A stretch of DNA of 64,000 nucleotides from Massilia sp. H6 (lineage in GTDB: Bacteria; Pseudomonadota; Gammaproteobacteria; Burkholderiales; Burkholderiaceae_D): positions 3,968,001-4,032,000 of the forward strand of contig NZ_CP103371.1 of assembly GCF_024802625.1 (NCBI RefSeq), given 5' to 3'. The notes beneath the pieces are model-generated. The model was not told where the DNA came from, did not search any database, and worked only from the letters and a program-made list of their open reading frames with translations. This document shows positions 1 through 64,000 of this stretch, piece by piece. Made by a program: the position numbers and the translations under genes. Within the stretch, counting starts at the first letter, position 1. The number at the start of each line of letters is the position of its first letter.

Positions 1-2031
1 CGGCTGCGCTCCCACGGGATGGAGCGCCGCCAGCGTACTGTTGATCGCTTCGGTGAATTGGTCGATGTCGATCGGTTTGGTCAGGTAACGGTTGAACCCT
101 GCCTCCTGGCTGCGCTCGATATCGCGCGACATGGCGTTGGCGCTCAGGGCGATCACCGGAATGGCCGCGGTGGCCGGGTCGGCGCGTAACTGCCGCAGCA
201 CCTCGATGCCGCTCAGGCCGGGCAGGTTCAGGTCGAGCAGGATAATCTCGGGATGGTGGCAGCGCGCCAGCGACAGGCCGACGCGGCCGTCGGGCGCCGA
301 CAGCAGCTGCAGGTCGGCGCGAAAGCGCACGATCTCTTCGATCAGGCGCAGGTTGGCCGGATTGTCCTCGATATACAGGATCACATGCGGGTCGCGCCGC
401 GGTTCGCCTTGGCCCGGCGCGGCCAGCGCCGCCGGCAGTACCGCTGCTGCGCCAGGCTGCAGCGGCGCCGCCAGCGGCGCAGTCGTGGATAGCTCGATCC
501 AGAACACGCTGCCCACGCCCGGGCTGCTGGTAACGCCCATCTCGCCGCCCATCAGTTCGACCAGGCGCCGGGTCACGACCAGGCCGATTCCGGTGCCCTC
601 CTGGTTGCCGCCCTCCTGGCCCAGCCGGTTAAAGGGCTGGAACAGGCTCGCCACCTGCTCCGCATCGAGGCCGCTGCCGGTATCATGCACCGCCATGCGC
701 AGCTTGCCCGGGCCGACCTGCTCGCAGCTCAAGACCACGGCGCCGTCGTCGCGGTTGTATTTCACCGCGTTCGACAACAGGTTGAGCAGCACCTGCGTCA
801 AGCGCGTGCGGTCGGCCAGCACCACCGCACCGGGTGCTTCGGGAAACAGCATGCGCACCCCGCGCGCAGCCGCGATCGGCGCCACCATGGCGTGGCATTC
901 GCGCAGCGTGTCGGCCAGCGGCACCGGCTCCATCGACAGCGTCACCGTGCCCGACTCCACCTTGGCCAGGTCGAGGATTTCGTTGATCAAGGTAAGCAGG
1001 TGGCGCCCGGACTTGAGAATATGGTTGGCGAATTCCTTTTTTTGCTCGAGGGTCGAGGGTAGCGTGTCGGACGTGAGGATCTGGGCGAATCCAAGGATCG
1101 CGTTGAGCGGCGTGCGCAACTCGTGGCTCATCGAGGACAAAAAGGCCGACTTGGCCTGGTTGGCGCTGCGCGCCTGCTCGATCGCGTTGGCCAGTTCGGC
1201 ATTGGCCAGTGCCAGCTGCAGCGTGCGCTCGTCGACGCGGTGCTCGAGCTGTTCGTTCAGGCGCATCACTTCCTGCTGGGCGCGCGAGCGTTCCTGGACC
1301 TCGTGCGCGATGTCGGCGCTGGAAGTTTCAAGTTCGCGCGTACGTCCTTCGATCTCGGTGAGCATCGCATTGAAAGAGTCGACCAGCTCGCCCGCCTCGT
1401 CGTCGCTGATGCGCGGGGCGCGGCGCGAATAGTCGCGCGTGGCGACGACCTCGCGCGCGATCTCGGTGATGGCCACGATCGGCGCGGTCACGACATGCCC
1501 CATGCGGCGCACCAGCAGCCAGGCCACGCCCATCGCCAGCAGCGTTACCCCGGCGGCAATGCTCAGGTAGTCGATAGTGCGCGCCAATAGCTGGTTTTCA
1601 GCGCGCAGGTAGACGGTGCCGACGATGTCGCCATTCTCGACGATGCGTTGCTGGATGATCATGTCGTCGTCGTCGACGTGGTCCGGGTCGGCCGCCGCCA
1701 GCGCGGCCGGCAGCGCGCGCTCCTCGCCCCTGGCGCGGTAAGAGGCGAACAGCGCGCCGCTGGCGTCGTAGATGGCGGCGGCGCGCACCTGCGGACGGGT
1801 GCGCAGCAGCGCCAGGTTTTCATTGGCCAGGCGCGGATCGTCGAAGCTCAGCGCGGCCGAGGTCATGTGCCCTACCAGCTCGGCCTGGGTAGCGAGGTCG
1901 TTGACCAGGGTGCGGTGGTAGCTGCGCAGGTCGTAGCCAATGATGATCGCAATCGACACCAGCAGCGCCGCGAGCGTGGTCGTCATGACCGCCGTCACCA
2001 GCTTGGCACGGATCGAATGGCGCGCGCTCAT
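1..2031 (-). CDS. Hybrid sensor histidine kinase with C-terminal receiver (partial)
   Basis: A membrane sensor kinase whose 3' end runs off the left edge; 677 residues are visible with no stop. It has an N-terminal membrane segment (about residues 10-32), a periplasmic region resembling CHASE8, a second membrane segment, a HAMP region, a coiled coil, and a kinase core with SHELRTPLNAILGF (phospho-His 303). An N-box (LLNLLSNAVKYN) and a GTGIGL G-box follow. The C-terminal receiver has an acidic pocket (IEDN), the acceptor in LLDLNLPG (Asp 600) and a conserved Lys in LTKPID. The start is the ATG at 2031. No partner regulator is visible, so the signal and output are unknown. Confidence 0.93.
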   Translation of the reverse strand, partial: MSARHSIRAKLVTAVMTTTLAALLVSIAIIIGYDLRSYHRTLVNDLATQAELVGHMTSAALSFDDPRLANENLALLRTRPQVRAAAIYDASGALFASYRARGEERALPAALAAADPDHVDDDDMIIQQRIVENGDIVGTVYLRAENQLLARTIDYLSIAAGVTLLAMGVAWLLVRRMGHVVTAPIVAITEIAREVVATRDYSRRAPRISDDEAGELVDSFNAMLTEIEGRTRELETSSADIAHEVQERSRAQQEVMRLNEQLEHRVDERTLQLALANAELANAIEQARSANQAKSAFLSSMSHELRTPLNAILGFAQILTSDTLPSTLEQKKEFANHILKSGRHLLTLINEILDLAKVESGTVTLSMEPVPLADTLRECHAMVAPIAAARGVRMLFPEAPGAVVLADRTRLTQVLLNLLSNAVKYNRDDGAVVLSCEQVGPGKLRMAVHDTGSGLDAEQVASLFQPFNRLGQEGGNQEGTGIGLVVTRRLVELMGGEMGVTSSPGVGSVFWIELSTTAPLAAPLQPGAAAVLPAALAAPGQGEPRRDPHVILYIEDNPANLRLIEEIVRFRADLQLLSAPDGRVGLSLARCHHPEIILLDLNLPGLSGIEVLRQLRADPATAAIPVIALSANAMSRDIERSQEAGFNRYLTKPIDIDQFTEAINSTLAALHPVGAQP

Positions 2032-2491
2032 GCACTCTCCGGTGCCGGGACTGGCGCGCGCGACCCGCATGCATCGACATGCCGGTCCATCGGTGGGCGA
2101 GCGGAGCAAGCTGTGCGGGCCGCACCGCACGGATGGGCCAGCGCCATCCGGTCACGCGCAGTTCGTTCGAGCGGCATCGAGGGTCCTACGGAAAGCGGAA
2201 AAAAATGCGCCTGCCGGGTCGGCTGGCGGGCGCCGTCAGCATAGCCTAGCACTGTGGGTCATGTCGCACGGAACCTTTCATGAATGGCGCTGTCGTGGAC
2301 AGTGCGCACGCATATGCACGGCGGGTCGCAATTTGTCGATGCCGGCCGTGCCAGGACCGGGCGGAGCGCGCTAGAATGGGACTGTGCGCACTTGGGTGCG
2401 CGCAATCCCGGCGACCCCGGCGCGCATGCGCGTCCGCGGCCCGCGAAGTGGCCTCTGGACCGGCCCAGACCAGTATGCAAAGGAGCCTCAC
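2032..2491. other. Intergenic region, 460 bp, no gene seen
   Basis: This lies between the divergent histidine kinase and pncC and presumably holds both promoters. Short open frames exist on both strands but have arginine/alanine-rich, low-quality translations typical of GC-rich non-coding sequence. No convincing repeat, RNA or operator was recognised. A ribosome-binding AGGAG at 2481-2485 serves pncC. Confidence 0.6.
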
Positions 2492-2974
2492 GTGACGAAC
2501 GACATTCTCGATCTTGCTACCAAAGCCGGACGCGCACTCGAGGCCAAGCGCCTGATGCTGGCCACCGCCGAGTCCTGCACCGGCGGCGGCGTTTCCCAGG
2601 CCATTACCGACATTGCCGGCTCTACCGGCTGGTTCGACTGCGGCTTCGTCACCTATTCCAACGCCTCCAAGAGCGAACTGCTGGACGTTCCGGCCGCGCT
2701 CATCGCGCAGTTCGGTTCAGTCAGCGAAGAGGTCGCCGGCAAGATGGCCGAAGGCGCGCTGGCCAGCAGCACCGCCGATGTCGCGCTGTCGACTACCGGT
2801 ATCGCGGGCCCGACCGGCGCGGTGCCGGGCAAGCCGGTGGGCACGGTCTGCTTCGGCTGGGCGCGCGGCGACTCCACCTTTACCGAGCGGCTGGTGTTCC
2901 AGGGCGACCGCCAGTCGGTGCGCGAGCAGGCCGTCGCGCATGCGCTGCGGGGCCTGCTGCGCTTCATCGAGTAA
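2492..2974 (+). CDS. pncC: Nicotinamide-nucleotide amidase, CinA C-terminal type (PncC)
   Basis: A single-domain CinA-family protein of 160 residues, the usual size of stand-alone PncC. The family deamidates nicotinamide mononucleotide to nicotinate mononucleotide in pyridine-nucleotide salvage. Diagnostic segments are ATAESCTGGG near residue 25, GSTGWFDCGFVTYSN, and TGIAGPTGA with VGTVCFG. The start is taken as the GTG at 2492 because AGGAG lies six bases upstream; a longer in-frame extension from 2384 has a non-protein-like leader. It is followed after 13 bp by a co-directional phosphoesterase gene. Confidence 0.93.
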   Translation: MTNDILDLATKAGRALEAKRLMLATAESCTGGGVSQAITDIAGSTGWFDCGFVTYSNASKSELLDVPAALIAQFGSVSEEVAGKMAEGALASSTADVALSTTGIAGPTGAVPGKPVGTVCFGWARGDSTFTERLVFQGDRQSVREQAVAHALRGLLRFIE

Positions 2975-2987
2975 TCCGGGCCGCCGC

Positions 2988-3908
2988 ATGTTCGCCGCGC
3001 GCCGCTGGCTGGGCGGCCTGGCACTGCTCGCCGCTGCCAGTCCAACGTGGGCATCTGCCGACACCAGTGCCGGCAGCGCCGCCTATACCGTCTATGCGGC
3101 TGGCGACATTGCGCGCTGCAAGCACCCGGACCCGCGCTGGTCGGGCGCTGCCGCCACTGCCCATCTGGTCGAAAGCCTGTTGCGCGCCGACCCGCAGTCG
3201 GCGGTGCTGAGCCTGGGCGACCATACCTATCCGCGCGGCACCGCGGCCGAATTCCGGGACTGCTACGGCCCTACCTGGGGGCGCTTTCGCGCGCGCACCT
3301 GGCCCACGCCCGGCAACCACGAATACGCCACCGCCGGCGCCCGCCCTTATTTCGACTATTTCGGCACGCGCGCCGGCTCCGCCGAGCGCCCCTACTACAG
3401 CCTGCGGCTGGGCAGCTGGCAGGTCATTTCACTCGACAGCAACCTGAAGGGCGCGGCCCATGCGGCCCAGATCGCCTGGCTGCGCACCGAGCTCCAGCGC
3501 CAGCCGGCCGCCTGCACCCTCGCCTTCTGGCACCATCCCCTGTACAGTTCGGGCGGCCATCCGCCGCCGGGCCGGATGCGCGACGCCTTCGCCCTGCTGC
3601 ACCAGGCCGGTGCCGAACTGGTGCTGTCGGGCCACGACCACGACTACGAGCGCTTCGCGCCGCAAGACGCCAACGGCCGCATCGACCGCCAGCGCGGGCT
3701 GCGCCAGTTCGTGGTCGGCACCGGCGGCGCCTATGCTACCCCGTTCATCTTCTTCGCCCCGAACAGCGAAGTGCGCGAGGCCAGTTATGATGGCGTGCTC
3801 GCCCTGCGCCTGCTCGATGGCGCCTACGAGTGGCGCTTCCTGCCGGCCGACCCGGGCAAGGTGCCGGCGGCGGCGCGGCTTGACCACGGGCGCAGCAGCT
3901 GCCACTAA
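2988..3908 (+). CDS. Secreted metallophosphoesterase (calcineurin-like)
   Basis: 306 residues with a signal peptide (RRWLGG then a hydrophobic run, likely cleaved after TWASA). The two-metal phosphoesterase motifs are all present: GD at 39-40, GDHTY at 77-81, GNHE at 109-112, WHHP at 181-184 and GHDHDYER from 215. The layout resembles purple-acid-phosphatase-like and 3',5'-cNMP phosphodiesterase-like proteins, so the substrate (a phosphate mono- or diester in the periplasm or outside) is open. It sits 13 bp after pncC and 12 bp before the M16 peptidase gene, suggesting a shared transcript. Confidence 0.9.
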   Translation: MFAARRWLGGLALLAAASPTWASADTSAGSAAYTVYAAGDIARCKHPDPRWSGAAATAHLVESLLRADPQSAVLSLGDHTYPRGTAAEFRDCYGPTWGRFRARTWPTPGNHEYATAGARPYFDYFGTRAGSAERPYYSLRLGSWQVISLDSNLKGAAHAAQIAWLRTELQRQPAACTLAFWHHPLYSSGGHPPPGRMRDAFALLHQAGAELVLSGHDHDYERFAPQDANGRIDRQRGLRQFVVGTGGAYATPFIFFAPNSEVREASYDGVLALRLLDGAYEWRFLPADPGKVPAAARLDHGRSSCH

Positions 3909-3920
3909 GCGGAGTCCGGC

Positions 3921-6728
3921 ATGTCGCCCCTTTTATATTTTGCTCGTTTCACCTTGTTTATCACGCTCATGACCGCATTCGCCCAGGACGCGCAGGCCCA
4001 GCCTGTCGCCGCAACGCCGCCCTCGGTGGCCTTTGAAAAAACCATCCTGCCCAACGGGCTGCAGCTGATCCTGGTCGAGGACAAGCGCCTGCCTATCGTG
4101 GCCGTTAACATCTGGTACCACGTCGGCCCCGCCAACGAAGCGCCCGGCCTGGCCGGCTTCGCCCACCTGTTCGAGCACATGATGTTCGCCGCCACGCGCC
4201 ACCTGCCGCGCGGCACGGCCGACCGCCTGCTCGAAGGCGCCGGCGCCACCGACAGCAACGGCGGCACCAGCTATGACAGCACCAGCTACTACGACACCGT
4301 GCCCTCGAACCAGCTCGAGCTGGCGCTGTGGGTGCACGCCGACCGCATGGGCTACCTGCTCGACGTGCTGGACCAGCAGGCGCTCACCAACCAGCAAGAC
4401 GTGGTACGCAACGAGCGCCGCCAGACGGTCGAAGAAGAACCCTATGGGGTGGTCGAGGAAGCGCTGGCGCATGCCCTGTTCCCCAAGAACCATCCGTATC
4501 ACGCCTCCATCATCGGCTCGCATGCCGACATCCAGAACGCGAAGCTCGGCGACGTGCGCAGCTTCTTCGAGCGCTTTTACGGCCCCAACAACGCCAGCCT
4601 GGTGATCGCGGGCGATATCGACAAGGCCAGAACGCGGGCGCTGGTCGACAAATATTTCGGCAGCCTGCGCCGCAGCGCGCCGGTGCTGCGCCCGGCGATC
4701 GTCACGCCGCCGATCACCAGCGAACGGCGGGTGGTGGTGCGCGACCGGATCGAGCTGCCGCGCGTGTTCATGGGCTGGCTCACGCCGCCCGCCTTCCAGC
4801 CGGGAGATGCCGAACTGGCGCTGGCGGCCGAGATTCTCGGCGGCGGCAAGGCGAGCCGGTTGTACAAAAAACTGGTGTACGAACGCCAGATCGCGCAAGA
4901 CGTCGGCGCGGCCCAGAACGCGTATGGCTTGAGCTCGACCTTCGTCATCGATGTCACCGCGCGCAGCGGCACCGAAGCGCGCGAGCTCGAAGCGGCGATC
5001 GACGCCGAGCTCGCGCTGCTGCGCGAGCATGGACCCTCGCAGCGCGAAGTCGAGCGCGCCCGCAACAGCCTCGAGACCGCGCTACTGAGTTCTATCGAAA
5101 AACTGGGAGGCGACGGGCTGGCCGACCAGCTCAATCACTACAACCAGTACACGGGCGACCCCGGCTACCTGGCGCAAGACCTGGAGCGGCTGCGCCGGGT
5201 GACGCCGGCCGACGTGCAGCGCGCCGTGCGCGCTTACCTGGGCCAGCAGGCGCGCGCGGTTGTCACCGGCCTGCCCGGCAAGCCGGTAGTCAACGATCCG
5301 CGCGCGCCCAAGCCGCCCAAGGCCGGCAGCGCCGACAGCGCAGGCATCAATGCACCCGAGCCGTGGCGCGCACAGGCGCCCAAGGCCGGTCCGGCGCCGG
5401 CATTCACGCTGCCGCAGGGCGAGTCGTTTACGCTGGCCAACGGCCTGACAGTGATCCATCACCACAATCCGGCGCTGCCGCTGGTGTCGACCCAGCTGGT
5501 GGTACGCAGCGGCAGCGCCGCCAACCCGGCCGCGCTGCCCGGCCTGGCCGGCTTCACCGCGCAGATGCTCGAAGAAGGCACCGCCACCCGCAGTGCGCCG
5601 CAGATCGCCGACGAGATTGCGCAGCTCGGCGCCTTCCTGGGCGCCGGCACCGGCGCGGACGCTTCGATCGTCTCGCTGCTGTCGCTGCGCGCAACCTTCG
5701 CACCGGCACTCGACGTGCTGGCCGATATCGTGCAGCGCCCGGCCTTCCCGGTGGCCGAAGTCGAGCGCCAGCGCGCCGACCGCATCGGAGAACTGATGCA
5801 GCAGCGCGACGACCCGGAAAGCGTGGCGGCGGTGGCCTCGGCCGCAGCGCTGTTTGGCGCCAGGCACCCGAAAGGCTATGGACAGCTGGGCACCGAACGC
5901 GCGATTCGGCGCACCACCCGCGACGACCTGGCCGGCTTCTGGCGGCGCCACTATGTGCCGGGCAATGCGGCGCTGGTGGTAACAGGCGATATCACGCGCG
6001 GCGAGCTGGCAGCGCTGGTAGAAGCGCGCTTTGGCACCTGGACCGGCACTGAAACACCAGGCGCCAACCCGGGAACGCCGGCAGGCACGCAGGCGCGCCT
6101 GGTGGTGGTGGACCACCCGGACGCGGGCCAAACCGCGCTGCGCGTGGCCAGCATCGGCGTGGCGCGCGATACCCCCGACTTCGCGGCGCTGCAGGTCATG
6201 AATGGCGCCCTGGGCGGCATGTTCTCGAGCCGCCTGAACAACAACCTGCGCGAGACCAAGGGCTACAGCTACGGGGTGTATTCAGAGTTTCGCTACGACC
6301 GCACGCCGGGGCCCTTCGTTATCGCGGGCAGCGTCCAGCGCAATGCCACCGGTGCCTCGGTGCGCGAGATCTTCCGCGAGGTGGAAGCCATGCGCGAGAC
6401 CACGCTGCCGCTGGCAGAACTTAGCGCGGCGCGCGACGCGCAGCTGCTGTCGCTGCCGGGACAGTTCGAAACCAATGCCGATGTCGGCGCCAGCCTGGCC
6501 GAGATTTTTTTGCATGGACTGCCGCCCGACTACTACCAGCGCCTGCCCAGGCAGCTCGCCGCCGTCACCGCCGCGCAGGTGCAGCAAGCCGCGCGCACTT
6601 ACCTGGTGCCCGAGCGCATGGTCGTGGTCGCAGTCGGCGACCGCAAGCGCATCTTGCCTCAGCTAAAACCGCTGGGGCTGGGGGCGGCCGAGCTGCGCGA
6701 CAGCGATGGCGAATTGATCGCTCAATAA
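3921..6728 (+). CDS. M16 family zinc metallopeptidase, two-repeat (pitrilysin type)
   Basis: 935 residues with a signal peptide (processing near AQAQ, residue 27), hence periplasmic or outer-membrane associated. The N-terminal half has the inverted zinc motif HLFEH (His 82, Glu 85, His 86) and the downstream acidic helix (NERRQTVEEEPYG). The C-terminal half repeats the fold (ANGLTVIHHH; NLRETKGYSYGVYSEF) but lacks HxxEH, as in two-domain M16 proteins where the second half binds substrate. Its role is degradation of peptides; the specific substrate is unknown. Confidence 0.93.
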   Translation: MSPLLYFARFTLFITLMTAFAQDAQAQPVAATPPSVAFEKTILPNGLQLILVEDKRLPIVAVNIWYHVGPANEAPGLAGFAHLFEHMMFAATRHLPRGTADRLLEGAGATDSNGGTSYDSTSYYDTVPSNQLELALWVHADRMGYLLDVLDQQALTNQQDVVRNERRQTVEEEPYGVVEEALAHALFPKNHPYHASIIGSHADIQNAKLGDVRSFFERFYGPNNASLVIAGDIDKARTRALVDKYFGSLRRSAPVLRPAIVTPPITSERRVVVRDRIELPRVFMGWLTPPAFQPGDAELALAAEILGGGKASRLYKKLVYERQIAQDVGAAQNAYGLSSTFVIDVTARSGTEARELEAAIDAELALLREHGPSQREVERARNSLETALLSSIEKLGGDGLADQLNHYNQYTGDPGYLAQDLERLRRVTPADVQRAVRAYLGQQARAVVTGLPGKPVVNDPRAPKPPKAGSADSAGINAPEPWRAQAPKAGPAPAFTLPQGESFTLANGLTVIHHHNPALPLVSTQLVVRSGSAANPAALPGLAGFTAQMLEEGTATRSAPQIADEIAQLGAFLGAGTGADASIVSLLSLRATFAPALDVLADIVQRPAFPVAEVERQRADRIGELMQQRDDPESVAAVASAAALFGARHPKGYGQLGTERAIRRTTRDDLAGFWRRHYVPGNAALVVTGDITRGELAALVEARFGTWTGTETPGANPGTPAGTQARLVVVDHPDAGQTALRVASIGVARDTPDFAALQVMNGALGGMFSSRLNNNLRETKGYSYGVYSEFRYDRTPGPFVIAGSVQRNATGASVREIFREVEAMRETTLPLAELSAARDAQLLSLPGQFETNADVGASLAEIFLHGLPPDYYQRLPRQLAAVTAAQVQQAARTYLVPERMVVVAVGDRKRILPQLKPLGLGAAELRDSDGELIAQ

Positions 6729-6771
6729 GCGGAACCGGCGCGGCGCTTGCCGCGTCCGCGATTTTCGCCTA

Positions 6772-6795
6772 ACATATGAACAACTATTCATATGT
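6772..6795. promoter_or_regulatory. ArsR/SmtB-type operator overlapping a start codon
   Basis: A perfect 9-bp inverted repeat, ACATATGAA at 6772-6780 and TTCATATGT at 6787-6795, separated by 6 bp. It matches the ATATGAAC..TTCATAT style of zinc-responsive SmtB/CzrA operators. The right arm contains the ATG of the downstream regulator gene (6792-6794), so bound repressor would block its own gene directly. Confidence 0.8.
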
Positions 6796-7130
6796 TTGAT
6801 ACTATGACAATCAACACCGGATTCGAAGTTGCCCCCGGAGCCGTCGAGGAACTGGCCGACTTGTTCCACCTGCTGGGCGAGCCTACCCGCCTGCGTATCG
6901 TGCTGGCCTGCCTGGCGCAACCGACCGCGGTGGGCGATATTGCCGCGTCGCTCGAGCTGTCCAGTTCCCTGGTCAGCCACCACCTGCGCCTGCTGCGCGC
7001 GGCCCGCATCGTCAAGGCCGAGCGGCACGGCAAGCAGGTCTTTTATTCGGCGGCCGATGCCCATATCAGCAGCCTGCTTGCCAACATGTTCGAGCATATC
7101 GCCGAACCAGCCATCGGGATGGATACATGA
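6792..7130 (+). CDS. ArsR/SmtB family metal-sensing repressor
   Basis: A 112-residue winged-helix repressor: LGEPTRLRIVLACL, recognition helix around SSSLVSHHLRLLRAA, then the wing. The C-terminal helix has Asp 89, His 91, His 102 and Glu 105, exactly the DxH-x10-HxxE spacing of the alpha-5 zinc site of SmtB/CzrA, so Zn (or Co) is the likely effector. Its stop overlaps the start of the CDF exporter gene (ATGA). The chosen ATG at 6792 lies inside the operator and has no ribosome-binding site; a second in-frame ATG is at 6804. Confidence 0.93.
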   Translation: MFDTMTINTGFEVAPGAVEELADLFHLLGEPTRLRIVLACLAQPTAVGDIAASLELSSSLVSHHLRLLRAARIVKAERHGKQVFYSAADAHISSLLANMFEHIAEPAIGMDT

Positions 7131-8104
7131 GCAATCACCAACACGACCACCACGCGCACGATCACGGCCACGGCCACGGCTTCGGGCACCATCACCACCA
7201 CATGCCCGACCCGGCTGGCAACGGCCGCGCCTTCGCGCTGGCGATCGGCGTCAACGCGCTGTTCGTCGTCATCGAATTTGCCTACGGCTTTATGGCCAAT
7301 TCCACCGCCCTGATGGCCGACGCCGGCCATAACCTGTCGGATGTCCTCGGCCTCATGCTGGCCTGGGGCGCGGCGCGGCTAGCCCTGAGCGCGCCAAGCG
7401 GGCGCTATACCTACGGCTTGCGCGGCTCGTCGATCCTGGCGGCGATGGGCAATGGCCTGCTCTTGATGGTAGCCTGCGGCGCCATCGCCTGGGAGGCTGT
7501 GCACCGGTTCAACGCGCCGGCGCCGGTCGAAGGCCTGACGGTCACGGTGGTGGCGGCGATCGGCGTGGCGATCAACGGCTTCTCGGCATGGCTGTTCCTG
7601 GCCGGCAGCAAGGGCGACCTGAACCTGCGCGGCGCCTACCTGCACATGGCGGCCGATGCAGCGATCTCGCTGGGCGTCGTGATTTCGGGACTGGTGATCA
7701 TGAGCACCGGCTGGGCCTGGATCGACCCGGCGGTGAGCCTGCTGATCGTGCTGGTGATCGTGCTAAGCACCTGGTCGCTGCTGCGCGAATCGGTGCAGCT
7801 GTCGATGGCCGCGGTGCCGCCCGGCGTGGACGCCGGCGCGGTGCACGCCTACCTGGCCGGCCAGCCCGGCGTAAAAGAAGTCCACGACCTGCATATCTGG
7901 GCCCTGAGCACCACCGAGAATGCATTGACCGCGCACGTGGTCATGCCTGGCGGATATCCAGGCGACCAGGTGCTCGATGCGATGGTGGCGAAGCTGCGCA
8001 GCGATTTCGCGATCCATCACTGCACGCTGCAGGTAGAAGAAGGCACGACGCAGCACGATTGTGCGCTGGAGGGGCATGATGCACACGCGGCCCATGCGCA
8101 CTGA
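7127..8104 (+). CDS. Cation diffusion facilitator, zinc/cobalt/cadmium exporter
   Basis: A 325-residue inner-membrane CDF transporter that exports divalent metal by proton antiport. It has His-rich N- and C-termini (a run of alternating His, Asp and Gly in residues 3-25; HAAHAH at the end), about six membrane segments, DAGHNLSDVLG in TM2 and HMAADAAISLGV in TM5, which supply the transport-site His/Asp residues. A cytoplasmic ferredoxin-like domain follows (VKEVHDLHIWALS). It overlaps the repressor gene by 4 bp, so the pair is a self-regulated zinc-resistance operon of the ZitB/CzcD type. Confidence 0.94.
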   Translation: MSNHQHDHHAHDHGHGHGFGHHHHHMPDPAGNGRAFALAIGVNALFVVIEFAYGFMANSTALMADAGHNLSDVLGLMLAWGAARLALSAPSGRYTYGLRGSSILAAMGNGLLLMVACGAIAWEAVHRFNAPAPVEGLTVTVVAAIGVAINGFSAWLFLAGSKGDLNLRGAYLHMAADAAISLGVVISGLVIMSTGWAWIDPAVSLLIVLVIVLSTWSLLRESVQLSMAAVPPGVDAGAVHAYLAGQPGVKEVHDLHIWALSTTENALTAHVVMPGGYPGDQVLDAMVAKLRSDFAIHHCTLQVEEGTTQHDCALEGHDAHAAHAH

Positions 8105-8121
8105 GACCCAGGCACGCCTAC

Positions 8122-9054
8122 CTAGCCGGCAAGATTGGCGTACAGCGCCGTACTCAGATAGCGCTCCCCGAACGACGGAATGATTGTCACGATGAGTTTG
8201 CCGGCGTTTTCGGGCCGGCGCGCCACCTGGATTGCCGCCCACAGGGCCGCGCCCGATGACATCCCCACCAGCAGCCCTTCTTCGCGCGCCGCGGCGCGGG
8301 CAGTGTCGAAGGCGTCGCTGTTGGTGACGGCGATGACTTCGTCGTAGGCGTGGGTGTTGAGGACCTGCGGCACGAAGCCGGCGCCGATGCCCTGAATCGG
8401 GTGCGGGCCCTTGGTTCCTTTCGAGAGTATCGGTGACGCCTCGGGTTCCACGGCGATCGCCTGGAAGCCCGGCCTGCGCGCCTTGATGACTTCGCTCACG
8501 CCGGTGATGGTGCCGCCGGTGCCGATGCCGGCCACCAGAATGTCGATCTTGCCGTCGGTGTCAGCCCAGATTTCCTCGGCGGTCGTGGTGCGGTGGATCT
8601 CTGGATTGGCCGGGTTGTTGAATTGCTGCGGCATGAAATAGCGTGGATCGGACGCCACCAGTTCGTCGGCGCGGCGGATCGCGCCCAGCATGCCTTCGTT
8701 ACCCGGCGTGAGCACCAGTTCGGCGCCATAGGCGCGCAGCAGCAAGCGCCGTTCGCTGCTCATGGTTTCGGGCATGACCAGCATGCAGCGGTAGCCACGC
8801 GCGGCGCACACCATCGCCAGCGCGATGCCGGTGTTGCCGCTGGTGGGTTCAACGATGACGGTATCGTGCTTGATAAGCCCGGCCCGTTCGGCGGCCTCGA
8901 TCATGGCCAGGCCGATGCGGTCTTTCACGCTGTGGGCGGGATTATGGTATTCGAGCTTGCCGAGGATGTCCGCGCCGGCGCCCTGCGCCAGCCTGCGGAT
9001 GCGTACCAGGGGGGTATTGCCGATCAGTTCAGTGACATCGTTCGCAATGCGCAT
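8122..9054 (-). CDS. cysK: Cysteine synthase A (O-acetylserine sulfhydrylase)
   Basis: 310 residues, fold-type II PLP enzyme making cysteine from O-acetylserine and sulfide. The PLP lysine is Lys 44 in NPAHSVKDR; the substrate loop is TSGNTG (71-76), and the phosphate-binding loop is [10 protein letters not shown]. The sequence begins directly at the family start ([16 protein letters not shown]). A G-rich stretch precedes the ATG. It could be named cysM, but length and motifs favour CysK. Confidence 0.94.
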
Positions 9055-9080
9055 GCCGTTTCCCCCCAGGTATGGTTGAC

Positions 9081-9626
9081 TTACTTCACGTTGAGCAGTT
9101 CCACGTCGAAGATCAGGTCGGCGTCCGGCGGGATCGCGTCGCCCGCGCCGCGCTTGCCGTAAGCCAGCACGCTCGGGATGATCAGGGTGCGCTTGCCGCC
9201 CACCTTCATGCCCGCCACGCCCTGTTCCCAGCCCTTGATGACGCGGCCCGCGCCCAGCTGGAACTCGAGCGGTTCGCGGCCGGCATCGAGCGAGGAATCG
9301 AACTTGCGGCCGCGCTGCTTTGGCGCCAGCGGCTTGTGGAACCAGCCCGAATAGTGGACCACGACATTGCTGCCGAGGGTGGCTTCCTTGCCCTTGCCGA
9401 CCACGCGGTCGACGATCTCGACCTGCGGGGTAGGCAGTGGCGGCAGGGTTGGCGCCGCCTGCGGCTGGGCTACCTGCGCTTGTGCCTGCGCTTGTGGCTG
9501 CGCGACAGCCTGCTGCTCCGGCGCCGGCTGGGCGGTCGGTTTGGACGCGTCCTGGGCGGTGGTGTCCTGGGCGCTGCTGACGGTGGCCACCAGCATCAGG
9601 GCGGCAAAAGCGGTACGACGGATCAT
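9081..9626 (-). CDS. FKBP-type peptidyl-prolyl cis-trans isomerase, exported
   Basis: 181 residues: signal peptide (about 1-19, ending VSSAQ), a Gln/Ala/Pro-rich linker (about 25-70) and one FKBP domain ([21 protein letters not shown] to the end, [14 protein letters not shown]). The active-site signature [18 protein letters not shown] is intact. It would assist folding in the periplasm. The low-complexity linker probably spaces the domain from a membrane or partner. Confidence 0.93.
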
Positions 9627-9660
9627 AGGGGTTCTTCCATCAAGGGGTCATTAACTGATC

Positions 9661-10539
9661 CTATGATAGCAAGGCCTCTTCCACTTGCACAGTTGGCAGT
9701 TGCTTAATCTCGAGCGGCGCGGCATTGGCGGCATCGGCCAGCTTGCGCAGCAGGTGGGCGGCGGCCACCATGCCAAACGTTGCCGTGACCACCATGCTCG
9801 ACCCAAAGCCGGCGCAGTTCAACCCGGTCACGCTGGCCGCATCGACCGCGCAGGCGTCGCCGCTGTCCGGATAGCGCAGCGGCTCCATCGAGAACACGGC
9901 GTCGATATGGTATTTGTTCTTTTCGCCGCGGGCAAAGCCATACTGCGAGCGCAGCAGCTTGCGTACTTTTTTCAGCAGAGGCTCCTGCTCGGTGCGTCCC
10001 AGGTCGCGCACTTCGATCCTGGTGGGATCGGTCTGGCCGCCGGCGCCGCCGATGACGATCAGGGGCATCGCATTGGCGCTGCACCAGGCGATCAGGGCGG
10101 CCTTGGATTTGACGCCATCGATGGCGTCCACCACATAGTCAAACCCCTGTCCCGCCACCATCGCCTCGATATTGTCCGGATCGATGAATTCCTCGACCAG
10201 GGTGACCTTGCAAGTTGGGTTGATCTGCGCGATGCGTTGGCGTAAGGCCTCGATCTTGGCCATGCCGATGGTCGACGTGAGCGCCTGCAGCTGGCGGTTG
10301 ATGTTCGATTCGGCCACGTTGTCGAGGTCGATCAGCGTCAGCTGACCGACCGCGCTGCGCGCCAGCGCCTCCACGATCCACGAGCCGACGCCGCCGACCC
10401 CGATCACGCAAACGTGCGCCGTACGGAAGCGTTCGAGCGCACGCTCGCCATACAGACGCGCAATCCCGCCGAAGCGGCGTGCAAAGTCGATGTCGTCGTC
10501 GGGAGTGTTGTCAAGAGTGCTGGCTTGGATCGGGTTCAT
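9661..10539 (-). CDS. tcdA: tRNA threonylcarbamoyladenosine dehydratase
   Basis: 292 residues, E1/ThiF-MoeB-like. The enzyme uses ATP to cyclise t6A37 of tRNA to ct6A. It shows RFGGIARLYGERALERF at the start, the nucleotide loop GVGGVGSWIVEALARS, the adenylation segment DLDNVAESNINRQ, and RYPDSGD in the C-terminal part. Length matches E. coli TcdA. The gene is divergent from the hemerythrin-PdxH gene, with an AT-rich 88-bp shared upstream region. Confidence 0.94.
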   Translation of the reverse strand: MNPIQASTLDNTPDDDIDFARRFGGIARLYGERALERFRTAHVCVIGVGGVGSWIVEALARSAVGQLTLIDLDNVAESNINRQLQALTSTIGMAKIEALRQRIAQINPTCKVTLVEEFIDPDNIEAMVAGQGFDYVVDAIDGVKSKAALIAWCSANAMPLIVIGGAGGQTDPTRIEVRDLGRTEQEPLLKKVRKLLRSQYGFARGEKNKYHIDAVFSMEPLRYPDSGDACAVDAASVTGLNCAGFGSSMVVTATFGMVAAAHLLRKLADAANAAPLEIKQLPTVQVEEALLS

Positions 10540-10627
10540 CCCGGCATTTTAACGGACGATCGTTTCGCAACTGCACTAAAATAACTTCTCGTCAATCAAA
10601 TTATTCTCGGCTGTCAACAAACCACCC

Positions 10628-11830
10628 ATGACCCAACTTCTCCACGAGACCGCTCCCGATTTCGACCAGCCGATTGCTGTCCTCAAGCATTGCCACGGAC
10701 GCATCCGCCGCCAGCTGGCCACGCTCGACAAGCTGCTGGCTCACCTGCCCGAGTGCGGCGCCGACGAGCAGGCGCGCCAGGCGGCAGCGGCGGTGCTGAA
10801 TTATTTCGACAAGGCCGCCCACCTGCACCACGACGACGAGGAGCAAGATCTGATTCCCATGCTGCGCGCGGTGGCCCAGGGAGAGGATGCCGCCACGCTG
10901 CAGGCGCTGGCGCCGGTCATCCTGCAAGACCACCAGGACATGGACGCGCTGTGGCAAGACTTGCACGAACAGCTGGTAGCCGTGGCCGAAGGCCGCTCGG
11001 CGGTGCTCTCGGCCAGCGCGGTGCAGCGCTTCAGCCAGCGCTATTCGTCCCACATGGACCGCGAGGAAACCACCATGGCGCCGATGGCCATGCGCCTGTT
11101 CAGCCCGGAGCAGATGGCGCAGCTGGGCAAGTCGATGCAGGCGCGCCGCGGCATCGGCGGCGCGCCCGCCGCCGATGCCGCGGCGGGGGTAGGCCAGGCG
11201 GTGGCCGACCTGCGCAAGGATTACGGCCAGGCCAGCCTGAACGAAACCGAGGTAATGGACGACCCGGTGCTGCAATTTACACAGTGGTTCGAGCAAGCCC
11301 TGAAGGCCAAGGTGAACGAGCCCAATGCAATGTCGGTAGCCACCGTCGGGCTCGACGGGCGGCCGAGCTCACGTATTGTATTGGTGAAGCAATTCGACCA
11401 ACGCGGCTTTACCTGGTACACCAACTATAACAGCCGAAAGTCTGCGGAGTTGCAAAATAATCCACACGCGGCCTTGCTATTCTTTTGGAGTGAACTCGAA
11501 CGCCAGGTTCGCATTGAAGGACGCGTGGAGCGCACGTCCCCCGAGGAAAGCGACCGGTATTTCCGCAGTCGCCCGTTAAAGAGCCGCCTGTCGGCGATTG
11601 CCTCGCAACAGAGCGCTCCGATCGGCAGCCGCGCCGAGCTCGAACAGAACTACGAAGCCACCGCGCGGCAGGCTGGCGAAGATCCGGCGCGACCAGGCAA
11701 CTGGGGCGGCTTGCGCCTGGTGCCCGAGCGACTGGAGTTCTGGCAGGGACGCCGCTCCCGCTTCCACGACCGCATCGTCTACGAGCGGCAGGAAGACGGC
11801 AGCTGGAAGCGCCTGCGTTTGCAACCGTAG
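10628..11830 (+). CDS. pdxH: Hemerythrin-like domain fused to pyridoxamine 5'-phosphate oxidase
   Basis: One uninterrupted 400-residue frame. Residues 1-175 are a hemerythrin/HHE four-helix bundle with candidate diiron ligands: His 21/23, HHDDEE from 67 (ending IPML), His 102 and HMDREE from 142. Residues 193-400 are a complete FMN-dependent PdxH that oxidises pyridoxamine- or pyridoxine-phosphate to PLP with O2: [34 protein letters not shown] and the C-terminal [21 protein letters not shown]-like block. PdxH normally stands alone at about 215 residues. No stop separates the halves, but a GTG at 11201 (Val 192) could also start a near-standard PdxH. The hemerythrin half is certain by motif; its function here is inferred. 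Confidence 0.9.
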
Positions 11831-11880
11831 GGCCGGGCACAGCGCAACACCGCGCCCGGCCGTTATTGCCGGAGGTGATC

Positions 11881-13101
11881 GTGTTCGAACAGATGATCTT
11901 GTCGGCCTGGAATGCCGGCCTGCGCAACAAGCTGTCGCTGCCCTTGCGGGTAGAACTGTGGGACGGCCGGCAGCTCGAATTTTCTTCCGGTGCCGCGGAC
12001 GCGGCCGATCCGCGCGTCACCATTCGCGTGCCCGACCGCTCCGCCCTGCGCTACCTGCGCTCGCCCTCGCTGTACAACCTGGGACGGGCCTATGTCGAAG
12101 GCGCCATCGACATCAAGGGGCGCGCCGCCGACATCATCAGCGTCGGCAACAGCCTGGCCGCGCACCTGGCCGGAACCGGCAACCGCCTGGCCGATACGCT
12201 GCGCCGCGTTGCCCCGCACACGCGCGAAAAAGACGCCGCGGCCATCCGCTACCACTACGACGTCTCCAACGCCTTTTATGCTGCCTGGCTCGATCCCGGC
12301 ATGGTGTATTCGTGCGCTTATTTCGACAACGGCGACGAAGACCTGGCCACGGCGCAGCAAAACAAGATCGACCACATCCTGCGCAAGATCGCGCTGCAGC
12401 CGGGCCAGTTGTTACTCGACATCGGCTGCGGCTGGGGCGCGCTGGTGCTGCGCGCGGCGCAGCAGTTCGGGGCGCGCTGCGTCGGCATCACGCTGTCCGA
12501 TAACCAGGCCGCGCTGGCGCGCGAGCGGGTCGAACGCGCCGGCCTGCAGGGGCAGGTCGAGATCCGCCTGCAAGATTACCGCGACGTGGCCGGCCAGTTC
12601 GACCGCATCACCAGCGTGGGCATGTTCGAGCATGTCGGCGTACGGCACCTGACGGATTATTTTTCACAGATAAACAAATTACTGGTGCCGGACGGCGTCG
12701 TGATGAACCACGGAATCACCACCACCAACGCCGACAACGGCGTCTCGCCCTACGGCGGGGGCGACTTCATCGACGAATACGTGTTTCCGGACGGCGAGCT
12801 GGCCCACCTCGCCACCGTGGTGCGCGCCATGCAGGACGGCGGCCTGGAAGTACGGGACGTGGAAAACCTGCGCCGCCACTACGCCCGCACCTGCGCACTC
12901 TGGACCGACAATTTCGAGGGCAATGCCGCGCATATCCGCACGGTCACCGACGAAAAACGCTTTCGCATCTGGCACCTGTACCTGGCCGGCTGCGCCTATG
13001 CGTTCGCGCACGACCGGATCAGCCTGTACCAGATCGTGTGCGGCAAGGCGGGCATGGATCCCGAACAGATCCCGTGGTCACGCAAGTACATGTACCGGTA
13101 G
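11881..13101 (+). CDS. cfa: Cyclopropane-fatty-acyl-phospholipid synthase
   Basis: 406 residues. CFA synthases transfer a methylene from S-adenosylmethionine to unsaturated phospholipid acyl chains, stiffening the membrane in stationary phase or acid. Seen: RYHYDVSNAFYAAWLDPGMVYSCAYF, the SAM loop LLDIGCGWGALVLRAAQQFG, and the GMFEHVG segment; the last part contains the RIWHLYLAGCAYAF block. The GTG at 11881 is chosen because GGAGG lies five bases upstream; a TTG at 11866 precedes that site and an ATG at 11893 is too far from it. Confidence 0.93.
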   Translation: MFEQMILSAWNAGLRNKLSLPLRVELWDGRQLEFSSGAADAADPRVTIRVPDRSALRYLRSPSLYNLGRAYVEGAIDIKGRAADIISVGNSLAAHLAGTGNRLADTLRRVAPHTREKDAAAIRYHYDVSNAFYAAWLDPGMVYSCAYFDNGDEDLATAQQNKIDHILRKIALQPGQLLLDIGCGWGALVLRAAQQFGARCVGITLSDNQAALARERVERAGLQGQVEIRLQDYRDVAGQFDRITSVGMFEHVGVRHLTDYFSQINKLLVPDGVVMNHGITTTNADNGVSPYGGGDFIDEYVFPDGELAHLATVVRAMQDGGLEVRDVENLRRHYARTCALWTDNFEGNAAHIRTVTDEKRFRIWHLYLAGCAYAFAHDRISLYQIVCGKAGMDPEQIPWSRKYMYR

Positions 13102-13128
13102 GGTAGCCGGCCAGGCCGGCCGCCCTAC
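13098..13128. terminator. Hairpin between convergent cfa and msrA
   Basis: Two 15-base arms (13098-13112 and 13114-13128) pair at 13 of 15 positions around a single-base centre, with core GCCGGCC/GGCCGGC. The arms include the stop codons of both genes, so it can serve as a compact bidirectional terminator. There is no strong T-run. Confidence 0.6.
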
Positions 13129-13664
13129 TTCAGGCGCTCGGTAAAGGTCTTGCGAAACTTCGCCACCTTTGGCGCCACTACCAGCGCGCAATAACCCTGC
13201 AGCGGGTGCTGCGCGAAATAATTCTGGTGGTAGTCCTCGGCCTTGTACCAGGCTTCTTGCGGCAGCAACTGCGTCACCAGCGGCGCATCCCACACCGACG
13301 CCATTTCGGCCATTACCTTGCGCGCGGTCGCTTCCTGTTCGGGCGAGGTGGTGAAGATCACCGAGCGGTATTGCGGTCCGACGTCATTGCCCTGGCGGTC
13401 CTGGGTAGTCGGGTCGTGGATGGTGAAAAAAACCTCGAGAAGGTCGCGGTACGAGATCACGCTCGGGTCGAACTCCACCCGCACCACTTCGGCATGCCCG
13501 GTGGTGGCCGCGCATACCTGTTCGTAGCTCGGGTTGACCACATGCCCGCCCATATAGCCCGATTCGACCCGCGTGACGCCGCGCACTTCGAGATAGACCG
13601 CCTCCAGGCACCAGAAGCAGCCGCCGCCCAGGATGGCCACTTCGCTAGCTGTTTGCTCGCTCAT
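13125..13664 (-). CDS. msrA: Peptide-methionine (S)-S-oxide reductase
   Basis: 179 residues. MsrA repairs methionine-S-sulfoxide in proteins. The catalytic GGCFWC motif lies near residues 14-19, followed by YMGGHVVNPSYEQVCAATTGHAEVV and the metal-free Glu/Tyr signature (YRSVIF, EDYHQNYF). The start at 13664 has AAGG seven bases upstream and fits the family; an upstream in-frame extension to 13781 is not protein-like. It is convergent with cfa. Confidence 0.95.
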   Translation of the reverse strand: MSEQTASEVAILGGGCFWCLEAVYLEVRGVTRVESGYMGGHVVNPSYEQVCAATTGHAEVVRVEFDPSVISYRDLLEVFFTIHDPTTQDRQGNDVGPQYRSVIFTTSPEQEATARKVMAEMASVWDAPLVTQLLPQEAWYKAEDYHQNYFAQHPLQGYCALVVAPKVAKFRKTFTERLK

Positions 13665-13795
13665 CGCATACCTTGATTCGTCAGTTTCGATAGCTCTTAA
13701 TGTAACGCAAAGCCGTGCTATCTGCATCGCAGCAGGGAGCCGGAACCGGTCCTGGGCCCGACAATGGCATAATGGCGCCATCCTTCAAGGTTCCA

Positions 13796-14305
13796 ATGAA
13801 TACACGTGCCCCCCTCGCCGCATCGCGCGGTTTCGATTCGGCGCATTTCCGCCATGCGCTGTCGCAGTTCGCCACCGGTGTCACCGTGATCACCACGCGC
13901 CTGGCCGACGGCAGTTTCCGCGGCCTGACCGCCAGTTCCTTCAACTCGGTCTCGCTCGAGCCTCCGCTGGTGCTGTGGAGCCTGGGTGCCGGCGCCAACA
14001 GCATGCCCATCTTCAGCGGCAATTCGCATTACGTCATCAATATCCTTGGCGCCGGCCAGGAAGAGCTGGCCATGCGCTTTTCGCGCCGCACCGAGAACCC
14101 GTTCGAGGGTGTCGACTACGAACTGTCGCGTACCGGCCAGCCGATCCTCAAGGGCGTCTCGGCCTGGTTCGAATGCCATAACCGCAGCCGCTACCCCGAG
14201 GGCGACCACGTGATCTTCGTGGGCGAAGTCGAGCAATGCGCGGTTCACCCCCAGCAGGCGCTGCTGTTCCACGGCGGCCGCTTCGGTACCACGCCGCCAC
14301 GCTGA
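13796..14305 (+). CDS. Flavin reductase-like domain protein (HpaC/FMN-binding split barrel)
   Basis: 169 residues. The fold is that of NAD(P)H:flavin oxidoreductases that feed reduced flavin to partner monooxygenases. Seen: FRHALSQFATGVTVITT, FRGLTASSFNSVSLEPPLVLWSL, HYVINILGAGQEELAMRFS and the C-terminal DHVIFVGEVEQC. The ATG at 13796 follows AAGG; another in-frame ATG lies at 13772. No monooxygenase partner is adjacent, so the physiological acceptor is unknown. Confidence 0.88.
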   Translation: MNTRAPLAASRGFDSAHFRHALSQFATGVTVITTRLADGSFRGLTASSFNSVSLEPPLVLWSLGAGANSMPIFSGNSHYVINILGAGQEELAMRFSRRTENPFEGVDYELSRTGQPILKGVSAWFECHNRSRYPEGDHVIFVGEVEQCAVHPQQALLFHGGRFGTTPPR

Positions 14306-14483
14306 CTGCTGCCGGGCAAAAATGAAAATGGCTGTCGCCATTTCAAAAGATGCGGCGCCGCCTCCTTTCTATAATGGCCAGACTGTGCGCAGCCTGTGTC
14401 CGTGCTTGCTCGCGCCTGATGTACAACTCACCTACAAGATCTGTACCAGATTCGACCAAGAACTTACCGAGACAGGATGACCC

Positions 14484-15677
14484 ATGAACCGTTCCGATTC
14501 GCCCCGCAAAGCCGCTTTCCACTGGGATGACCCGCTGCTGCTGAACAGCCAGCTGCAAGATGATGAGCGCATGGTACGCGACGCCGCCGCCGCCTATTGC
14601 CAGGACAAGCTCAAGCCGCGCATCCTCGAAGCGTTCCGCCACGAACGCATGGATACCGGGATTTTCCGAGAAATGGGCGAACTCGGCCTGCTGGGCCCGA
14701 CCATTCCGGAACAGTACGGCGGGCCGGGCATGAACTATGTCGCCTATGGCCTGATCGCGCGCGAAGTCGAACGCGTCGACTCGGGTTACCGCTCGATGAT
14801 GAGCGTGCAGTCGTCGCTGGTGATGGTTCCGATCTTCGAGTTCGGCAACGAAGCGACCAAGCAGAAATACCTGCCCAAGCTGGCCACCGGCGAATGGATC
14901 GGCTGCTTCGGCCTGACCGAACCGAACCACGGCTCGGACCCGGGCTCGATGATCTCCCGCGCGCGCAAGGTCGACGGCGGCTACGCGCTCACCGGCGCCA
15001 AAATGTGGATCACCAACTCCCCGGTCGCCGACGTGTTCGTGGTCTGGGCCAAGGACGACGAAGGCGCCATCCGCGGCTTCGTGCTCGACAAGGACATGCC
15101 CGGCTTGAGCGCCCCGGCCATCCATGGCAAGTTCGGCCTGCGCGCCTCGGTGACCGGCGAAATCGTCATGGACAATGTGTTCTGCCCAGAAGAAAACGCC
15201 TTCCCGGACGTGCGCGGCCTGAAGGGTCCGTTCACCTGCCTGAATTCGGCCCGCTACGGCATCGCCTGGGGTGCGCTGGGCGCGGCCGAAGATTGCTGGC
15301 ACACGGCGCGCCAGTACGTGCTCGACCGGCAACAGTTCGGCAAGCCGCTCGCCGCCAACCAGCTGGTGCAAAAGAAGCTGGCCGACATGCAAACCGAGAT
15401 CACCCTCGGCCTGCAGGGCTGCCTGCGCCTGGGCCGCATGAAAGACGACGGCACCGCCGCCGTCGAAATCACCTCGATCATGAAGCGTAATTCCTGCGGC
15501 AAGTCGCTGGATATCGCCCGCGTGGCGCGCGACATGCTTGGCGGAAACGGAATCTCGGACGAGTTCGGGATCGTACGCCACATGGTCAACCTCGAAGTGG
15601 TCAACACCTATGAAGGCACCCACGACATCCACGCGCTGATCCTCGGCCGTGCCCAGACCGGTATCGCCGCGTTCTGA
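14484..15677 (+). CDS. gcdH: Glutaryl-CoA dehydrogenase (acyl-CoA dehydrogenase family)
   Basis: 397 residues, FAD enzyme converting glutaryl-CoA to crotonyl-CoA in lysine/tryptophan degradation. The signature [16 protein letters not shown], the [27 protein letters not shown] region and the C-terminal [20 protein letters not shown] with its catalytic Glu all match GcdH rather than short-chain acyl-CoA dehydrogenases. No CoA-transferase or LysR neighbour is present. Confidence 0.92.
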
Positions 15678-15693
15678 CCCCCTCCTGCTCCCT

Positions 15694-15722
15694 GCGCGCC
15701 GCCGGCCTCGCCGGCGGCGCGC
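15694..15722 (+). terminator. Terminator-like hairpin after gcdH
   Basis: A perfect 12-bp GC stem (GCGCGCCGCCGG, 15694-15705, with its complement at 15711-15722) and a 5-base loop, 17 bp after the gcdH stop. No T-run follows, so termination would rely on the stem or on Rho. Confidence 0.6.
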
Positions 15723-15771
15723 TGTCCAAGCTTGTTACAACACATCATTTACAGATTTCAATCGAGCGGCG

Positions 15772-15814
15772 TCAATACTGCTCTATTTTGCGTTACGATA
15801 GTTACCAGTATTGA
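15772..15814. promoter_or_regulatory. Inverted repeat upstream of the GGDEF/EAL gene
   Basis: Perfect 9-bp arms, TCAATACTG (15772-15780) and CAGTATTGA (15806-15814), separated by 25 bp in an AT-rich stretch 38 bp before the start codon. The arms are 34 bp apart start to start. It may be an operator or a structured leader; the binding protein is unknown. Confidence 0.45.
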
Positions 15815-15851
15815 ATAACTAGATGTCTTAACGACCACTACGCGAGGCCCG

Positions 15852-17951
15852 ATGAGTGCTCTCGATGAACCGCGTTCGCCAGCCCCGGCTAACGCGGAAG
15901 CGTTATCCCTTGACCTATTGCTCCGCAATTTGCCCGGTGCGGCTTATCGTTGCGCGAACGATGGATCGTGGACGATGGAATTCGTCAGCGACGGCATCGA
16001 AACACTCACCGGCTATCCGGCCGCCGCTTTCCTGGCCCGTCCTGGCGTCGCCTATTCCAGCATCATCGTTGCCGAAGACCGCGCCGGGGTCGAACGCGGC
16101 ATCGCCGCCGCCGTGCAGGGAGACCGGCAATACCAGCTGACCTACCGCATCCGCTGTGCCAACGGCGAGCTCAAGTGGGTGTGCGAACAGGGTACGGTGG
16201 TGCCTCAAGAGCAGGGCCAGATTCTCGAGGGCTTGCTATTCGACTACACGCGGCTGCGCAGGGCCGACATGCTGGTTCACGAGCAGGCGTCCTTCCTGCA
16301 TCGCGCACGCGACGCCATCATTGCGGTGGACATGAATTCGCGCATCTCGTACTGGAACAACGGCGCCGAGCGGCTGTACGGCTGGAGCGCCACCGAGGCG
16401 CGCGGCAAGAAATTCTCCGAACTGCTGTGCGACAACCTGCCGGCATATTCATCGGCCTACGAGACGACCCTTGCCAACGGCGAATGGTCGGGCGAACTGG
16501 CCCACATGCGGCGCGACGGCGTCTGCATCGAAACCGATACGCGCTGGACCCTGCTAAGCGCCGATCCGGCCTTCGACGCGCCACAGAAGATTTTGGTGAT
16601 CAGCACCGATATCAGCGAGCGCAAGCATAACGAAGCGAAGATCTATCGGCTCGCCTTCTTCGACGCCCTGACCGACCTGCCCAACCGCGCCAGCTTGCTC
16701 GACCACCTGCGCCGCGCCCTGCTCGGCAGTGCGCGCACGCGCAAATATGGCGCCCTGATGTTCTGCGACCTCGACAATTTCAAGTACCTCAACGACTCCC
16801 AGGGCCACGCGGCCGGCGACATGCTGCTGCAGGCGGTGGCGCGCCGTCTCGAGCATTGCGTGCGCGAAGCCGACATGGTGGCGCGCCTGGGCGGCGACGA
16901 GTTCGTGATCCTGATCCAGCCGGTCGAAGACACGCGCGAAAGCGCCGCCGCGCAGGCCGAGACGGTGGCGGCCAAGGTGGTGGCCGCCATGGCGGCCCCG
17001 TTCCAGCTGGCCGAGGTGAGCTATTCGGTGTCGGTCAGCGTTGGCGTGGCGACCATGTGCGGCACCGTCGACACGGTCGAATCCACGCTGCGCCAGGCCG
17101 ACGCCGCGATGTACCAGGCCAAGGCCTGTGGACGCAACACCTTCCGCTTCCACGATCCGGCGGTGCAGGCCGCCTGGGCGGCGCGGGCCGATCTCGAGTA
17201 CGGAATGCGGCGCGCGCTGCGCGAGAACGAATTCGTGCTGCACTACCAGCCGCAGCTGGACCGCAGCAGCCGCGTGATTGGCGCCGAGGCGCTGCTGCGC
17301 TGGCGCCTGCCGGACGGCCGGTTGCTGTATCCGGCGGAATTCATCCACGCCGCCGAAGAAAGCGGGATGATCATCGACATCGGGCGCTGGGTACTGCGCA
17401 CCGCCTGCGCTGAACTGGCGCGCTGGCAGCGCTTTCCAGATACTGCCGGCTTGACGCTGTCGGTCAATGTCAGCGCCGGCCAGTTCACCGAACCGGATTT
17501 CGTGCCGATGCTGTCGCAGATCTTCGAGCAGACCGGGGTACAGCCGTCGAGCCTCAAGCTCGAACTGACCGAAAGCCTGGTGGTGAGCGACTTCGCGCAG
17601 ACCGCGCACACGATGGGCATGCTCAAGCAGCGCGGCATCAGCTTCTCGCTCGACGACTTCGGCACCGGCTACTCGTCGCTGGCCTACCTGCGCAAACTCC
17701 CGCTCGACCAGCTCAAGATCGACCAGTCCTTCATGCGCGATGTGCTCACCGACCAGAACGACGCCTCGATCGTGCGCTCGATCATCGCGCTCGGCGACAG
17801 CCTCGGCTTGCAAGTGATCGCCGAAGGGGTCGAGACGGCGGGGCAGCGGCAATTCCTGTCCGACGCCGGCTGCTTCATCTACCAGGGCTTCCTGTACCAG
17901 CACGCGATCAGCGCCGAGCATTTCACGGCGTACGCGCGCAACGTTCACTAA
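15852..17951 (+). CDS. PAS-PAS-GGDEF-EAL cyclic-di-GMP regulator
   Basis: 699 residues without membrane segments. The N-terminal PAS (about 20-140; YRCANDGSWTMEFVSDG) and a second PAS (about 145-260; SYWNNGAERLYGWSATEARG) precede a GGDEF domain with intact RLGGDEFVIL and an EAL domain with intact GAEALLRW and the DDFGTGYSSLAYL loop. Both diguanylate cyclase and c-di-GMP phosphodiesterase residues are therefore present; which activity dominates cannot be told. The PAS domains would sense a cytoplasmic ligand or redox state. Confidence 0.95.
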   Translation: MSALDEPRSPAPANAEALSLDLLLRNLPGAAYRCANDGSWTMEFVSDGIETLTGYPAAAFLARPGVAYSSIIVAEDRAGVERGIAAAVQGDRQYQLTYRIRCANGELKWVCEQGTVVPQEQGQILEGLLFDYTRLRRADMLVHEQASFLHRARDAIIAVDMNSRISYWNNGAERLYGWSATEARGKKFSELLCDNLPAYSSAYETTLANGEWSGELAHMRRDGVCIETDTRWTLLSADPAFDAPQKILVISTDISERKHNEAKIYRLAFFDALTDLPNRASLLDHLRRALLGSARTRKYGALMFCDLDNFKYLNDSQGHAAGDMLLQAVARRLEHCVREADMVARLGGDEFVILIQPVEDTRESAAAQAETVAAKVVAAMAAPFQLAEVSYSVSVSVGVATMCGTVDTVESTLRQADAAMYQAKACGRNTFRFHDPAVQAAWAARADLEYGMRRALRENEFVLHYQPQLDRSSRVIGAEALLRWRLPDGRLLYPAEFIHAAEESGMIIDIGRWVLRTACAELARWQRFPDTAGLTLSVNVSAGQFTEPDFVPMLSQIFEQTGVQPSSLKLELTESLVVSDFAQTAHTMGMLKQRGISFSLDDFGTGYSSLAYLRKLPLDQLKIDQSFMRDVLTDQNDASIVRSIIALGDSLGLQVIAEGVETAGQRQFLSDAGCFIYQGFLYQHAISAEHFTAYARNVH

Positions 17952-18037
17952 GAACCTATCCCAGTAGGGAAGAGGAAGTTGATGGCGATGCATGGCAGGC
18001 GCGCCAGCAACGACTCATAACCTGCGGGGATAGGTTC
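17952..18037. repeat. 86-bp inverted-repeat (REP/MITE-like) element
   Basis: Perfect 11-bp terminal arms, GAACCTATCCC at 17952-17962 and GGGATAGGTTC at 18027-18037, enclose 64 bp that includes GGCGCGCC. The left arm starts right at the end of the GGDEF/EAL gene (its last base is 17951), and the right end runs into the last codons of the cupin gene, supplying its stop. The compact form with terminal arms resembles REP-like or MITE elements; only one copy is in this window. Confidence 0.6.
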
Positions 18038-18917
18038 CAAGCGCCAGCGGCACGCCACGCGCCCAGCGGTTCGACGAAAGCGAAAAGCTCAAGGCCCGCA
18101 CCTGGTGATACCAGCCGGCCGGCACGTACAGCATCTCGCCCGGGCCGACGACGCACTCGACCAGCGCCGCCTGACGCGCCAATGGAAAGCGTTCGAAATC
18201 CGGCGCCTCCGGGTCGAACGGAGAGCCAAACAGCATGGCATTGGCCTGGCTCGGGTACAGGAACGCCTCGTGGTGCGGCGGCGCCAGGAAGATCCGCTTG
18301 CTGCCCCAGATCTGGGCGAAGATATTGTCGTCGTAGTCGCAGTGCAGCGGCGTCATGGTGCGTTCCGGGCCGATCCAGAAGCGCGGCGGCCCCATCTTGC
18401 CAAAGTACATCGGCCAGTGGCACATGCGGTTCAGCTCGCGCAGCTCCAGGTTGCCGACATAAGGCGGCAGCGCGTCTGTGCCAGGGGCCAGGTCGAGGTA
18501 TTCGCCCAGCGACATGTCTTGCATCGCGCGGTCGGGGTGAAAGGCAGTGCCGATGTAGTCGCCCACGCGGGCGCGCACCCGCAGATGGCCATAGCGTTCG
18601 CGCAGCACTTGCGGCGTGAGCGACAGCAGCGGCCAGCGGTTGACCACCCCGGTCATGATGAAGGGCAGGCCCTGCGTGGCGCGCGCGCGAAAGGCTGCCG
18701 CATCGAGCCGCGGCACACGCGGCACGGCGCTCATGCGGGGCAGGCTGCGCGCTGCCTCTATCACGGCGGCGCGCATCGCGCCGATCGAGGCGACGCCGCG
18801 GACCTGGGCATCGCGCTGTTCGCGCGCCTGACTGCGGGCGGCGGCTTCTTCTGGCGTAGCGGGCGCTGCCGCCGGAAGCGGCGGCAGGCGCGGCGCCGGG
18901 CGTTTTTCTATTGGCAT
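18015..18917 (-). CDS. Cupin-like (JmjC-type) Fe(II)/2-oxoglutarate-dependent oxygenase family protein
   Basis: 300 residues with a Pro/Ala-rich N-terminus and a Cupin_8/JmjC domain (about 80-290). The iron triad is visible: His 192 and Asp 194 in LHCDYDDN and His 271 in PAGWYHQV; Lys 208 may bind 2-oxoglutarate. Relatives hydroxylate protein or RNA targets, or are of unknown role; the substrate is not known here. The final residues (GTYPRRL and stop) are encoded by the inverted-repeat element. Confidence 0.87.
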   Translation of the reverse strand: MPIEKRPAPRLPPLPAAAPATPEEAAARSQAREQRDAQVRGVASIGAMRAAVIEAARSLPRMSAVPRVPRLDAAAFRARATQGLPFIMTGVVNRWPLLSLTPQVLRERYGHLRVRARVGDYIGTAFHPDRAMQDMSLGEYLDLAPGTDALPPYVGNLELRELNRMCHWPMYFGKMGPPRFWIGPERTMTPLHCDYDDNIFAQIWGSKRIFLAPPHHEAFLYPSQANAMLFGSPFDPEAPDFERFPLARQAALVECVVGPGEMLYVPAGWYHQVRALSFSLSSNRWARGVPLALGTYPRRL

Positions 18918-19044
18918 TGGTGCTGAAGCTTTCTGCGGTCCGATCTGTCAGGCGAGAGTATAGCCGCGATGGCGGGCAATATCGGCGGTCCTGTCGACGA
19001 ACGCCACATCGAAGGCGCTGTACCCGTTAGCTATGGATGAGCAT

Positions 19045-19070
19045 TGAACTGCTGAGCTGAACTGCTGAGC
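19045..19070. repeat. 13-bp tandem duplication beside the transposase gene
   Basis: TGAACTGCTGAGC occurs twice in a row (19045-19057 and 19058-19070), 45 bp before the transposase start. It may mark the left end of the insertion or a replication slip. Confidence 0.7.
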
Positions 19071-19114
19071 TATTTTGCGGTCAAACCCCTGTCGATCTCG
19101 ATAGGGAGTGGTGG

Positions 19115-20089
19115 ATGAAAACGCCCAGGGTCGCCAAGCTGTTTGCCCAGCTTCCGATGCTCAACCAGGCCCAGCGGCAGCAAGCGCTTGATGCCCTGCA
19201 TCCCGCAGCCGGCCTCGACCGGGCAGTCGCCCTGATTGGGCAGATCCGTTCCGCAGAGCGGCGCTGTCCTGAATGCGGATGCCAGCGCTATCACCGGCAC
19301 GGCCAGGCCAACGACCTGCAACGTTTTCGCTGCTGCCAGTGCCGGCGCACCTTTAATGACCTGAGTGGCACGCCGCTGGCGCGGCTCAGGCTGCGCGGCA
19401 AGTGGCTCGACTACCTCGGCGCCGTGCTCGATTCCCGGCCGGTGCGCGACGCCGCCAAGCGCGTTGGCGTCCATCGCAATACGGCATTTCGCTGGCGCCA
19501 TCGCTTCCTGGACCGGGTCAAGCATGACCGGCCAGCGCAGCTCGGCGGCATCGTCGAGGCCGACGAAATGTTTTTGCTCGAATCGCAAAAAGGATCGCGC
19601 ACACTCGAGCGTCCGCCGCGCAAGCGAGGCGGCCGGGCCAGCCTGCCCGGCATCTCGCATCACCTCGACTGCATCCTGGTCGCGCGCGACCGCAGTGGGC
19701 AGACCATCGACGCCGTTACCGGACGCGGAGCGCTGAAGGTAACCCAACTGGTGCGGCACCTGTTGCCGAAGCTGGCCCCGCAAGCGCTCCTGGTCACCGA
19801 TTCGCATGCCGCCTACCGTGCGTTCGCCCGCCAGCGGGGCATCGCCCACCAGGCGGTCAACTTGCGCTCCGGCGAGCGGGTTCGGTTCAGTAAGGGGGGC
19901 GCGATCCATGTCCAGAACGTGAACGCTTACCACCGGCGCTTGCGCCAATGGCTGGCGCGGTTCCACGGGGTTGCCTCGCGTTGGCTGCCCAATTACCTGG
20001 GCTGGCATTGGGCACTTGATGGCGGGCGGGTCACTTCCGTCGAGCACTTGCTGCGCATCGCTTGTGGACTCATCCACAGCCAACGGTGA
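19115..20089 (+). mobile_element. IS1595-family-like transposase
   Basis: 324 residues, apparently intact. An N-terminal zinc ribbon (CPECGCQRYHRHG..RFRCCQCRRTF, about 50-85) is followed by a helix-turn-helix (RDAAKRVGVHRNTAFRWRHRFL) and the ISXO2-like catalytic domain: the first Asp in IVEADEMFLLESQKGSR, the second in LVTDSHAAYRA, then HVQNVNAYHRRL with Asn in place of Glu, and WLPNYLGWH. This fits the DDN(K) subset of IS1595. Clear terminal inverted repeats and a target duplication were not found by eye, so the IS boundaries are undefined; the right end must lie before the ompW terminator at 20146. Confidence 0.85.
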
Positions 20090-20145
20090 CAGCGCCACGG
20101 CGAAACCCTGGTCATGGCCCCCCGCCGGTACGCATGCCGTTAACG

Positions 20146-20180
20146 CAAAAACGTCGTTCCGGCGCGAGCCCGAACGACGT
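20146..20180 (-). terminator. Rho-independent terminator of the OmpW gene
   Basis: On the minus strand, arms ACGTCGTTC and GAACGACGT (20172-20180 and 20151-20159) with an inner GGC/GCC pair form the stem, followed directly by a TTTTT run (20146-20150). It is placed 48 bp after the OmpW stop. Confidence 0.85.
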
Positions 20181-20227
20181 GCTGGTTGATCCTGCCGGAC
20201 AGCGTTGCCGCGCCCAGCGAAACGCTG

Positions 20228-20911
20228 TTAGAACTTGTAGCCCACCGCCAGCATCACCGCCACCGGATCGAGCTGCATATGCTGCTTTTGCCCGGTCGAG
20301 AAATGGACGTCGGTGCGCAGGCGGCTCTGGTTGACGCTGGCATCGGCGAACCAGCGCTCGTTGATGTTCATCGTCATGCCGAGCTGCAGCGTATACGTCA
20401 ATTTATTGTCGATGCTGAAGCTGGTCGGCGCGCCGCTGCCCGGGTTGGTAATGGCGGTCATCTTGGCCGAACCACGCTCTTTCATGAAATAGACATAAGT
20501 AGCGCCGATGCCCACGTAGGGACGGAAGGTCGCGCTCGGGGCGAAGAAGCGGTACTGTGCGAACAGGGTCGGCGGCAGCACTTCCACGGTGCCCAGCACG
20601 CCGGTGCCGGCGATGGCGCCCGCGCCGGAAATCTCGTGCTTGTACGGCGTGCCCAGACAGGTTTCGAGCGAAATATTATCGGTCAAGCCGTAGGCGAAGC
20701 TCAGCACCGGCCGCAGGTCGCGGCCGACGTCGGCCCTGGTGCCCGGCAGGGCCGGCGCGCTGATGTCGCCGCTCTCGACCTTCGGGGTCACCTGGTTGAA
20801 GCCGAACTTGGCCGTGAACTGGCCAGCCGACTGGGCCGACGCCGTCGAGGCGCACGCCAGTGCGGCGGCCATGGCCAGCACCTTGGCGGCGCTGTTAAAA
20901 CGAATTTTCAT
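20228..20911 (-). CDS. OmpW family outer membrane protein
   Basis: 227 residues: signal peptide (cleavage near ASTASAQS), then an eight-strand beta-barrel pattern. Typical OmpW features: KFGFNQVTPK near the mature start, DNISLETCLGTPYKHEI, LPPTLFAQYRF, FRPYVGIGATYVYF and the C-terminal aromatic VGYKF. Such porins form narrow channels for small hydrophobic or charged compounds. It is 33 bp downstream of nothing else co-directional except the GDSL gene (stop at 20945), so the two may be cotranscribed. Confidence 0.92.
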   Translation of the reverse strand: MKIRFNSAAKVLAMAAALACASTASAQSAGQFTAKFGFNQVTPKVESGDISAPALPGTRADVGRDLRPVLSFAYGLTDNISLETCLGTPYKHEISGAGAIAGTGVLGTVEVLPPTLFAQYRFFAPSATFRPYVGIGATYVYFMKERGSAKMTAITNPGSGAPTSFSIDNKLTYTLQLGMTMNINERWFADASVNQSRLRTDVHFSTGQKQHMQLDPVAVMLAVGYKF

Positions 20912-20944
20912 GTGGTCTCCGATGTTGTTTCACGGGCTCGGCGC

Positions 20945-22312
20945 TTACAGCCAGCCCTTGACGGCCATTTCCTTGAGCACGAAGCGCGCGATCAGGTTGT
21001 TCTCGAACGGGGTCGGGTGGATATCGTCGGCGAACATGTAGCGGCTGACGTCGCCCGCCACGGTATTGGCATTGGTGCAGGCCAGCGAGGTGGTGCCCAG
21101 CACATTGGGACCGCAGGCCGGCGTGCTGGCATTGGTCAGGCCGTAGGGCGCCGGATTTTTCACCTGGTCGTTGCTGATGGTGTAGAGGTCGACGTACAGT
21201 ATGCGCTCGTCGCTACCCAGGCCGCTCTTGAGCTGGCTGTTGAAAGCGTTGACCATGGCGGCGGTCAGCGCCCGGATGTCGGCCGACTGCGACTTCGATG
21301 CCGGGGTATTGGCCACGTCGGGCAGGTTGGCTACCACGACGTACCTGGCTCCCTTGCCGACGATCTCGCTCTTGACCAGTGCGGCCATCTGCGCGCCAGC
21401 CGCGCCCAGTTCGGCGACCAGCTTCGGGCCGTTGGCAGCGGCGTAGTCGTTACCGGCCTTGGTACCGGCGGCGGTGGCGTCAAGCTGGGCCTTGGCGACC
21501 ATCGGGCCATGCACCGCTACCTGGCCGACGGCGGCATTGCCCGGCTGGGTTGCGGCCGCCATGACGGCTGCGGTAACCACGCTCTGGTCGGTCTTGCCGG
21601 GACGGGCGTTTTCCAGGGCGATGGCGGTGCCGATGGCCTGTGCGGCGGCTTGCGGATTGGTCGCGCCGGCAGCCAACTGCAGGGTCAGCGACGTGGCAAA
21701 GGCCTGGGCGCCGGCAGCGTTGCCGGCGGCGGTCGCCGCGCTCGAGAGGGTGTTCAGTTGCATCAGCACGTCGTTACCGCCCGACAGCAGGGTAACCAGC
21801 TCGGTGCCGCTGAACTTGTTACCGGTGCGGGCCAGGTGGTTGGCGACCTGGGTAACCAGCGGCACGGTGGTCTGGCCGATCGGCGAATTGGTGAACGGAT
21901 TGCCCGGGCCGACCGGATTGGTCACGCGCGAACCGCCCTGGGCATAGTTAAAGCAGGTCAGGTGCTGGACGATCGGAACCGAGAAACCCATGGCGGCATT
22001 GCCGACCAGGCCGGTCTGGGCGGCGCAGGGCGCCGGCAGCTTCAGTTCGGCGGCCAGGAAATCCACCCAGATCTTGCCGTTCAGGTCAGGGCTCTTGGCC
22101 GTGCCGTCACCGTTGATGGTGAATTTGCCGCCGCCGGCGGTCTTGACCGCGCCCACGGCATAGGTACCCACGTCCGACAGGCTGTCGCCGAACGACACCT
22201 GCTGGGTGAACCTGATTTTTTGAGTCTGGTCGCCGCCGCCTGGGCTGGTTCCGCCGCAAGCAGCCAGTACCGCTGCCGTCAACAGAGCGAGCGCGAGTGT
22301 GGTTTGACGCAT
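20945..22312 (-). CDS. SGNH/GDSL hydrolase lipoprotein
   Basis: 455 residues. A lipoprotein signal ends in LAAC (Cys 19). Catalytic blocks: FGDSLSD with Ser 44 (block I), NYAQGGSRV (block II), LLSGGNDVLM (block III) and DDIHPTPFENNLIA with the Asp/His pair near the end. It has four Cys besides the lipid Cys (for example CAAQ, TCFN), probably forming disulfides. An esterase or lipase anchored in the cell envelope is likely; unlike autotransporter GDSL enzymes it has no visible beta-barrel. Confidence 0.9.
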   Translation of the reverse strand: MRQTTLALALLTAAVLAACGGTSPGGGDQTQKIRFTQQVSFGDSLSDVGTYAVGAVKTAGGGKFTINGDGTAKSPDLNGKIWVDFLAAELKLPAPCAAQTGLVGNAAMGFSVPIVQHLTCFNYAQGGSRVTNPVGPGNPFTNSPIGQTTVPLVTQVANHLARTGNKFSGTELVTLLSGGNDVLMQLNTLSSAATAAGNAAGAQAFATSLTLQLAAGATNPQAAAQAIGTAIALENARPGKTDQSVVTAAVMAAATQPGNAAVGQVAVHGPMVAKAQLDATAAGTKAGNDYAAANGPKLVAELGAAGAQMAALVKSEIVGKGARYVVVANLPDVANTPASKSQSADIRALTAAMVNAFNSQLKSGLGSDERILYVDLYTISNDQVKNPAPYGLTNASTPACGPNVLGTTSLACTNANTVAGDVSRYMFADDIHPTPFENNLIARFVLKEMAVKGWL

Positions 22313-22550
22313 TGTGTCTCCTGAATGGAAAGTTTCTAACGAACGGCCGTACTATTCATATCAGCAACAATATGCCAGCGTTCAACTTTCTTGTATAGAA
22401 ATTGTTGCCCAGCCGTCAGTTCCTAACGACAACAAACAACCGGTCAGGGAGGCGATTATAGCTTCGGCGCGTTGCGCGGCAATAACGGTTTTTTGAACAG
22501 GCCAGCAGGCTGGAACGCCGTAGCAGCAGGCGTTCTACCCGAAGCAATTG

Positions 22551-23609
22551 TTAGCCGGGCAAGTCGCCCGGGGTGGCTTGATTGAGCAAGCCGTGCACGA
22601 TACCGGTCGAGCCGTGGGCGGCGCGGCGCAGGCGGTCGTTGACCCCATGCCAATTGCCGCCTTGCGGCGGCGCTTCGACCAGGATGACGTCGGCGCCATG
22701 GCCGTCCATTGCGCGCAGGGCTGCGTACAGGGCGTGGGCAAAGCCGGCGGGCGTGGCCGGCAGGCGCAGCGCGGCATGTGGTAGCGGCGCATCGGCGAGC
22801 GGCACGTCCGAGTAATGAATCAGCGCCACCTTGCGCCCTGCCCCGCTTAGTTGCGCCAAGGTCAGGCGCAGCGTGGTGCTGTCTTGCATCGCCACCGGCG
22901 TATGCGGCGCGTAATGCGATTCGAGCGTGCCCGAGGCGCGCGGTGCGGCGGCGTCGGGCGCGGCCGGGACCTGGTCGATCACTGCCGCGATGGCCTCGGC
23001 GCTGATCTGGCCGGGACGCAGCAGCACCGGGCCGTGCGTGGCCAGGCGCGACAAATCTACGATGGTCGACTCGATGCCGACTTCGGACGCGCCGCCATCG
23101 AGCACCATGGCAACCGAACCGTCACCGCCGAATTCGTCGCGCACGTGCTGGGCCAGGGTCGGGCTCACGGCGCCGAACTTGTTGGCCGATGGTGCGGCCA
23201 GGCCGCCCTTGCCGTCCTTGAACGCGCGCAGTAGCGCAATGGCCACCGGGTGCGCGGGACAGCGCAGGCCCACCGTGTCCTGGCCGCCGCTGACGGCGGC
23301 CGGGATGTTCGGGGCGCGCCTAACGATCATGGTCAGCGGACCGGGCCAGAAGGCATCGGCCAGTGCCTGCGCTTGCCGGGGAATATCGGCGCCCCAGTAG
23401 TCGAGCGCGGCCTCGGGCGCCAGATGCACGATCACCGGGTGGTCTTGCGGGCGGCCCTTGGCGGCATAGATGGCGGCGACCGCCGCCGGGTTCTCGGCGT
23501 CGGCACCGAGGCCGTAGACGGTCTCGGTCGGAAAAGCGACCAGTTCGCCCCGCTCCAGCGCGCGCGCCGCCGCGTCGATGGCGGCGTGGTCCAGGTCCCC
23601 GATGCTCAT
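22551..23609 (-). CDS. sua5: L-threonylcarbamoyladenylate synthase, Sua5 type
   Basis: 352 residues, the long Sua5 form: a YrdC/TsaC domain ([57 protein letters not shown]) plus the C-terminal Sua5 domain ([15 protein letters not shown]). It makes the threonylcarbamoyl-AMP used for tRNA t6A37. The start at 23609 overlaps the purK stop as ATGA; a longer in-frame extension runs antisense-like through purK and is rejected. Confidence 0.94.
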
Positions 23610-24814
23610 ACCGCGATGCCGAGGATTGCGCACGCCTCGGCCAGGCTGGCCTGCGCCGCGGGCAGCGTGGGCGCAACGAAGGTGACGTGACCCATCTTGC
23701 GCCCGCGGCGCGGGTCGTCCTTGCCGTACAGGTGCAGGTTGGCGCCCGGCAGCGCCAGCACGCGGTCCCAGGCCGGCTCGCGCGCCGTGACGCCGTCGCC
23801 GTCGAACCAGACGTCGCCAAGGATATTGAGCATTACGCTGGGGGAGTGCTGGCGCACGTCGCCCAGCGGCAGGCGCGCCATCGCCCGCACCTGCTGCTCG
23901 AACTGGCTGGTAATGCAGGCATCCATGGTGTAGTGCCCGCTGTTGTGCGGGCGTGGCGCCATTTCGTTGACCACCAGCGTGCCATCGTCGAGCACGAAGA
24001 ACTCGATGCACAGCACGCCCACGTAGCCCAACTGCGCGACAATCGCGGTGGCTGCAGCCTGCGCCTGGCTGGCACAGGCGTGGGACACGTTCGGGCCGGG
24101 CACGGTGGTGGTAAACAAGATACCGTCACGGTGCACATTCTCGGCGATCGGGTAGACCACAGAGGCGCCGTCGGCCCCGCGCGCGGTCAAGACCGATACC
24201 TCGCAGGCCAGCGGCAGCATCTTTTCAAGCAGGCAGGTCACGCCGTCCATGGCGTCGAAGGCGGCGCGCACGTCCGCGCGCGACCGCACCCGTACCTGGC
24301 CCTTGCCGTCGTAGCCCATGCGCACGGTCTTGAGGATCCCCGGCAGCAGTTCGTCCTCGATGTCGTCGATGTCGGCGTGCGAGGCGATGGTCTTGTGCGG
24401 CGCCGGCATCACCCCTGAGCTGGGGGCGCAGTCCACGAAAAAGCGTTTCTCGGCGATGCGGTCCTGTGCGATCGATACGCACGAGGCGCTTGGCGCGACG
24501 AAGCTGCGCGCGCCCAGCCAGGCCATGCTGTCGGCCGGGACGTTCTCGAATTCGGTGGTGATGGCCACGCAGGTCTGCGCCAGTTCGGCCAGCGCGGCCG
24601 GGTCGGAATAGGCGGCGTTGACCAGGCGCTCGGCCACCTGCCCGGCCGGGCAATCCGCGCCTGGCTCGAGCACGGCGACCTTGAAGCCCATGCTTTGCGC
24701 GGCGTGGGCAAACATGCGGCCGAGCTGGCCGCCGCCCATCACGCCGAGCCAGGCCGGGGGATGGGCACTCGGAAGCAATGGCACTGCCATTGCCGGATCG
24801 GTCAGTTTAGGCAT
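23606..24814 (-). CDS. purK: N5-carboxyaminoimidazole ribonucleotide synthase
   Basis: 402 residues, ATP-grasp enzyme that carboxylates AIR with bicarbonate and ATP. Start segment [32 protein letters not shown]-grasp [12 protein letters not shown], and [27 protein letters not shown]. It lies 3 bp after purE and overlaps sua5 by 4 bp, so it is translationally coupled to both. Confidence 0.96.
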
Positions 24815-24817
24815 GGT

Positions 24818-25315
24818 TCACACCGGAAGCAGCATGGCTTGCGCGGCCGCGCTTTGCGCGGCGCGGAATTCAAGCAGGGCCTGGGCTAGAACGTCGTCGT
24901 GCGCGGCCAGCATCGCCACCGCGGTCAGGGCGGCATTGGCGGCGCCGGCTTCGCCGATGGCGAAGGTCGCTACCGGCACGCCCTTGGGCATCTGCACGAT
25001 CGACAGCAGCGAATCTTCGCCGCGCAGGTATTTCGACGGAACCGGCACGCCGAGTACCGGCACGATGGTCTTGGCGGCCACCATGCCCGGCAGGTGGGCG
25101 GCGCCCCCTGCCCCGGCGATGATCGCGCGCAGGCCGCGCGCGCGCGCGTTTTCTGCATACGTGAACATCTCGTCGGGCATGCGGTGCGCCGAGATCACCT
25201 GCGCCTCGAACGGCACATTGAACTGTTTCAAGATGGCGACCGCGTGCTGCATCACGTCCCAGTCCGAGGACGAGCCCATGATGACGCCCACTACAGGTTT
25301 TGCTTGTTCAGTCAT
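24818..25315 (-). CDS. purE: N5-carboxyaminoimidazole ribonucleotide mutase
   Basis: 165 residues, class I Pur[28 protein letters not shown] with the catalytic His, and [25 protein letters not shown] are present. It converts N5-CAIR to CAIR, taking the product of PurK encoded just downstream. One base separates it from purC. Confidence 0.96.
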
Positions 25316-25316
25316 C

Positions 25317-26213
25317 TCAAGCCTTCAGCTTGTCGCCGGTGAGGCGTTCGATGGCTTCGAAATACTTGGCCTGGGTCTTGTCGATGACGTCCTGCGGCAG
25401 CGATGGCGCCGGCGCGGTCTTGTTCCAGTCAGACAGCGTCTCGAGGTAGTCGCGCACGAACTGCTTGTCGAAGGACGGTGGCGACATGCCCGGCGCGTAG
25501 GAATCGGCCGGCCAGAAGCGCGACGAATCGGCGGTGAGTACTTCGTCCATCAGGTGCATGACGCCGTCGTCATCGAGTCCGAATTCAAACTTGGTGTCGG
25601 CGATGATGATGCCCCTGCTTGCCGCGTACTGCGCGGCGGCGGTGTACAGATTGATGCTGACGTCGCGCATCTTGGCGGCCAGCTCCTTGCCGATGCGCTG
25701 CTCCATGTCGTCGAACGAGATATTCTCGTCGTGCTCGCCGAGTTCGGCCTTGGCCGCCGGGGTGAAGATCGGCTCCGGCAGCTTGTCGGCCTGGCGCAGG
25801 CCGGCGGGCAGCGCGATGCCGCAGATGGCGCCGCTAGCCTGGTAATCCTTCCAGCCCGACCCGATGATATAACCACGCACGACCGCTTCGACCATGATGG
25901 GCTTGAGGCGCTTGGCCACCACCGCGCGGCCGCGCACCTGCTCGACTTCGTCTGGCGCCACGACCGACTCCGGCGCCACGCCGGTCAGGTGGTTCGGCAC
26001 GATATGGCCGAGCTTGTCGAACCAGAAATCGCTCATCTGGTTCAACACCATGCCCTTGCCCGGAATCGGCTCGTTCATGACCACGTCGAAGGCCGACAGG
26101 CGGTCGGTGGTGACGATCAGGATCTTGTCGTCGCCGACGGCATAGTTGTCGCGTACCTTGCCGTGACCGAGCAGTGGCAGGGACTGGATTGAGGATTGGT
26201 AGAGGCTGTTCAT
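25317..26213 (-). CDS. purC: SAICAR synthase
   Basis: 298 residues, the longer PurC form. It ligates aspartate to CAIR. Seen: [53 protein letters not shown], and [12 protein letters not shown] with [11 protein letters not shown]. The ATG at 26213 is chosen over an upstream in-frame ATG at 26312, whose leader is not family-like. It heads the purC-purE-purK-sua5 run, so three successive purine steps are cotranscribed. Confidence 0.96.
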
Positions 26214-26310
26214 AGAAGGGATATCAGGGAAACGGAACCGGAACAATGTCGCCGGTCGAGTGGGGCAAGCCGGGGGTGGCCTGGGCCAATGCGTGATTTT
26301 ACGCCAATTC

Positions 26311-26350
26311 ACCGCTCACCGTCCCGGCAGGAACCGGGATGGTGAGCGGT
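26311..26350 (-). terminator. Strong hairpin after fba
   Basis: A 17-bp stem (ACCGCTCACC-G-TCCCGG against its complement, one G-T pair) around CAGGAA, 27 bp after the fba stop. There is no long T-run on the minus strand. It would separate the glycolytic genes from the purine genes, at least partly. Confidence 0.65.
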
Positions 26351-26376
26351 GCGGTCTATCCTGGCGGGTACTGCGC

Positions 26377-27441
26377 TTATTGCACGATCTGCGACAGCTC
26401 GCCCGCCTTGTAGCGCTCGGCCATCTTGTCCAGCGGCATAGGCTTGATCTTGCCGGCCATGCCTTCGCAACCGAACGACAGGTAGCGTGCCTTGCAGATC
26501 TCGGTGGCCGCTTCGCGTGCCGGCTTGAGGTAGTCGCGTGGATCGAACTTGCCCGGATTCTGGAACAGGTACTTGCGAATCGCAGCGGTCATGGCCAGGC
26601 GAATGTCGGTGTCGATATTGATCTTGCGTACGCCGTGCTTGATGCCTTCCTGGATCTCTTCGACCGGCACGCCATAGGTCTCTTTCATGTCGCCGCCGAA
26701 TTCGCGGATTATCGCCAGCAGTTCCTGCGGCACCGACGACGAGCCATGCATCACCAGGTGGGTATTGGGAATGCGCTGGTGGATTTCCTTGATGCGGTCG
26801 ATCGCCAGGATGTCGCCGGTCGGCTTGCGGGTAAATTTATAGGCGCCGTGCGAGGTGCCGATGGCAATTGCCAGCGCGTCGCACTGGGTCTTGGCGACGA
26901 AGTCGGCGGCCTGGGCCACATCGGTCAGCAACTGCTCGCGGGTCATGGCGCCGTCGGCGCCGTGACCGTCTTCCTTGTCGCCCATCATGGTTTCGAGCGA
27001 ACCGAGCACGCCCAGTTCGGCTTCGACGGTGACGCCGATCGAGTGCGCGAACTTGACCACCTCGCGCGAGACTTCGACGTTGTACTCGTACGAGGCGACC
27101 GACTTGCCGTCGGCCTCGAGCGAACCGTCCATCATTACCGAGGTAAAGCCCGAACGGATCGCGGCCATGCAGACTGCCGGCGACTGGCCGTGGTCCTGGT
27201 GCATCACGACCGGGATGTGCGGATAGGCTTCGACGGCGGCGTCGATCAGGTGGCGCAGGAAAGCTTCGCCGGCATACTTGCGGGCGCCGGCCGAGGCTTG
27301 CATGATGACCGGCGCGTTGACCGCGTCGGCGGCGGCCATGATGGCCTGCACCTGCTCCAGGTTGTTGACGTTAAACGCCGGCAGGCCGTAGCCGTGTTCG
27401 GCGGCATGGTCCAGCAGTTGACGCATCGATACGAGTGCCAT
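26377..27441 (-). CDS. fba: Fructose-bisphosphate aldolase, class II
   Basis: 354 residues, zinc-dependent aldolase splitting fructose-1,6-bisphosphate. Zinc and active-site regions: [17 protein letters not shown] with His, [47 protein letters not shown], and TSHGAYKF with [14 protein letters not shown]. The size and the C-terminal [19 protein letters not shown] fit the Calvin-type/proteobacterial subclass. It is 19 bp after pyk. Confidence 0.96.
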
Positions 27442-27460
27442 GGTTGATTACTCCAAACAA

Positions 27461-28939
27461 TTAAGAAACTTTTTCGTCCAGCTCGCCCACGCGCACGATC
27501 TTGAGCGCATTGGTGCCCCCGGCCTGCCCCATCGGCGAGCCCCAGGTCACGACGATCAGGTCGCCCTTGCGCACCATGCCTTCGCGCATCAGCACTTCTT
27601 CGGCCTTGCGCAGCACGGCGTGGCTGCCGCCTTCCTGCAGCAGATGAAATGCTCGCACGTTCCGGTACAGCGATGCCTTGCGCTGCGTCGTTTGTGACGG
27701 GGTCAGGGCGAAGATCGGGGTATCGATCGAGTGGCGGCTCATCCACAGCGCGGTCGAGCCCGATTCGGTCAGGGCGACGATGGCTTTCACCTTCAGGTGG
27801 TGGGCGGTAAACAGCGTGCCATAGGCGATCGACTGGTCGATGCGGGTGAACTGGACGTTCAGGAAATCGGCGTCGAGCTTGTTGTATTCGGATTGTTCCG
27901 CCTCGAGGCAAATCGCGGCCATCATTTCGACCGTTTCAACCGGGTACTTGCCCGATGCTGTCTCGGCCGAGGTCATGACGGCGTCGGTGCCGTCCAGCAC
28001 GGCATTGGCCACGTCCGATACTTCGGCGCGGGTCGGCACGGCATTGACGATCATCGACTCCATCATCTGGGTCGCGGTAATGGCCAGCTTGTTCGAGGCG
28101 CGCGCCATGCGGATCATGCGCTTTTGCAGCGCCGGCACTGCCGCGTTGCCCACTTCCACCGCCAGGTCGCCGCGCGCGACCATGATGCCGTCGGAAGCGT
28201 CCAGAATTTCCTGCAGCACCGGAATGGCTTCGGCGCGCTCGATCTTGGCGATCATCATCGGCTTGTGCTGGAAGGGCTCGCCGGCGATATTGGCCAGCTG
28301 GCGCGCCATTTCCATGTCGGTCGCGCTCTTCGGGAACGAGATCGCCAGGTAGTCGGCCTGGAAGCTCATCGCGGTCTTGATGTCTTCCATGTCCTTGGCA
28401 GTGAGCGCCGGCGCGGTCAGGCCGCCACCCTGGCGGTTGATGCCCTTGTTGTTGGAGAGCTCGCCGCCTACCTTCACCGTGGTGCAGATCTCATGGCCCA
28501 CGACCTTGTCGACGATCAGCACGATCAGGCCGTCGTTGAGCAGCAGCTTGTCGCCCGGCTTGACGTCGCGCGGCAGCGCCTTGTAGTCGAGACCGACACG
28601 CTCCAGGTTGCCCAGCTCGCCGTTATCTCCCCATTTGGCATCGAGAATGAAACGGTCGCCGTTGTTCAGGAAAATCTTGCCTTCTTCAAACTTACCGACG
28701 CGAATCTTTGGACCCTGCATGTCGGCCATGATCGCCACTTCGGTGCCGCATTCGGCGGCGGCACGGCGCACCAGCATGGCGCGGTCGATATGGTCCTGCG
28801 CTTTACCGTGCGAAAAATTCAGGCGCACGACGTCGACGCCGGCGCGGATCATCTTGACCAGAATGTCGAAGTCGGTCGATGCCGGGCCGATGGTAGCGAC
28901 GATCTTGGTGGCGTTGTACATGGGGCGCGCAGGTTGCAT
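27461..28939 (-). CDS. pyk: Pyruvate kinase
   Basis: 492 residues. ATKIVATIGPAST at the start, RLNFSHGKAQDH, the catalytic MIAKIERAEAI, and MVARGDLAVEVG followed by MIRMARASNKLAITATQMMESM. The allosteric C-domain is complete. The ATG at 28939 has AAGGA nine bases upstream; an ATG at 28921 (MYNATK) is an alternative and the extension to 28996 is unlikely. Confidence 0.96.
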   Translation of the reverse strand: MQPARPMYNATKIVATIGPASTDFDILVKMIRAGVDVVRLNFSHGKAQDHIDRAMLVRRAAAECGTEVAIMADMQGPKIRVGKFEEGKIFLNNGDRFILDAKWGDNGELGNLERVGLDYKALPRDVKPGDKLLLNDGLIVLIVDKVVGHEICTTVKVGGELSNNKGINRQGGGLTAPALTAKDMEDIKTAMSFQADYLAISFPKSATDMEMARQLANIAGEPFQHKPMMIAKIERAEAIPVLQEILDASDGIMVARGDLAVEVGNAAVPALQKRMIRMARASNKLAITATQMMESMIVNAVPTRAEVSDVANAVLDGTDAVMTSAETASGKYPVETVEMMAAICLEAEQSEYNKLDADFLNVQFTRIDQSIAYGTLFTAHHLKVKAIVALTESGSTALWMSRHSIDTPIFALTPSQTTQRKASLYRNVRAFHLLQEGGSHAVLRKAEEVLMREGMVRKGDLIVVTWGSPMGQAGGTNALKIVRVGELDEKVS

Positions 28940-29005
28940 GGGTATAAATCCTTGATTCTGAAAAGAGAAACGCAGCTCTCTGGGCTGCGCTTGCAATGAC
29001 TTGGC

Positions 29006-30211
29006 TTAGGTCGCGTTCCGCTGGAGCAGGATCTCGACTGCCGGCAGGGTCTTGCCTTCGAGGAACTCGAGGAAGGCGCCGCCGCCGGTGGAGATATAAC
29101 CGATCCGGTCGCCGATGTCGTACTTGGCAATGGCGGCCAGGGTGTCGCCGCCGCCGGCAACCGAGAACCCCTGCGAGTCGGCGATCGCCAGCGCCAGCGT
29201 CCTGGTGCCTTCGGCGAACTGGTCGAACTCGAACACGCCAACCGGGCCGTTCCAGACAATGGTGCCGGCCTTGGCGACCTGTTCGGCCAGCATGGCGGCG
29301 GTCTTCGGACCGATGTCCAGGATCATGTCGTCGTCGGCCACATCCGCCACATCCTTGACGGTGGCAACCGCGGTTGGGCTGAATTCTTTGGCGCAGACCA
29401 CGTCGACCGGAATCGGCACCGAGGCGCCACGCGCGCTCATCAGGTCGATGATCTGCTTCGCTTCGTTCACCAGGTCGTTCTCGACCAGCGACTTGCCGAT
29501 GTTCAGGCCAACAGCCTTCATGAAGGTATTGGCGATGCCACCGCCGACGATCAGGTTGTCGACCTTGCCTGCCAGGCTCTGCAAAATGGAAAGCTTACTT
29601 GACACTTTCGAGCCGGCCACGATGGCCAGCAGGGGACGCTTGGGCTGGCCGAGGGCCTTGCCCAGCGCGTCGAGCTCGGCCGCCAGGAGCGGGCCGGCCG
29701 CCACCACCGGCGCGTATTTCGCGATGCCGTGGGTAGTGGCTTCGGCGCGGTGCGCGGTGCCAAAGGCATCGTTGACGTAGATATCGCACAGCCCGGCCAT
29801 CTTGCGGGCCAGCTCGTCGTCGTTCTTCTTTTCGCCTTTGTTGACACGGCAGTTTTCCAGCAGCACAACCTGGCCTGGCGCGACATCGACGTTCTCAAGC
29901 CAGTCCTGCTTCAGTTCGACCGGTTGGCCGAGCAGCTCGGACAGGCGCACGGCGACCGGCGCCAGGCTGTCTTCGGGCTTGAATGCACCCTCGCTTGGGC
30001 GCCCCAGGTGCGAGGTCACCATGACGGCGGCGCCAGCCTTGAGCGCGGCCTGGATGGCCGGCACCGAGGCGCGCACGCGGGTGTCTTCGGTGATATTGCC
30101 AGCGTCATCTTGCGGAACGTTCAGGTCGGCGCGGATGAAAACGCGCTTGTTTGTCAGCAGCGAGCGGTCGATCAGGTCTTGCAAGCGGGTGAAACTGAGA
30201 ACGTCGTCCAT
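29006..30211 (-). CDS. pgk: Phosphoglycerate kinase
   Basis: 401 residues. [53 protein letters not shown] and the C-terminal nucleotide loop [18 protein letters not shown] identify it. It makes ATP from 1,3-bisphosphoglycerate. The start at 30211 ([13 protein letters not shown]) is chosen; an in-frame ATG at 30244 adds 11 residues. It lies 66 bp before pyk, so pgk-pyk-fba form a glycolytic run. Confidence 0.96.
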
Positions 30212-30253
30212 GGGCTGGTCAAGGGTGGAATAATGAAAGAACATTATTGTACA

Positions 30254-30598
30254 TTAGGCTGGGGCGCCAAAAACGTGTAACAGGCGCAACAGAGTGAAGA
30301 CCGCCATGCCAAACAAAATGGTCAGTATCATACTGCGGCGCCACAGGTAAAACGCCAGTGCGGCCAGGCCGGCGAGCAGCTTCGGATTGGCCAGCGTAAA
30401 TTGCGCCTCGCCTTGCGCATCGACCAGCATGTCGGGACCGACGATGGCGGCCAGCGCACAGGCCGGCGCATAGCGCAGCATCTCCTGCACGCGCGGCGGA
30501 ATCGTCACGCGGTGGCCGATCAGCCAGAACGAGCTGCGGGTGGCGGCGGTGGCCAGGCACAGCACGCCGATGATGGCCCAGATTTCCCAGTCAGACAT
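30254..30598 (-). CDS. azlD: AzlD family branched-chain amino acid export subunit
   Basis: 114 residues with four hydrophobic segments. Family-type features are the N-terminal WAIIGVLCLATAATRSSFWL, the RYAPACALAAIVGPDML region and the short C-terminal helix. AzlD works with AzlC to export branched-chain amino acids or their analogues. The start overlaps azlC by 8 bp, indicating translational coupling. Confidence 0.9.
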   Translation of the reverse strand: MSDWEIWAIIGVLCLATAATRSSFWLIGHRVTIPPRVQEMLRYAPACALAAIVGPDMLVDAQGEAQFTLANPKLLAGLAALAFYLWRRSMILTILFGMAVFTLLRLLHVFGAPA

Positions 30599-31355
30599 GC
30601 CCGGCCTTTCGCTTCATGTGCCGTTTGATCACGGTTTCTTCGATCGTCATGGCGGTGACCATGCCGACCACGACTGCCAGCAGCAGGCCCAGTTTATATG
30701 GCAGGCCATATGCCAGCACCGAGATCGCGCCCGCCACCACCACGCCGCACAGCGCGGCACTATTGATAATCAACGGTACCGTGATGCACAGGATCGCCAG
30801 CGTTCCGGCAAAGCCAAGACCCCATTCGGCCGGAATCGCGCTACCCAGGAAGATGCCGGTCAGCGAACCGATCTGCCAGGCAAACCAGTTCGGGTACATC
30901 AATCCTTTTAGATAGGATAGTTTGCCGGCGACCCGTTCAGCAGTTGGATAGCGGCGCAGGAACATGGCCACCGTAATGTCACCTGAGACATAGCCAAGCA
31001 AGAAGCGCTGCTTCCACGGCAGGTGCGCGAAGTGGGGGCCGAGCAAGGCAGAAAAGATGACGAAGCGCAGGTTGACGACCAGCGCGGTGGCAAAGATGAC
31101 CCAGATCGGCGCGGCGGCCACGATCAGCGGAAGTGAAGCAAGCTGGGCCGATCCGGCAAACACCAGCAGGGTCATGCCGACTGCCTGCACCGGGCTCAGG
31201 CCGCTCTTGACCATCGCGATCCCCACCACCAGGCCCCAGGCGGCGATGCCGAACAAGGTCGGCAGGCCGGTCTTGAAGCCTTCGCGCCACGCAGCCGGGT
31301 CGTGGGCCTCGGCCGGCGCAGGATGGGACGGGCCCGGCGGGGCTGGCTGGCTCAT
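30591..31355 (-). CDS. azlC: AzlC family amino acid export permease
   Basis: 254 residues, about seven membrane segments. The core matches AzlC: REGFKTGLPTLFGIAAWGLVVGIAMVKSGLSPVQAVGMTLLVFAGSAQLASLPL is the conserved N-terminal block (positions about 22-75). With AzlD it forms an inner-membrane exporter. It is divergent from the small zinc-finger gene, with 236 bp between them. Confidence 0.9.
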   Translation of the reverse strand: MSQPAPPGPSHPAPAEAHDPAAWREGFKTGLPTLFGIAAWGLVVGIAMVKSGLSPVQAVGMTLLVFAGSAQLASLPLIVAAAPIWVIFATALVVNLRFVIFSALLGPHFAHLPWKQRFLLGYVSGDITVAMFLRRYPTAERVAGKLSYLKGLMYPNWFAWQIGSLTGIFLGSAIPAEWGLGFAGTLAILCITVPLIINSAALCGVVVAGAISVLAYGLPYKLGLLLAVVVGMVTAMTIEETVIKRHMKRKAGHV

Positions 31356-31591
31356 GTGGTCTTCGCGCTACCGCCGTGGCAGGCAGGTGCGGCGACGGGC
31401 AGAAAACGGCGGGGCAAGGAACGCATGTAAATGGTGTACAAAAATGCGGGTGTGCAAGAGTGCGGCGCCGAGTGGCCTGACGGCGCCCGGGCTCGATAGG
31501 GTTCAGTTTGTTATTCTACCGATCATTTCGGTATGCAGGGTGAATCCGGTAGAATCCTGTTTTGTCCAAAATCGCTGAACGGAGAACCCAG

Positions 31592-31786
31592 ATGAACCAA
31601 AAGACGATGCCCGTGGTGGAGCTCGAGGCCAAGGACTTGCCGGCACATTGCCCGAACCCGGCCATGCCGCTGTGGTCGTCGCACCCGCGCGTCTTCCTCG
31701 ACTTCGACCACCATGGCGACGCCAAGTGCCCTTACTGCGGCACCCAGTACCGCCTGGCCGCTGGCACCGTGCTCAAGCACCACTAA
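31592..31786 (+). CDS. CHCC zinc-finger domain protein (NDUFS6-like)
   Basis: 64 residues. Ligands Cys 20, His 31, Cys 46 and Cys 49 give a C-x10-H-x14-CxxC zinc site, with HPRVFLDF and CPYCGTQYRL around it, as in the zf-CHCC family related to the complex I accessory subunit NDUFS6. GGAG lies seven bases before the ATG at 31592. Its bacterial role is not established. Confidence 0.88.
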   Translation: MNQKTMPVVELEAKDLPAHCPNPAMPLWSSHPRVFLDFDHHGDAKCPYCGTQYRLAAGTVLKHH

Positions 31787-31837
31787 TCCACCCTCGACCG
31801 GCGCGCTTGACCACGGCGCCGGCACCCTCCCCTTTCG

Positions 31838-32830
31838 ATGCATTACCGCGCGCCAGCGTGGCTCCCCGGCGGCCACCTCCAGACCATCTACCCGGCTACC
31901 TGCATCCCCAGGGCGCCGGTTGCCTACCGGCGCGAGCGCTGGACCAGTAGCGACGGCGACTTCGTCGACGTCGATTTCGTCGACGGCCAGCCGGGCAAGC
32001 CGCTGGTGGTGCTGTTCCACGGACTCGAAGGCTCGTCCGCGAGTCATTACGCGCGTTCGCTGATGGCAGCCTTGCAATCGCGTGGCTGGTCGGGAGCGGT
32101 CCCGCATTTCCGCGGCTGCTCGGGCGAGCCGAACCTGACGCCGCGCTTTTATCACTCGGGCGACGCCCTTGAGGTCGACTGGATCGTGCGCAAACTGCAT
32201 GCGCGCATGCAGGGTGACAGCGGCCCGCTGTTCGCCGCGGGCGTGTCGCTCGGCGGCAATGCGCTGCTGCGCTGGCTGGGCGAATCGGGCCAGGCCGCCG
32301 GCATCGTCAAGGCAGCCTGCGCGGTCTCGGCGCCGCTCGACCTGGCGCAGGGCGGCAAGGCGCTTGGGTCGGGTTTCAACCGGCTGTACACGCGCATGTT
32401 CTTGCAAACGCTCAAGCCGAAATGCCTGGCCAAGCTCGAACGCTATCCCGGTCTGTTCGACCGCCGCGCCCTGCTCGAGGCGCGCGATCTCTACGCCTTT
32501 GACAACGTGGTGACCGCGCCGCTGCATGGTTATCGCGATACCGACGACTACTGGCACCGCGCCAGCGCGCGCCACGTGCTGCACGACATCACGGTACCGA
32601 CTCTTGTGCTCAATGCCCGCAACGACCCTTTTTTGCCGGGCCAGCACCTGCCCACGGGCGCGTCTAGCATGGTAAGGCTCGAGTATCCGGACGAAGGCGG
32701 CCATGTCGGCTTTTCGACCGGCCCCTTTCCGGGTCGCAGCAACTGGCTGCCACAAAAAATCCTGCACTTCTTCGACGGCCTGGCCCCGAATTGCGCGACC
32801 CGTGCGCATGAACTGTGCGAAGCTCCCTGA
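31838..32830 (+). CDS. Alpha/beta hydrolase, YheT family
   Basis: 330 residues. YRAPAWLPGGHLQTIYPA at the start, the oxyanion region LFHGLEGSSASHYARSL, the nucleophile elbow GVSLGGNALLRWLGE with its Ser, LVLNARNDPFLP with an acid, and EGGHVGF with the catalytic His match the YheT/ABHD1-3 group of putative esterases or lipases. The substrate is unknown. It is two bases before the next gene, so the two are probably coupled. Confidence 0.92.
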   Translation: MHYRAPAWLPGGHLQTIYPATCIPRAPVAYRRERWTSSDGDFVDVDFVDGQPGKPLVVLFHGLEGSSASHYARSLMAALQSRGWSGAVPHFRGCSGEPNLTPRFYHSGDALEVDWIVRKLHARMQGDSGPLFAAGVSLGGNALLRWLGESGQAAGIVKAACAVSAPLDLAQGGKALGSGFNRLYTRMFLQTLKPKCLAKLERYPGLFDRRALLEARDLYAFDNVVTAPLHGYRDTDDYWHRASARHVLHDITVPTLVLNARNDPFLPGQHLPTGASSMVRLEYPDEGGHVGFSTGPFPGRSNWLPQKILHFFDGLAPNCATRAHELCEAP

Positions 32831-32832
32831 CT

Positions 32833-33420
32833 ATGGACGACATCGTAAAACAGGCAATGGCCAAGTGGCCGAACGTGCCGCATTGCTACGGCTGGCTGGC
32901 GCTGGACGCGCGCGGCAACTGGCGCATGCGCGACGACACCGCGCAGCGCGCCAACGCCCCGGGCGACAAGCTGGCGCACACGGCGCTGATCGGCTTTATC
33001 AACCGCAATTACGCGCACGACGACCAAGGCCGCTGGTATTTCCAGAACGGCCCGCAACGCGTGTACGTGAACCTGGAAGCGACGCCCTTCATTGCGCGTA
33101 CCGACCCGGCGCAGGGCTTCGTGCTGCACAACGGGCAGGCGCTGCCGCCAGTAAGTGGCGCCTTCATGACCGATGCCGGCAGCGTCATCGTGCAGTCGGG
33201 TGACATCCTGGCCCAGCTGGACGACCGCGACGTGGAACAGGTGCTGGGTCAGATGCAGCTCGATGGCCGGCCAGCCTCGATCGAGGCCATCATGGCCTGG
33301 CTCGAAGACGATTCCGAGCCGCTGGTGCTGGTGCTGGGCGAAGCCCGCGTGCGCGTCGAGCGGCTGGCGGCCGAAGCCGTGCCGCGCCGCTTCGGCTACG
33401 TGCAGACCCCGGGTTCGTAG
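32833..33420 (+). CDS. Conserved Burkholderiales protein of unknown function
   Basis: 195 residues, soluble. The start region (MDDIVKQAMAKWPNVPHCYGWLALD) and GRWYFQNGPQRVYVNLEATPFIARTD are conserved features I recognise from Burkholderiales genomes without a firm function. There are no catalytic motifs, membrane segments or signal peptide. Its position directly after the YheT-type hydrolase gene suggests a linked role. An upstream in-frame GTG at 32815 overlaps the hydrolase gene and is less likely. Confidence 0.8.
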   Translation: MDDIVKQAMAKWPNVPHCYGWLALDARGNWRMRDDTAQRANAPGDKLAHTALIGFINRNYAHDDQGRWYFQNGPQRVYVNLEATPFIARTDPAQGFVLHNGQALPPVSGAFMTDAGSVIVQSGDILAQLDDRDVEQVLGQMQLDGRPASIEAIMAWLEDDSEPLVLVLGEARVRVERLAAEAVPRRFGYVQTPGS

Positions 33421-33438
33421 GGCGCAACCAGGCCCGCC

Positions 33439-35034
33439 TCACCACTGCTTTTCTTCTTCTTTCTCTGCTTTCTGCCGGGCCTTGATCTCGCGCTCGCGCG
33501 CGTCGATGACGGCCTGGTCGTAGAACGACACGTCGCCCGCCTTGCGCGCCAGTTCGAGCTGCGCCACCGCGGCCGGCAGCGCGCCAGCCCCCGCATACGA
33601 TTCGGCCAGCGCCATATGCTGCAAGGCGATCTTGCCCTGCTTGGCGTAGGCGCGGGCCAGCATGTCGTGCAGCTTCGGCTCTTCGCGGTAGAGCTGCGTC
33701 TGGTCGCGCAGGTAGCGCGTCGCTTCTTCTAGTTTGCCGGCCGCGATCAAGGCTTCGCCGTACTGGCGTGCCAGCGCGCGCGACAAGGGATAGCGCTGGC
33801 GCGCCCGGTCCGCATCTTGCACCGCCTGCTGCACCAGCGCCTGCGGCTGTCCTGGCGCCAGCTTGATCTCGAGCGCCAGCCCGGCGAACATCGTTGCGCC
33901 ATCGCCGGCACTGGACTGGCTGGAGAACACGCCTTCTGCCGGCTTGACGGTGGTGCGTGCCTTGTCGAGCCAGGATTGCGCCTCGACAGTATTGCCCTGG
34001 CGAAGCGCCAGCAGGGCCAGGCCATACTGGGCGCCGGCCTGGAGGTGGCGGTGACCTTCCTTGAGCTGGGTGGTGAAAGCGGTCTTGGTGTCGCGCCGGC
34101 CGTTGACGCTTTCGTCCTGCAGCACGCGGGCACGGGCCCGCACCAGCTGGAAATCGAGGTTGTCGATGCGCGCCTTGCGTGGAATCTCGCGGATGCGCGC
34201 CTGCATGTCGGTGATGCGCTCGGCGGTCAAGGGGTGGCTGCTCAGGCTAGCCAGTTGGGTCGGAATCTCACCGTACAGCTTGCTGGCCGACTGCAGGCGC
34301 TTGAAGAAGCCGACGATGCCGGTGGTGTCGTAGCCACCGGCGCTCATGATCTGGAAACCGACCCGGTCGGCCTCGCGCTCGGCGTCGCGACTGAAGTTGA
34401 GCTGGCGCTGCACGGCCAGGCCCTGGCCGCCCATCAGCACGCCCATCGCGGCATCGGAGCTGGCGCGCGCGGCCAGCGCCGCCAGGATCATCGCCGCCAG
34501 CGGCAGCAGCACGTCCTGCTTCTGCTGTCCCAGCATGCGCGCGATGTGGCGCTGCGAGACGTGGCCGATCTCGTGCGACATCACGCCGGCCAGTTCGGAT
34601 TCGTTCTGCGCGGCGACGATCAGGCCGGTATGCGCGCCGATGAAGCCGCCCGGCAGCGCGAACGCATTCAGGTTCGGGTCGCGCATGGCGAAGAACGAAA
34701 AATCGGCGTTGGTCTCGCCGCGTGCGCCCGGCACGGCCGCAACCAGCGCATTGCCCAGGTTGTTGAGGTAGTCGGTGATCGGGTCGTCGTCGAGGTAGGC
34801 AGCGTCGCGTCGCACGTCGCGCATGATCTCCTCGCCGAGCTTGCGTTCGACGACCGGCGACAGGTCTTGCCGCGCGGCGTCGCCAAGTGTCGGCAGGCGG
34901 GTCTGGTCGGGCTTGCGCAGGGGTTCGGCCGGAGCCGCGATGGCGCAAGCAGCGGCCGTGGACAGGGCCAGGGCCAGGGCGGTCGTCACGGGGCGCCAGC
35001 GGCGCCTCGATGCTGGGCGGGGAGCATGGTTCAC
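33439..35034 (-). CDS. M48 family metalloprotease with TPR region (BepA-like)
   Basis: 531 residues. An Arg-rich start precedes a hydrophobic signal (about 17-34). Zinc motif HEIGH at 154-158 with the downstream third ligand in SREADRVGFQIMSAGGYD-type sequence (DAEREADRVGFQ), then a C-terminal helical TPR-like half (about 330-520). This architecture is that of BepA/YfgC, a periplasmic protease and chaperone for outer-membrane protein assembly. The start is a GTG at 35034 without a clear ribosome-binding site; no in-frame ATG lies near. Confidence 0.92.
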   Translation of the reverse strand: MNHAPRPASRRRWRPVTTALALALSTAAACAIAAPAEPLRKPDQTRLPTLGDAARQDLSPVVERKLGEEIMRDVRRDAAYLDDDPITDYLNNLGNALVAAVPGARGETNADFSFFAMRDPNLNAFALPGGFIGAHTGLIVAAQNESELAGVMSHEIGHVSQRHIARMLGQQKQDVLLPLAAMILAALAARASSDAAMGVLMGGQGLAVQRQLNFSRDAEREADRVGFQIMSAGGYDTTGIVGFFKRLQSASKLYGEIPTQLASLSSHPLTAERITDMQARIREIPRKARIDNLDFQLVRARARVLQDESVNGRRDTKTAFTTQLKEGHRHLQAGAQYGLALLALRQGNTVEAQSWLDKARTTVKPAEGVFSSQSSAGDGATMFAGLALEIKLAPGQPQALVQQAVQDADRARQRYPLSRALARQYGEALIAAGKLEEATRYLRDQTQLYREEPKLHDMLARAYAKQGKIALQHMALAESYAGAGALPAAVAQLELARKAGDVSFYDQAVIDAREREIKARQKAEKEEEKQW

Positions 35035-35111
35035 AATGCTATGATAACCGCATCCGTCGCCGCCTTGCTGTCCAGCGGAGCTGTTTAATCCTCACCTAAT
35101 TTTTCCTGGCA

Positions 35112-35618
35112 ATGAGCTCCCCTACCCTCCCGCTTGAGCAACTCACCCACTTCGATTCCACCGGCCAGGCCCACATGGTCGACGTCGGCGCCAAGCAAGA
35201 TACTCACCGCATCGCCGTCGCCGCCGGTACCATCCGCATGCAGCCGGAAACCCTGGCGCTGATCCAGTCGGGCACTGCCAGGAAAGGTGACGTGATCGGT
35301 ATCGCGCGGATTGCGGCGATCATGGCCGCCAAACGCACGGGCGACCTGGTACCGCTGTGCCATCCACTGCCGATCACGCGGGTGGCGGTCGATTTCGAGG
35401 TGGACGAGGCCGCCAGCAGCGTGCATTGCCGGGCGCAGGTCGAAACCATCGGCAAGACCGGGGTCGAGATGGAAGCACTCACTAGCGTGCAGGTCGGCCT
35501 GCTGACGATTTACGACATGTGCAAGGCAGTCGACCGCGGCATGGTCATGACCGATGTGCGGGTGCTGGAAAAGCATGGCGGCAAGAGCGGAGACTGGACC
35601 GCACAACCCGGCCGCTGA
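35112..35618 (+). CDS. moaC: Cyclic pyranopterin monophosphate synthase
   Basis: 168 residues. MoaC converts the cyclic intermediate made by MoaA into cPMP in molybdenum cofactor synthesis. Diagnostic: [42 protein letters not shown] and [28 protein letters not shown], with the catalytic Lys in KHGGKSG. No other moa genes are in the window. It is divergent from the M48 gene across 77 bp. Confidence 0.96.
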
Positions 35619-35632
35619 AGGCCGGGTGTGCT

Positions 35633-35661
35633 CCGCCCGCCTGCTCAGTGAGCGCGGGCGG
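35633..35661. terminator. Hairpin between convergent moaC and the LysM gene
   Basis: Arms CCGCCCGC (35633-35640) and GCGGGCGG (35654-35661) around a 13-base centre. It sits between the two stop codons and can act for both; no strong T-run. Confidence 0.5.
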
Positions 35662-35667
35662 TCAAGC

Positions 35668-36084
35668 TTACGGAGCGGTCAGCCGCAGCTTGCGGCCAAC
35701 GTGCAGCTCTTTAGGATCGGCGATGTTGTTCCATTTGGCGAGATCGCCATGGCTGATCGAGTTTTTCTCGGCGATACCCCACAGGGTGTCACCTTTTTCT
35801 ACCTCGTACATGCCGTCGCCGCCTGCCTCGGTCATGCCGGCAACCGACGAACCCGATGAGCCCGATGAGCCCGACTCAGGAACGGTTGCGGTCGCAGGCA
35901 CCGCCGCAGGCACGACCTCGGTAGTCTCGGTAGCAGGCGGCATGGAGGTTGCCGGGGTAGTCGGGGTCGTCGTGGTCTGATCTGGCACCACCGCGACAGG
36001 CGCCGTCGTGGCTGGCACGGGCTCGTCTTTTTTACATGCGCTCAACAAGGTGATGCAAGCTACGGCTGCGAGTAATGTTTTCAT
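35668..36084 (-). CDS. LysM-domain lipoprotein
   Basis: 138 residues. Lipobox LLSAC with Cys 17, then a Thr/Pro/Ala-rich linker and a GSSGSSGSS tract (about 72-80), and one C-terminal LysM domain (YEVEKGDTLWGIAEKN..HVGRKLRL). LysM binds the glycan of peptidoglycan, so this is an outer-membrane lipoprotein tethered to the wall. The serine/glycine tract is a triplet-repeat run in DNA and might vary in length between strains. Confidence 0.92.
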   Translation of the reverse strand: MKTLLAAVACITLLSACKKDEPVPATTAPVAVVPDQTTTTPTTPATSMPPATETTEVVPAAVPATATVPESGSSGSSGSSVAGMTEAGGDGMYEVEKGDTLWGIAEKNSISHGDLAKWNNIADPKELHVGRKLRLTAP

Positions 36085-36279
36085 ATCGACCTCTATTGGT
36101 TGGTTGACAAGATATTCCGCCTATGACGGCAACGCGCCACCTTTATGGGGCAGGAGGCGCCGGATATGTCCATCCTGTCAAGAGTATGCTCCTTTTATTA
36201 AGTATCGAGCGCTCTTATCAAAAATTTCTCGGATTGCCCTGCAACGCCGGCGAACATTCGTCTATGGCGCGGGGGAGCG

Positions 36280-37047
36280 TCAGGCGCCCAGGCTGGCTGT
36301 TGCGCGCTGATCCGCGGCCCGGGTCGCCCGGTGCCATGCTGCCTGGTCCACGCCTTTTACCAGCAACCACAGGCACATCGCGCTCTCCCCTACCAGGGCC
36401 GGCAGCAAGATCGCCGGGAACAACAGGTTCTGCAGGGGCGGCGACAGGAACATGGCGAAACTATTGATCAGGTAGCTCGCGCCCACCACCTGCATCGCCG
36501 TGCCAAGAATGGCCGGGAGGTAGCCTGATTTGCGGATCAGGTAGCCCACCAGCAGGCATTGCACGCCAAAGAAAATGAGCGCGACCCCGAAGGCTTTCGC
36601 ATGCGCGACCAGCGCCAGGTAACTCAAGCCATGGCGTTGTTCCACACTGGCGACTTTCGCCAGGGTCGCGTTGGTGAGAGGATCGAGCACCGCTTGCAAC
36701 TGAAGCGCACTGACGCTTTCGACCGCCAGCGAGACCAGGCCAAAACACACTACCGCCAGCGCCAGGTTGCGGTTCACTGGGCGTAGCAGAACGTACCAGA
36801 TCGCAGTCAGGGCCACCGCGCAGACCAGCAGCACCAGCTGCCCGGCCACGCCCAGTCGCCATAACCACTCCGACGCCAGGATACTGCGCGCGGTGGCAGT
36901 CGGATCGCCCGGCACCACCAGGCTGTTGCGGATGAACGCTTCGCCAAGCAGGCCGATCACGATGATGATCAGGTAGAGCAATCCTGCGCTACGGGCCACT
37001 GGCTGCACCGGTCGCAATCGATCCATGGCGGGGTGCGGTGCGGACAT
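36280..37047 (-). CDS. DUF4386 family membrane protein
   Basis: 255 residues with about six membrane segments. SAGLLYLIIIVIGLLGEAFIRNSLVVPGDPTATARSILASE-like N-terminal sequence (about 20-60) is typical of DUF4386, a family without known function. The start at 37047 is chosen because AGGAAG precedes it by four bases; an in-frame ATG at 37071 is less well placed. Confidence 0.85.
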   Translation of the reverse strand: MSAPHPAMDRLRPVQPVARSAGLLYLIIIVIGLLGEAFIRNSLVVPGDPTATARSILASEWLWRLGVAGQLVLLVCAVALTAIWYVLLRPVNRNLALAVVCFGLVSLAVESVSALQLQAVLDPLTNATLAKVASVEQRHGLSYLALVAHAKAFGVALIFFGVQCLLVGYLIRKSGYLPAILGTAMQVVGASYLINSFAMFLSPPLQNLLFPAILLPALVGESAMCLWLLVKGVDQAAWHRATRAADQRATASLGA

Positions 37048-37225
37048 CGTGCTTCCTCGTGTGGTGGCCATTGGTCAGTTGAGCTTACGTCAACGATTTC
37101 ACATCGTCAATATTTCCATTCCTCTGCCATGGCTGTCCTTCGTTCGTTGACATGTCACATGTTAAATTGCTTACCTACGCAAGCGGCGTCCTGCCGCGTG
37201 CCGACCATGACAACGAGGATGAAGC

Positions 37226-39334
37226 ATGAAATTTCGTTTGCCGAGCTTGCTGCCGCATTGGCCGCAATTACTACCCATCGCAGCCGCTACCCTGGCCGCC
37301 ACCACCGCGATGGCCGCACCGCGCGGCTTTACCGTGGAAGACCTGGTCAACATGGAACGGGTCGGCAGCCCGGCTGTGTCGCCTGATGCAAGCCGCGTCG
37401 TGTATACCGTGCGCAGCACCGACCTGGCCAAGAACCGCGGCCATACCGAACTGTGGATGGTCGACCTGCGCGCGGCCAAGCCTGCGCCGCGGCGCCTGAC
37501 CAGCCACGCTTCGAACAGCACCGACCCGGAATGGGCGCCCTCGGGCGACGCCGTCTACTTCTTGTCGAGCCGTTCGGGCTCGTCGCAGGTGTGGCGCATT
37601 CCTGTTGCTGGCGCCAAAGCCGGCGCCGGGCCGGTCAAGGTCACCGACCTGCCGCTCGACGTCGACAGCTTCCGGGTCTCGCCCACGGGCGAGCGGCTGG
37701 CGTTGAGCATGTCGGTGTTCCGCGATTGCGCCAATCTAGCATGCACCAAGGAGCGCGCCGCTGCCAAGGCCAAGGACAAGGCCAGCGGCAAGCTGTACGA
37801 CCGACTGTTCGTGCGCCATTGGGATACCTGGAAAGACCACCGCAACGCGGTGCTGTTCTCGGCGCCGCTCGACGCCAGCGGCAAGGTAAGCGCGGCGCCG
37901 GTCAACCTGTCCGGCACGCTCGACGGCGACGTGCCTTCGAAGCCCTTCGGCGACCGCGAGGAGTTCCGCTTCAGCCCGGATGGCAAGACCATCGTGTTTT
38001 CGGTGCGCCTGGCTGGCAAGACCGAAGCCTGGTCGACCAATTTCGACCTGTACAGCGTGCCCGCCACGGGCGGCGCCGCGCCTCGCAACCTGACGCCCGA
38101 CAATCCGGCCTGGGACGCCAAGGGCGTGTATTCGCCAGACGGCCGCACCCTCGCCTACCTGGCGATGGCACGTCCCGGCTTCGAGGCCGACCGCTTCCAG
38201 ATCATGTTGATGGACGTGGCCAGCGGCGACAAGCGCAAGCTGGCGGCCGACTGGGACCGCTCGCCCGGCAGCCTGCACTGGAGCGCCGACGGCAAGGCCT
38301 TGATCGTCGACGCCGAAGACCTGGGCCAGCACCGCCTGTTCTCGATCGATGTCGCGACCGGCAAGGTGGCCGCCCTGACCGACAAGGGCGCGGTCGGCGC
38401 CTTCGATGTGCGCGGCGATACCATCGCCTACACCCAGGCCAACCTGGCGTCCGGCGCGCAGCTGTACGCCATGAAGCCGGGCGCCGCGCCTGCCCAGCTT
38501 ACCGAGCTTAACAAGAAGCGCCTGGCGGACGTACGCTGGGGCCAGTACGAGCAATTCAGCTTCAAGGGCGCCAACGGCGACACGGTCTACGGTCATGTGA
38601 TGAAACCGTGGAACGCCGAGGCCGGCAAGAAATACCCGGTCGCCTTCCTGGTGCACGGCGGCCCGCAGGGCAGCTTCGGCAACGGCTGGAGCTACCGCTG
38701 GAATCCGCAGGTGTATGCCGGCGCCGGCTATGCCACCGTGTTCATCGACTTCCACGGCTCGACCGGCTACGGCCAGTCATTCACCGACTCGATCAGCGGC
38801 GACTGGGGCGGCAAGCCGCTCGAGGATCTGCAAAAAGGCCTGGACGCGGCAGTGCAGAAATTCTCCTGGCTCGACCGCGAACGCAGCTGCGCGCTGGGCG
38901 CGTCCTACGGCGGCTACATGGTGAACTGGATCGCCGGTAACTGGCCCGACGGCTTCCGCTGCCTGGTCAACCATGACGGGGTGTTCGACAACCGCGGCAT
39001 GGCCTACTCGACCGAAGAACAGTGGTTCACCGATTGGGAAAACGGCGGCGCCTACTACGCCGTGCCGCAGAACCACGAGCGCTTCAATCCGGTCAACCAC
39101 GTCAACAAGTGGAAGACGCCGATGCTGGTGATCCAGGGCGAACTCGATTTCCGGATCCCGACCGCGCAAGCCCTGTCGACGTTTACGGCGCTGCAACGCA
39201 AGGGCATCGACAGCCAGCTGCTGGTGTTCCCGGACGAGAACCACTGGGTGCTGAAACCGGCCAATTCGCTGCAGTGGCACCATACGGTGATCAACTGGCT
39301 GGACAAGCACTTGAAATCGCCAGCGCAGAAGTAA
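37226..39334 (+). CDS. S9 family prolyl oligopeptidase-like peptidase, exported
   Basis: 702 residues. A signal peptide (to about 31, TAMA/APRG) precedes a beta-propeller (about 40-430, repeats such as SPDGRTLAYLAMA) and an alpha/beta-hydrolase domain. Catalytic Ser in LGASYGGYMVNW, Asp in IQGELDFRIP and His in DENHWVL. The type resembles dipeptidyl/acylaminoacyl peptidases of periplasmic peptide breakdown. GAGG lies seven bases before the ATG. A second S9 peptidase is at 49898-51946 but is not a close copy. Confidence 0.94.
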   Translation: MKFRLPSLLPHWPQLLPIAAATLAATTAMAAPRGFTVEDLVNMERVGSPAVSPDASRVVYTVRSTDLAKNRGHTELWMVDLRAAKPAPRRLTSHASNSTDPEWAPSGDAVYFLSSRSGSSQVWRIPVAGAKAGAGPVKVTDLPLDVDSFRVSPTGERLALSMSVFRDCANLACTKERAAAKAKDKASGKLYDRLFVRHWDTWKDHRNAVLFSAPLDASGKVSAAPVNLSGTLDGDVPSKPFGDREEFRFSPDGKTIVFSVRLAGKTEAWSTNFDLYSVPATGGAAPRNLTPDNPAWDAKGVYSPDGRTLAYLAMARPGFEADRFQIMLMDVASGDKRKLAADWDRSPGSLHWSADGKALIVDAEDLGQHRLFSIDVATGKVAALTDKGAVGAFDVRGDTIAYTQANLASGAQLYAMKPGAAPAQLTELNKKRLADVRWGQYEQFSFKGANGDTVYGHVMKPWNAEAGKKYPVAFLVHGGPQGSFGNGWSYRWNPQVYAGAGYATVFIDFHGSTGYGQSFTDSISGDWGGKPLEDLQKGLDAAVQKFSWLDRERSCALGASYGGYMVNWIAGNWPDGFRCLVNHDGVFDNRGMAYSTEEQWFTDWENGGAYYAVPQNHERFNPVNHVNKWKTPMLVIQGELDFRIPTAQALSTFTALQRKGIDSQLLVFPDENHWVLKPANSLQWHHTVINWLDKHLKSPAQK

Positions 39335-39354
39335 GGATCGGCGACTGCAAAAGC

Positions 39355-39384
39355 AAAAAACCCGCTCCGAGGAGCGGGTTTTTT
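39355..39384. terminator. Bidirectional intrinsic terminator
   Basis: AAAAAA, an 8-bp GC stem (CCCGCTCC / GGAGCGGG) with a GA loop, then TTTTTT. The A- and T-runs allow action in both directions, ending the S9 peptidase transcript (+) and the pilA transcript (-), which are convergent. Confidence 0.93.
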
Positions 39385-39398
39385 AACGTGTTCCAGAA

Positions 39399-39902
39399 TT
39401 ACGGAGCGGTCGGGGTAGTTGCAGCAACCGGAGCGTTGTTCTTTTCGATCAGTTCCAGTGCCGCAGCGTGGGTGATGGTGGTGTCATTGGTCCAGGCCAC
39501 GGTGGCGTCGCTCACCTCTGGCGTCATGGTCACGGCCAGCCCATCGACACCGTCACCGATTCCGGTACCCATGGTGATGGTGATGACACCATCAGCGACG
39601 CCGACTTTGGCAACTTCTTTGGTGGCCGCGAAGGCGCCGGCGCCGGTTTCAGCAGGAATGCCGTTCTTACCGCTATCGCAATCAGCTTCCACGCCGCCGT
39701 TTTCCTGGATGCACACGCCAACTGCGGTCTTGATCGAAGAGACCGAACCCAGGGCTGCGCCGATCTTGGCCTTGACGGTGTAGTTCTGGTAAGCAGGAAT
39801 TGCCACCGCAGCCAGGATACCGATAATCGCGACGACGATCATCAATTCGATCAGGGTGAAGCCGCCTTCGGCTTTTTTGGTTTGCATTTGCTTGAAGTTC
39901 AT
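39399..39902 (-). CDS. pilA: Type IV major pilin
   Basis: 167 residues. A short positively charged leader ending in Gly, then [27 protein letters not shown]: prepilin-peptidase processing before Phe and Glu at mature position 5. The C-terminal region has a single Cys pair (VCIQENG..ADCDSG) for the disulfide region and is Thr/Ala-rich. GGAG lies seven bases before the ATG at 39902; an in-frame extension upstream to 40061 crosses the promoter and is rejected. It is transcribed from a sigma-54-type promoter, so PilS-PilR control is expected. Confidence 0.94.
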
Positions 39903-39966
39903 TTTGTATCTCCAGGTGGTGTGTCGGGTGAATTTGGGGTGCTGCTTCGTGCCACGCTTTCTTATA

Positions 39967-39982
39967 TGCAAGCGGTGTGCCA
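39967..39982 (-). promoter_or_regulatory. Sigma-54 promoter of pilA
   Basis: On the minus strand TGGCAC-N5-TTGCA, an exact match to the -24/-12 core. Transcription would start near 39955, giving a leader of about 52 bases before pilA. Sigma-54 control through PilR is established for pilA in Pseudomonas and other proteobacteria. Confidence 0.9.
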
Positions 39983-40055
39983 GCCTCAAAAATGTCGATT
40001 TTATGAGCTCGGAGATAACAAAACGGCCTGATAACGCAAGATTTTGCTTGATCGG

Positions 40056-40123
40056 TGACAAAATTTGTCAGGTTAGACGCGCAATTTTTGTCAGTACCTG
40101 TTTTTTCGTAACGTAATTTGTCA
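40056..40123 (-). promoter_or_regulatory. Array of TGACAAA boxes upstream of the pilA promoter
   Basis: On the minus strand TGACAAA occurs at 40117-40123, 40087-40093 and 40064-40070, and inverted at 40056-40062, where it makes the near-palindrome TGACAAAATTTGTCA. The boxes lie roughly 75-155 bp upstream of the -24/-12 element, the usual position for an enhancer-binding activator. TGTCA-containing boxes resemble reported PilR sites. Confidence 0.55.
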
Positions 40124-40163
40124 TGCCAGCGTGCAGGCATGCTGCTATGCCCGGCAGCGCTAG

Positions 40164-40197
40164 CCAAAAAAAAGCGGGAAGCTCGCGCTCCCCGCTT
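40164..40197 (-). terminator. Intrinsic terminator of sucCD
   Basis: On the minus strand a stem AAGCGGGGAGC / GCTTCCCGCTT with one mismatch and a GCGA loop is followed by a run of T (complement of the A-run at 40166-40173). It lies 25 bp after the sucD stop. Confidence 0.88.
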
Positions 40198-40221
40198 ATC
40201 TCAACCTAGAAGTCGCCGGTA

Positions 40222-41103
40222 TTACAGCATGGCCTTGAGCAGGCGCGCCATTTCCGACGGGTTCTTGGTGGCCTTGATGCCGCACTCTTCCATGATGTCC
40301 AGCTTGGCTTGCGCGGTATCGGCGCCGCCCGAGATCAGCGCGCCGGCGTGGCCCATGCGCTTGCCCGGAGGAGCGGTGACACCGGCGATGAAGCAGACCA
40401 CTGGCTTCTTCATGTTGTCCTTGATCCAGTAAGCAGCATTGGCTTCGTCCGGACCGCCGATTTCGCCGATCATGATGACCGCGTCGGTATCAGGATCGTC
40501 GTTGAACATGCGCATGACGTCGATGTGCTTCAGGCCGTTGATCGGATCGCCGCCAATGCCCACTGCCGACGATTGGCCCAGGCCCAGTGCGGTCAGCTGG
40601 CCGACTGCTTCGTACGTCAAGGTGCCCGAGCGCGAGACGACGCCGATGCGGCCCTTGCGGTGGATGTGACCTGGCATGATGCCGATCTTGATTTCGTCCG
40701 GGGTGATCAAGCCTGGGCAGTTCGGGCCCAGCAGCAGGGTCTTGGAGCCGGCTTTGGCCATGCGGTCCTTCAGGGCCATCATGTCACGCACTGGAATGCC
40801 TTCGGTGATGCAGATTGCCAGGTCCAGCTCGGCTTCGACGGCTTCCCAGATGGCAGCAGCCGCGCCCGCAGGCGGCACGTAGATGACCGACACGTTGGCG
40901 CCGGTGGCCGCTTTCGCTTCCGACACGTTGGCATAGATCGGAATGCCTTCGAAGTCTTCGCCGGCTTTCTTCGGGTTCACGCCAGCAACGAAGGCTTCCT
41001 TGCCGTTCGCGTAGTCGCGGCACATGCGGGTATGGAACTGACCGGTCTTGCCGGTAATACCCTGGGTGATGACTTTCGTATCTTTGTTGATCAGAATCGA
41101 CAT
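40222..41103 (-). CDS. sucD: Succinate-CoA ligase, alpha subunit
   Basis: 293 residues. Rossmann CoA-binding start ([17 protein letters not shown]), the [14 protein letters not shown] segment and [15 protein letters not shown]; the phospho-His region is in [21 protein letters not shown]. Works with SucC to make succinate and nucleoside triphosphate from succinyl-CoA in the TCA cycle. AAGGA precedes the start by eight bases. It follows sucC by 15 bp. Confidence 0.96.
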
Positions 41104-41118
41104 TTGTTTATTCCTTAA

Positions 41119-42288
41119 TTAGGCTTGACCAGCGGCAGCGGCGACCACGGCCTTGGCTGCATCTTCCATCGTATCGGCAGCGATGATCGGCAGACCGGAG
41201 TCAGCCAGCATCTTCTTGCCCAGGTCTTCGTTGGTGCCCTTCATGCGCACCACCAGTGGTACTTGCAGCGAGACTGCCTTCGATGCGGTGATCACGCCTT
41301 CGGCGATCACGTCGCAGCGCATGATGCCGCCGAAGATGTTGACCAGGATGGCTTTCAGGCCAGGGTTCTTCAGCATGATCTTGAATGCTTCGGTGACTTT
41401 CTCAGCCGTCGCACCGCCGCCCACGTCCAGGAAGTTGGCCGGCTCGCCGCCGAACAGCTTGATGGTGTCCATGGTGGCCATGGCCAGGCCAGCGCCGTTC
41501 ACCAGGCAGCCGATGTTGCCGTCGAGCGAGATATAGGCGAGGTCGAACTTCGATGCTTCGACTTCGGCTGGATCTTCTTCGTCCAGGTCGCGGTAGGCGA
41601 CGATTTCAGGCTGGCGGTACAGCGCGTTCGAGTCGAAGTTGAACTTCGCGTCGAGGGCGATGACCTTGCCCGAACCGGTCAGGATCAGCGGGTTGATTTC
41701 AGCCAGCGAGGCGTCGGTTTCCCAGTAAGCCTGGTACAGGCCCTTGAGCTGGGTGCGGGCATCGGCCAGCGATTCGGCAGGCACGCCGATCTTGGTCGAG
41801 ATTTCGTCGGCTTCGGCATCGAGCAGGCCAACCGATGGGTCGATCGCGATCGAGTGGATCTTCTCAGGATTGCTGTGCGCGACTTCTTCGATGTCCATGC
41901 CGCCTTCCGACGAGGCCATCAGCACCACGCGCTGCGAGATGCGGTCGGTGACCATCGAGACGTACAGTTCTTTCTTGATGTCGGCGCCTTCTTCGACCAG
42001 CAGGCGACGCACTTTCTGGCCTTCTGGGCCGGTCTGGTGCGTGATGAGCTGCATGCCCATGATCTGCTCTGCATATTCGCGTACCTGCTCGAGCGACTTG
42101 GCGACTTTCACGCCACCGCCCTTGCCGCGGCCGCCAGCATGGATCTGCGCCTTGACAACCCAGACCGGACCGCCCAGTTCTTCGGCAGCCTTGACCGCTT
42201 CGTCAACCGACATGCACGGAATGCCGCGCGGAACGGTCACTCCGAACTTTCGGAGGATCTCTTTGCCTTGATACTCATGGATCTTCAT
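41119..42288 (-). CDS. sucC: Succinate-CoA ligase (ADP-forming), beta subunit
   Basis: 389 residues. [22 protein letters not shown] start, ATP-grasp [45 protein letters not shown] with metal ligands, and [14 protein letters not shown]. It partners the adjacent sucD product. Good ribosome-binding GGGAAG precedes the start. Confidence 0.96.
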
Positions 42289-42356
42289 GCTGGCTTCCCT
42301 TCTATTGTTTACTGATTTGGAAATACGGTTGAACTACAAATGACAAACATCGAATG

Positions 42357-42932
42357 CTAACCCGCCACGGCCTTGATCGACCAGCGGGGATAGTAAGAGG
42401 CCACGGTCGGACCGTCGCTGCGCAGCGCGTGGCAACGGTCGAGCTCGAAAGGCCGTTCGGCCGAATGCGCAATGCCATTCGCGTCGGCGGCGCCGCGGGT
42501 GTCGAACACGTCGTCGGCAAAGGCCTGCAGCGCTGCGGTAGGCAGCACCTGGGCCAATTCGGTCAGGTGGGTGCAGCCGAGCACGCCTGACAGGCGGTCT
42601 TTCAGGTGCAACCGGAAATGCTTCATCAGCGACAGGCCCACCAGTTGCTTGTAGGCGGGGCCGATCGTTTCGCAATAGCCAGGATAGGGAACGGCATCGG
42701 ACGCGGCTTCGGCGTCGACGATCGTCAGGTCGCGGTCGATAGTCACGCGCAATTTGAGGTCGTGCACCGGCATGCCGCCCGGGCGGATGCCGGAGGCGAG
42801 CGGAATGTCACGGGTTTTGACGTCACGGATGCTGGCGTCCAGATCCCACAGGCCATCATCGCGCGCATAGGCTTCGACAGTGATGGCGCGCGTATGCCGG
42901 AGCGAGCGCGATACGGGAGGAGACAGGGGCAT
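42357..42932 (-). CDS. DUF2889 family protein
   Basis: 191 residues, soluble. SRSLRHTRAITVEAYARDDGLWDLDASIRDVKTRDI, PVHDLKLRVTIDRDLTIVDAEAASDA and GCTHLTELAQVLPTAALQAF are the conserved DUF2889 segments. Its function is unknown. The ATG at 42932 is used; a TTG three codons upstream is also open. It lies between recX and sucC, a place where I recall DUF2889 genes in other Burkholderiales. Confidence 0.88.
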   Translation of the reverse strand: MPLSPPVSRSLRHTRAITVEAYARDDGLWDLDASIRDVKTRDIPLASGIRPGGMPVHDLKLRVTIDRDLTIVDAEAASDAVPYPGYCETIGPAYKQLVGLSLMKHFRLHLKDRLSGVLGCTHLTELAQVLPTAALQAFADDVFDTRGAADANGIAHSAERPFELDRCHALRSDGPTVASYYPRWSIKAVAG

Positions 42933-43276
42933 AAAAACCAATGCCGCTTGCGCGGCCGTTAGTGGTGCAGCCAGTGTGCGTTGTGCACGTTATCGTAGCT
43001 TCTACGACAACAACCGCTCATGCGGCGCTGCTTAAACCACAAAAGTTTATCACACGGCGATCTAGGTTGCACTGCAACAGAGGGGTTTTCCGGCGTATGC
43101 AGCTTGATATAGCGGGGTTTCTTGCAGAGTGGTCAATGTTGCAGTGGTCGGCATGCGACTGGCGCAGCGATAGGGGACGAAGAAATGCAGAAGGCGAAAC
43201 GCGATGCAGCGTATTAATTGAAAAAGTCCAATCGATGGTGCTGCAAGCAGCGCACCCTACCGACCGGCGCCGTGGA
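42933..43276. other. Intergenic region, 344 bp, no gene seen
   Basis: This lies between recX and the DUF2889 gene, both leftward, and is less GC-rich than its surroundings. It probably carries the promoter of the DUF2889 gene. Open frames crossing it overlap recX in antisense and have no family-like features. No clear operator, hairpin or RNA was recognised. Confidence 0.55.
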
Positions 43277-43735
43277 CTAAAACGCTTCGTCTTCTGGTCC
43301 ACCTTGCATGGCAATCCGGGCCGCGCGCTGAGAAAAGCCACGCTGCAGCAAAAACCGCATCTGCTTGGCACGCTCGGCCGCATCGACAGCGATCGATCCG
43401 AACTTGCGCTGCCAGACTTCGCTTGCGCGTGTGGTCTCGCTGTCGGCCAGGCCAAGCTTGAGTTCGGCCAATGCATCGCCAGTGACGCCATGGCTTTTTA
43501 ACTCGGCCATGACCCGGCTGTTGCCGAAACGTGCAGCACGCCGGTTGATGAGCGACTCGGCGAAACGTTCCTGCGACAGCCAGTTGTTCTTTTCAAGAAA
43601 ATCCAGAAGGGCTTCCACGTCGTCGCCCTCCTCGGCATAACGCGCCAGCTTGCGTCCCAGCTCGAGCCGGCTATGCTCGCGCATCGACAGATAGCGAAGC
43701 GCGCGGCCTTTCAGGCTGAGCTGAGGTGCTGGCAT
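43277..43735 (-). CDS. recX: Recombination regulatory protein RecX
   Basis: 152 residues, all-helical, with the RecX repeats: [64 protein letters not shown], and a third helical repeat ending [15 protein letters not shown]. It inhibits or modulates RecA filaments. It is 26 bp downstream of recA, so it is probably made by read-through from the recA promoter. Confidence 0.94.
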
Positions 43736-43761
43736 GTGGTGCGGGCAAGGGCTGGCGGCGA

Positions 43762-44844
43762 TTACTCGCCGACCGCCTGCAACTTGGGCTTGCCGCCGTC
43801 TTCGGCAGCCACCAGCGGCGGCGGCAGTTCGCGCACGCCCAGTGCCGAACGGACCTTGTTCTCGATTTCGCGGGCCAGTGCAGGACGATCGCGCAGGAAC
43901 TGGCGGGCGTTGTCCTTGCCCTGTCCGATGCGTTCGCCGTTATAGCTGTACCACGAGCCCGATTTCTCGACGATCTTGTTGTCGGCGCCGAGGTCCAGGA
44001 TTTCGCCTTCGCGCGACGTGCCTTCTCCATACAGGATGTCGAAGTGCGCTTCTTTGAACGGCGGCGCGATCTTGTTCTTGACGACCTTGACCTTGGTTTC
44101 GTTGCCGATTACTTCGTCACCCGACTTGATCGAACCGGTACGGCGGATGTCCAGGCGCACGGAGGCGTAGAACTTCAGCGCGTTACCGCCGGTCGTGGTT
44201 TCCGGGCTGCCGAACATCACGCCGATCTTCATGCGGATCTGGTTGATGAAGATAACCAGCGTGTTGGTGCGGTTGATCGAGCCGGTCAGCTTGCGCAGTG
44301 CCTGCGACATCAAGCGTGCCTGCAGGCCCGGGAGCGAGTCGCCCATGTCGCCTTCGATCTCGGCGCGCGGGGTCAGTGCCGCCACCGAGTCGATGACGAC
44401 CAGGTCGACCGAACCCGAACGCACCAGTGCGTCGGTGATTTCGAGGGCTTGCTCGCCGGTATCCGGCTGCGAGATCAGCAGGTCGGACAAATTGATGCCG
44501 AGTTTTTGCGCATAGCCGACGTCGAGTGCGTGCTCGGCATCGATGAAGGCGCAGGTACCGCCCAGCTTTTGCATTTGCGCGATGGTCTGCAGGGTCAGCG
44601 TGGTCTTGCCCGACGATTCCGGACCGTAGATCTCGACGATGCGGCCGCGCGGCAGGCCACCGACGCCCAGCGCGATGTCCAGGCCCAGCGAGCCGGTGGA
44701 AACAGTCTGCACCTCTTCGACCGGCGTATTGGCATCCATACGCATGACCGAACCCTTGCCGAACTGCTTTTCAATCTGCGCCAGGGCGGCGGCCAGCGCC
44801 TTGCCCTTTTCAGCGGCGTTTATTGCGGATTTTTTGTCGTCCAT
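43762..44844 (-). CDS. recA: Recombinase RecA
   Basis: 360 residues. [22 protein letters not shown] start, Walker [22 protein letters not shown] Walker B, the loop L2 region [37 protein letters not shown], and an acidic-poor C-terminus. It catalyses strand exchange and triggers LexA cleavage. Two LexA boxes lie upstream, so it is DNA-damage inducible. Confidence 0.97.
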
Positions 44845-44904
44845 GATGTACTTTCAGCTGTGGAGTAGGCAAGGTAGGGGCGCTACCGCGCAAATCAAGG
44901 TCAC

Positions 44905-44924
44905 TACTGTATATAAATCCAGTG
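44905..44924 (-). promoter_or_regulatory. LexA (SOS) box, promoter-proximal
   Basis: TACTGTATATAAATCCAGTG on the plus strand has the CTG-N10-CAG core with a TATA-rich centre, the proteobacterial LexA consensus. It is 61 bp upstream of the recA start. Confidence 0.9.
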
Positions 44925-44950
44925 GTCTTGGCAAGCCAATTCAATGCCAC

Positions 44951-44970
44951 TACTGTATATAAATCCAGTA
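44951..44970 (-). promoter_or_regulatory. LexA (SOS) box, distal copy
   Basis: TACTGTATATAAATCCAGTA, differing from the proximal box only in its last base and 46 bp away in the same orientation. The flanking CAC before and GGCAAGC after are also shared, so the repeat unit is larger than the box and arose by a tandem duplication. Confidence 0.9.
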
Positions 44971-45071
44971 GTTGTGGCAAGCGAAAATTCTGGCTGTGCT
45001 GGGCTCGCATTGTTGCGTTAAATCAAACACAATAGGGACCTGACAACGCTCCAATGCTTACAGGTGGTCCC

Positions 45072-45785
45072 ATGCGAATTTTGCTTGCCGAAGATGATAG
45101 CGTACTTGCCGACGGCCTGACCCGTTCCCTGCGCCAGTCCGGCTATGCCATCGACTGCGTCAAGAACGGCCAGGATGCCGATACGGCACTGTCGACCCAG
45201 GAGTTCGACCTCCTCATCCTCGACCTTGGCCTGCCGCGGCTGTCCGGGCTCGAAGTGCTGCGCCGCCTGCGCGCGCGCGCCTCGCTGCTACCGGTTCTGA
45301 TCCTTACCGCTGCCGATTCGGTCGAACAGCGCGTCGAAGGCCTCGACCTGGGCGCCGACGACTACATGGCCAAGCCGTTCGCCTTGTCCGAACTCGAAGC
45401 GCGGGTGCGCGCCCTCACCCGCCGCGGCGCCGGCGGCGGCCCGGCCGTGGTGCGGCACGGCCCGCTGGTCTACGACCAGGTCGGGCGCAGCGCCTATATC
45501 GACGAGCAGATGCTCGACCTGTCCGCGCGCGAACTGGGCGTGCTCGAAGTACTGCTGGCACGTAGCGGGCGCCTGGTATCCAAGGAGCAGCTGGTCGACC
45601 ACCTGTGCGAATGGGGCGAGGAAGTCTCGAACAACGCCATCGAAGTCTACGTGCACCGCCTGCGCAAGAAGCTCGAGATCGGCGGCGTGCGCATCGCCAC
45701 CGTGCGCGGCCTGGGCTACTGCCTCGAAAAATTCCCGGACACCCCGCGCGCGCCTGGCGCCGGCAGTAAAACCGTTAGCCAGTGA
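45072..45785 (+). CDS. OmpR/PhoB family response regulator (TctD/QseB-like)
   Basis: 237 residues: receiver domain (LLAEDDSVLADGL; phospho-acceptor Asp 51 in LLILDLGLP; Lys in DDYMAKPFALSELEARV) and a winged-helix DNA-binding domain (LSARELGVLEVLLARSG..VEVYVHRLRKKL-like). The ATG at 45072 follows AGGTGG. Its stop overlaps the GTG start of the sensor kinase, so it is the first gene of the four-gene unit. Confidence 0.95.
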   Translation: MRILLAEDDSVLADGLTRSLRQSGYAIDCVKNGQDADTALSTQEFDLLILDLGLPRLSGLEVLRRLRARASLLPVLILTAADSVEQRVEGLDLGADDYMAKPFALSELEARVRALTRRGAGGGPAVVRHGPLVYDQVGRSAYIDEQMLDLSARELGVLEVLLARSGRLVSKEQLVDHLCEWGEEVSNNAIEVYVHRLRKKLEIGGVRIATVRGLGYCLEKFPDTPRAPGAGSKTVSQ

Positions 45786-47395
45786 GCACGCGCCACGCCG
45801 GGACCGACGCCGTTCCCTGGACGGCCGAGTCTCCCTACATTCCGCCCAATCCCGAGCCGGACGAGAATATCCGGCACTCGCTGTTTGGCGAGATCCTCGA
45901 CTGGATGCTGGCCCCGCTGCTGCTGCTGTGGCCGATGAGCATTGCGATCACCTACCTGGTGGCCAAGTCGATTGCCAACCAGCCGTTCGACGATGCGCTG
46001 GAAGACCGCGTCACGGTGCTGTCGCAGCAAATCCGGACGATGGACGGGCGGCCCAGCGCGCAACTGCCCGGCAGTGCGCGCGACGTGCTGCGCGCCGACG
46101 ACGTCGACAGCGTCTACTTCCAGATCAGCGGCCCCGACGGGATGCACATCGACGGCGACCGCGACCTGCCGCGCCCCGATGCCGATGCCGATGCCAATAG
46201 CGACGCCACCGACAGCGTCCGTAGCGGCGCCGTCACCTTTCGCAACGACAGCATCCATGGCACGCCGGTACGCGTGGCCTTTTCGTACGTGAACCTCGAT
46301 CCGCTCGGCGCGAACGATACGGCACGCGCCGGGGCGCCTTCCGCCGCGCCGCAAACCATGCCGAACCTGGCCCTGGTACAGGTGGCGGAAACGCTCGACA
46401 AGCGCGCCCACCTGGCCAACGAGATCATCAAGGGCGTCATCCTTCCGCAGTTCATCATCCTGCCCGTCATCCTGGCACTGGTATGGTTTGCCCTGTCGCG
46501 CGGCTTGAGCCCATTGGCCGAGCTGCAAGAACGCATCCGCGCGCGGCCACCCGACGATCTGTCGCCTATCGATCCGCGCCAGGTGCCAGAAGAAATCTCG
46601 CCGCTGGTCGGCTCGTTCAACGACATGCTCGAGCGCCTGGCCCAGACCGTCGAGATGCAAAAGCGTTTCATTGCCGACGCCGCGCACCAGATGAAGACGC
46701 CGCTGGCCGGCATGCGCATGCAGTCGGAACTGGCGCTGCGCGAAGTCGACCCGGACGAAATCCGCCGTTCGCTCGAACAGCTGGCCAAGAGTTCGGAGTC
46801 GGCCACGCGCCTGGTCAACCAGCTGCTGGCGCTGGCGCGCGCCGAAAACCAGCCGCATGCCGGTCTCGCCTTTGAAGAAATCGCGCTTGAACAGCTGGCC
46901 CGCAGCACCGTGCAGGACTGGGTACAGGCCTCGTTCGCACACCGGATCGATCTGGGCCTGGAGGTGCCGGAGCACGCGCCGGGCCCGGCCCCCGACCAGC
47001 AACTGCTCATCGCCGGCAATGCGCTGATGCTGCGCGAGCTGCTGTCGAACCTGATCGACAACGCGCTGCGCTACACGCCGCCAGGCGGCAGCGTGACGGT
47101 GCGCGTGCGGCGCGACGGTGACAACGCCCTGCTCGAAGTCGAAGATACCGGCCCCGGCATCGCGCCCGCCGAGCGCGGCCAGGTGTTCGAGCGCTTCTAC
47201 CGCATCCTGGGCAGCAATGTGCAGGGCAGCGGTCTGGGACTGGCGATCGTGCGCGAGATCGCGCAGCAGCATGGCGCCGAGATCGACATCTTCAACAATC
47301 CACGCAGTCATTCCAAGAAGCTTCCCGGAAGCCTGTTTCGACTGACCTTCCCGCCACCGCTGCACCTTGCCGACGAGGCCGACGATGCCGCTTGA
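45782..47395 (+). CDS. Sensor histidine kinase (TctE-like)
   Basis: 537 residues. TM1 (about 42-62), a periplasmic sensor domain (65-215) with a short Asp/Ala repeat (DADADANSDATD), TM2 (about 219-238), HAMP, then RFIADAAHQMKTPLAGM with phospho-His 302, LLSNLIDNALRYTPPGG (N-box), and VEDTGPGIAP with GSGLGLAIVREI. The GTG start at 45782 is four bases before the end of the regulator gene. It overlaps the DUF4212 gene by 11 bp. Confidence 0.94.
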   Translation: MSTRHAGTDAVPWTAESPYIPPNPEPDENIRHSLFGEILDWMLAPLLLLWPMSIAITYLVAKSIANQPFDDALEDRVTVLSQQIRTMDGRPSAQLPGSARDVLRADDVDSVYFQISGPDGMHIDGDRDLPRPDADADANSDATDSVRSGAVTFRNDSIHGTPVRVAFSYVNLDPLGANDTARAGAPSAAPQTMPNLALVQVAETLDKRAHLANEIIKGVILPQFIILPVILALVWFALSRGLSPLAELQERIRARPPDDLSPIDPRQVPEEISPLVGSFNDMLERLAQTVEMQKRFIADAAHQMKTPLAGMRMQSELALREVDPDEIRRSLEQLAKSSESATRLVNQLLALARAENQPHAGLAFEEIALEQLARSTVQDWVQASFAHRIDLGLEVPEHAPGPAPDQQLLIAGNALMLRELLSNLIDNALRYTPPGGSVTVRVRRDGDNALLEVEDTGPGIAPAERGQVFERFYRILGSNVQGSGLGLAIVREIAQQHGAEIDIFNNPRSHSKKLPGSLFRLTFPPPLHLADEADDAA

Positions 47396-47699
47396 CTCCC
47401 CCACCCCGAGCTCCGACGACGGGGCGCGCCAGCGGCGCTTGCTGGCCGCCCGCGCCGCGCACTGGCAGGCCAGCCAGCGCATGACCGCCGTGCTGCTGTC
47501 GCTATGGCTCGTTACCGGATACGGTTCCGTGTACTTTGCGCGCGAGCTGGCGCGCTTTACCGTATTCGGCTGGCCGCTGTCGTTCTACATGGCGGCCCAG
47601 GGCGCCTCGCTGGTATCGCTGGCGATCATCGGCTGGTATGCCTGGCGCATGCGCCGGCTCGACCTTGCGTGCGACGCCGCGGCGCAGGACCGCCCATGA
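47385..47699 (+). CDS. DUF4212 family small symporter subunit
   Basis: 104 residues. A basic soluble start (HWQASQRMTAVLLSLWLVTGYGSVYFA) and two membrane segments (about 36-54 and 66-88), with FTVFGWPLSFYMAAQGASLVSLAIIGWYA between and within them. DUF4212 proteins are encoded with VC_2705-type sodium:solute symporters and are thought to be their small subunits. Its stop overlaps the start of the symporter gene (ATGA). Confidence 0.9.
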   Translation: MPLDSPTPSSDDGARQRRLLAARAAHWQASQRMTAVLLSLWLVTGYGSVYFARELARFTVFGWPLSFYMAAQGASLVSLAIIGWYAWRMRRLDLACDAAAQDRP

Positions 47700-49768
47700 G
47701 CGCGCCGCGGCCGCCTTACTTTCGCAAGCTCTCGCGCTACTACCTCTGGTATACCGGCTGCTTCGCGCTATTTCTGGCGTCGCTCGCCCTGCTGGAGCAG
47801 GAAGGCATGCCGCGCCTGTGGATCGGCTATACCTTCATGGTCGCGACCATCGCGTTGTATGCCACCATTGGCGTGATCGCGCGCACCTCGAGTGTCACCG
47901 AATACTACGTGGCCGGGCGCCGGGTGCCGGCCCTGTTCAATGGCATGGCGACCGCGGCCGACTGGATCTCGGCGGCCAGCTTCATCAGCCTGGCCGGCGG
48001 CCTGTACCTGCACGGTTTCGACAGCCTGGCCTTTATCATGGGCTGGACCGGCGGCTACGTGCTGGTGGCGCTGCTGATCGCACCCTACCTGCGCAAGTTT
48101 GCCCAGTACACCATTCCGGATTTCTTGGCGGTGCGCTACGGCGGCGGCGAGGGTGGACGCGGCGGGCCGGTGCGGGCGCTGGCCGTCGGCGCCACCATTT
48201 TGGTCTCGTTCACCTACGTGGTGGCGCAGATCTACGCGGTCGGCCTGATCGCCTCGCGCTTTACCGGCGTCGACTTCTCGGTCGGAATCTTCCTGGGGCT
48301 GGCCAGCATCCTGGTGTGCTCTTTCCTGGGCGGCATGCGCGGCATCACCTGGACCCAGGTGGCGCAGTACATCATCTTGCTGGTCGCTTTCCTGATCCCG
48401 ACCATCTGGCTGTCGGCCAAGCATGCCGACAATCCGATTCCCCAGGTGGCCTACGGCTCGCTGCTGCCCAAGCTGGCTGCGCGCGAGCAGCAACTGGCGA
48501 ACGATCCACGCGAACTGGAGGTGCGCGCCGAATTCAGCCGCCGCGCCGGCGAATTCGACGCGCGCCTGCGCGCGCTGCCCGCCTCCTGGGAAGCCGGCAA
48601 GCTCGATGCCCAGCGCGCGCTGGCGGCGGTTCGCGCCAGCAATGCCTCGCTGGGAGAGGTGCGCCAGGCCGAGCGCGCGCTCACCACCTATCCGGGTTCG
48701 CCCGACGAGGCGCTCGCCGTATGGACCGAGCTGCGCGACGCCAACCTGGTGCGCGCCAAGCCGCCGGAGCCGCATGCCACGCCCTTTCCCGGCGCCACCG
48801 AAGCCGAGTCGGACAACCGCCGCAACAACTTCTTGGCGGTGGTGTTCTGCCTGATGTTCGGCACCGCCGCCCTGCCCCACATCTTGATGCGGTCCTATAC
48901 CACGCCCTCGGTGCACGAAACCCGGGTATCGGTGTTCTGGGCCCTGTTCTTCATTTTGCTGATCTACCTGACCATTCCGGCGCTGTCGGTACTAGCCAAG
49001 TACGACATCTATACCTCGCTGGTAGGCAGCGATTTTTCCTCGCTGCCCACCTGGATTTCATACTGGGCCAACGTCGACAAGGTCAGTCCGCTCGTCACGG
49101 TAGCCGACATTAACGGCGACGGCATCGTGCAGCTGGCCGAGTTCGCGATCGACGCCGACGTGCTGGTGCTGGCCACGCCGGAAATCGGCGGCCTGCCCTA
49201 TGTGATATCGGGGCTGGTGGCGGCCGGTGGCCTGGCGGCGGCGCTCTCCACGGCCGACGGCCTGCTGCTGGCCATTTCCAACGCGCTGTCGCACGACGTG
49301 TACTACAAGATGGTAGACCCGGGCGCCTCGACCCAGAAGCGGGTGACGATTTCCAAGCTGCTGCTGCTGGCGGTGGCCTTCATTGCCGCCTACGCGGCCT
49401 CGCAGCGGCCGGCCGACATCCTGTCGCTGGTCGGCGCGGCCTTTTCGCTGGCTGGCTCCACGCTGTTTCCGGCACTGGCGCTGGGAGTATTCTGGAAGCG
49501 CGCCAACCATGTTGGCGCAATCGCCGGCATGGTCACCGGATTTTGCATCTGTCTCTGGTACATGCTGCGCGCCAGCCCGACCCTGGGCGGCAGCGTCGAC
49601 GATGCCTGGTTCGGCATCCAGCCCCTGGCGGCCGGCGTGTTCGGCGTGCCCGCCGGACTGCTGGCGGCGGTACTGGGCAGCCTGCTCAGCGCGCCGCCGA
49701 GCCGCACCAGCCTGGGCATGGTCGATTACATCCGCGCGCCGGAACCGGAGCCGCCCAGGAATCCTTGA
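47696..49768 (+). CDS. Sodium:solute symporter, VC_2705 subfamily
   Basis: 690 residues, about 13 membrane segments. SSVTEYYVAGRRVPALFNGMATAADWISAASFISLAGGLYLHG and GLVAAGGLAAALSTADGLLLAISNALSHD are SSS-family cores. A long hydrophilic insertion (about 255-375) carries charged helices, and a loop at residues 471-482 has an EF-hand pattern (DINGDGIVQLAE). Substrates of the subfamily are probably short-chain carboxylates such as acetate; in this genome the two-component pair encoded upstream is the probable regulator. Confidence 0.92.
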   Translation: MSAPRPPYFRKLSRYYLWYTGCFALFLASLALLEQEGMPRLWIGYTFMVATIALYATIGVIARTSSVTEYYVAGRRVPALFNGMATAADWISAASFISLAGGLYLHGFDSLAFIMGWTGGYVLVALLIAPYLRKFAQYTIPDFLAVRYGGGEGGRGGPVRALAVGATILVSFTYVVAQIYAVGLIASRFTGVDFSVGIFLGLASILVCSFLGGMRGITWTQVAQYIILLVAFLIPTIWLSAKHADNPIPQVAYGSLLPKLAAREQQLANDPRELEVRAEFSRRAGEFDARLRALPASWEAGKLDAQRALAAVRASNASLGEVRQAERALTTYPGSPDEALAVWTELRDANLVRAKPPEPHATPFPGATEAESDNRRNNFLAVVFCLMFGTAALPHILMRSYTTPSVHETRVSVFWALFFILLIYLTIPALSVLAKYDIYTSLVGSDFSSLPTWISYWANVDKVSPLVTVADINGDGIVQLAEFAIDADVLVLATPEIGGLPYVISGLVAAGGLAAALSTADGLLLAISNALSHDVYYKMVDPGASTQKRVTISKLLLLAVAFIAAYAASQRPADILSLVGAAFSLAGSTLFPALALGVFWKRANHVGAIAGMVTGFCICLWYMLRASPTLGGSVDDAWFGIQPLAAGVFGVPAGLLAAVLGSLLSAPPSRTSLGMVDYIRAPEPEPPRNP

Positions 49769-49897
49769 TACATCCTGTGCGCCGGCGCAACACAACTATG
49801 CGCACCGGATGAATGTGAGCCCGAGGGTTTTTTTGGCCTGGCAAGACTGTTATCGTTGGCGGCCCCTCCGGGACCTATCATCTTCTTAAGAGCCAAC

Positions 49898-51946
49898 ATG
49901 ACAACTCTCTTTCCGCGTGCGCTGCGCGGCGCCGCGTGCGCCATCGTGCTGGCCTGCACCCTGCCGGCCGTGCAGGCGCAGGCGCCCGCACCAACGTCCG
50001 TCACGGCAACCCTGCCCTCGATCGCCAGCTTCTTCTCCAACTCCCGCTTCGGCGGCGCCAAGCTGTCGCCGGATGCGCGCTTTCTTGCAGCGCGCTCGAG
50101 CGCGCCGGACAAGCGCGATTTCCTGGTGGTGGTCGACCTGCAGACCAACAGCGCCAAGGTGGTGGCCGCGTACGACGACGCCGACGTCGGCGACTTCCAG
50201 TGGATCAGCAACGAGCGCCTGATCTTCGATACGCGCGAAAAAGGCGTTGGCCAGGGCGATGCCCGTTATGCGCCAGGCCTGTACGCGGTCAACCGCGACG
50301 GCGAAAAATTCTTCGAACTGGCCGACCGCACCGGCAAGCGCAATACCACCGGTACCCGCACGGTACGCAAGATCCTGCCATGGCATACCTTCATGCTCGA
50401 CCAGGAAGGCGCCCAGGACTCGGAATACGTCTATGTGTCGAGCATTAAACCTGATACATCAGGACAGATGCGCAACGTCGAACTGCTGCGCCTGAACACC
50501 CTGAACGGCACCACCCAGGCGGTGCCGCGCCCAACGTCGAACGTCACCGACTGGACGCTCGACCACAAGGGCGAACCGCGCCTTGCGCGCTCGCTGGAGC
50601 GCGATACGGTCACGCTGCACTACCGTGAACCGTCGAACGGTGCCTGGCGCGTGCTGGCCAGTTATCCGGCCTTCGGCGACGGCAGCGAGTCGCTCGAGCC
50701 GCTTGGCTTCACGCCCGAGGGCAACCTGTTCGTGCTGGCGCGCAGCGGCGGGCGCGACACAACCGCGCTTCATCTGCTCGACATCGCCACCGGCAAGATC
50801 AAGCCGGAACCGGTACTGGTCACGGCAGGCTACGATTTCGACGGCTCCCTGGTGAGCAATCGCGACAAGATACTGGGCGTGATGTTCCGCACCGATGCCA
50901 CGTCGAACGAATGGTTCGATCCAGGCATGAAAGCGGTGCAGCAGGCCGTCGACAAACTGCTGCCGGCCACGATCAACCTGCTCTCGGCCCCGGCGCAAGC
51001 CGATGCGGCATGGGTGCTGGTGCATGCCTACTCCGACGTCGTCCCGGGCAGCGTTTCGCTCTACAACACCAGCACCGGCCGGCTCAACAAGATCTCCGAC
51101 CTGCATCCGAACATCAACCCGGCCCAGATGGGGCGCCAGCAATTCGTGCGCTACCAGGCGCGCGACGGCCTCGAGATCCCGGCCCTGCTGACGCTGCCGG
51201 CGGGCGGCAAGAAGAGCGCCCTGCCGCTGGTGGTGCTGGTGCATGGCGGCCCCTACGTGCGCGGCAGTTCGTGGGGTTGGAACCCACAGGTCCAGTTCCT
51301 GGCCTCGCGTGGCTACGCCGTGCTCGAGCCGGAATTTCGCGGCAGTACCGGTTTCGGCACCCGGCACTTCAAGGCCGGCTTCAAGCAGTGGGGGCTGGCG
51401 ATGCAGAACGATATCGCCGACGGCGTGCGTTGGGCCACCGGCAAGGGCATCGTCGACGCCGGGCGCGTATGCATCGCGGGCGCCAGTTATGGCGGCTATG
51501 CCGCGCTGATGGGGTTGGTGAACGATCCGGGGCTGTACAAGTGCGCCATCAACTGGGTAGGCGTCACCGACATCAACCTGCTCTACGACAGCGGCTGGAA
51601 CTTTACCAGCGATCTATCGGACGAATGGAAGGCGTACGGCATGCCGGAGATGATCGGCGACCGGGTCAAGGATGCGGCCCAGTTCAAGGCCACCTCGCCG
51701 CTCGAGCAGGCCAGCCGCATTACGCAGCCGCTGCTGCTGGCCTACGGCGGCGTGGACCAGCGCGTGCCGATCATCCACGGTACCAGGTTCCGCGACGCCG
51801 TCATGAAGACCAATCGCAACGTCGAATGGGTCGAGTATCCGGAAGAAGGCCACGGTTTCTATCTAGCCAAGAACAAGTTCGACTTCTGGGGCCGGGTGGA
51901 GCGCTTCCTGGACAAGCACATCGGCGCGGGGGCCGCGCGCGAATAA
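49898..51946 (+). CDS. S9 family peptidase (dipeptidyl/oligopeptidase type), exported
   Basis: 682 residues with a signal peptide (AVQAQAP, about 27). The N-terminal half is a propeller-like domain (SPDARFLAARSSAPDKRDFLVVVDL); the C-terminal alpha/beta-hydrolase has catalytic Ser in AGASYGGYAALMG, Asp in GGVDQRVPI and His in EEGHGFYL. The start at 49898 gives a good signal peptide; an in-frame ATG at 49856 does not. It is a separate gene from the symporter unit. Confidence 0.93.
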   Translation: MTTLFPRALRGAACAIVLACTLPAVQAQAPAPTSVTATLPSIASFFSNSRFGGAKLSPDARFLAARSSAPDKRDFLVVVDLQTNSAKVVAAYDDADVGDFQWISNERLIFDTREKGVGQGDARYAPGLYAVNRDGEKFFELADRTGKRNTTGTRTVRKILPWHTFMLDQEGAQDSEYVYVSSIKPDTSGQMRNVELLRLNTLNGTTQAVPRPTSNVTDWTLDHKGEPRLARSLERDTVTLHYREPSNGAWRVLASYPAFGDGSESLEPLGFTPEGNLFVLARSGGRDTTALHLLDIATGKIKPEPVLVTAGYDFDGSLVSNRDKILGVMFRTDATSNEWFDPGMKAVQQAVDKLLPATINLLSAPAQADAAWVLVHAYSDVVPGSVSLYNTSTGRLNKISDLHPNINPAQMGRQQFVRYQARDGLEIPALLTLPAGGKKSALPLVVLVHGGPYVRGSSWGWNPQVQFLASRGYAVLEPEFRGSTGFGTRHFKAGFKQWGLAMQNDIADGVRWATGKGIVDAGRVCIAGASYGGYAALMGLVNDPGLYKCAINWVGVTDINLLYDSGWNFTSDLSDEWKAYGMPEMIGDRVKDAAQFKATSPLEQASRITQPLLLAYGGVDQRVPIIHGTRFRDAVMKTNRNVEWVEYPEEGHGFYLAKNKFDFWGRVERFLDKHIGAGAARE

Positions 51947-51964
51947 GTGCGGTTTTACCCTTGG

Positions 51965-51981
51965 CGGCGCCTGGGGCGCCG
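51965..51981. terminator. Hairpin between convergent S9 peptidase and purM
   Basis: CGGCGCC / GGCGCCG around TGG, 19 bp after the S9 stop. Short and without a T-run, but GC-perfect; a weak terminator candidate. Confidence 0.4.
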
Positions 51982-51994
51982 TTAGGGGGTCAGA

Positions 51995-52024
51995 CTCAAA
52001 CTCAAACTCAGGCTCAGGCTCAGG
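51995..52024. repeat. Hexanucleotide tandem repeat at the purM 3' end
   Basis: (CTCAAA)2 followed by (CTCAGG)3. Read on the minus strand, each unit carries TGA in the purM frame, so the array holds the purM stop and several in-frame backup stops. Confidence 0.85.
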
Positions 52025-53063
52025 CCACGATGGTCTGGGCCTGGCCCTCTTCGCGGGCGCGGATCTCGCCGATGCGGTAGACGGTTTCGCCGGCCGCGGC
52101 AAGCTGCGCCATCGCGGCGTCGGCGTTTTCCTGCGAGACGATCACGGTCATGCCGATGCCGCAGTTGAACACGCGGTGCATCTCGGCGTCGGCCACGCCG
52201 CCGTGCTGCTGCAGCCACTGGAACAGCGGCGGCATGGTCCACGAGCTCGCATCGAGCACCGCCGTCACATGCTCTTGCAGCACGCGCGGGATATTCTCGA
52301 CCAGGCCGCCGCCGGTGATGTGCACCATGCCTTTCACTTCCATCGACGCCATGAGTGCCAGCAGCGGCTTGACGTAGATGCGGGTCGGCGCCATCAGCAC
52401 GTCCGACAGCTTGCGGCCGTGGAAGTCGGCCTCCAGGTCGGGCTTGGCGACCTCGATGATCTTGCGCACCAGCGAATAGCCGTTGGAGTGGATGCCCGAC
52501 GAAGCCAGGCCCAGCACCACGTCGCCTGGCACGATCTTGCTGCCATCGATGAGCTGCGATTTTTCCACCGCACCGACGGCGAAGCCGGCCAGGTCGTATT
52601 CGCCATCCGGGTACATGCCCGGCATTTCGGCGGTCTCGCCGCCGAGCAGCGCGCAGCCGGACTGCTCGCAGCCCTGGGCAATACCCGAGACCACGGCGGT
52701 GGCGGTGGCCACGTCGAGCTTGCCGCAGGCGAAATAATCAAGGAAGAACAGCGGCTCGGCGCCCTGCACCAGGATGTCGTTGACGCTCATGGCGACCAGG
52801 TCGATGCCGACCGTGTCGTGGCGGTTCAGCTCGAACGCGAGCTTGAGCTTGGTACCGACACCGTCGGTGCCAGAAACCAGCACCGGTTCCTTGAACTTCT
52901 TGCTGATCTCGAACAGCCCGCCGAAACCGCCGATGCCGCCGAGGACGCCTTCGCGCATGGTGCGCTTGGCAAGCGGCTTGATCGCTTCGACCAGGGCGTC
53001 GCCCGCGTCGATGTCGACACCGGCGTCGCGATAGGAGAGGGAAACATTAGATGGTTGGCTCAT
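52020..53063 (-). CDS. purM: Phosphoribosylformylglycinamidine cyclo-ligase
   Basis: 347 residues. [24 protein letters not shown] start, [45 protein letters not shown] and [15 protein letters not shown]. It makes AIR in purine synthesis, the substrate for PurK. The ATG at 53063 is chosen over one at 53108 with a proline-rich leader. It is divergent from the AI-2E gene, 131 bp away. Confidence 0.96.
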
Positions 53064-53194
53064 GGTATTTGGCAGCGGAGGCGGTAAAATAGAAGGCGGC
53101 AGACCCAAACCAGGTCAATCCAGCATTTTAGCATTAGCAAAACGGCCCATCCGCAACCAAGTTTTTGCCCAACCGCGAACATAATAATAACTAC

Positions 53195-54343
53195 ATGCCT
53201 TTTTCCCTGACTCCGGAGCAAAAACAATCCACGTTCTGGTTGGCGCTCTGGTGTGCGGTGGCGCTGTTGTTGTACGTGCTGGGGCCGATCCTGTCGCCCT
53301 TCATTGCGGCCGCCATCCTGGCCTACATGCTCGGCGGCGCCGTCGACAGGCTGGCGCGGGGCCATCGCGGGCGCACCCGGATGCCGCGCGTGCTGGCCGT
53401 CTCGATCGTCCTGAGCGCCTTTTGCGCGGCGGTGGTAGCGCTGTTCCTGATTGTGCTGCCGGTGCTGCGCGCCGAGATTCCCCTGCTGCAGGCCAAGATT
53501 CCCGCCTTTTTCACCTGGCTCGACACCTACCTGGCACCGTGGCTGGGCAGCTACGGCATTCACGTCAAACTCGACAGCGCCGGCTTGCGCGCCCTGCTCG
53601 AACAGCAGGTGGCGGCCGGCGGCGACGACATGTGGACCTCGGTGCTGGCCCAGGTGCGCGTCGGCGGCAGCGCCCTGCTGGGCTGGATCGCTACCCTGAC
53701 GCTGGTGCCGGTGGTGCTGTTCTACCTGCTGCTCGACTGGCACGCGCTGCTGGCGCGCATCGAAGGCGCCATCCCGCGCCGCTGGTCCAGGCAAACCGTG
53801 GGCATGGCGGTCGAGGCAGACGTACTGCTGGCCCAGTACCTGCGCGGCCAGCTCCTGGTGATGATCGTGCTGGCGGTGTACTACTCGACGGCGCTGTACT
53901 TTATCGGACTGGACGTGGCGCTGCCGGTGGGCGTGCTCACCGGCCTGCTCGGCTTCGTGCCCTACTTGGGTTTTGGCCTGGGCATGCTGCTGGCCCTGGT
54001 CGCGGCGCTGCTGCAGTTTTCCAGCTGGGCCGCGCTGGCCTGGGTGGTGGCGATCTACACCGCCGGCCAGCTGATCGAAAGCTTCATCCTGACGCCGCGC
54101 CTGGTAGGGGAGCGCATCGGCCTGCATCCGCTGGCGGTGATCTTCTCGCTGATGGCCTTTGGCGAACTGTTCGGCTTTGCCGGCCTGCTGCTGGCGCTGC
54201 CGGCATCGGCGGTGCTGATGGTCGGCTTCCGGCACGTGCGCCGCCACTACCTGCGCAGCAGCTTTTATAATGCGGGCAGCATGCAACCGAGCCTGGTCCA
54301 CAGCCCCGACACCGATGTCTCCCGCGTGAAAGCGACGCCATGA
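53195..54343 (+). CDS. AI-2E family transporter (PerM-like permease)
   Basis: 382 residues, about eight membrane segments. LYVLGPILSPFIAAAILAYMLGGAVDRLAR, the central soluble stretch, LTLVPVVLFYLLLDWHALL and PYLGFGLGMLLALVAALLQF, and ILTPRLVGERIGLHPLAVIFSLMAFGELFGFAGLLLALP. Family members export signals or ions; the substrate is not established. Its stop overlaps hda by 4 bp. Confidence 0.92.
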   Translation: MPFSLTPEQKQSTFWLALWCAVALLLYVLGPILSPFIAAAILAYMLGGAVDRLARGHRGRTRMPRVLAVSIVLSAFCAAVVALFLIVLPVLRAEIPLLQAKIPAFFTWLDTYLAPWLGSYGIHVKLDSAGLRALLEQQVAAGGDDMWTSVLAQVRVGGSALLGWIATLTLVPVVLFYLLLDWHALLARIEGAIPRRWSRQTVGMAVEADVLLAQYLRGQLLVMIVLAVYYSTALYFIGLDVALPVGVLTGLLGFVPYLGFGLGMLLALVAALLQFSSWAALAWVVAIYTAGQLIESFILTPRLVGERIGLHPLAVIFSLMAFGELFGFAGLLLALPASAVLMVGFRHVRRHYLRSSFYNAGSMQPSLVHSPDTDVSRVKATP

Positions 54344-55023
54344 AGCAGCTGGTGCTCGATTTAGGCGCCGAACCGGCGCACAGCCTCGACACCTTCCAGG
54401 TGGGCGAGAATGCCGAACTGGCGCACCTGATGCACCAGTTCGCACAGCGCGCATCGCGCGAGCATTTCGCCTACCTGTGGGGCGACACCGGCGCCGGCAA
54501 GACCCACCTGCTGCAAGCCCTGGCGGCCAGCCCGCGCTCGCGCTATATTCCCTTCAGTGCCGCCGAAGACCAGTTCGTCCATTCACCCGACGTTACCCTG
54601 TACCTGCTCGACGACTGCCACTGCCTGTCGCCGCAGCGCCAGATCGACGCTTTTGCCCTGTTCAACCAGATCCGCGAACACGGCACCTACATGGTCAGCA
54701 CCGGACCGGTGCCGCCGGCGGTGTTGCAGGTGCGCGAAGACCTGCGCACGCGCATGGGCTGGGGCCTGGTGTACGAAATCAAGGGCCTGTCCGACGACGA
54801 AAAGATCGCCGCCCTCACCCAGGCCGCCGAGGCGCGCGGTTTGACGCTCTCGGCCAGCGTGTTACCCTATTTGCTGTCTCACTTCAAGCGCGACATGCGG
54901 TCGCTGGCGACGATGCTGGACGCCCTCGACCAGTACTCGCTCGAGACCCAGCGCCCCGTCACCGTGCCCCTGCTGCGTGATTTGTTGCTTCAAGAAACCC
55001 AGCAGCCGGAACCCAAAGAATGA
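54340..55023 (+). CDS. hda: DnaA regulatory inactivator Hda
   Basis: 227 residues, AAA+ DnaA-like. MKQLVLDLG start with the clamp-binding-like QLVLDL near the N-terminus, Walker A WGDTGAGKTHLL, Walker B-like LYLLDDCHCL, and an arginine-finger-like segment. With the sliding clamp it promotes hydrolysis of DnaA-bound ATP. It overlaps the genes on both sides by 4 bp, so the whole chain is coupled. Confidence 0.94.
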   Translation: MKQLVLDLGAEPAHSLDTFQVGENAELAHLMHQFAQRASREHFAYLWGDTGAGKTHLLQALAASPRSRYIPFSAAEDQFVHSPDVTLYLLDDCHCLSPQRQIDAFALFNQIREHGTYMVSTGPVPPAVLQVREDLRTRMGWGLVYEIKGLSDDEKIAALTQAAEARGLTLSASVLPYLLSHFKRDMRSLATMLDALDQYSLETQRPVTVPLLRDLLLQETQQPEPKE

Positions 55024-55694
55024 AACACCTTGCGTTGTTCGACCTCGACCACACTCTGCTGCCGATCGACTCGGACTATGAATGGGGCGAATTCCTGGTC
55101 CGCGTGGGCGCGGTCGACGAAACCGCCTTCCGCCGCCGCAACGACGACTTCTTCGCCCAGTACCAGGCCGGCACGCTCGATCCGGCCGAATACCTCGAAT
55201 TCGCCCTGGGCACGCTGGCGCGCTTGCCGCGCCATGATCTCGATGCCCTGCATGCCCGCTACATGCTCGAGGTTATCGAACCGGCGATCACGCCGCGCGC
55301 GCTGGCGCTGGTGCGCGAACACCAGCAAGCGGGCGACCTGGTGGCGATCATTACCGCCACCAACCATTTCATCACGGCGCCAATCGCCGCCGCCTTTGGC
55401 GTCGAGCACCACATCGGCGCGATGCCCGAATACGACGCCCAGGGCCGGCTCACCGGCAAGCTGGCAGGCACCCCGACTTCGGGCGCGGGCAAGATCACGC
55501 ACATGCATGCGTGGCTCGGGCGCCTCGGCCACACGTTCGACATGTTCGAACGCAGCCATTTCTACAGCGATTCGCATAACGACATCCCGCTGCTGTCGAT
55601 CGTCACCCATCCGGTCGCCACCAACCCGAGCACCAGGCTCGCCACCCATGCAAGCGAGCAGGGTTGGCCAACACTCCATTTATTCAATGATTAA
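55020..55694 (+). CDS. HAD-superfamily hydrolase, subfamily IB (SerB-like)
   Basis: 224 residues. HAD motif I is FDLDHTLLPIDSD, motif II is IITATNHF, and motif III/IV is YSDSHNDIPLL. This is the IB group, including phosphoserine phosphatase-like and PSPase-related proteins, but the substrate is unclear. It overlaps hda by 4 bp and pcnB by 8 bp. Confidence 0.93.
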   Translation: MKHLALFDLDHTLLPIDSDYEWGEFLVRVGAVDETAFRRRNDDFFAQYQAGTLDPAEYLEFALGTLARLPRHDLDALHARYMLEVIEPAITPRALALVREHQQAGDLVAIITATNHFITAPIAAAFGVEHHIGAMPEYDAQGRLTGKLAGTPTSGAGKITHMHAWLGRLGHTFDMFERSHFYSDSHNDIPLLSIVTHPVATNPSTRLATHASEQGWPTLHLFND

Positions 55695-57147
55695 GAAATT
55701 CATCCGCAAAATCCTGGGCGTCAAGGACGACGGCCGCGACCCGACCGAACCGGTCATTCTCGGACCCGACCAGCACCGCATCGATCCGCGCCTGGTCTCG
55801 AGCAACGCCATCAAGGTCACGCAAACCCTGCAAGAGGCCGGCTACCAGGCCTTCGTGGTCGGCGGCGCCGTGCGCGACCTGCTGCTGGGCGTCAAGCCAA
55901 AAGACTTCGACATCGCCACCAACGCCACGCCCGAGCAGGTCAAGCGCCTGTTCCGGCGCGCTTTCATCATTGGCCGGCGCTTCCAGATCGTGCACGTGAT
56001 GTTCGGCCAGGACCTGCTCGAGGTCACCACCTTCCGCGGCAACGGCAGCGACGCTGCGCCCAAGGACGAGCATGGCCGGGTCCTGCGCGACAACAGCTTC
56101 GGGCCGCAGCACGAAGACGCCGCGCGCCGCGACTTCACCATCAACGCCATGTACTACGACCCGGCCACCGAAACGGTGCTCGACTACCATGGCGGCATCG
56201 AAGACATCCGCGCCAAGCTGCTGCGCATCATCGGCATGCCAGAGGCGCGCTACCGCGAAGATCCGGTGCGCATGCTGCGCGTGGTGCGCTTCGCGGCCAA
56301 GCTGGGCTTCACCATCGAGCCGACCACGCGCGCGCCGATTCCTGTCATGGCGCCGCTGATCGACAACGTGCCGGCGGCGCGCGTGTTCGACGAAATGCTC
56401 AAGCTGCTGCTGTCGGGCCACGCGCTGGCCTGCCTGCGCGAGCTGCGCTCGGCCGGCCTGCACCATGGCCTGCTGCCGCTGCTCGACGTCGTGCTGGAGC
56501 AGCCGATCGGCATGAAGTTCGTTACCCTGGCGCTGGAATCGACCGACAGCCGGGTCAAGGCCGGCAAGGGCGTCTCGCCCGGCTTCCTGTTCGCTTCGCT
56601 GCTGTGGCACCAGGTGCTGGAAAAATGGAATGCCTACCGCGCCGCCGGCGAAGCGCCGATCCCGGCCCTGCACCTGGCCGCCGACGACGTGCTGGACACG
56701 CAAACCGACAACCTGGCCCTGCAGCGCCGCATCGCCACCGACATGCGCGACATCTGGGCCATGCAGCCGCGCTTCGAGCGCCGCACCGGCAAGGCGCCGT
56801 TCAAGCTGCTCGAGCACCCGCGCTTTCGCGCCGGCTACGACTTCTTGCTGCTGCGCTGCGAATCGGGCGAGCTGCCTGAAGAAGTGGGCCAATGGTGGAC
56901 CGCGTTCTACGCGGCCGAAGGCGGCGAGCGCGAGCAGTTGCTGGTCTCGGCCAATTCGGGCGGCCGCCGCTCCGTCGGGTACCGCGCCAACGTGGCCTCG
57001 GTCTCGAACGACAGCCAGGCGGGCGAGGGCCAGGGCGGCGAGAGCCAGCCGGCGCCGAAACGCAAGCGCGCGCCGCGCCGTGGCCCGCGCAAAACCGCTG
57101 GCGGCGAAGGCGCGCCAGCCAGCGTCCAGGGCGGCAGCGAGAAATGA
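55687..57147 (+). CDS. pcnB: Poly(A) polymerase I
   Basis: 486 residues. Class II nucleotidyltransferase core: VVGGAVRDLLLGVKPKDFDIATNATPEQVKRLFRRAFIIGRRFQIVHV, RRDFTINAMYYDP, and YREDPVRMLRVVRFAAKLGF. The C-terminus is long and Lys/Arg-rich (KRKRAPRRGPRKTAGG), as in PcnB rather than the CCA-adding enzyme. It polyadenylates RNA 3' ends for decay. The start overlaps the HAD gene by 8 bp. Confidence 0.94.
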   Translation: MIKKFIRKILGVKDDGRDPTEPVILGPDQHRIDPRLVSSNAIKVTQTLQEAGYQAFVVGGAVRDLLLGVKPKDFDIATNATPEQVKRLFRRAFIIGRRFQIVHVMFGQDLLEVTTFRGNGSDAAPKDEHGRVLRDNSFGPQHEDAARRDFTINAMYYDPATETVLDYHGGIEDIRAKLLRIIGMPEARYREDPVRMLRVVRFAAKLGFTIEPTTRAPIPVMAPLIDNVPAARVFDEMLKLLLSGHALACLRELRSAGLHHGLLPLLDVVLEQPIGMKFVTLALESTDSRVKAGKGVSPGFLFASLLWHQVLEKWNAYRAAGEAPIPALHLAADDVLDTQTDNLALQRRIATDMRDIWAMQPRFERRTGKAPFKLLEHPRFRAGYDFLLLRCESGELPEEVGQWWTAFYAAEGGEREQLLVSANSGGRRSVGYRANVASVSNDSQAGEGQGGESQPAPKRKRAPRRGPRKTAGGEGAPASVQGGSEK

Positions 57148-57617
57148 TCGCCTGGGTCGGCATCGGCGCCAACCTGGGCCAGGCGCGGGCCAATGTGCTT
57201 GACGCGCTGGCCCGGCTCGCCCTGCTGCCCGACACCAGCGTGCTGCGCGCGTCCAGCCTGTACCGCACGGCGCCGGTCGATTCCAGCGGCGCCGACTACA
57301 TCAACGCGGTCGCCTGCATCGACACCACGCTCGCCCCGCACGCACTGCTGGCCGCGCTGCAGGACATCGAACTGGCGCACGGCCGCGAGCGGCCCTACCG
57401 CAATGCGCCGCGCACGCTCGACCTCGACCTGTTGCTCGCTGGCGACGAGACCATCGCCACCGATACCTTGACCGTGCCGCATCCGCGCATGCACGAGCGC
57501 GCCTTCGTGCTGGCGCCGCTGACCGAGATCGCCCCCGGGCTCGAGATTCCCGGCCGCGGCCCGGCGCGCGACTTCCTGCCCCTGGTAGCGAACCAGGCCA
57601 TCGCCAGGATCGCCTGA
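57144..57617 (+). CDS. folK: 2-amino-4-hydroxy-6-hydroxymethyldihydropteridine diphosphokinase
   Basis: 157 residues. [53 protein letters not shown] and [16 protein letters not shown] are the HPPK signatures; it pyrophosphorylates the pterin for folate synthesis. The start overlaps the pcnB stop (ATGA). Confidence 0.96.
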
Positions 57618-57691
57618 CAGGCGGGGGCTGCAGATTTGCGGCAGCCGCATTACACTACGCATTTTCGAACGACCGTTTTATAAGGAACTCC

Positions 57692-58540
57692 ATGAGCGCT
57701 TACCTGCAGGGCCAGGACCCGGCCGCCAACGACGCACCGAAACGCGCGCGCAAGGCCGTCACCGCGCCTTCGCTGCTGGCCATGCGCGCCGCAGGCGAGA
57801 AGATCGCGATGCTCACTGCCTACGACGCCAGCTTCGCTGCGCTGATGGACCGCTGCTCGGTCGACGTGCTGCTGATCGGCGATTCGCTCGGCATGGTCTG
57901 CGCCGGCTACGACTCGACCCTGCCGGTAACGGTGCCTGATGTGGCGTACCACACGGCCTCGGTCGCGCGCGGCAGCAAGCTGGCGCTGGTGCTGGCCGAT
58001 ATGCCCTTCGGCAGCTACACGACGCCCGTCGAAGCCTACAACAACGCCGTTACCTTGATGCGCGCCGGCGCCCAGATGGTCAAGATCGAAGGCGGCGCCT
58101 GGCTGGCCGAGACGGTACGCTTTCTGGTGGAACGCGGCATTCCGGTGTGCGCCCACATCGGGCTGACCCCGCAGTTCGTGCACACGTTTGGGGGCTTCAA
58201 AGTGCAGGGCAAGACCGATGCCGCGGCCGAGCAGCTCAAGGCCGACGCCCTGGCACTGCAGGCGGCGGGCGCGTCGATGGTGGTGCTCGAAGCAATTCCA
58301 GCGGCGCTGGGCAAAGAAGTCACCGAGCTGCTCGGCATTCCCACCATCGGCATCGGCGCCGGCCCCGACTGCTCCGGCCAGGTGCTGGTGATGCATGACC
58401 TGCTGGGTGTCTTCCCGGGTCACAAGGCACGCTTCGTGAAAAATTTCATGGAAGGCCAGGCCAGCATCGACGCGGCCGTGACGAGCTATGTAACGGCGGT
58501 CAAGGACGGCAGCTTCCCGGGGCCGGAGCACTGCTTCTGA
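57692..58540 (+). CDS. panB: 3-methyl-2-oxobutanoate hydroxymethyltransferase
   Basis: 282 residues. [53 protein letters not shown] and CAHIGLTPQ are PanB signatures; catalytic Glu in [14 protein letters not shown]. It makes ketopantoate for pantothenate and CoA. The 74-bp gap after folK may hold its own promoter. panC is not in the window. Confidence 0.95.
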
Positions 58541-58550
58541 GGTGACGGCC

Positions 58551-59066
58551 ATGGACAGGCAATCGAGCGTTCCTGCTGCGCGTCTGTTTCTTGCCCTGTG
58601 GCCCGACCCGGCCATGCGTGACCTGCTGCTGCAACGGCGCGACGCCTGGCACTGGCCCAGGGGCGCCACGCCGGTTGCTGCCGACAAGCTGCACCTCACC
58701 CTGCATTTCCTTGGCGCCCAGCCGGGTGAACGGCTGCAGGAATTCATCGATGGTTTCAGCGTGCCGTTCGAACCGTTCCGGCTCGACCTGACGACTGCGC
58801 TCGTCTGGCACAACGGGGTCGCAGTGCTGGAACCGGATCGAGCGCCGCCCCAACTGCTGGCGCTGCATGCGCGCCTGGCCGACGCACTTGTGGCGCTCGG
58901 CCTGCACCCGGAGGCGCGCCCCTACCGGCCGCACGTGACGATGGCACGCCGCGCCAGCGGGGCGCTGCCCGCTTCGAGCGGCCCGCCCCTCGCCTGGGAT
59001 GTGCGCGGCTACGCGCTGGTGCAGTCCACGGGCGGCCTGTACACGGTATTGCGCGATTACCGCTAA
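58551..59066 (+). CDS. thpR: RNA 2',3'-cyclic phosphodiesterase (2H family)
   Basis: 171 residues. The two HxT/S motifs, HLTLHF and HVTMAR, and RLFLALWPDPAMRDLL at the start identify the ThpR/LigT family, whose members open 2',3'-cyclic phosphates at RNA ends. AGGTGA precedes the ATG at 58551 by six bases; an in-frame GTG at 58542 lies inside that site. Confidence 0.93.
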   Translation: MDRQSSVPAARLFLALWPDPAMRDLLLQRRDAWHWPRGATPVAADKLHLTLHFLGAQPGERLQEFIDGFSVPFEPFRLDLTTALVWHNGVAVLEPDRAPPQLLALHARLADALVALGLHPEARPYRPHVTMARRASGALPASSGPPLAWDVRGYALVQSTGGLYTVLRDYR

Positions 59067-59093
59067 GCCCCAGGCCTTGGCTGGGGCTTAGCG
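59061..59093. terminator. Perfect hairpin shared by convergent genes
   Basis: A perfect 13-bp stem, CGCTAAGCCCCAG (59061-59073) with its complement (59081-59093), around a 7-base loop. It contains the stop codons of thpR and of the opposite membrane protein gene. Confidence 0.8.
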
Positions 59094-59828
59094 CAGTACC
59101 ACCTCGCCCACCGAACGGGCTTCTGGCGCAACCGCCTGCATACCCCACCCTGCGCCAGCCACGAGGATCGTGGTCAGGATGAACGGCACCATCGTGCGCT
59201 TGAGCGCCGCAACCATCCAGTGCTGCGGGTCCAGCACCCGCAGCCGCCGGTACAGGCCCGCGGCCAGCAACCCGTCGACCAAAATCTCGGCAAACAGGAT
59301 CGGCGCCGACCAGATCACGAACAGCGACGAAAACGCGATGCCCAGGGCAAGCAGGAGCACAACGAGAGGGATCGCCCCCTCGTCCGCATGCCCGACGATG
59401 CCGAGCGGCTTGTCGCCGACGGCATCGGCCACGCCGTCTCCGGTGCCAAAATCGACATTGGCGCTGGCGCCGCCGCCGTCGAAGCTGCCGCCGCCACCGC
59501 GAAAACTGGCCGCGCCTGCGGCGCCTTGTCCGGCGTTGGCGTCGGCCGGAACCAGCTCGAGGAAATCGGCCGCACTCGCACGCAACCATATCCAGAGCAG
59601 CAGCAAAAACACGATGTAGGCCACGCCCATCGCCAGCGCGTAGCGCAGCGCCATCGTATCGATTCCGGCGGCGAGCATGGCCGCCGAGGCGCCGAAGCCG
59701 GCCAGGCCGGTGAGCGACACCAGGATGAACATCTGGATGCGGGGGAAGCCTTCGCGCAGCAGGCGCGCACGGATGGTGGCTACTGCACTGGCACGCGTGA
59801 TGCGGTGGGGTTCCGGGTGAGGAAGCAC
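59088..59828 (-). CDS. Membrane protein with glycine-rich loop, function unknown
   Basis: 246 residues. Membrane segments near 32-50, 62-82, 150-172 and 222-240. Between the second and third lies a 50-residue low-complexity loop rich in Gly, Ala and Ser, including RGGGGSFDGGGAS. I do not recognise the family with confidence; the Gly-rich tract alone also occurs in TPM-domain proteins. It stands alone and is convergent with thpR. Confidence 0.75.
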   Translation of the reverse strand: MLPHPEPHRITRASAVATIRARLLREGFPRIQMFILVSLTGLAGFGASAAMLAAGIDTMALRYALAMGVAYIVFLLLLWIWLRASAADFLELVPADANAGQGAAGAASFRGGGGSFDGGGASANVDFGTGDGVADAVGDKPLGIVGHADEGAIPLVVLLLALGIAFSSLFVIWSAPILFAEILVDGLLAAGLYRRLRVLDPQHWMVAALKRTMVPFILTTILVAGAGWGMQAVAPEARSVGEVVLR

Positions 59829-60290
59829 TTTTACCTCGAGTGTGAGACCACGGCGCCATCGTCAGGAGCCAGCGTTAAGTAGGGCCGGCAAATACCACGA
59901 ACTGAACTTGGCGCATAACGCCCGCACTGGTCGATTGCATGCCGCTGAAGGTGCTCAGTGTACAAGGATTGCATTCCGAAAAACACGCGAAAACTATCGG
60001 CCTGGATCGATCATCCTTGTGCGTCTTTGCTACCAATTTCATGCAGGACAGGTAGCGATAGTCGGCGCATCGGTGAATTGCTACACTGGGCCGCTGCATT
60101 GCGCGTTGCACTTGATTGCCAGGCTTTCGCAATCCGCGCCGTTTTCCTGCGATCCGTCGCACGGCTTGCCACACGGGCTGCCAACCGGGACGCGTCGCGC
60201 GTCTTGCGGGACATGGCGGTCTAGGTGGCATCCGCGACCAGCCTGTCCGCTTCCAACTTACCAAACATTCACGAACAAACCTGAAGACAC
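59829..60290. other. Intergenic region, 462 bp, no gene seen
   Basis: Upstream of two divergently transcribed transcription units. It has lower GC than its flanks and contains open frames on both strands (for example 59842-60294 plus, 59875-60315 minus), but their translations lack conserved character. No structured RNA or operator was recognised by eye. Confidence 0.55.
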
Positions 60291-60467
60291 ATGAAAACCT
60301 TCCTGGCCATGGCACTCGGCGGCGCAGCCGGCACCCTCATCTATACCGGCTGGATCAGCAGCGCCCAGGAGCTGGATTGGGGCCGCGCGCTATTCGTTGG
60401 CATCGCCGTCGGCTTCGGCGCGATTTTCTGGCCGCAGAAAAAGGCGAACCAAGCCACGCATCCGTGA
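60291..60467 (+). CDS. Small membrane protein (58 residues)
   Basis: Not previously obvious because of its size: ATG at 60291, TGA at 60465. The translation is coherent, with two hydrophobic segments (about 4-20 with GGAAGTLIYTGW, and 33-48 with FVGIAVGFGAIFWP) and a basic C-terminal tail (KKANQATHP), typical of a two-pass inner-membrane protein. It precedes another small membrane gene by 12 bp. No function known. Confidence 0.75.
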   Translation: MKTFLAMALGGAAGTLIYTGWISSAQELDWGRALFVGIAVGFGAIFWPQKKANQATHP

Positions 60468-60479
60468 GCGAAGTCGACC

Positions 60480-60869
60480 ATGCCACCTCTACGTTTTCTC
60501 GTCTTCGTCGGCGTTTCCCTGGTCGTCTTCGGCGCCATCCTGCGCTGGACCTTGCGTGCCCGCGCGCTGCCACCGAAGGCCGGCATGATTGCCGGCCTGG
60601 CGTTCGTGGTCGTGGTACTCGGCATGGTGTTCGCGAAATTCGGCGCCACTGCCGGGCTGCCCTGGCCGGTATACTATGGCGTGCCGGCCGCGACGACACT
60701 GGCCCTGCCGCCGCTGGTGCTGCGCATGCACACGCGCGAGTTTGGCATGTACGTCGTGCTGGCGTTTGCCTCGTCGCCGGCAATCCACGCGTTCTTCTCG
60801 TTCTTCGTCGGCTGGCATGAATACATGCCGTTCTGGCGCATTGCGTCGCTGTGGGAGCTGGGCGCCTGA
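60480..60869 (+). CDS. Small membrane protein of unknown function (129 residues)
   Basis: Four hydrophobic segments (about 5-22, 34-50, 65-80, 92-112) and aromatic-rich C-terminus (FFVGWHEYMPFWRIASLWELG). The family is not recognised. It lies 12 bp after the 58-residue gene and 37 bp before the acetyltransferase gene, so the three may be one transcript. Confidence 0.75.
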   Translation: MPPLRFLVFVGVSLVVFGAILRWTLRARALPPKAGMIAGLAFVVVVLGMVFAKFGATAGLPWPVYYGVPAATTLALPPLVLRMHTREFGMYVVLAFASSPAIHAFFSFFVGWHEYMPFWRIASLWELGA

Positions 60870-60906
60870 TGTACATTATCAGCCATTGAAAACGACTGCA
60901 CCTGCC

Positions 60907-61545
60907 ATGCCGCACCCCGATCCGGATAACCCATTTCCCCTGCCAGGCTTTGCACAGGTGTGCTTTTTAAAAAACCTGATCACGCGCCCGAACATCGAGG
61001 TCGGCGCATTCACGTATTACGATGATCCGGACGGTGTCCAGAACTTCGAGAACAACGTGCTCTACCATTTTCCGTTCATCGGAGATCGCCTGCGCATCGG
61101 TAAATTCTGCGCGATCGCGCGCGGCGTGAAGTTCATCATGAATGGCGCCAGCCACCAGATGGACGGGATCTCGACCTACCCATTCTTTATTTTCGGGAAT
61201 GGATGGGAAGACGCGCGGCCAGCCGAGGGCGAGTTGCCGTACAAGGGTGACACCGTCATCGGCAACGACGTCTGGATCGGCTTCGACGCGCTGATCATGC
61301 CGGGAGTGACAATCGGCGATGGCGCCATTATTGCGGCGCGCTCGGTGGTCACGGGCGACGTACCCGCGTATGCCATCGTGGGTGGGAACCCGGCCCGGGT
61401 CGTGCGCGCGCGCTTCGACGCCGTGCACGCAGGCCGGCTGGTGACGCTGGCCTGGTGGGACCGTCCGCTAGCGTGGATCACCAGGCACCTCGACCTGATT
61501 CGCGGAGGCGACGTCGACGCGCTCGAACGCGCCGCACGAAACTGA
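60907..61545 (+). CDS. Vat/CatB-like xenobiotic acetyltransferase (left-handed beta-helix)
   Basis: 212 residues. The hexapeptide-repeat core and the characteristic order RPNIEVGAFTYYDD, NFENNVLYHFPFIGD, IGKFCAIARGVKFIMNGASHQMDGISTYPF (catalytic His in the loop), and VIGNDVWIGFDALIMPGVTIGDGAIIAARSVV are those of streptogramin A and chloramphenicol O-acetyltransferases of the XAT group. The similarity to Vat proteins is strong from memory, but chromosomal homologues may act on other alcohols, so drug resistance is not proven. Confidence 0.9.
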   Translation: MPHPDPDNPFPLPGFAQVCFLKNLITRPNIEVGAFTYYDDPDGVQNFENNVLYHFPFIGDRLRIGKFCAIARGVKFIMNGASHQMDGISTYPFFIFGNGWEDARPAEGELPYKGDTVIGNDVWIGFDALIMPGVTIGDGAIIAARSVVTGDVPAYAIVGGNPARVVRARFDAVHAGRLVTLAWWDRPLAWITRHLDLIRGGDVDALERAARN

Positions 61546-61565
61546 CGCGGCGCCAGCAAAAGCGT

Positions 61566-63068
61566 TCAGCCGATCCGGATCCAGGTCGTCTTCAACTCCG
61601 TGTACTTGTCGAAGGCATGCAGCGACTTGTCGCGCCCGTTGCCCGACTGTTTATAGCCGCCGAAGGGCACGGTGATGTCGTCGTTGTCGTACTGGTTGAC
61701 GTGCACGGTGCCGGCGCGCAGGGCGCGCGAGGCGCGGATCGCCTTGGTCATGTCGGCCGTCCACACGCCCGCCGCCAGTCCGTAGGGCGTGGCGTTGGCC
61801 TGCCGCACCGCCTCGTCGAGGTCGGTGAACGACAGCACCGACAGCACTGGCCCGAAGATCTCTTCGCGCGCGATGCGCATGTCGGGCTCGACGCCGTCGA
61901 ACAGCGTCGGCTCGATGAACAGGCCGCCGCTGTCCTGGCGCACCGCATTGCCGCCCGCGAGCAGGCGCGCGCCGCCGTTCTTGCCCTCTTCGATATAGCC
62001 GAGCACCGTCTTCATCTGGATCGGGTCGACAATGGCGCCCATCACAGTCGATGGGTCGAGCGGGTCGCCCGGTGTATAGCGCGGCATCAGCGCCAGCGCT
62101 TTCTCCAGGAAAGCATCCTTGATCGAGGCTTCCACGAACAGGCGCGAAGGCGCATTGCAGCTTTCGCCCTGGTTGAAATAGATCGAACCGATCGCGCTTT
62201 CCACCGCGGCGTCCAGGTCCGGGCAGTCGGCGCAGACGATGTTGGCCGACTTGCCGCCAAGTTCAGTCCAGGCGCGCTTCAGGTTCGACTGGCCGGCCAT
62301 CTGCAGGATCTGCTTGCCCACGCCGGTGGAGCCGGTGAAGCCGATACAGTCGACATCCATGTGCAGTGCCAGCGCGCTGCCGACTTCATTGCCAAAGCCA
62401 GGCAGCACATTGAACACGCCCGGCGGGATGCCCGCCTCCAGCGCCAGCTCGGCCAGCCGCAGGGCGCTGAGCGGCGATTTCTCGGATGGCTTGAGGATGA
62501 CGCTGTTGCCGGCGGCAAGCGCCGGGGCGATCTTCCAGGCCGCCATCAGCATCGGGTAATTCCACGGCACGATCGCCGCCACCACGCCGACCGGCTCGCG
62601 CTGAATCAGGGCCAGGCTGTCTTCGGCGGTGGGCGCGACCTGGTCGTAGATCTTGTCGATCGCCTCGCCATACCAGCGGATGCAGTTCTGCGCCTGCTGC
62701 ACGTCCACGGCCAGGCTGTAGCGGATGGGTTTCCCCATGTCGAGGGTTTCCAGCAGCGCCAGTTCGTCGCGGTTCTCGAGCATCAGGTCGGCGAAGCGGA
62801 TCAGGGCGCGCTTGCGCCTGGCGGGCGCCTGGCCAGCCCAGCGCCGGTCTTCGAAGGCGGCGCGGCTGGCGGCGACGGCGGCGTCGGCGTCGGCGGCGTC
62901 GCAGCGCGCGACTTCGGCCAGCTTGCGGCCGTCGATCGGCGAGAGGCAGTCGAAGCGCGCGCTGCTGCGGGCGTCGACCCGGAACCCATCGATGAAGGCC
63001 CGACCGTCGATGGCCAGGCTGGCGGCCCGCTCGGTCCAGGAGGGGGTGGAACTGCGGCTATCGGACAT
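61566..63068 (-). CDS. puuC: Aldehyde dehydrogenase, PuuC-like (gamma-glutamyl-gamma-aminobutyraldehyde dehydrogenase)
   Basis: 500 residues. NAD(P)-binding GFTGSTGVGKQI, the catalytic Glu in TELGGKSANIV, and the active-site Cys in YFNQGESCNAPSRL. The N-terminus (IDGRAFIDGFRVDARSSARFDCLSPIDG) and total length fit the PuuC/putrescine group, though related ALDHs cannot be excluded. The ATG at 63068 is used; an in-frame ATG upstream at 63107 overlaps the operator-like repeat. It is divergent from the symporter. Confidence 0.88.
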   Translation of the reverse strand: MSDSRSSTPSWTERAASLAIDGRAFIDGFRVDARSSARFDCLSPIDGRKLAEVARCDAADADAAVAASRAAFEDRRWAGQAPARRKRALIRFADLMLENRDELALLETLDMGKPIRYSLAVDVQQAQNCIRWYGEAIDKIYDQVAPTAEDSLALIQREPVGVVAAIVPWNYPMLMAAWKIAPALAAGNSVILKPSEKSPLSALRLAELALEAGIPPGVFNVLPGFGNEVGSALALHMDVDCIGFTGSTGVGKQILQMAGQSNLKRAWTELGGKSANIVCADCPDLDAAVESAIGSIYFNQGESCNAPSRLFVEASIKDAFLEKALALMPRYTPGDPLDPSTVMGAIVDPIQMKTVLGYIEEGKNGGARLLAGGNAVRQDSGGLFIEPTLFDGVEPDMRIAREEIFGPVLSVLSFTDLDEAVRQANATPYGLAAGVWTADMTKAIRASRALRAGTVHVNQYDNDDITVPFGGYKQSGNGRDKSLHAFDKYTELKTTWIRIG

Positions 63069-63094
63069 GCTTTTTTCCTTCTCTGTTGAGCAAC

Positions 63095-63129
63095 ACTGGA
63101 TCAGCAAATACTAGCAAACTTGATCCAGT
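63095..63129. promoter_or_regulatory. Operator-like inverted repeat between puuC and symporter
   Basis: Perfect 9-bp arms ACTGGATCA (63095-63103) and TGATCCAGT (63121-63129), centred 26 bp apart, 27 bp upstream of the puuC start and 63 bp before the symporter start. It may be the binding site of a regulator controlling both divergent genes. Confidence 0.55.
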
Positions 63130-63191
63130 TGCCGAATTCTGCCTTTATAATCGCGGATTTTCCGCGCGAACATTTTCGGAGCGTCCACCGC

Positions 63192-64000
63192 ATGAACACC
63201 ACTTTGCTTGTTTTCGTCGCGCTTTACCTGCTCGGCACGCTGGGACTCGGGGTGTGGGCCGGCACGCGGATCAAGAATACCAGCGACTTTGCCGTGGCCG
63301 GACGCAGCCTGCCGCTGATCATGGTGATCACGACCACTTTCGCGACCTGGTTCGGCGCCGAGACCGTGATGGGCATCCCGGCCAAGTTCGTGCAGGGCGG
63401 CCTCAATGCCGTCATCGAAGACCCGTTCGGCGCCGGCATGTGCCTGATCCTGGTTGGTCTGTTCTTTGCCGCCAAGCTGTACAAGCTCAATCTGCTGACC
63501 ATCGGCGACTATTACCGCCAGCGCTACGGCAAGAGTATCGAGATTTTCTGTTCATTGGCCATCATCCTGAGCTACCTGGGCTGGGTGGCGGCGCAGATCA
63601 CGGCGCTGGGCCTGGTATTTACGGTATTGACCAATGGCGCCATGTCGCCTGCGCTGGGCATGCTGGTCGGTACCCTGGCGGTGCTGATCTATGTGGTGGT
63701 GGGCGGCTTCCTGGCGGTGGCCATTACCGACTTTATCCAGATGATCGTGCTGGTAGTCGGCATGAGCATCATCGCCGTCTTCGCGGCGGATCTTGCCGGC
63801 GGCACCGACAAGGTAATGGCAATGGCGCAGCAGGCCGACCTGTGGCGTGTGCTGCCGGAGCCGAGCTTCACCGACATCATGTTCTTCATTGGCGCGGCCG
63901 TGACCATGATGTTCGGCTCCATCCCGCAGCAGGACGTGTTCCAGCGCGTGATGTCGGCCAAGGATGCACCGACCGCGCGCACCGGTGCGGTGATCGGCGG
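63192..64000 (+). CDS. Sodium:solute symporter (partial, right edge)
   Basis: 269 visible residues; the gene runs off the right edge. LGTLGLGVWAGTRIKNTSDFAVAGRSLPL and ATWFGAETVMGIPAKFVQGGL are SSS-family N-terminal features, then about six membrane segments and GSIPQQDVFQRVMSAKDAPTARTGA. Position opposite the PuuC-like gene suggests transport of a polyamine-related or other catabolic substrate; this is inference only. Confidence 0.9.
   Translation, partial: MNTTLLVFVALYLLGTLGLGVWAGTRIKNTSDFAVAGRSLPLIMVITTTFATWFGAETVMGIPAKFVQGGLNAVIEDPFGAGMCLILVGLFFAAKLYKLNLLTIGDYYRQRYGKSIEIFCSLAIILSYLGWVAAQITALGLVFTVLTNGAMSPALGMLVGTLAVLIYVVVGGFLAVAITDFIQMIVLVVGMSIIAVFAADLAGGTDKVMAMAQQADLWRVLPEPSFTDIMFFIGAAVTMMFGSIPQQDVFQRVMSAKDAPTARTGAVIG

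Follow-up and report, generated by a model that had tools for sequence, protein, structure and literature searches.

HHE-type diiron sites share the motif H-HxxxE-H-HxxxE, and in FBXL5 and BRUTUS, as in the protein described here, such a domain shares one chain with another functional unit; these two are eukaryotic E3 ligases without a PdxH part (PMC12022348). The iron-centre repair proteins YtfE, RIC and ScdA contain a related HHE domain. The irons of YtfE are bound by H84, H204, H129 and H160 with E133 and E208 as bridges (PMC9268430), a ligand set similar in kind to that of the HHE half of our protein. In classical hemerythrin the ligands are five His together with a single Glu and a single Asp (PMC9388753). 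PdxH consumes O2 and yields H2O2 (PMC10969823). In the E. coli enzyme (PNPO), residues 5–18 form helix H0 in a PLP-free quadruple variant, and K72, Y129, R133 and H199 are the residues changed in a variant with an impaired active site (PMC8215295). In plant PDX3, a fusion of NAD(P)HX epimerase and PNPOx, PNPOx likewise follows an unrelated domain within a single chain; the partner domain differs from HHE. By both sequence and fold, the nearest solved relative of our HHE half is NMB1532 of Neisseria (PDB 2p0n), with which it has C22, H23, H67, H68, E71, E72, H102, H142, E146 and E147 in common; the solved chain of NMB1532 comprises 172 residues without a PdxH part and has Ala in place of H21.

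In the window, by which we mean the whole 64,000-nucleotide stretch of Massilia DNA that was analysed, an HHE domain and PdxH are encoded as one protein. The searchable open literature yielded no description of an HHE-PdxH protein, in line with the earlier note on this DNA, which knew of none; subscription journals and domain-architecture databases lay outside this search, and the architecture may already be listed somewhere. Both domains are well known. So far as searched, what is new is their combination, its fixation in a group of bacteria and its origin from a gene pair.

The fused gene and its two halves

The features of the gene are as follows.

10628–11830, forward strand: fused gene for the HHE domain and PdxH (400 amino acids; the stop codon is counted in)
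10628–11137, forward strand: HHE domain, residues 1–170 (Pfam match 15–154)
10688–11065, forward strand: putative diiron ligand codons, starting at 10688 (H21) or 10694 (H23), 10829 (H68), 10841 (E72), 10931 (H102), 11051 (H142) and 11063 (E146)
11147–11197, forward strand: linker, residues 174–190 (about 17), rich in Ala, Gly and Pro
11198–11827, forward strand: PdxH domain, residues 191–400, with R249, K254, Y311, R315, S319, R378 and H380
11201–11203, forward strand: GTG in frame (codon 192), formerly proposed as an internal start and unsupported by comparison

The 400 codons run without a stop through a complete HHE domain and then a complete PdxH. Pfam places Hemerythrin (PF01814) at residues 15–154 (66.1 bits, cut-off 25.3), PNPOx_N at 222–344 (100.7 bits, cut-off 28.1) and PNP_phzG_C at 359–400 (67.8 bits, cut-off 27), and the NCBIfam pdxH equivalog TIGR00558 scores 258.3 bits against a cut-off of 180 over profile positions 1–190 of 190. 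The joined frame is present in all 61 sampled genomes of the source genus, the source genome included; 58 have it in a single stop-free alignment, and the other three (G012, G024, G049) in two alignments that share one stop-free frame. The in-frame fusion is real: its presence throughout the genus excludes the assembly or sequencing error that the earlier note had named as one threat to its reading of two complete domains in one frame, and together with the domain scores it rules out a chance open frame.

An AlphaFold model of the whole protein contains two well-folded domains (mean pLDDT 86.6), with helices in the HHE half at 15–43, 47–62, 64–82, 85–120, 129–157 and 160–173. The span of the linker is set by the last HHE helix, which ends at 173, and by the longer PdxH match, which begins at 191. 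pLDDT falls below 50 at 178–200; a helix of low confidence is modelled at 187–196, and with a pTM of 0.51 the placement of HHE relative to PdxH is not confident. Across 136 fused loci (111 distinct sequences, from two genome sets that overlap), the gap between R174 and R196 ranges from 12 to 42 residues with a median of 21 and is rich in Ala, Gly and Pro. At the nucleotide level, third-position G+C dips to 0.36–0.64 at 11453–11527 (codons 276–300) in seven Massilia-group fused genes and is mostly 0.7–1.0 outside this block, which is the 25-codon block of lowest G+C in six of the seven, the exception being L005.

By sequence comparison, the C-terminal half has every PdxH feature that was checked. 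Searching solved structures with phmmer returned the PNP oxidases of yeast, E. coli and human for this part, and the likeness to E. coli and human PdxH comprises a full-length match, the same fold and the substrate-binding residues; the fused protein differs from them in its added N-terminal HHE domain and in that arginines 23 and 24 are not conserved. In an alignment made by hand, K254, Y311, R315 and H380 correspond to E. coli K72, Y129, R133 and H199. The window has all four, and across the fused loci K254 and H380 never vary (136 of 136), and Y311 and R315 are found in 134 of 136. Arginines 23 and 24 belong to the PLP feedback site of the E. coli enzyme: at position 205 all 136 fused loci have N, S, D, T or M, and at position 206 E stands in 132 of them; feedback-site arginine 215 is kept as R397 in all 134 loci with a residue aligned there. 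Arginines 23 and 24 are also missing at the junctions inspected in unfused relatives, so the fusion did not cause their loss. A whole-protein search of the source genome gave a single match at E ≤0.001, which makes the fused gene its sole PdxH match; a PdxJ profile exceeds its cut-off in this genome, and PdxS above its cut-off was not found there (best 29.6 against 438.45 bits). The PLP pathway present is thus the one with PdxH as its last step, and newly made PLP should pass through the fused PdxH.

For the N-terminal half, phmmer against solved structures returned NMB1532, and Foldseek with the HHE model gave the same protein (E 1.7e-5) and then, weakly, FBXL5 (E 0.02 and weaker, TM about 0.5). 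Residues H21, C22, H23, H67, H68, E71, E72, H102, H142, E146 and E147 are invariant in all 136 fused loci, each of which thus matches H-HxxxE-H-HxxxE (H21/H23, H68–E72, H102, H142–E146), and we infer that this half binds two irons in that site. Over nine pairs of relatives, dN/dS was 0.05–0.24 for HHE and 0.05–0.11 for PdxH, with HHE the higher in six. The invariant ligands and low dN/dS indicate that the HHE half is kept under purifying selection, and linker length appears hardly constrained. The His-Cys-His triplet at residues 21–23 (10688–10696) is likewise invariant in 136 of 136 loci, and its cysteine is also found in NMB1532; we know of no ligand role for C22 in the HHE fold.

The kind of HHE domain can be narrowed down. 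At position 106, which we take to be that of the second His of the helix-3 HxxxH in O2-carrying hemerythrin, none of the 136 fused loci has His (D in 120, E in 15, F in one), and the ligand set counts against an O2 carrier of the classical kind. Membership of RIC/YtfE (TIGR03652) was rejected at 30.9 bits for the HHE half and 27.5 for the whole protein against a cut-off of 204.7, and the ScdA_N domain that forms the N-terminus of RIC/YtfE has no Pfam match up to E 1 in the fused protein. RIC/YtfE is nonetheless related: all 26 members of set A1 match TIGR03652, at best with E 9.4e-9. The PA2171 persister protein (NF053874) was rejected as well (24.6 bits for the HHE half and 26.3 for the whole protein, cut-off 190), as was a defence-system protein, for which PADLOC gave no match up to E 0.01. 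The source genome has four hemerythrin-family matches, the fused gene among them.

Distribution and origin of the fusion

At the family level, 373 of 392 genomes gave a match and 19 gave none. We inspected 42 of these genomes, picked non-randomly to cover mixed genera. Four were fused without a stop (G103, G069, G078, G061); 17 had HHE and PdxH in a single alignment with at least one stop, which in G158 lies, more than once, inside a decayed HHE; 10 had the two as neighbouring matches on the same contig; and one had no PdxH match. The remaining 10 had PdxH without an adjoining HHE, so HHE is dispensable there, and judging from these relatives that keep PdxH alone, the HHE domain is accessory to PdxH. 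A further 30 chosen genomes from four genera comprised 29 with the fusion and one (G367) with PdxH alone. Named genomes were scanned with the HHE half, and the best 80 of at least 322 confirmed relatives, a selection tilted towards the window's own group, were considered. Among these 80, 71 loci were fused and nine unfused. The fused ones belong to Massilia, Telluria, Duganella, Rugamonas, Pseudoduganella, Janthinobacterium and some MAGs, with one record labelled Herbaspirillum; the unfused ones are from Collimonas (four), Glaciimonas (two), Noviherbaspirillum, a Herminiimonas MAG and one further MAG. In these three named genera and the Herminiimonas MAG, HHE and pdxH are separate, adjoining genes. 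No fusion outside the family was found among the matches listed for 300 genomes from the order and 398 from the phylum, samples that contain some family genomes and of which the listed matches are a part, so that rare fusions are possible.

The same domain order, for which the earlier note had proposed to search related genomes, thus recurs in 61 of 61 genus genomes and in 71 of the best 80 of at least 322 named loci. That note had also set against its reading any relatives with the two genes separate and a stop between them; such relatives do exist, but outside the fused group, and they show the fusion's origin.

Several single genomes depart from these patterns. A 1.7 Mb genome that groups with Collimonas in the tree (99% complete; L053, from G158) has a stop-broken HHE and an open PdxH frame and is, on its sequence, a natural example of PdxH retained while HHE decays. 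In the mostly fused genus g6, L092 (G367) has only a stand-alone, more distant PdxH (56%), and the usual neighbours do not lie within the stretch examined; either the gene was replaced or the assembly has a gap here. G370 (C279) and G078 (C181) each show another, stand-alone PdxH match in addition to the fusion, where contamination is possible. All 13 sampled genomes of the small-genome genus g7 (1.2–2.6 Mb; G066, G108, G131, G150, G166, G179, G191, G200, G210, G220, G230, G240, G250) have no PdxH match, which would fit an anaerobe, and they make up 13 of the 19 family genomes that gave no match.

The gene is flanked in the window as follows.

9661–10539, reverse strand: upstream divergent neighbour, from its sequence presumably TcdA-like; a flank in most relatives inspected
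10577–10582, forward strand: TAAAAT, candidate -10 box of the fused gene; found in most aligned Massilia-group upstream regions
11866–13101, forward strand: downstream neighbour, which we take to be cyclopropane-fatty-acid synthase-like (Cfa); a flank in most relatives inspected
13125–13781, reverse strand: further downstream flank, presumably MsrA-like

These flanks are alike in most loci, fused or unfused, with the TcdA-like gene upstream on the opposite strand and the Cfa-like and MsrA-like genes downstream; a few loci (e.g., L041, L051, L053, L138) have neither flank within the stretch examined. Four of eight HHE-less loci (L054, L055, L060, L061) still have the TcdA-like gene upstream of PdxH. 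Outside the family, the surroundings of four related HHE genes are different and varied and give no clear functional hint, so the pairing with pdxH is not merely an old inherited neighbourhood. Upstream of the fused gene, a consensus scan gave no promoter and no oxygen, peroxide or iron regulator box was recognised by eye; TAAAAT is a possible -10 box.

The fusion probably arose once, when an adjacent pair of HHE and pdxH genes became one gene, because the two are split neighbours in sister genera and the fused/unfused label changes once on the tree. This tree holds 77 rows (52 of 136 fused and 25 of 28 unfused loci; L058, L152 and L168 are the unfused loci omitted) and excludes the linker columns; it is rooted at the midpoint, with L048, L049 and L052 on long branches. 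All fused rows fall on one side of a single branch, whose support of 90/79 is moderate and below what the tool counts as firm; among 200 bootstrap trees, 88% concur. The event most likely dates to an ancestor that the Massilia-Duganella-Janthinobacterium group shares with a few closely related lines. In the 16 unfused in-frame loci, the HHE frame stops shortly past a conserved RR and pdxH begins with an ATG at column 190. As read from these alignments, the HHE stop codon was lost, and the pdxH start is also gone in present-day fused genes. Genera g23, g27 and g30 each have genomes with and without the HHE gene, which suggests that this gene, where unfused, is occasionally lost; no HHE loss was found in the 61 genomes of the window's genus.

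The lost start also bears on whether the gene gives one product or two. The earlier note had proposed that stand-alone PdxH is made, beside the full fusion, from the GTG at 11201, which is in frame and has a G-rich stretch upstream. The comparison does not support this proposal. All 16 unfused in-frame loci carry the ATG at column 190, with a ribosome-site match of at least three bases in every one and of at least four in 11, and none of the 65 fused loci carries it. Column 192 of these fused loci is GTG in 25, CTG in 23, GTC in 11 and TTG in two, so that it is start-like in 27 of 65, counting GTG and TTG; no 4-base ribosome-site match accompanies any of the 25 GTG codons, and the 3-base match found at nine of them is weak evidence. 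Another start-like codon with a 4-base match lies within columns 176–196 in seven of 65 fused loci (L014, L019, L029, L051, L070, L072, L083), at differing positions, and is a point in favour of two products. A separately made PdxH would keep its start, and the ATG is gone in every fused locus, so we consider one fused product far more probable, and two products from one gene very improbable.

Possible roles of the HHE domain

The earlier note had suggested that the diiron domain could supply, sense or scavenge O2, or link PLP synthesis to oxygen. Ranked first here, tentatively and with a probability of roughly 0.35, is the reading that the HHE domain is a tethered O2- or peroxide-reactive partner of PdxH. 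The putative diiron site, with its H-HxxxE-H-HxxxE ligands, would react with O2 and H2O2; the flexible linker would tether HHE to PdxH one to one; and beside PdxH the HHE domain would either react with the oxidase's peroxide or read the local oxygen or redox state. This reading is put forward because both O2 and H2O2 re-oxidise the HHE-type domains of the plant proteins BTS and BTSL2 (PMC12022348), and PdxH uses the one and makes the other. That the linker varies in length and is predicted to be disordered argues for proximity rather than a rigid channel between the domains. When the reduced BTS and BTSL2 domains met O2, they released H2O2 (15.6 and 24.3 µM, with 20 µM the maximum expected; PMC12022348); such an HHE domain could make peroxide instead of removing it, which weakens the case for a peroxide-quenching form. 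The tethered partner is also disfavoured by the lack of an HHE beside PdxH in 10 of the 42 chosen genomes, by the higher HHE dN/dS in six of nine pairs and by the upstream region, in which no oxygen, peroxide or iron control box was recognised by eye. PdxH is, moreover, a slow enzyme, and its peroxide output would hence be small. Some link between the domains is favoured by the position of HHE, which is joined just ahead of the segment equivalent to E. coli helix H0.

The two halves may instead be independent, the HHE domain having a redox or iron job of its own and the fusion merely fixing 1:1 co-expression with nothing exchanged. The disordered, variable linker and the unsure domain placement (pTM 0.51) agree with this, as do the sister genera that carry the pair as separate genes and the genomes that have PdxH without HHE, four of eight such loci adjoining the TcdA-like gene. 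The pairing with pdxH has, however, been maintained over many genera, with fusion in 61 of 61 genus genomes, and the four HHE genes inspected outside the family have different surroundings; independence of the halves appears rather doubtful. An arrangement resembling FBXL5, in which iron would stabilise HHE and the state of HHE would set the amount of active PdxH, would tie PLP synthesis to iron or oxygen supply, and HHE does stand just before a mobile N-terminal helix. The HHE domain of FBXL5, the nearest fold with a known function, is stabilised by iron binding (PMC12022348), the equivalent E. coli segment 5–18 forms H0 (PMC8215295), the model has its low-confidence helix at 187–196, and two E. 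coli PLP feedback arginines are not kept (positions 205 and 206). The FBXL5 match is weak, however (E 0.02, TM about 0.5), and the arginines are gone in unfused relatives too, so their loss is not linked to the fusion. We consider such a switch unlikely.

It is less likely still, indeed quite improbable, that the diiron site is an oxygen store that takes up O2 reversibly and delivers it to PdxH at low oxygen. PdxH does use O2 (PMC10969823), and genus g7, with no PdxH match in 13 of 13 genomes, would fit an anaerobe. On the other side, the ligand set is not that of classical hemerythrin, position 106 being D, E or F; the sites of FBXL5 and BTS/L autoxidise fast (PMC12022348); and a single site per chain would be a negligible store. 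A tethered O2- or peroxide-reactive partner is therefore favoured, by inference, over an O2 store.

Meaning for the bacterial group

A cofactor-making enzyme, the sole copy found in its genome, shares a chain with an iron-type domain in all sampled genomes of the genus and in related genera. For HHE domains like NMB1532, PdxH also offers a specific partner. Unfused sister genera, HHE-less genomes and the fused group form a ready-made comparison, and the protein is small and suited to testing how a hemerythrin-like domain serves an oxidase. The fused gene may even encode an iron- and oxygen-gated vitamin B6 synthase, in which HHE would signal O2, peroxide or iron status through the mobile N-terminal helix of a PdxH without two arginines of the E. 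coli PLP feedback site. We give this only a small chance; if it is true, the PLP output of a whole bacterial group would depend on its redox or iron state.
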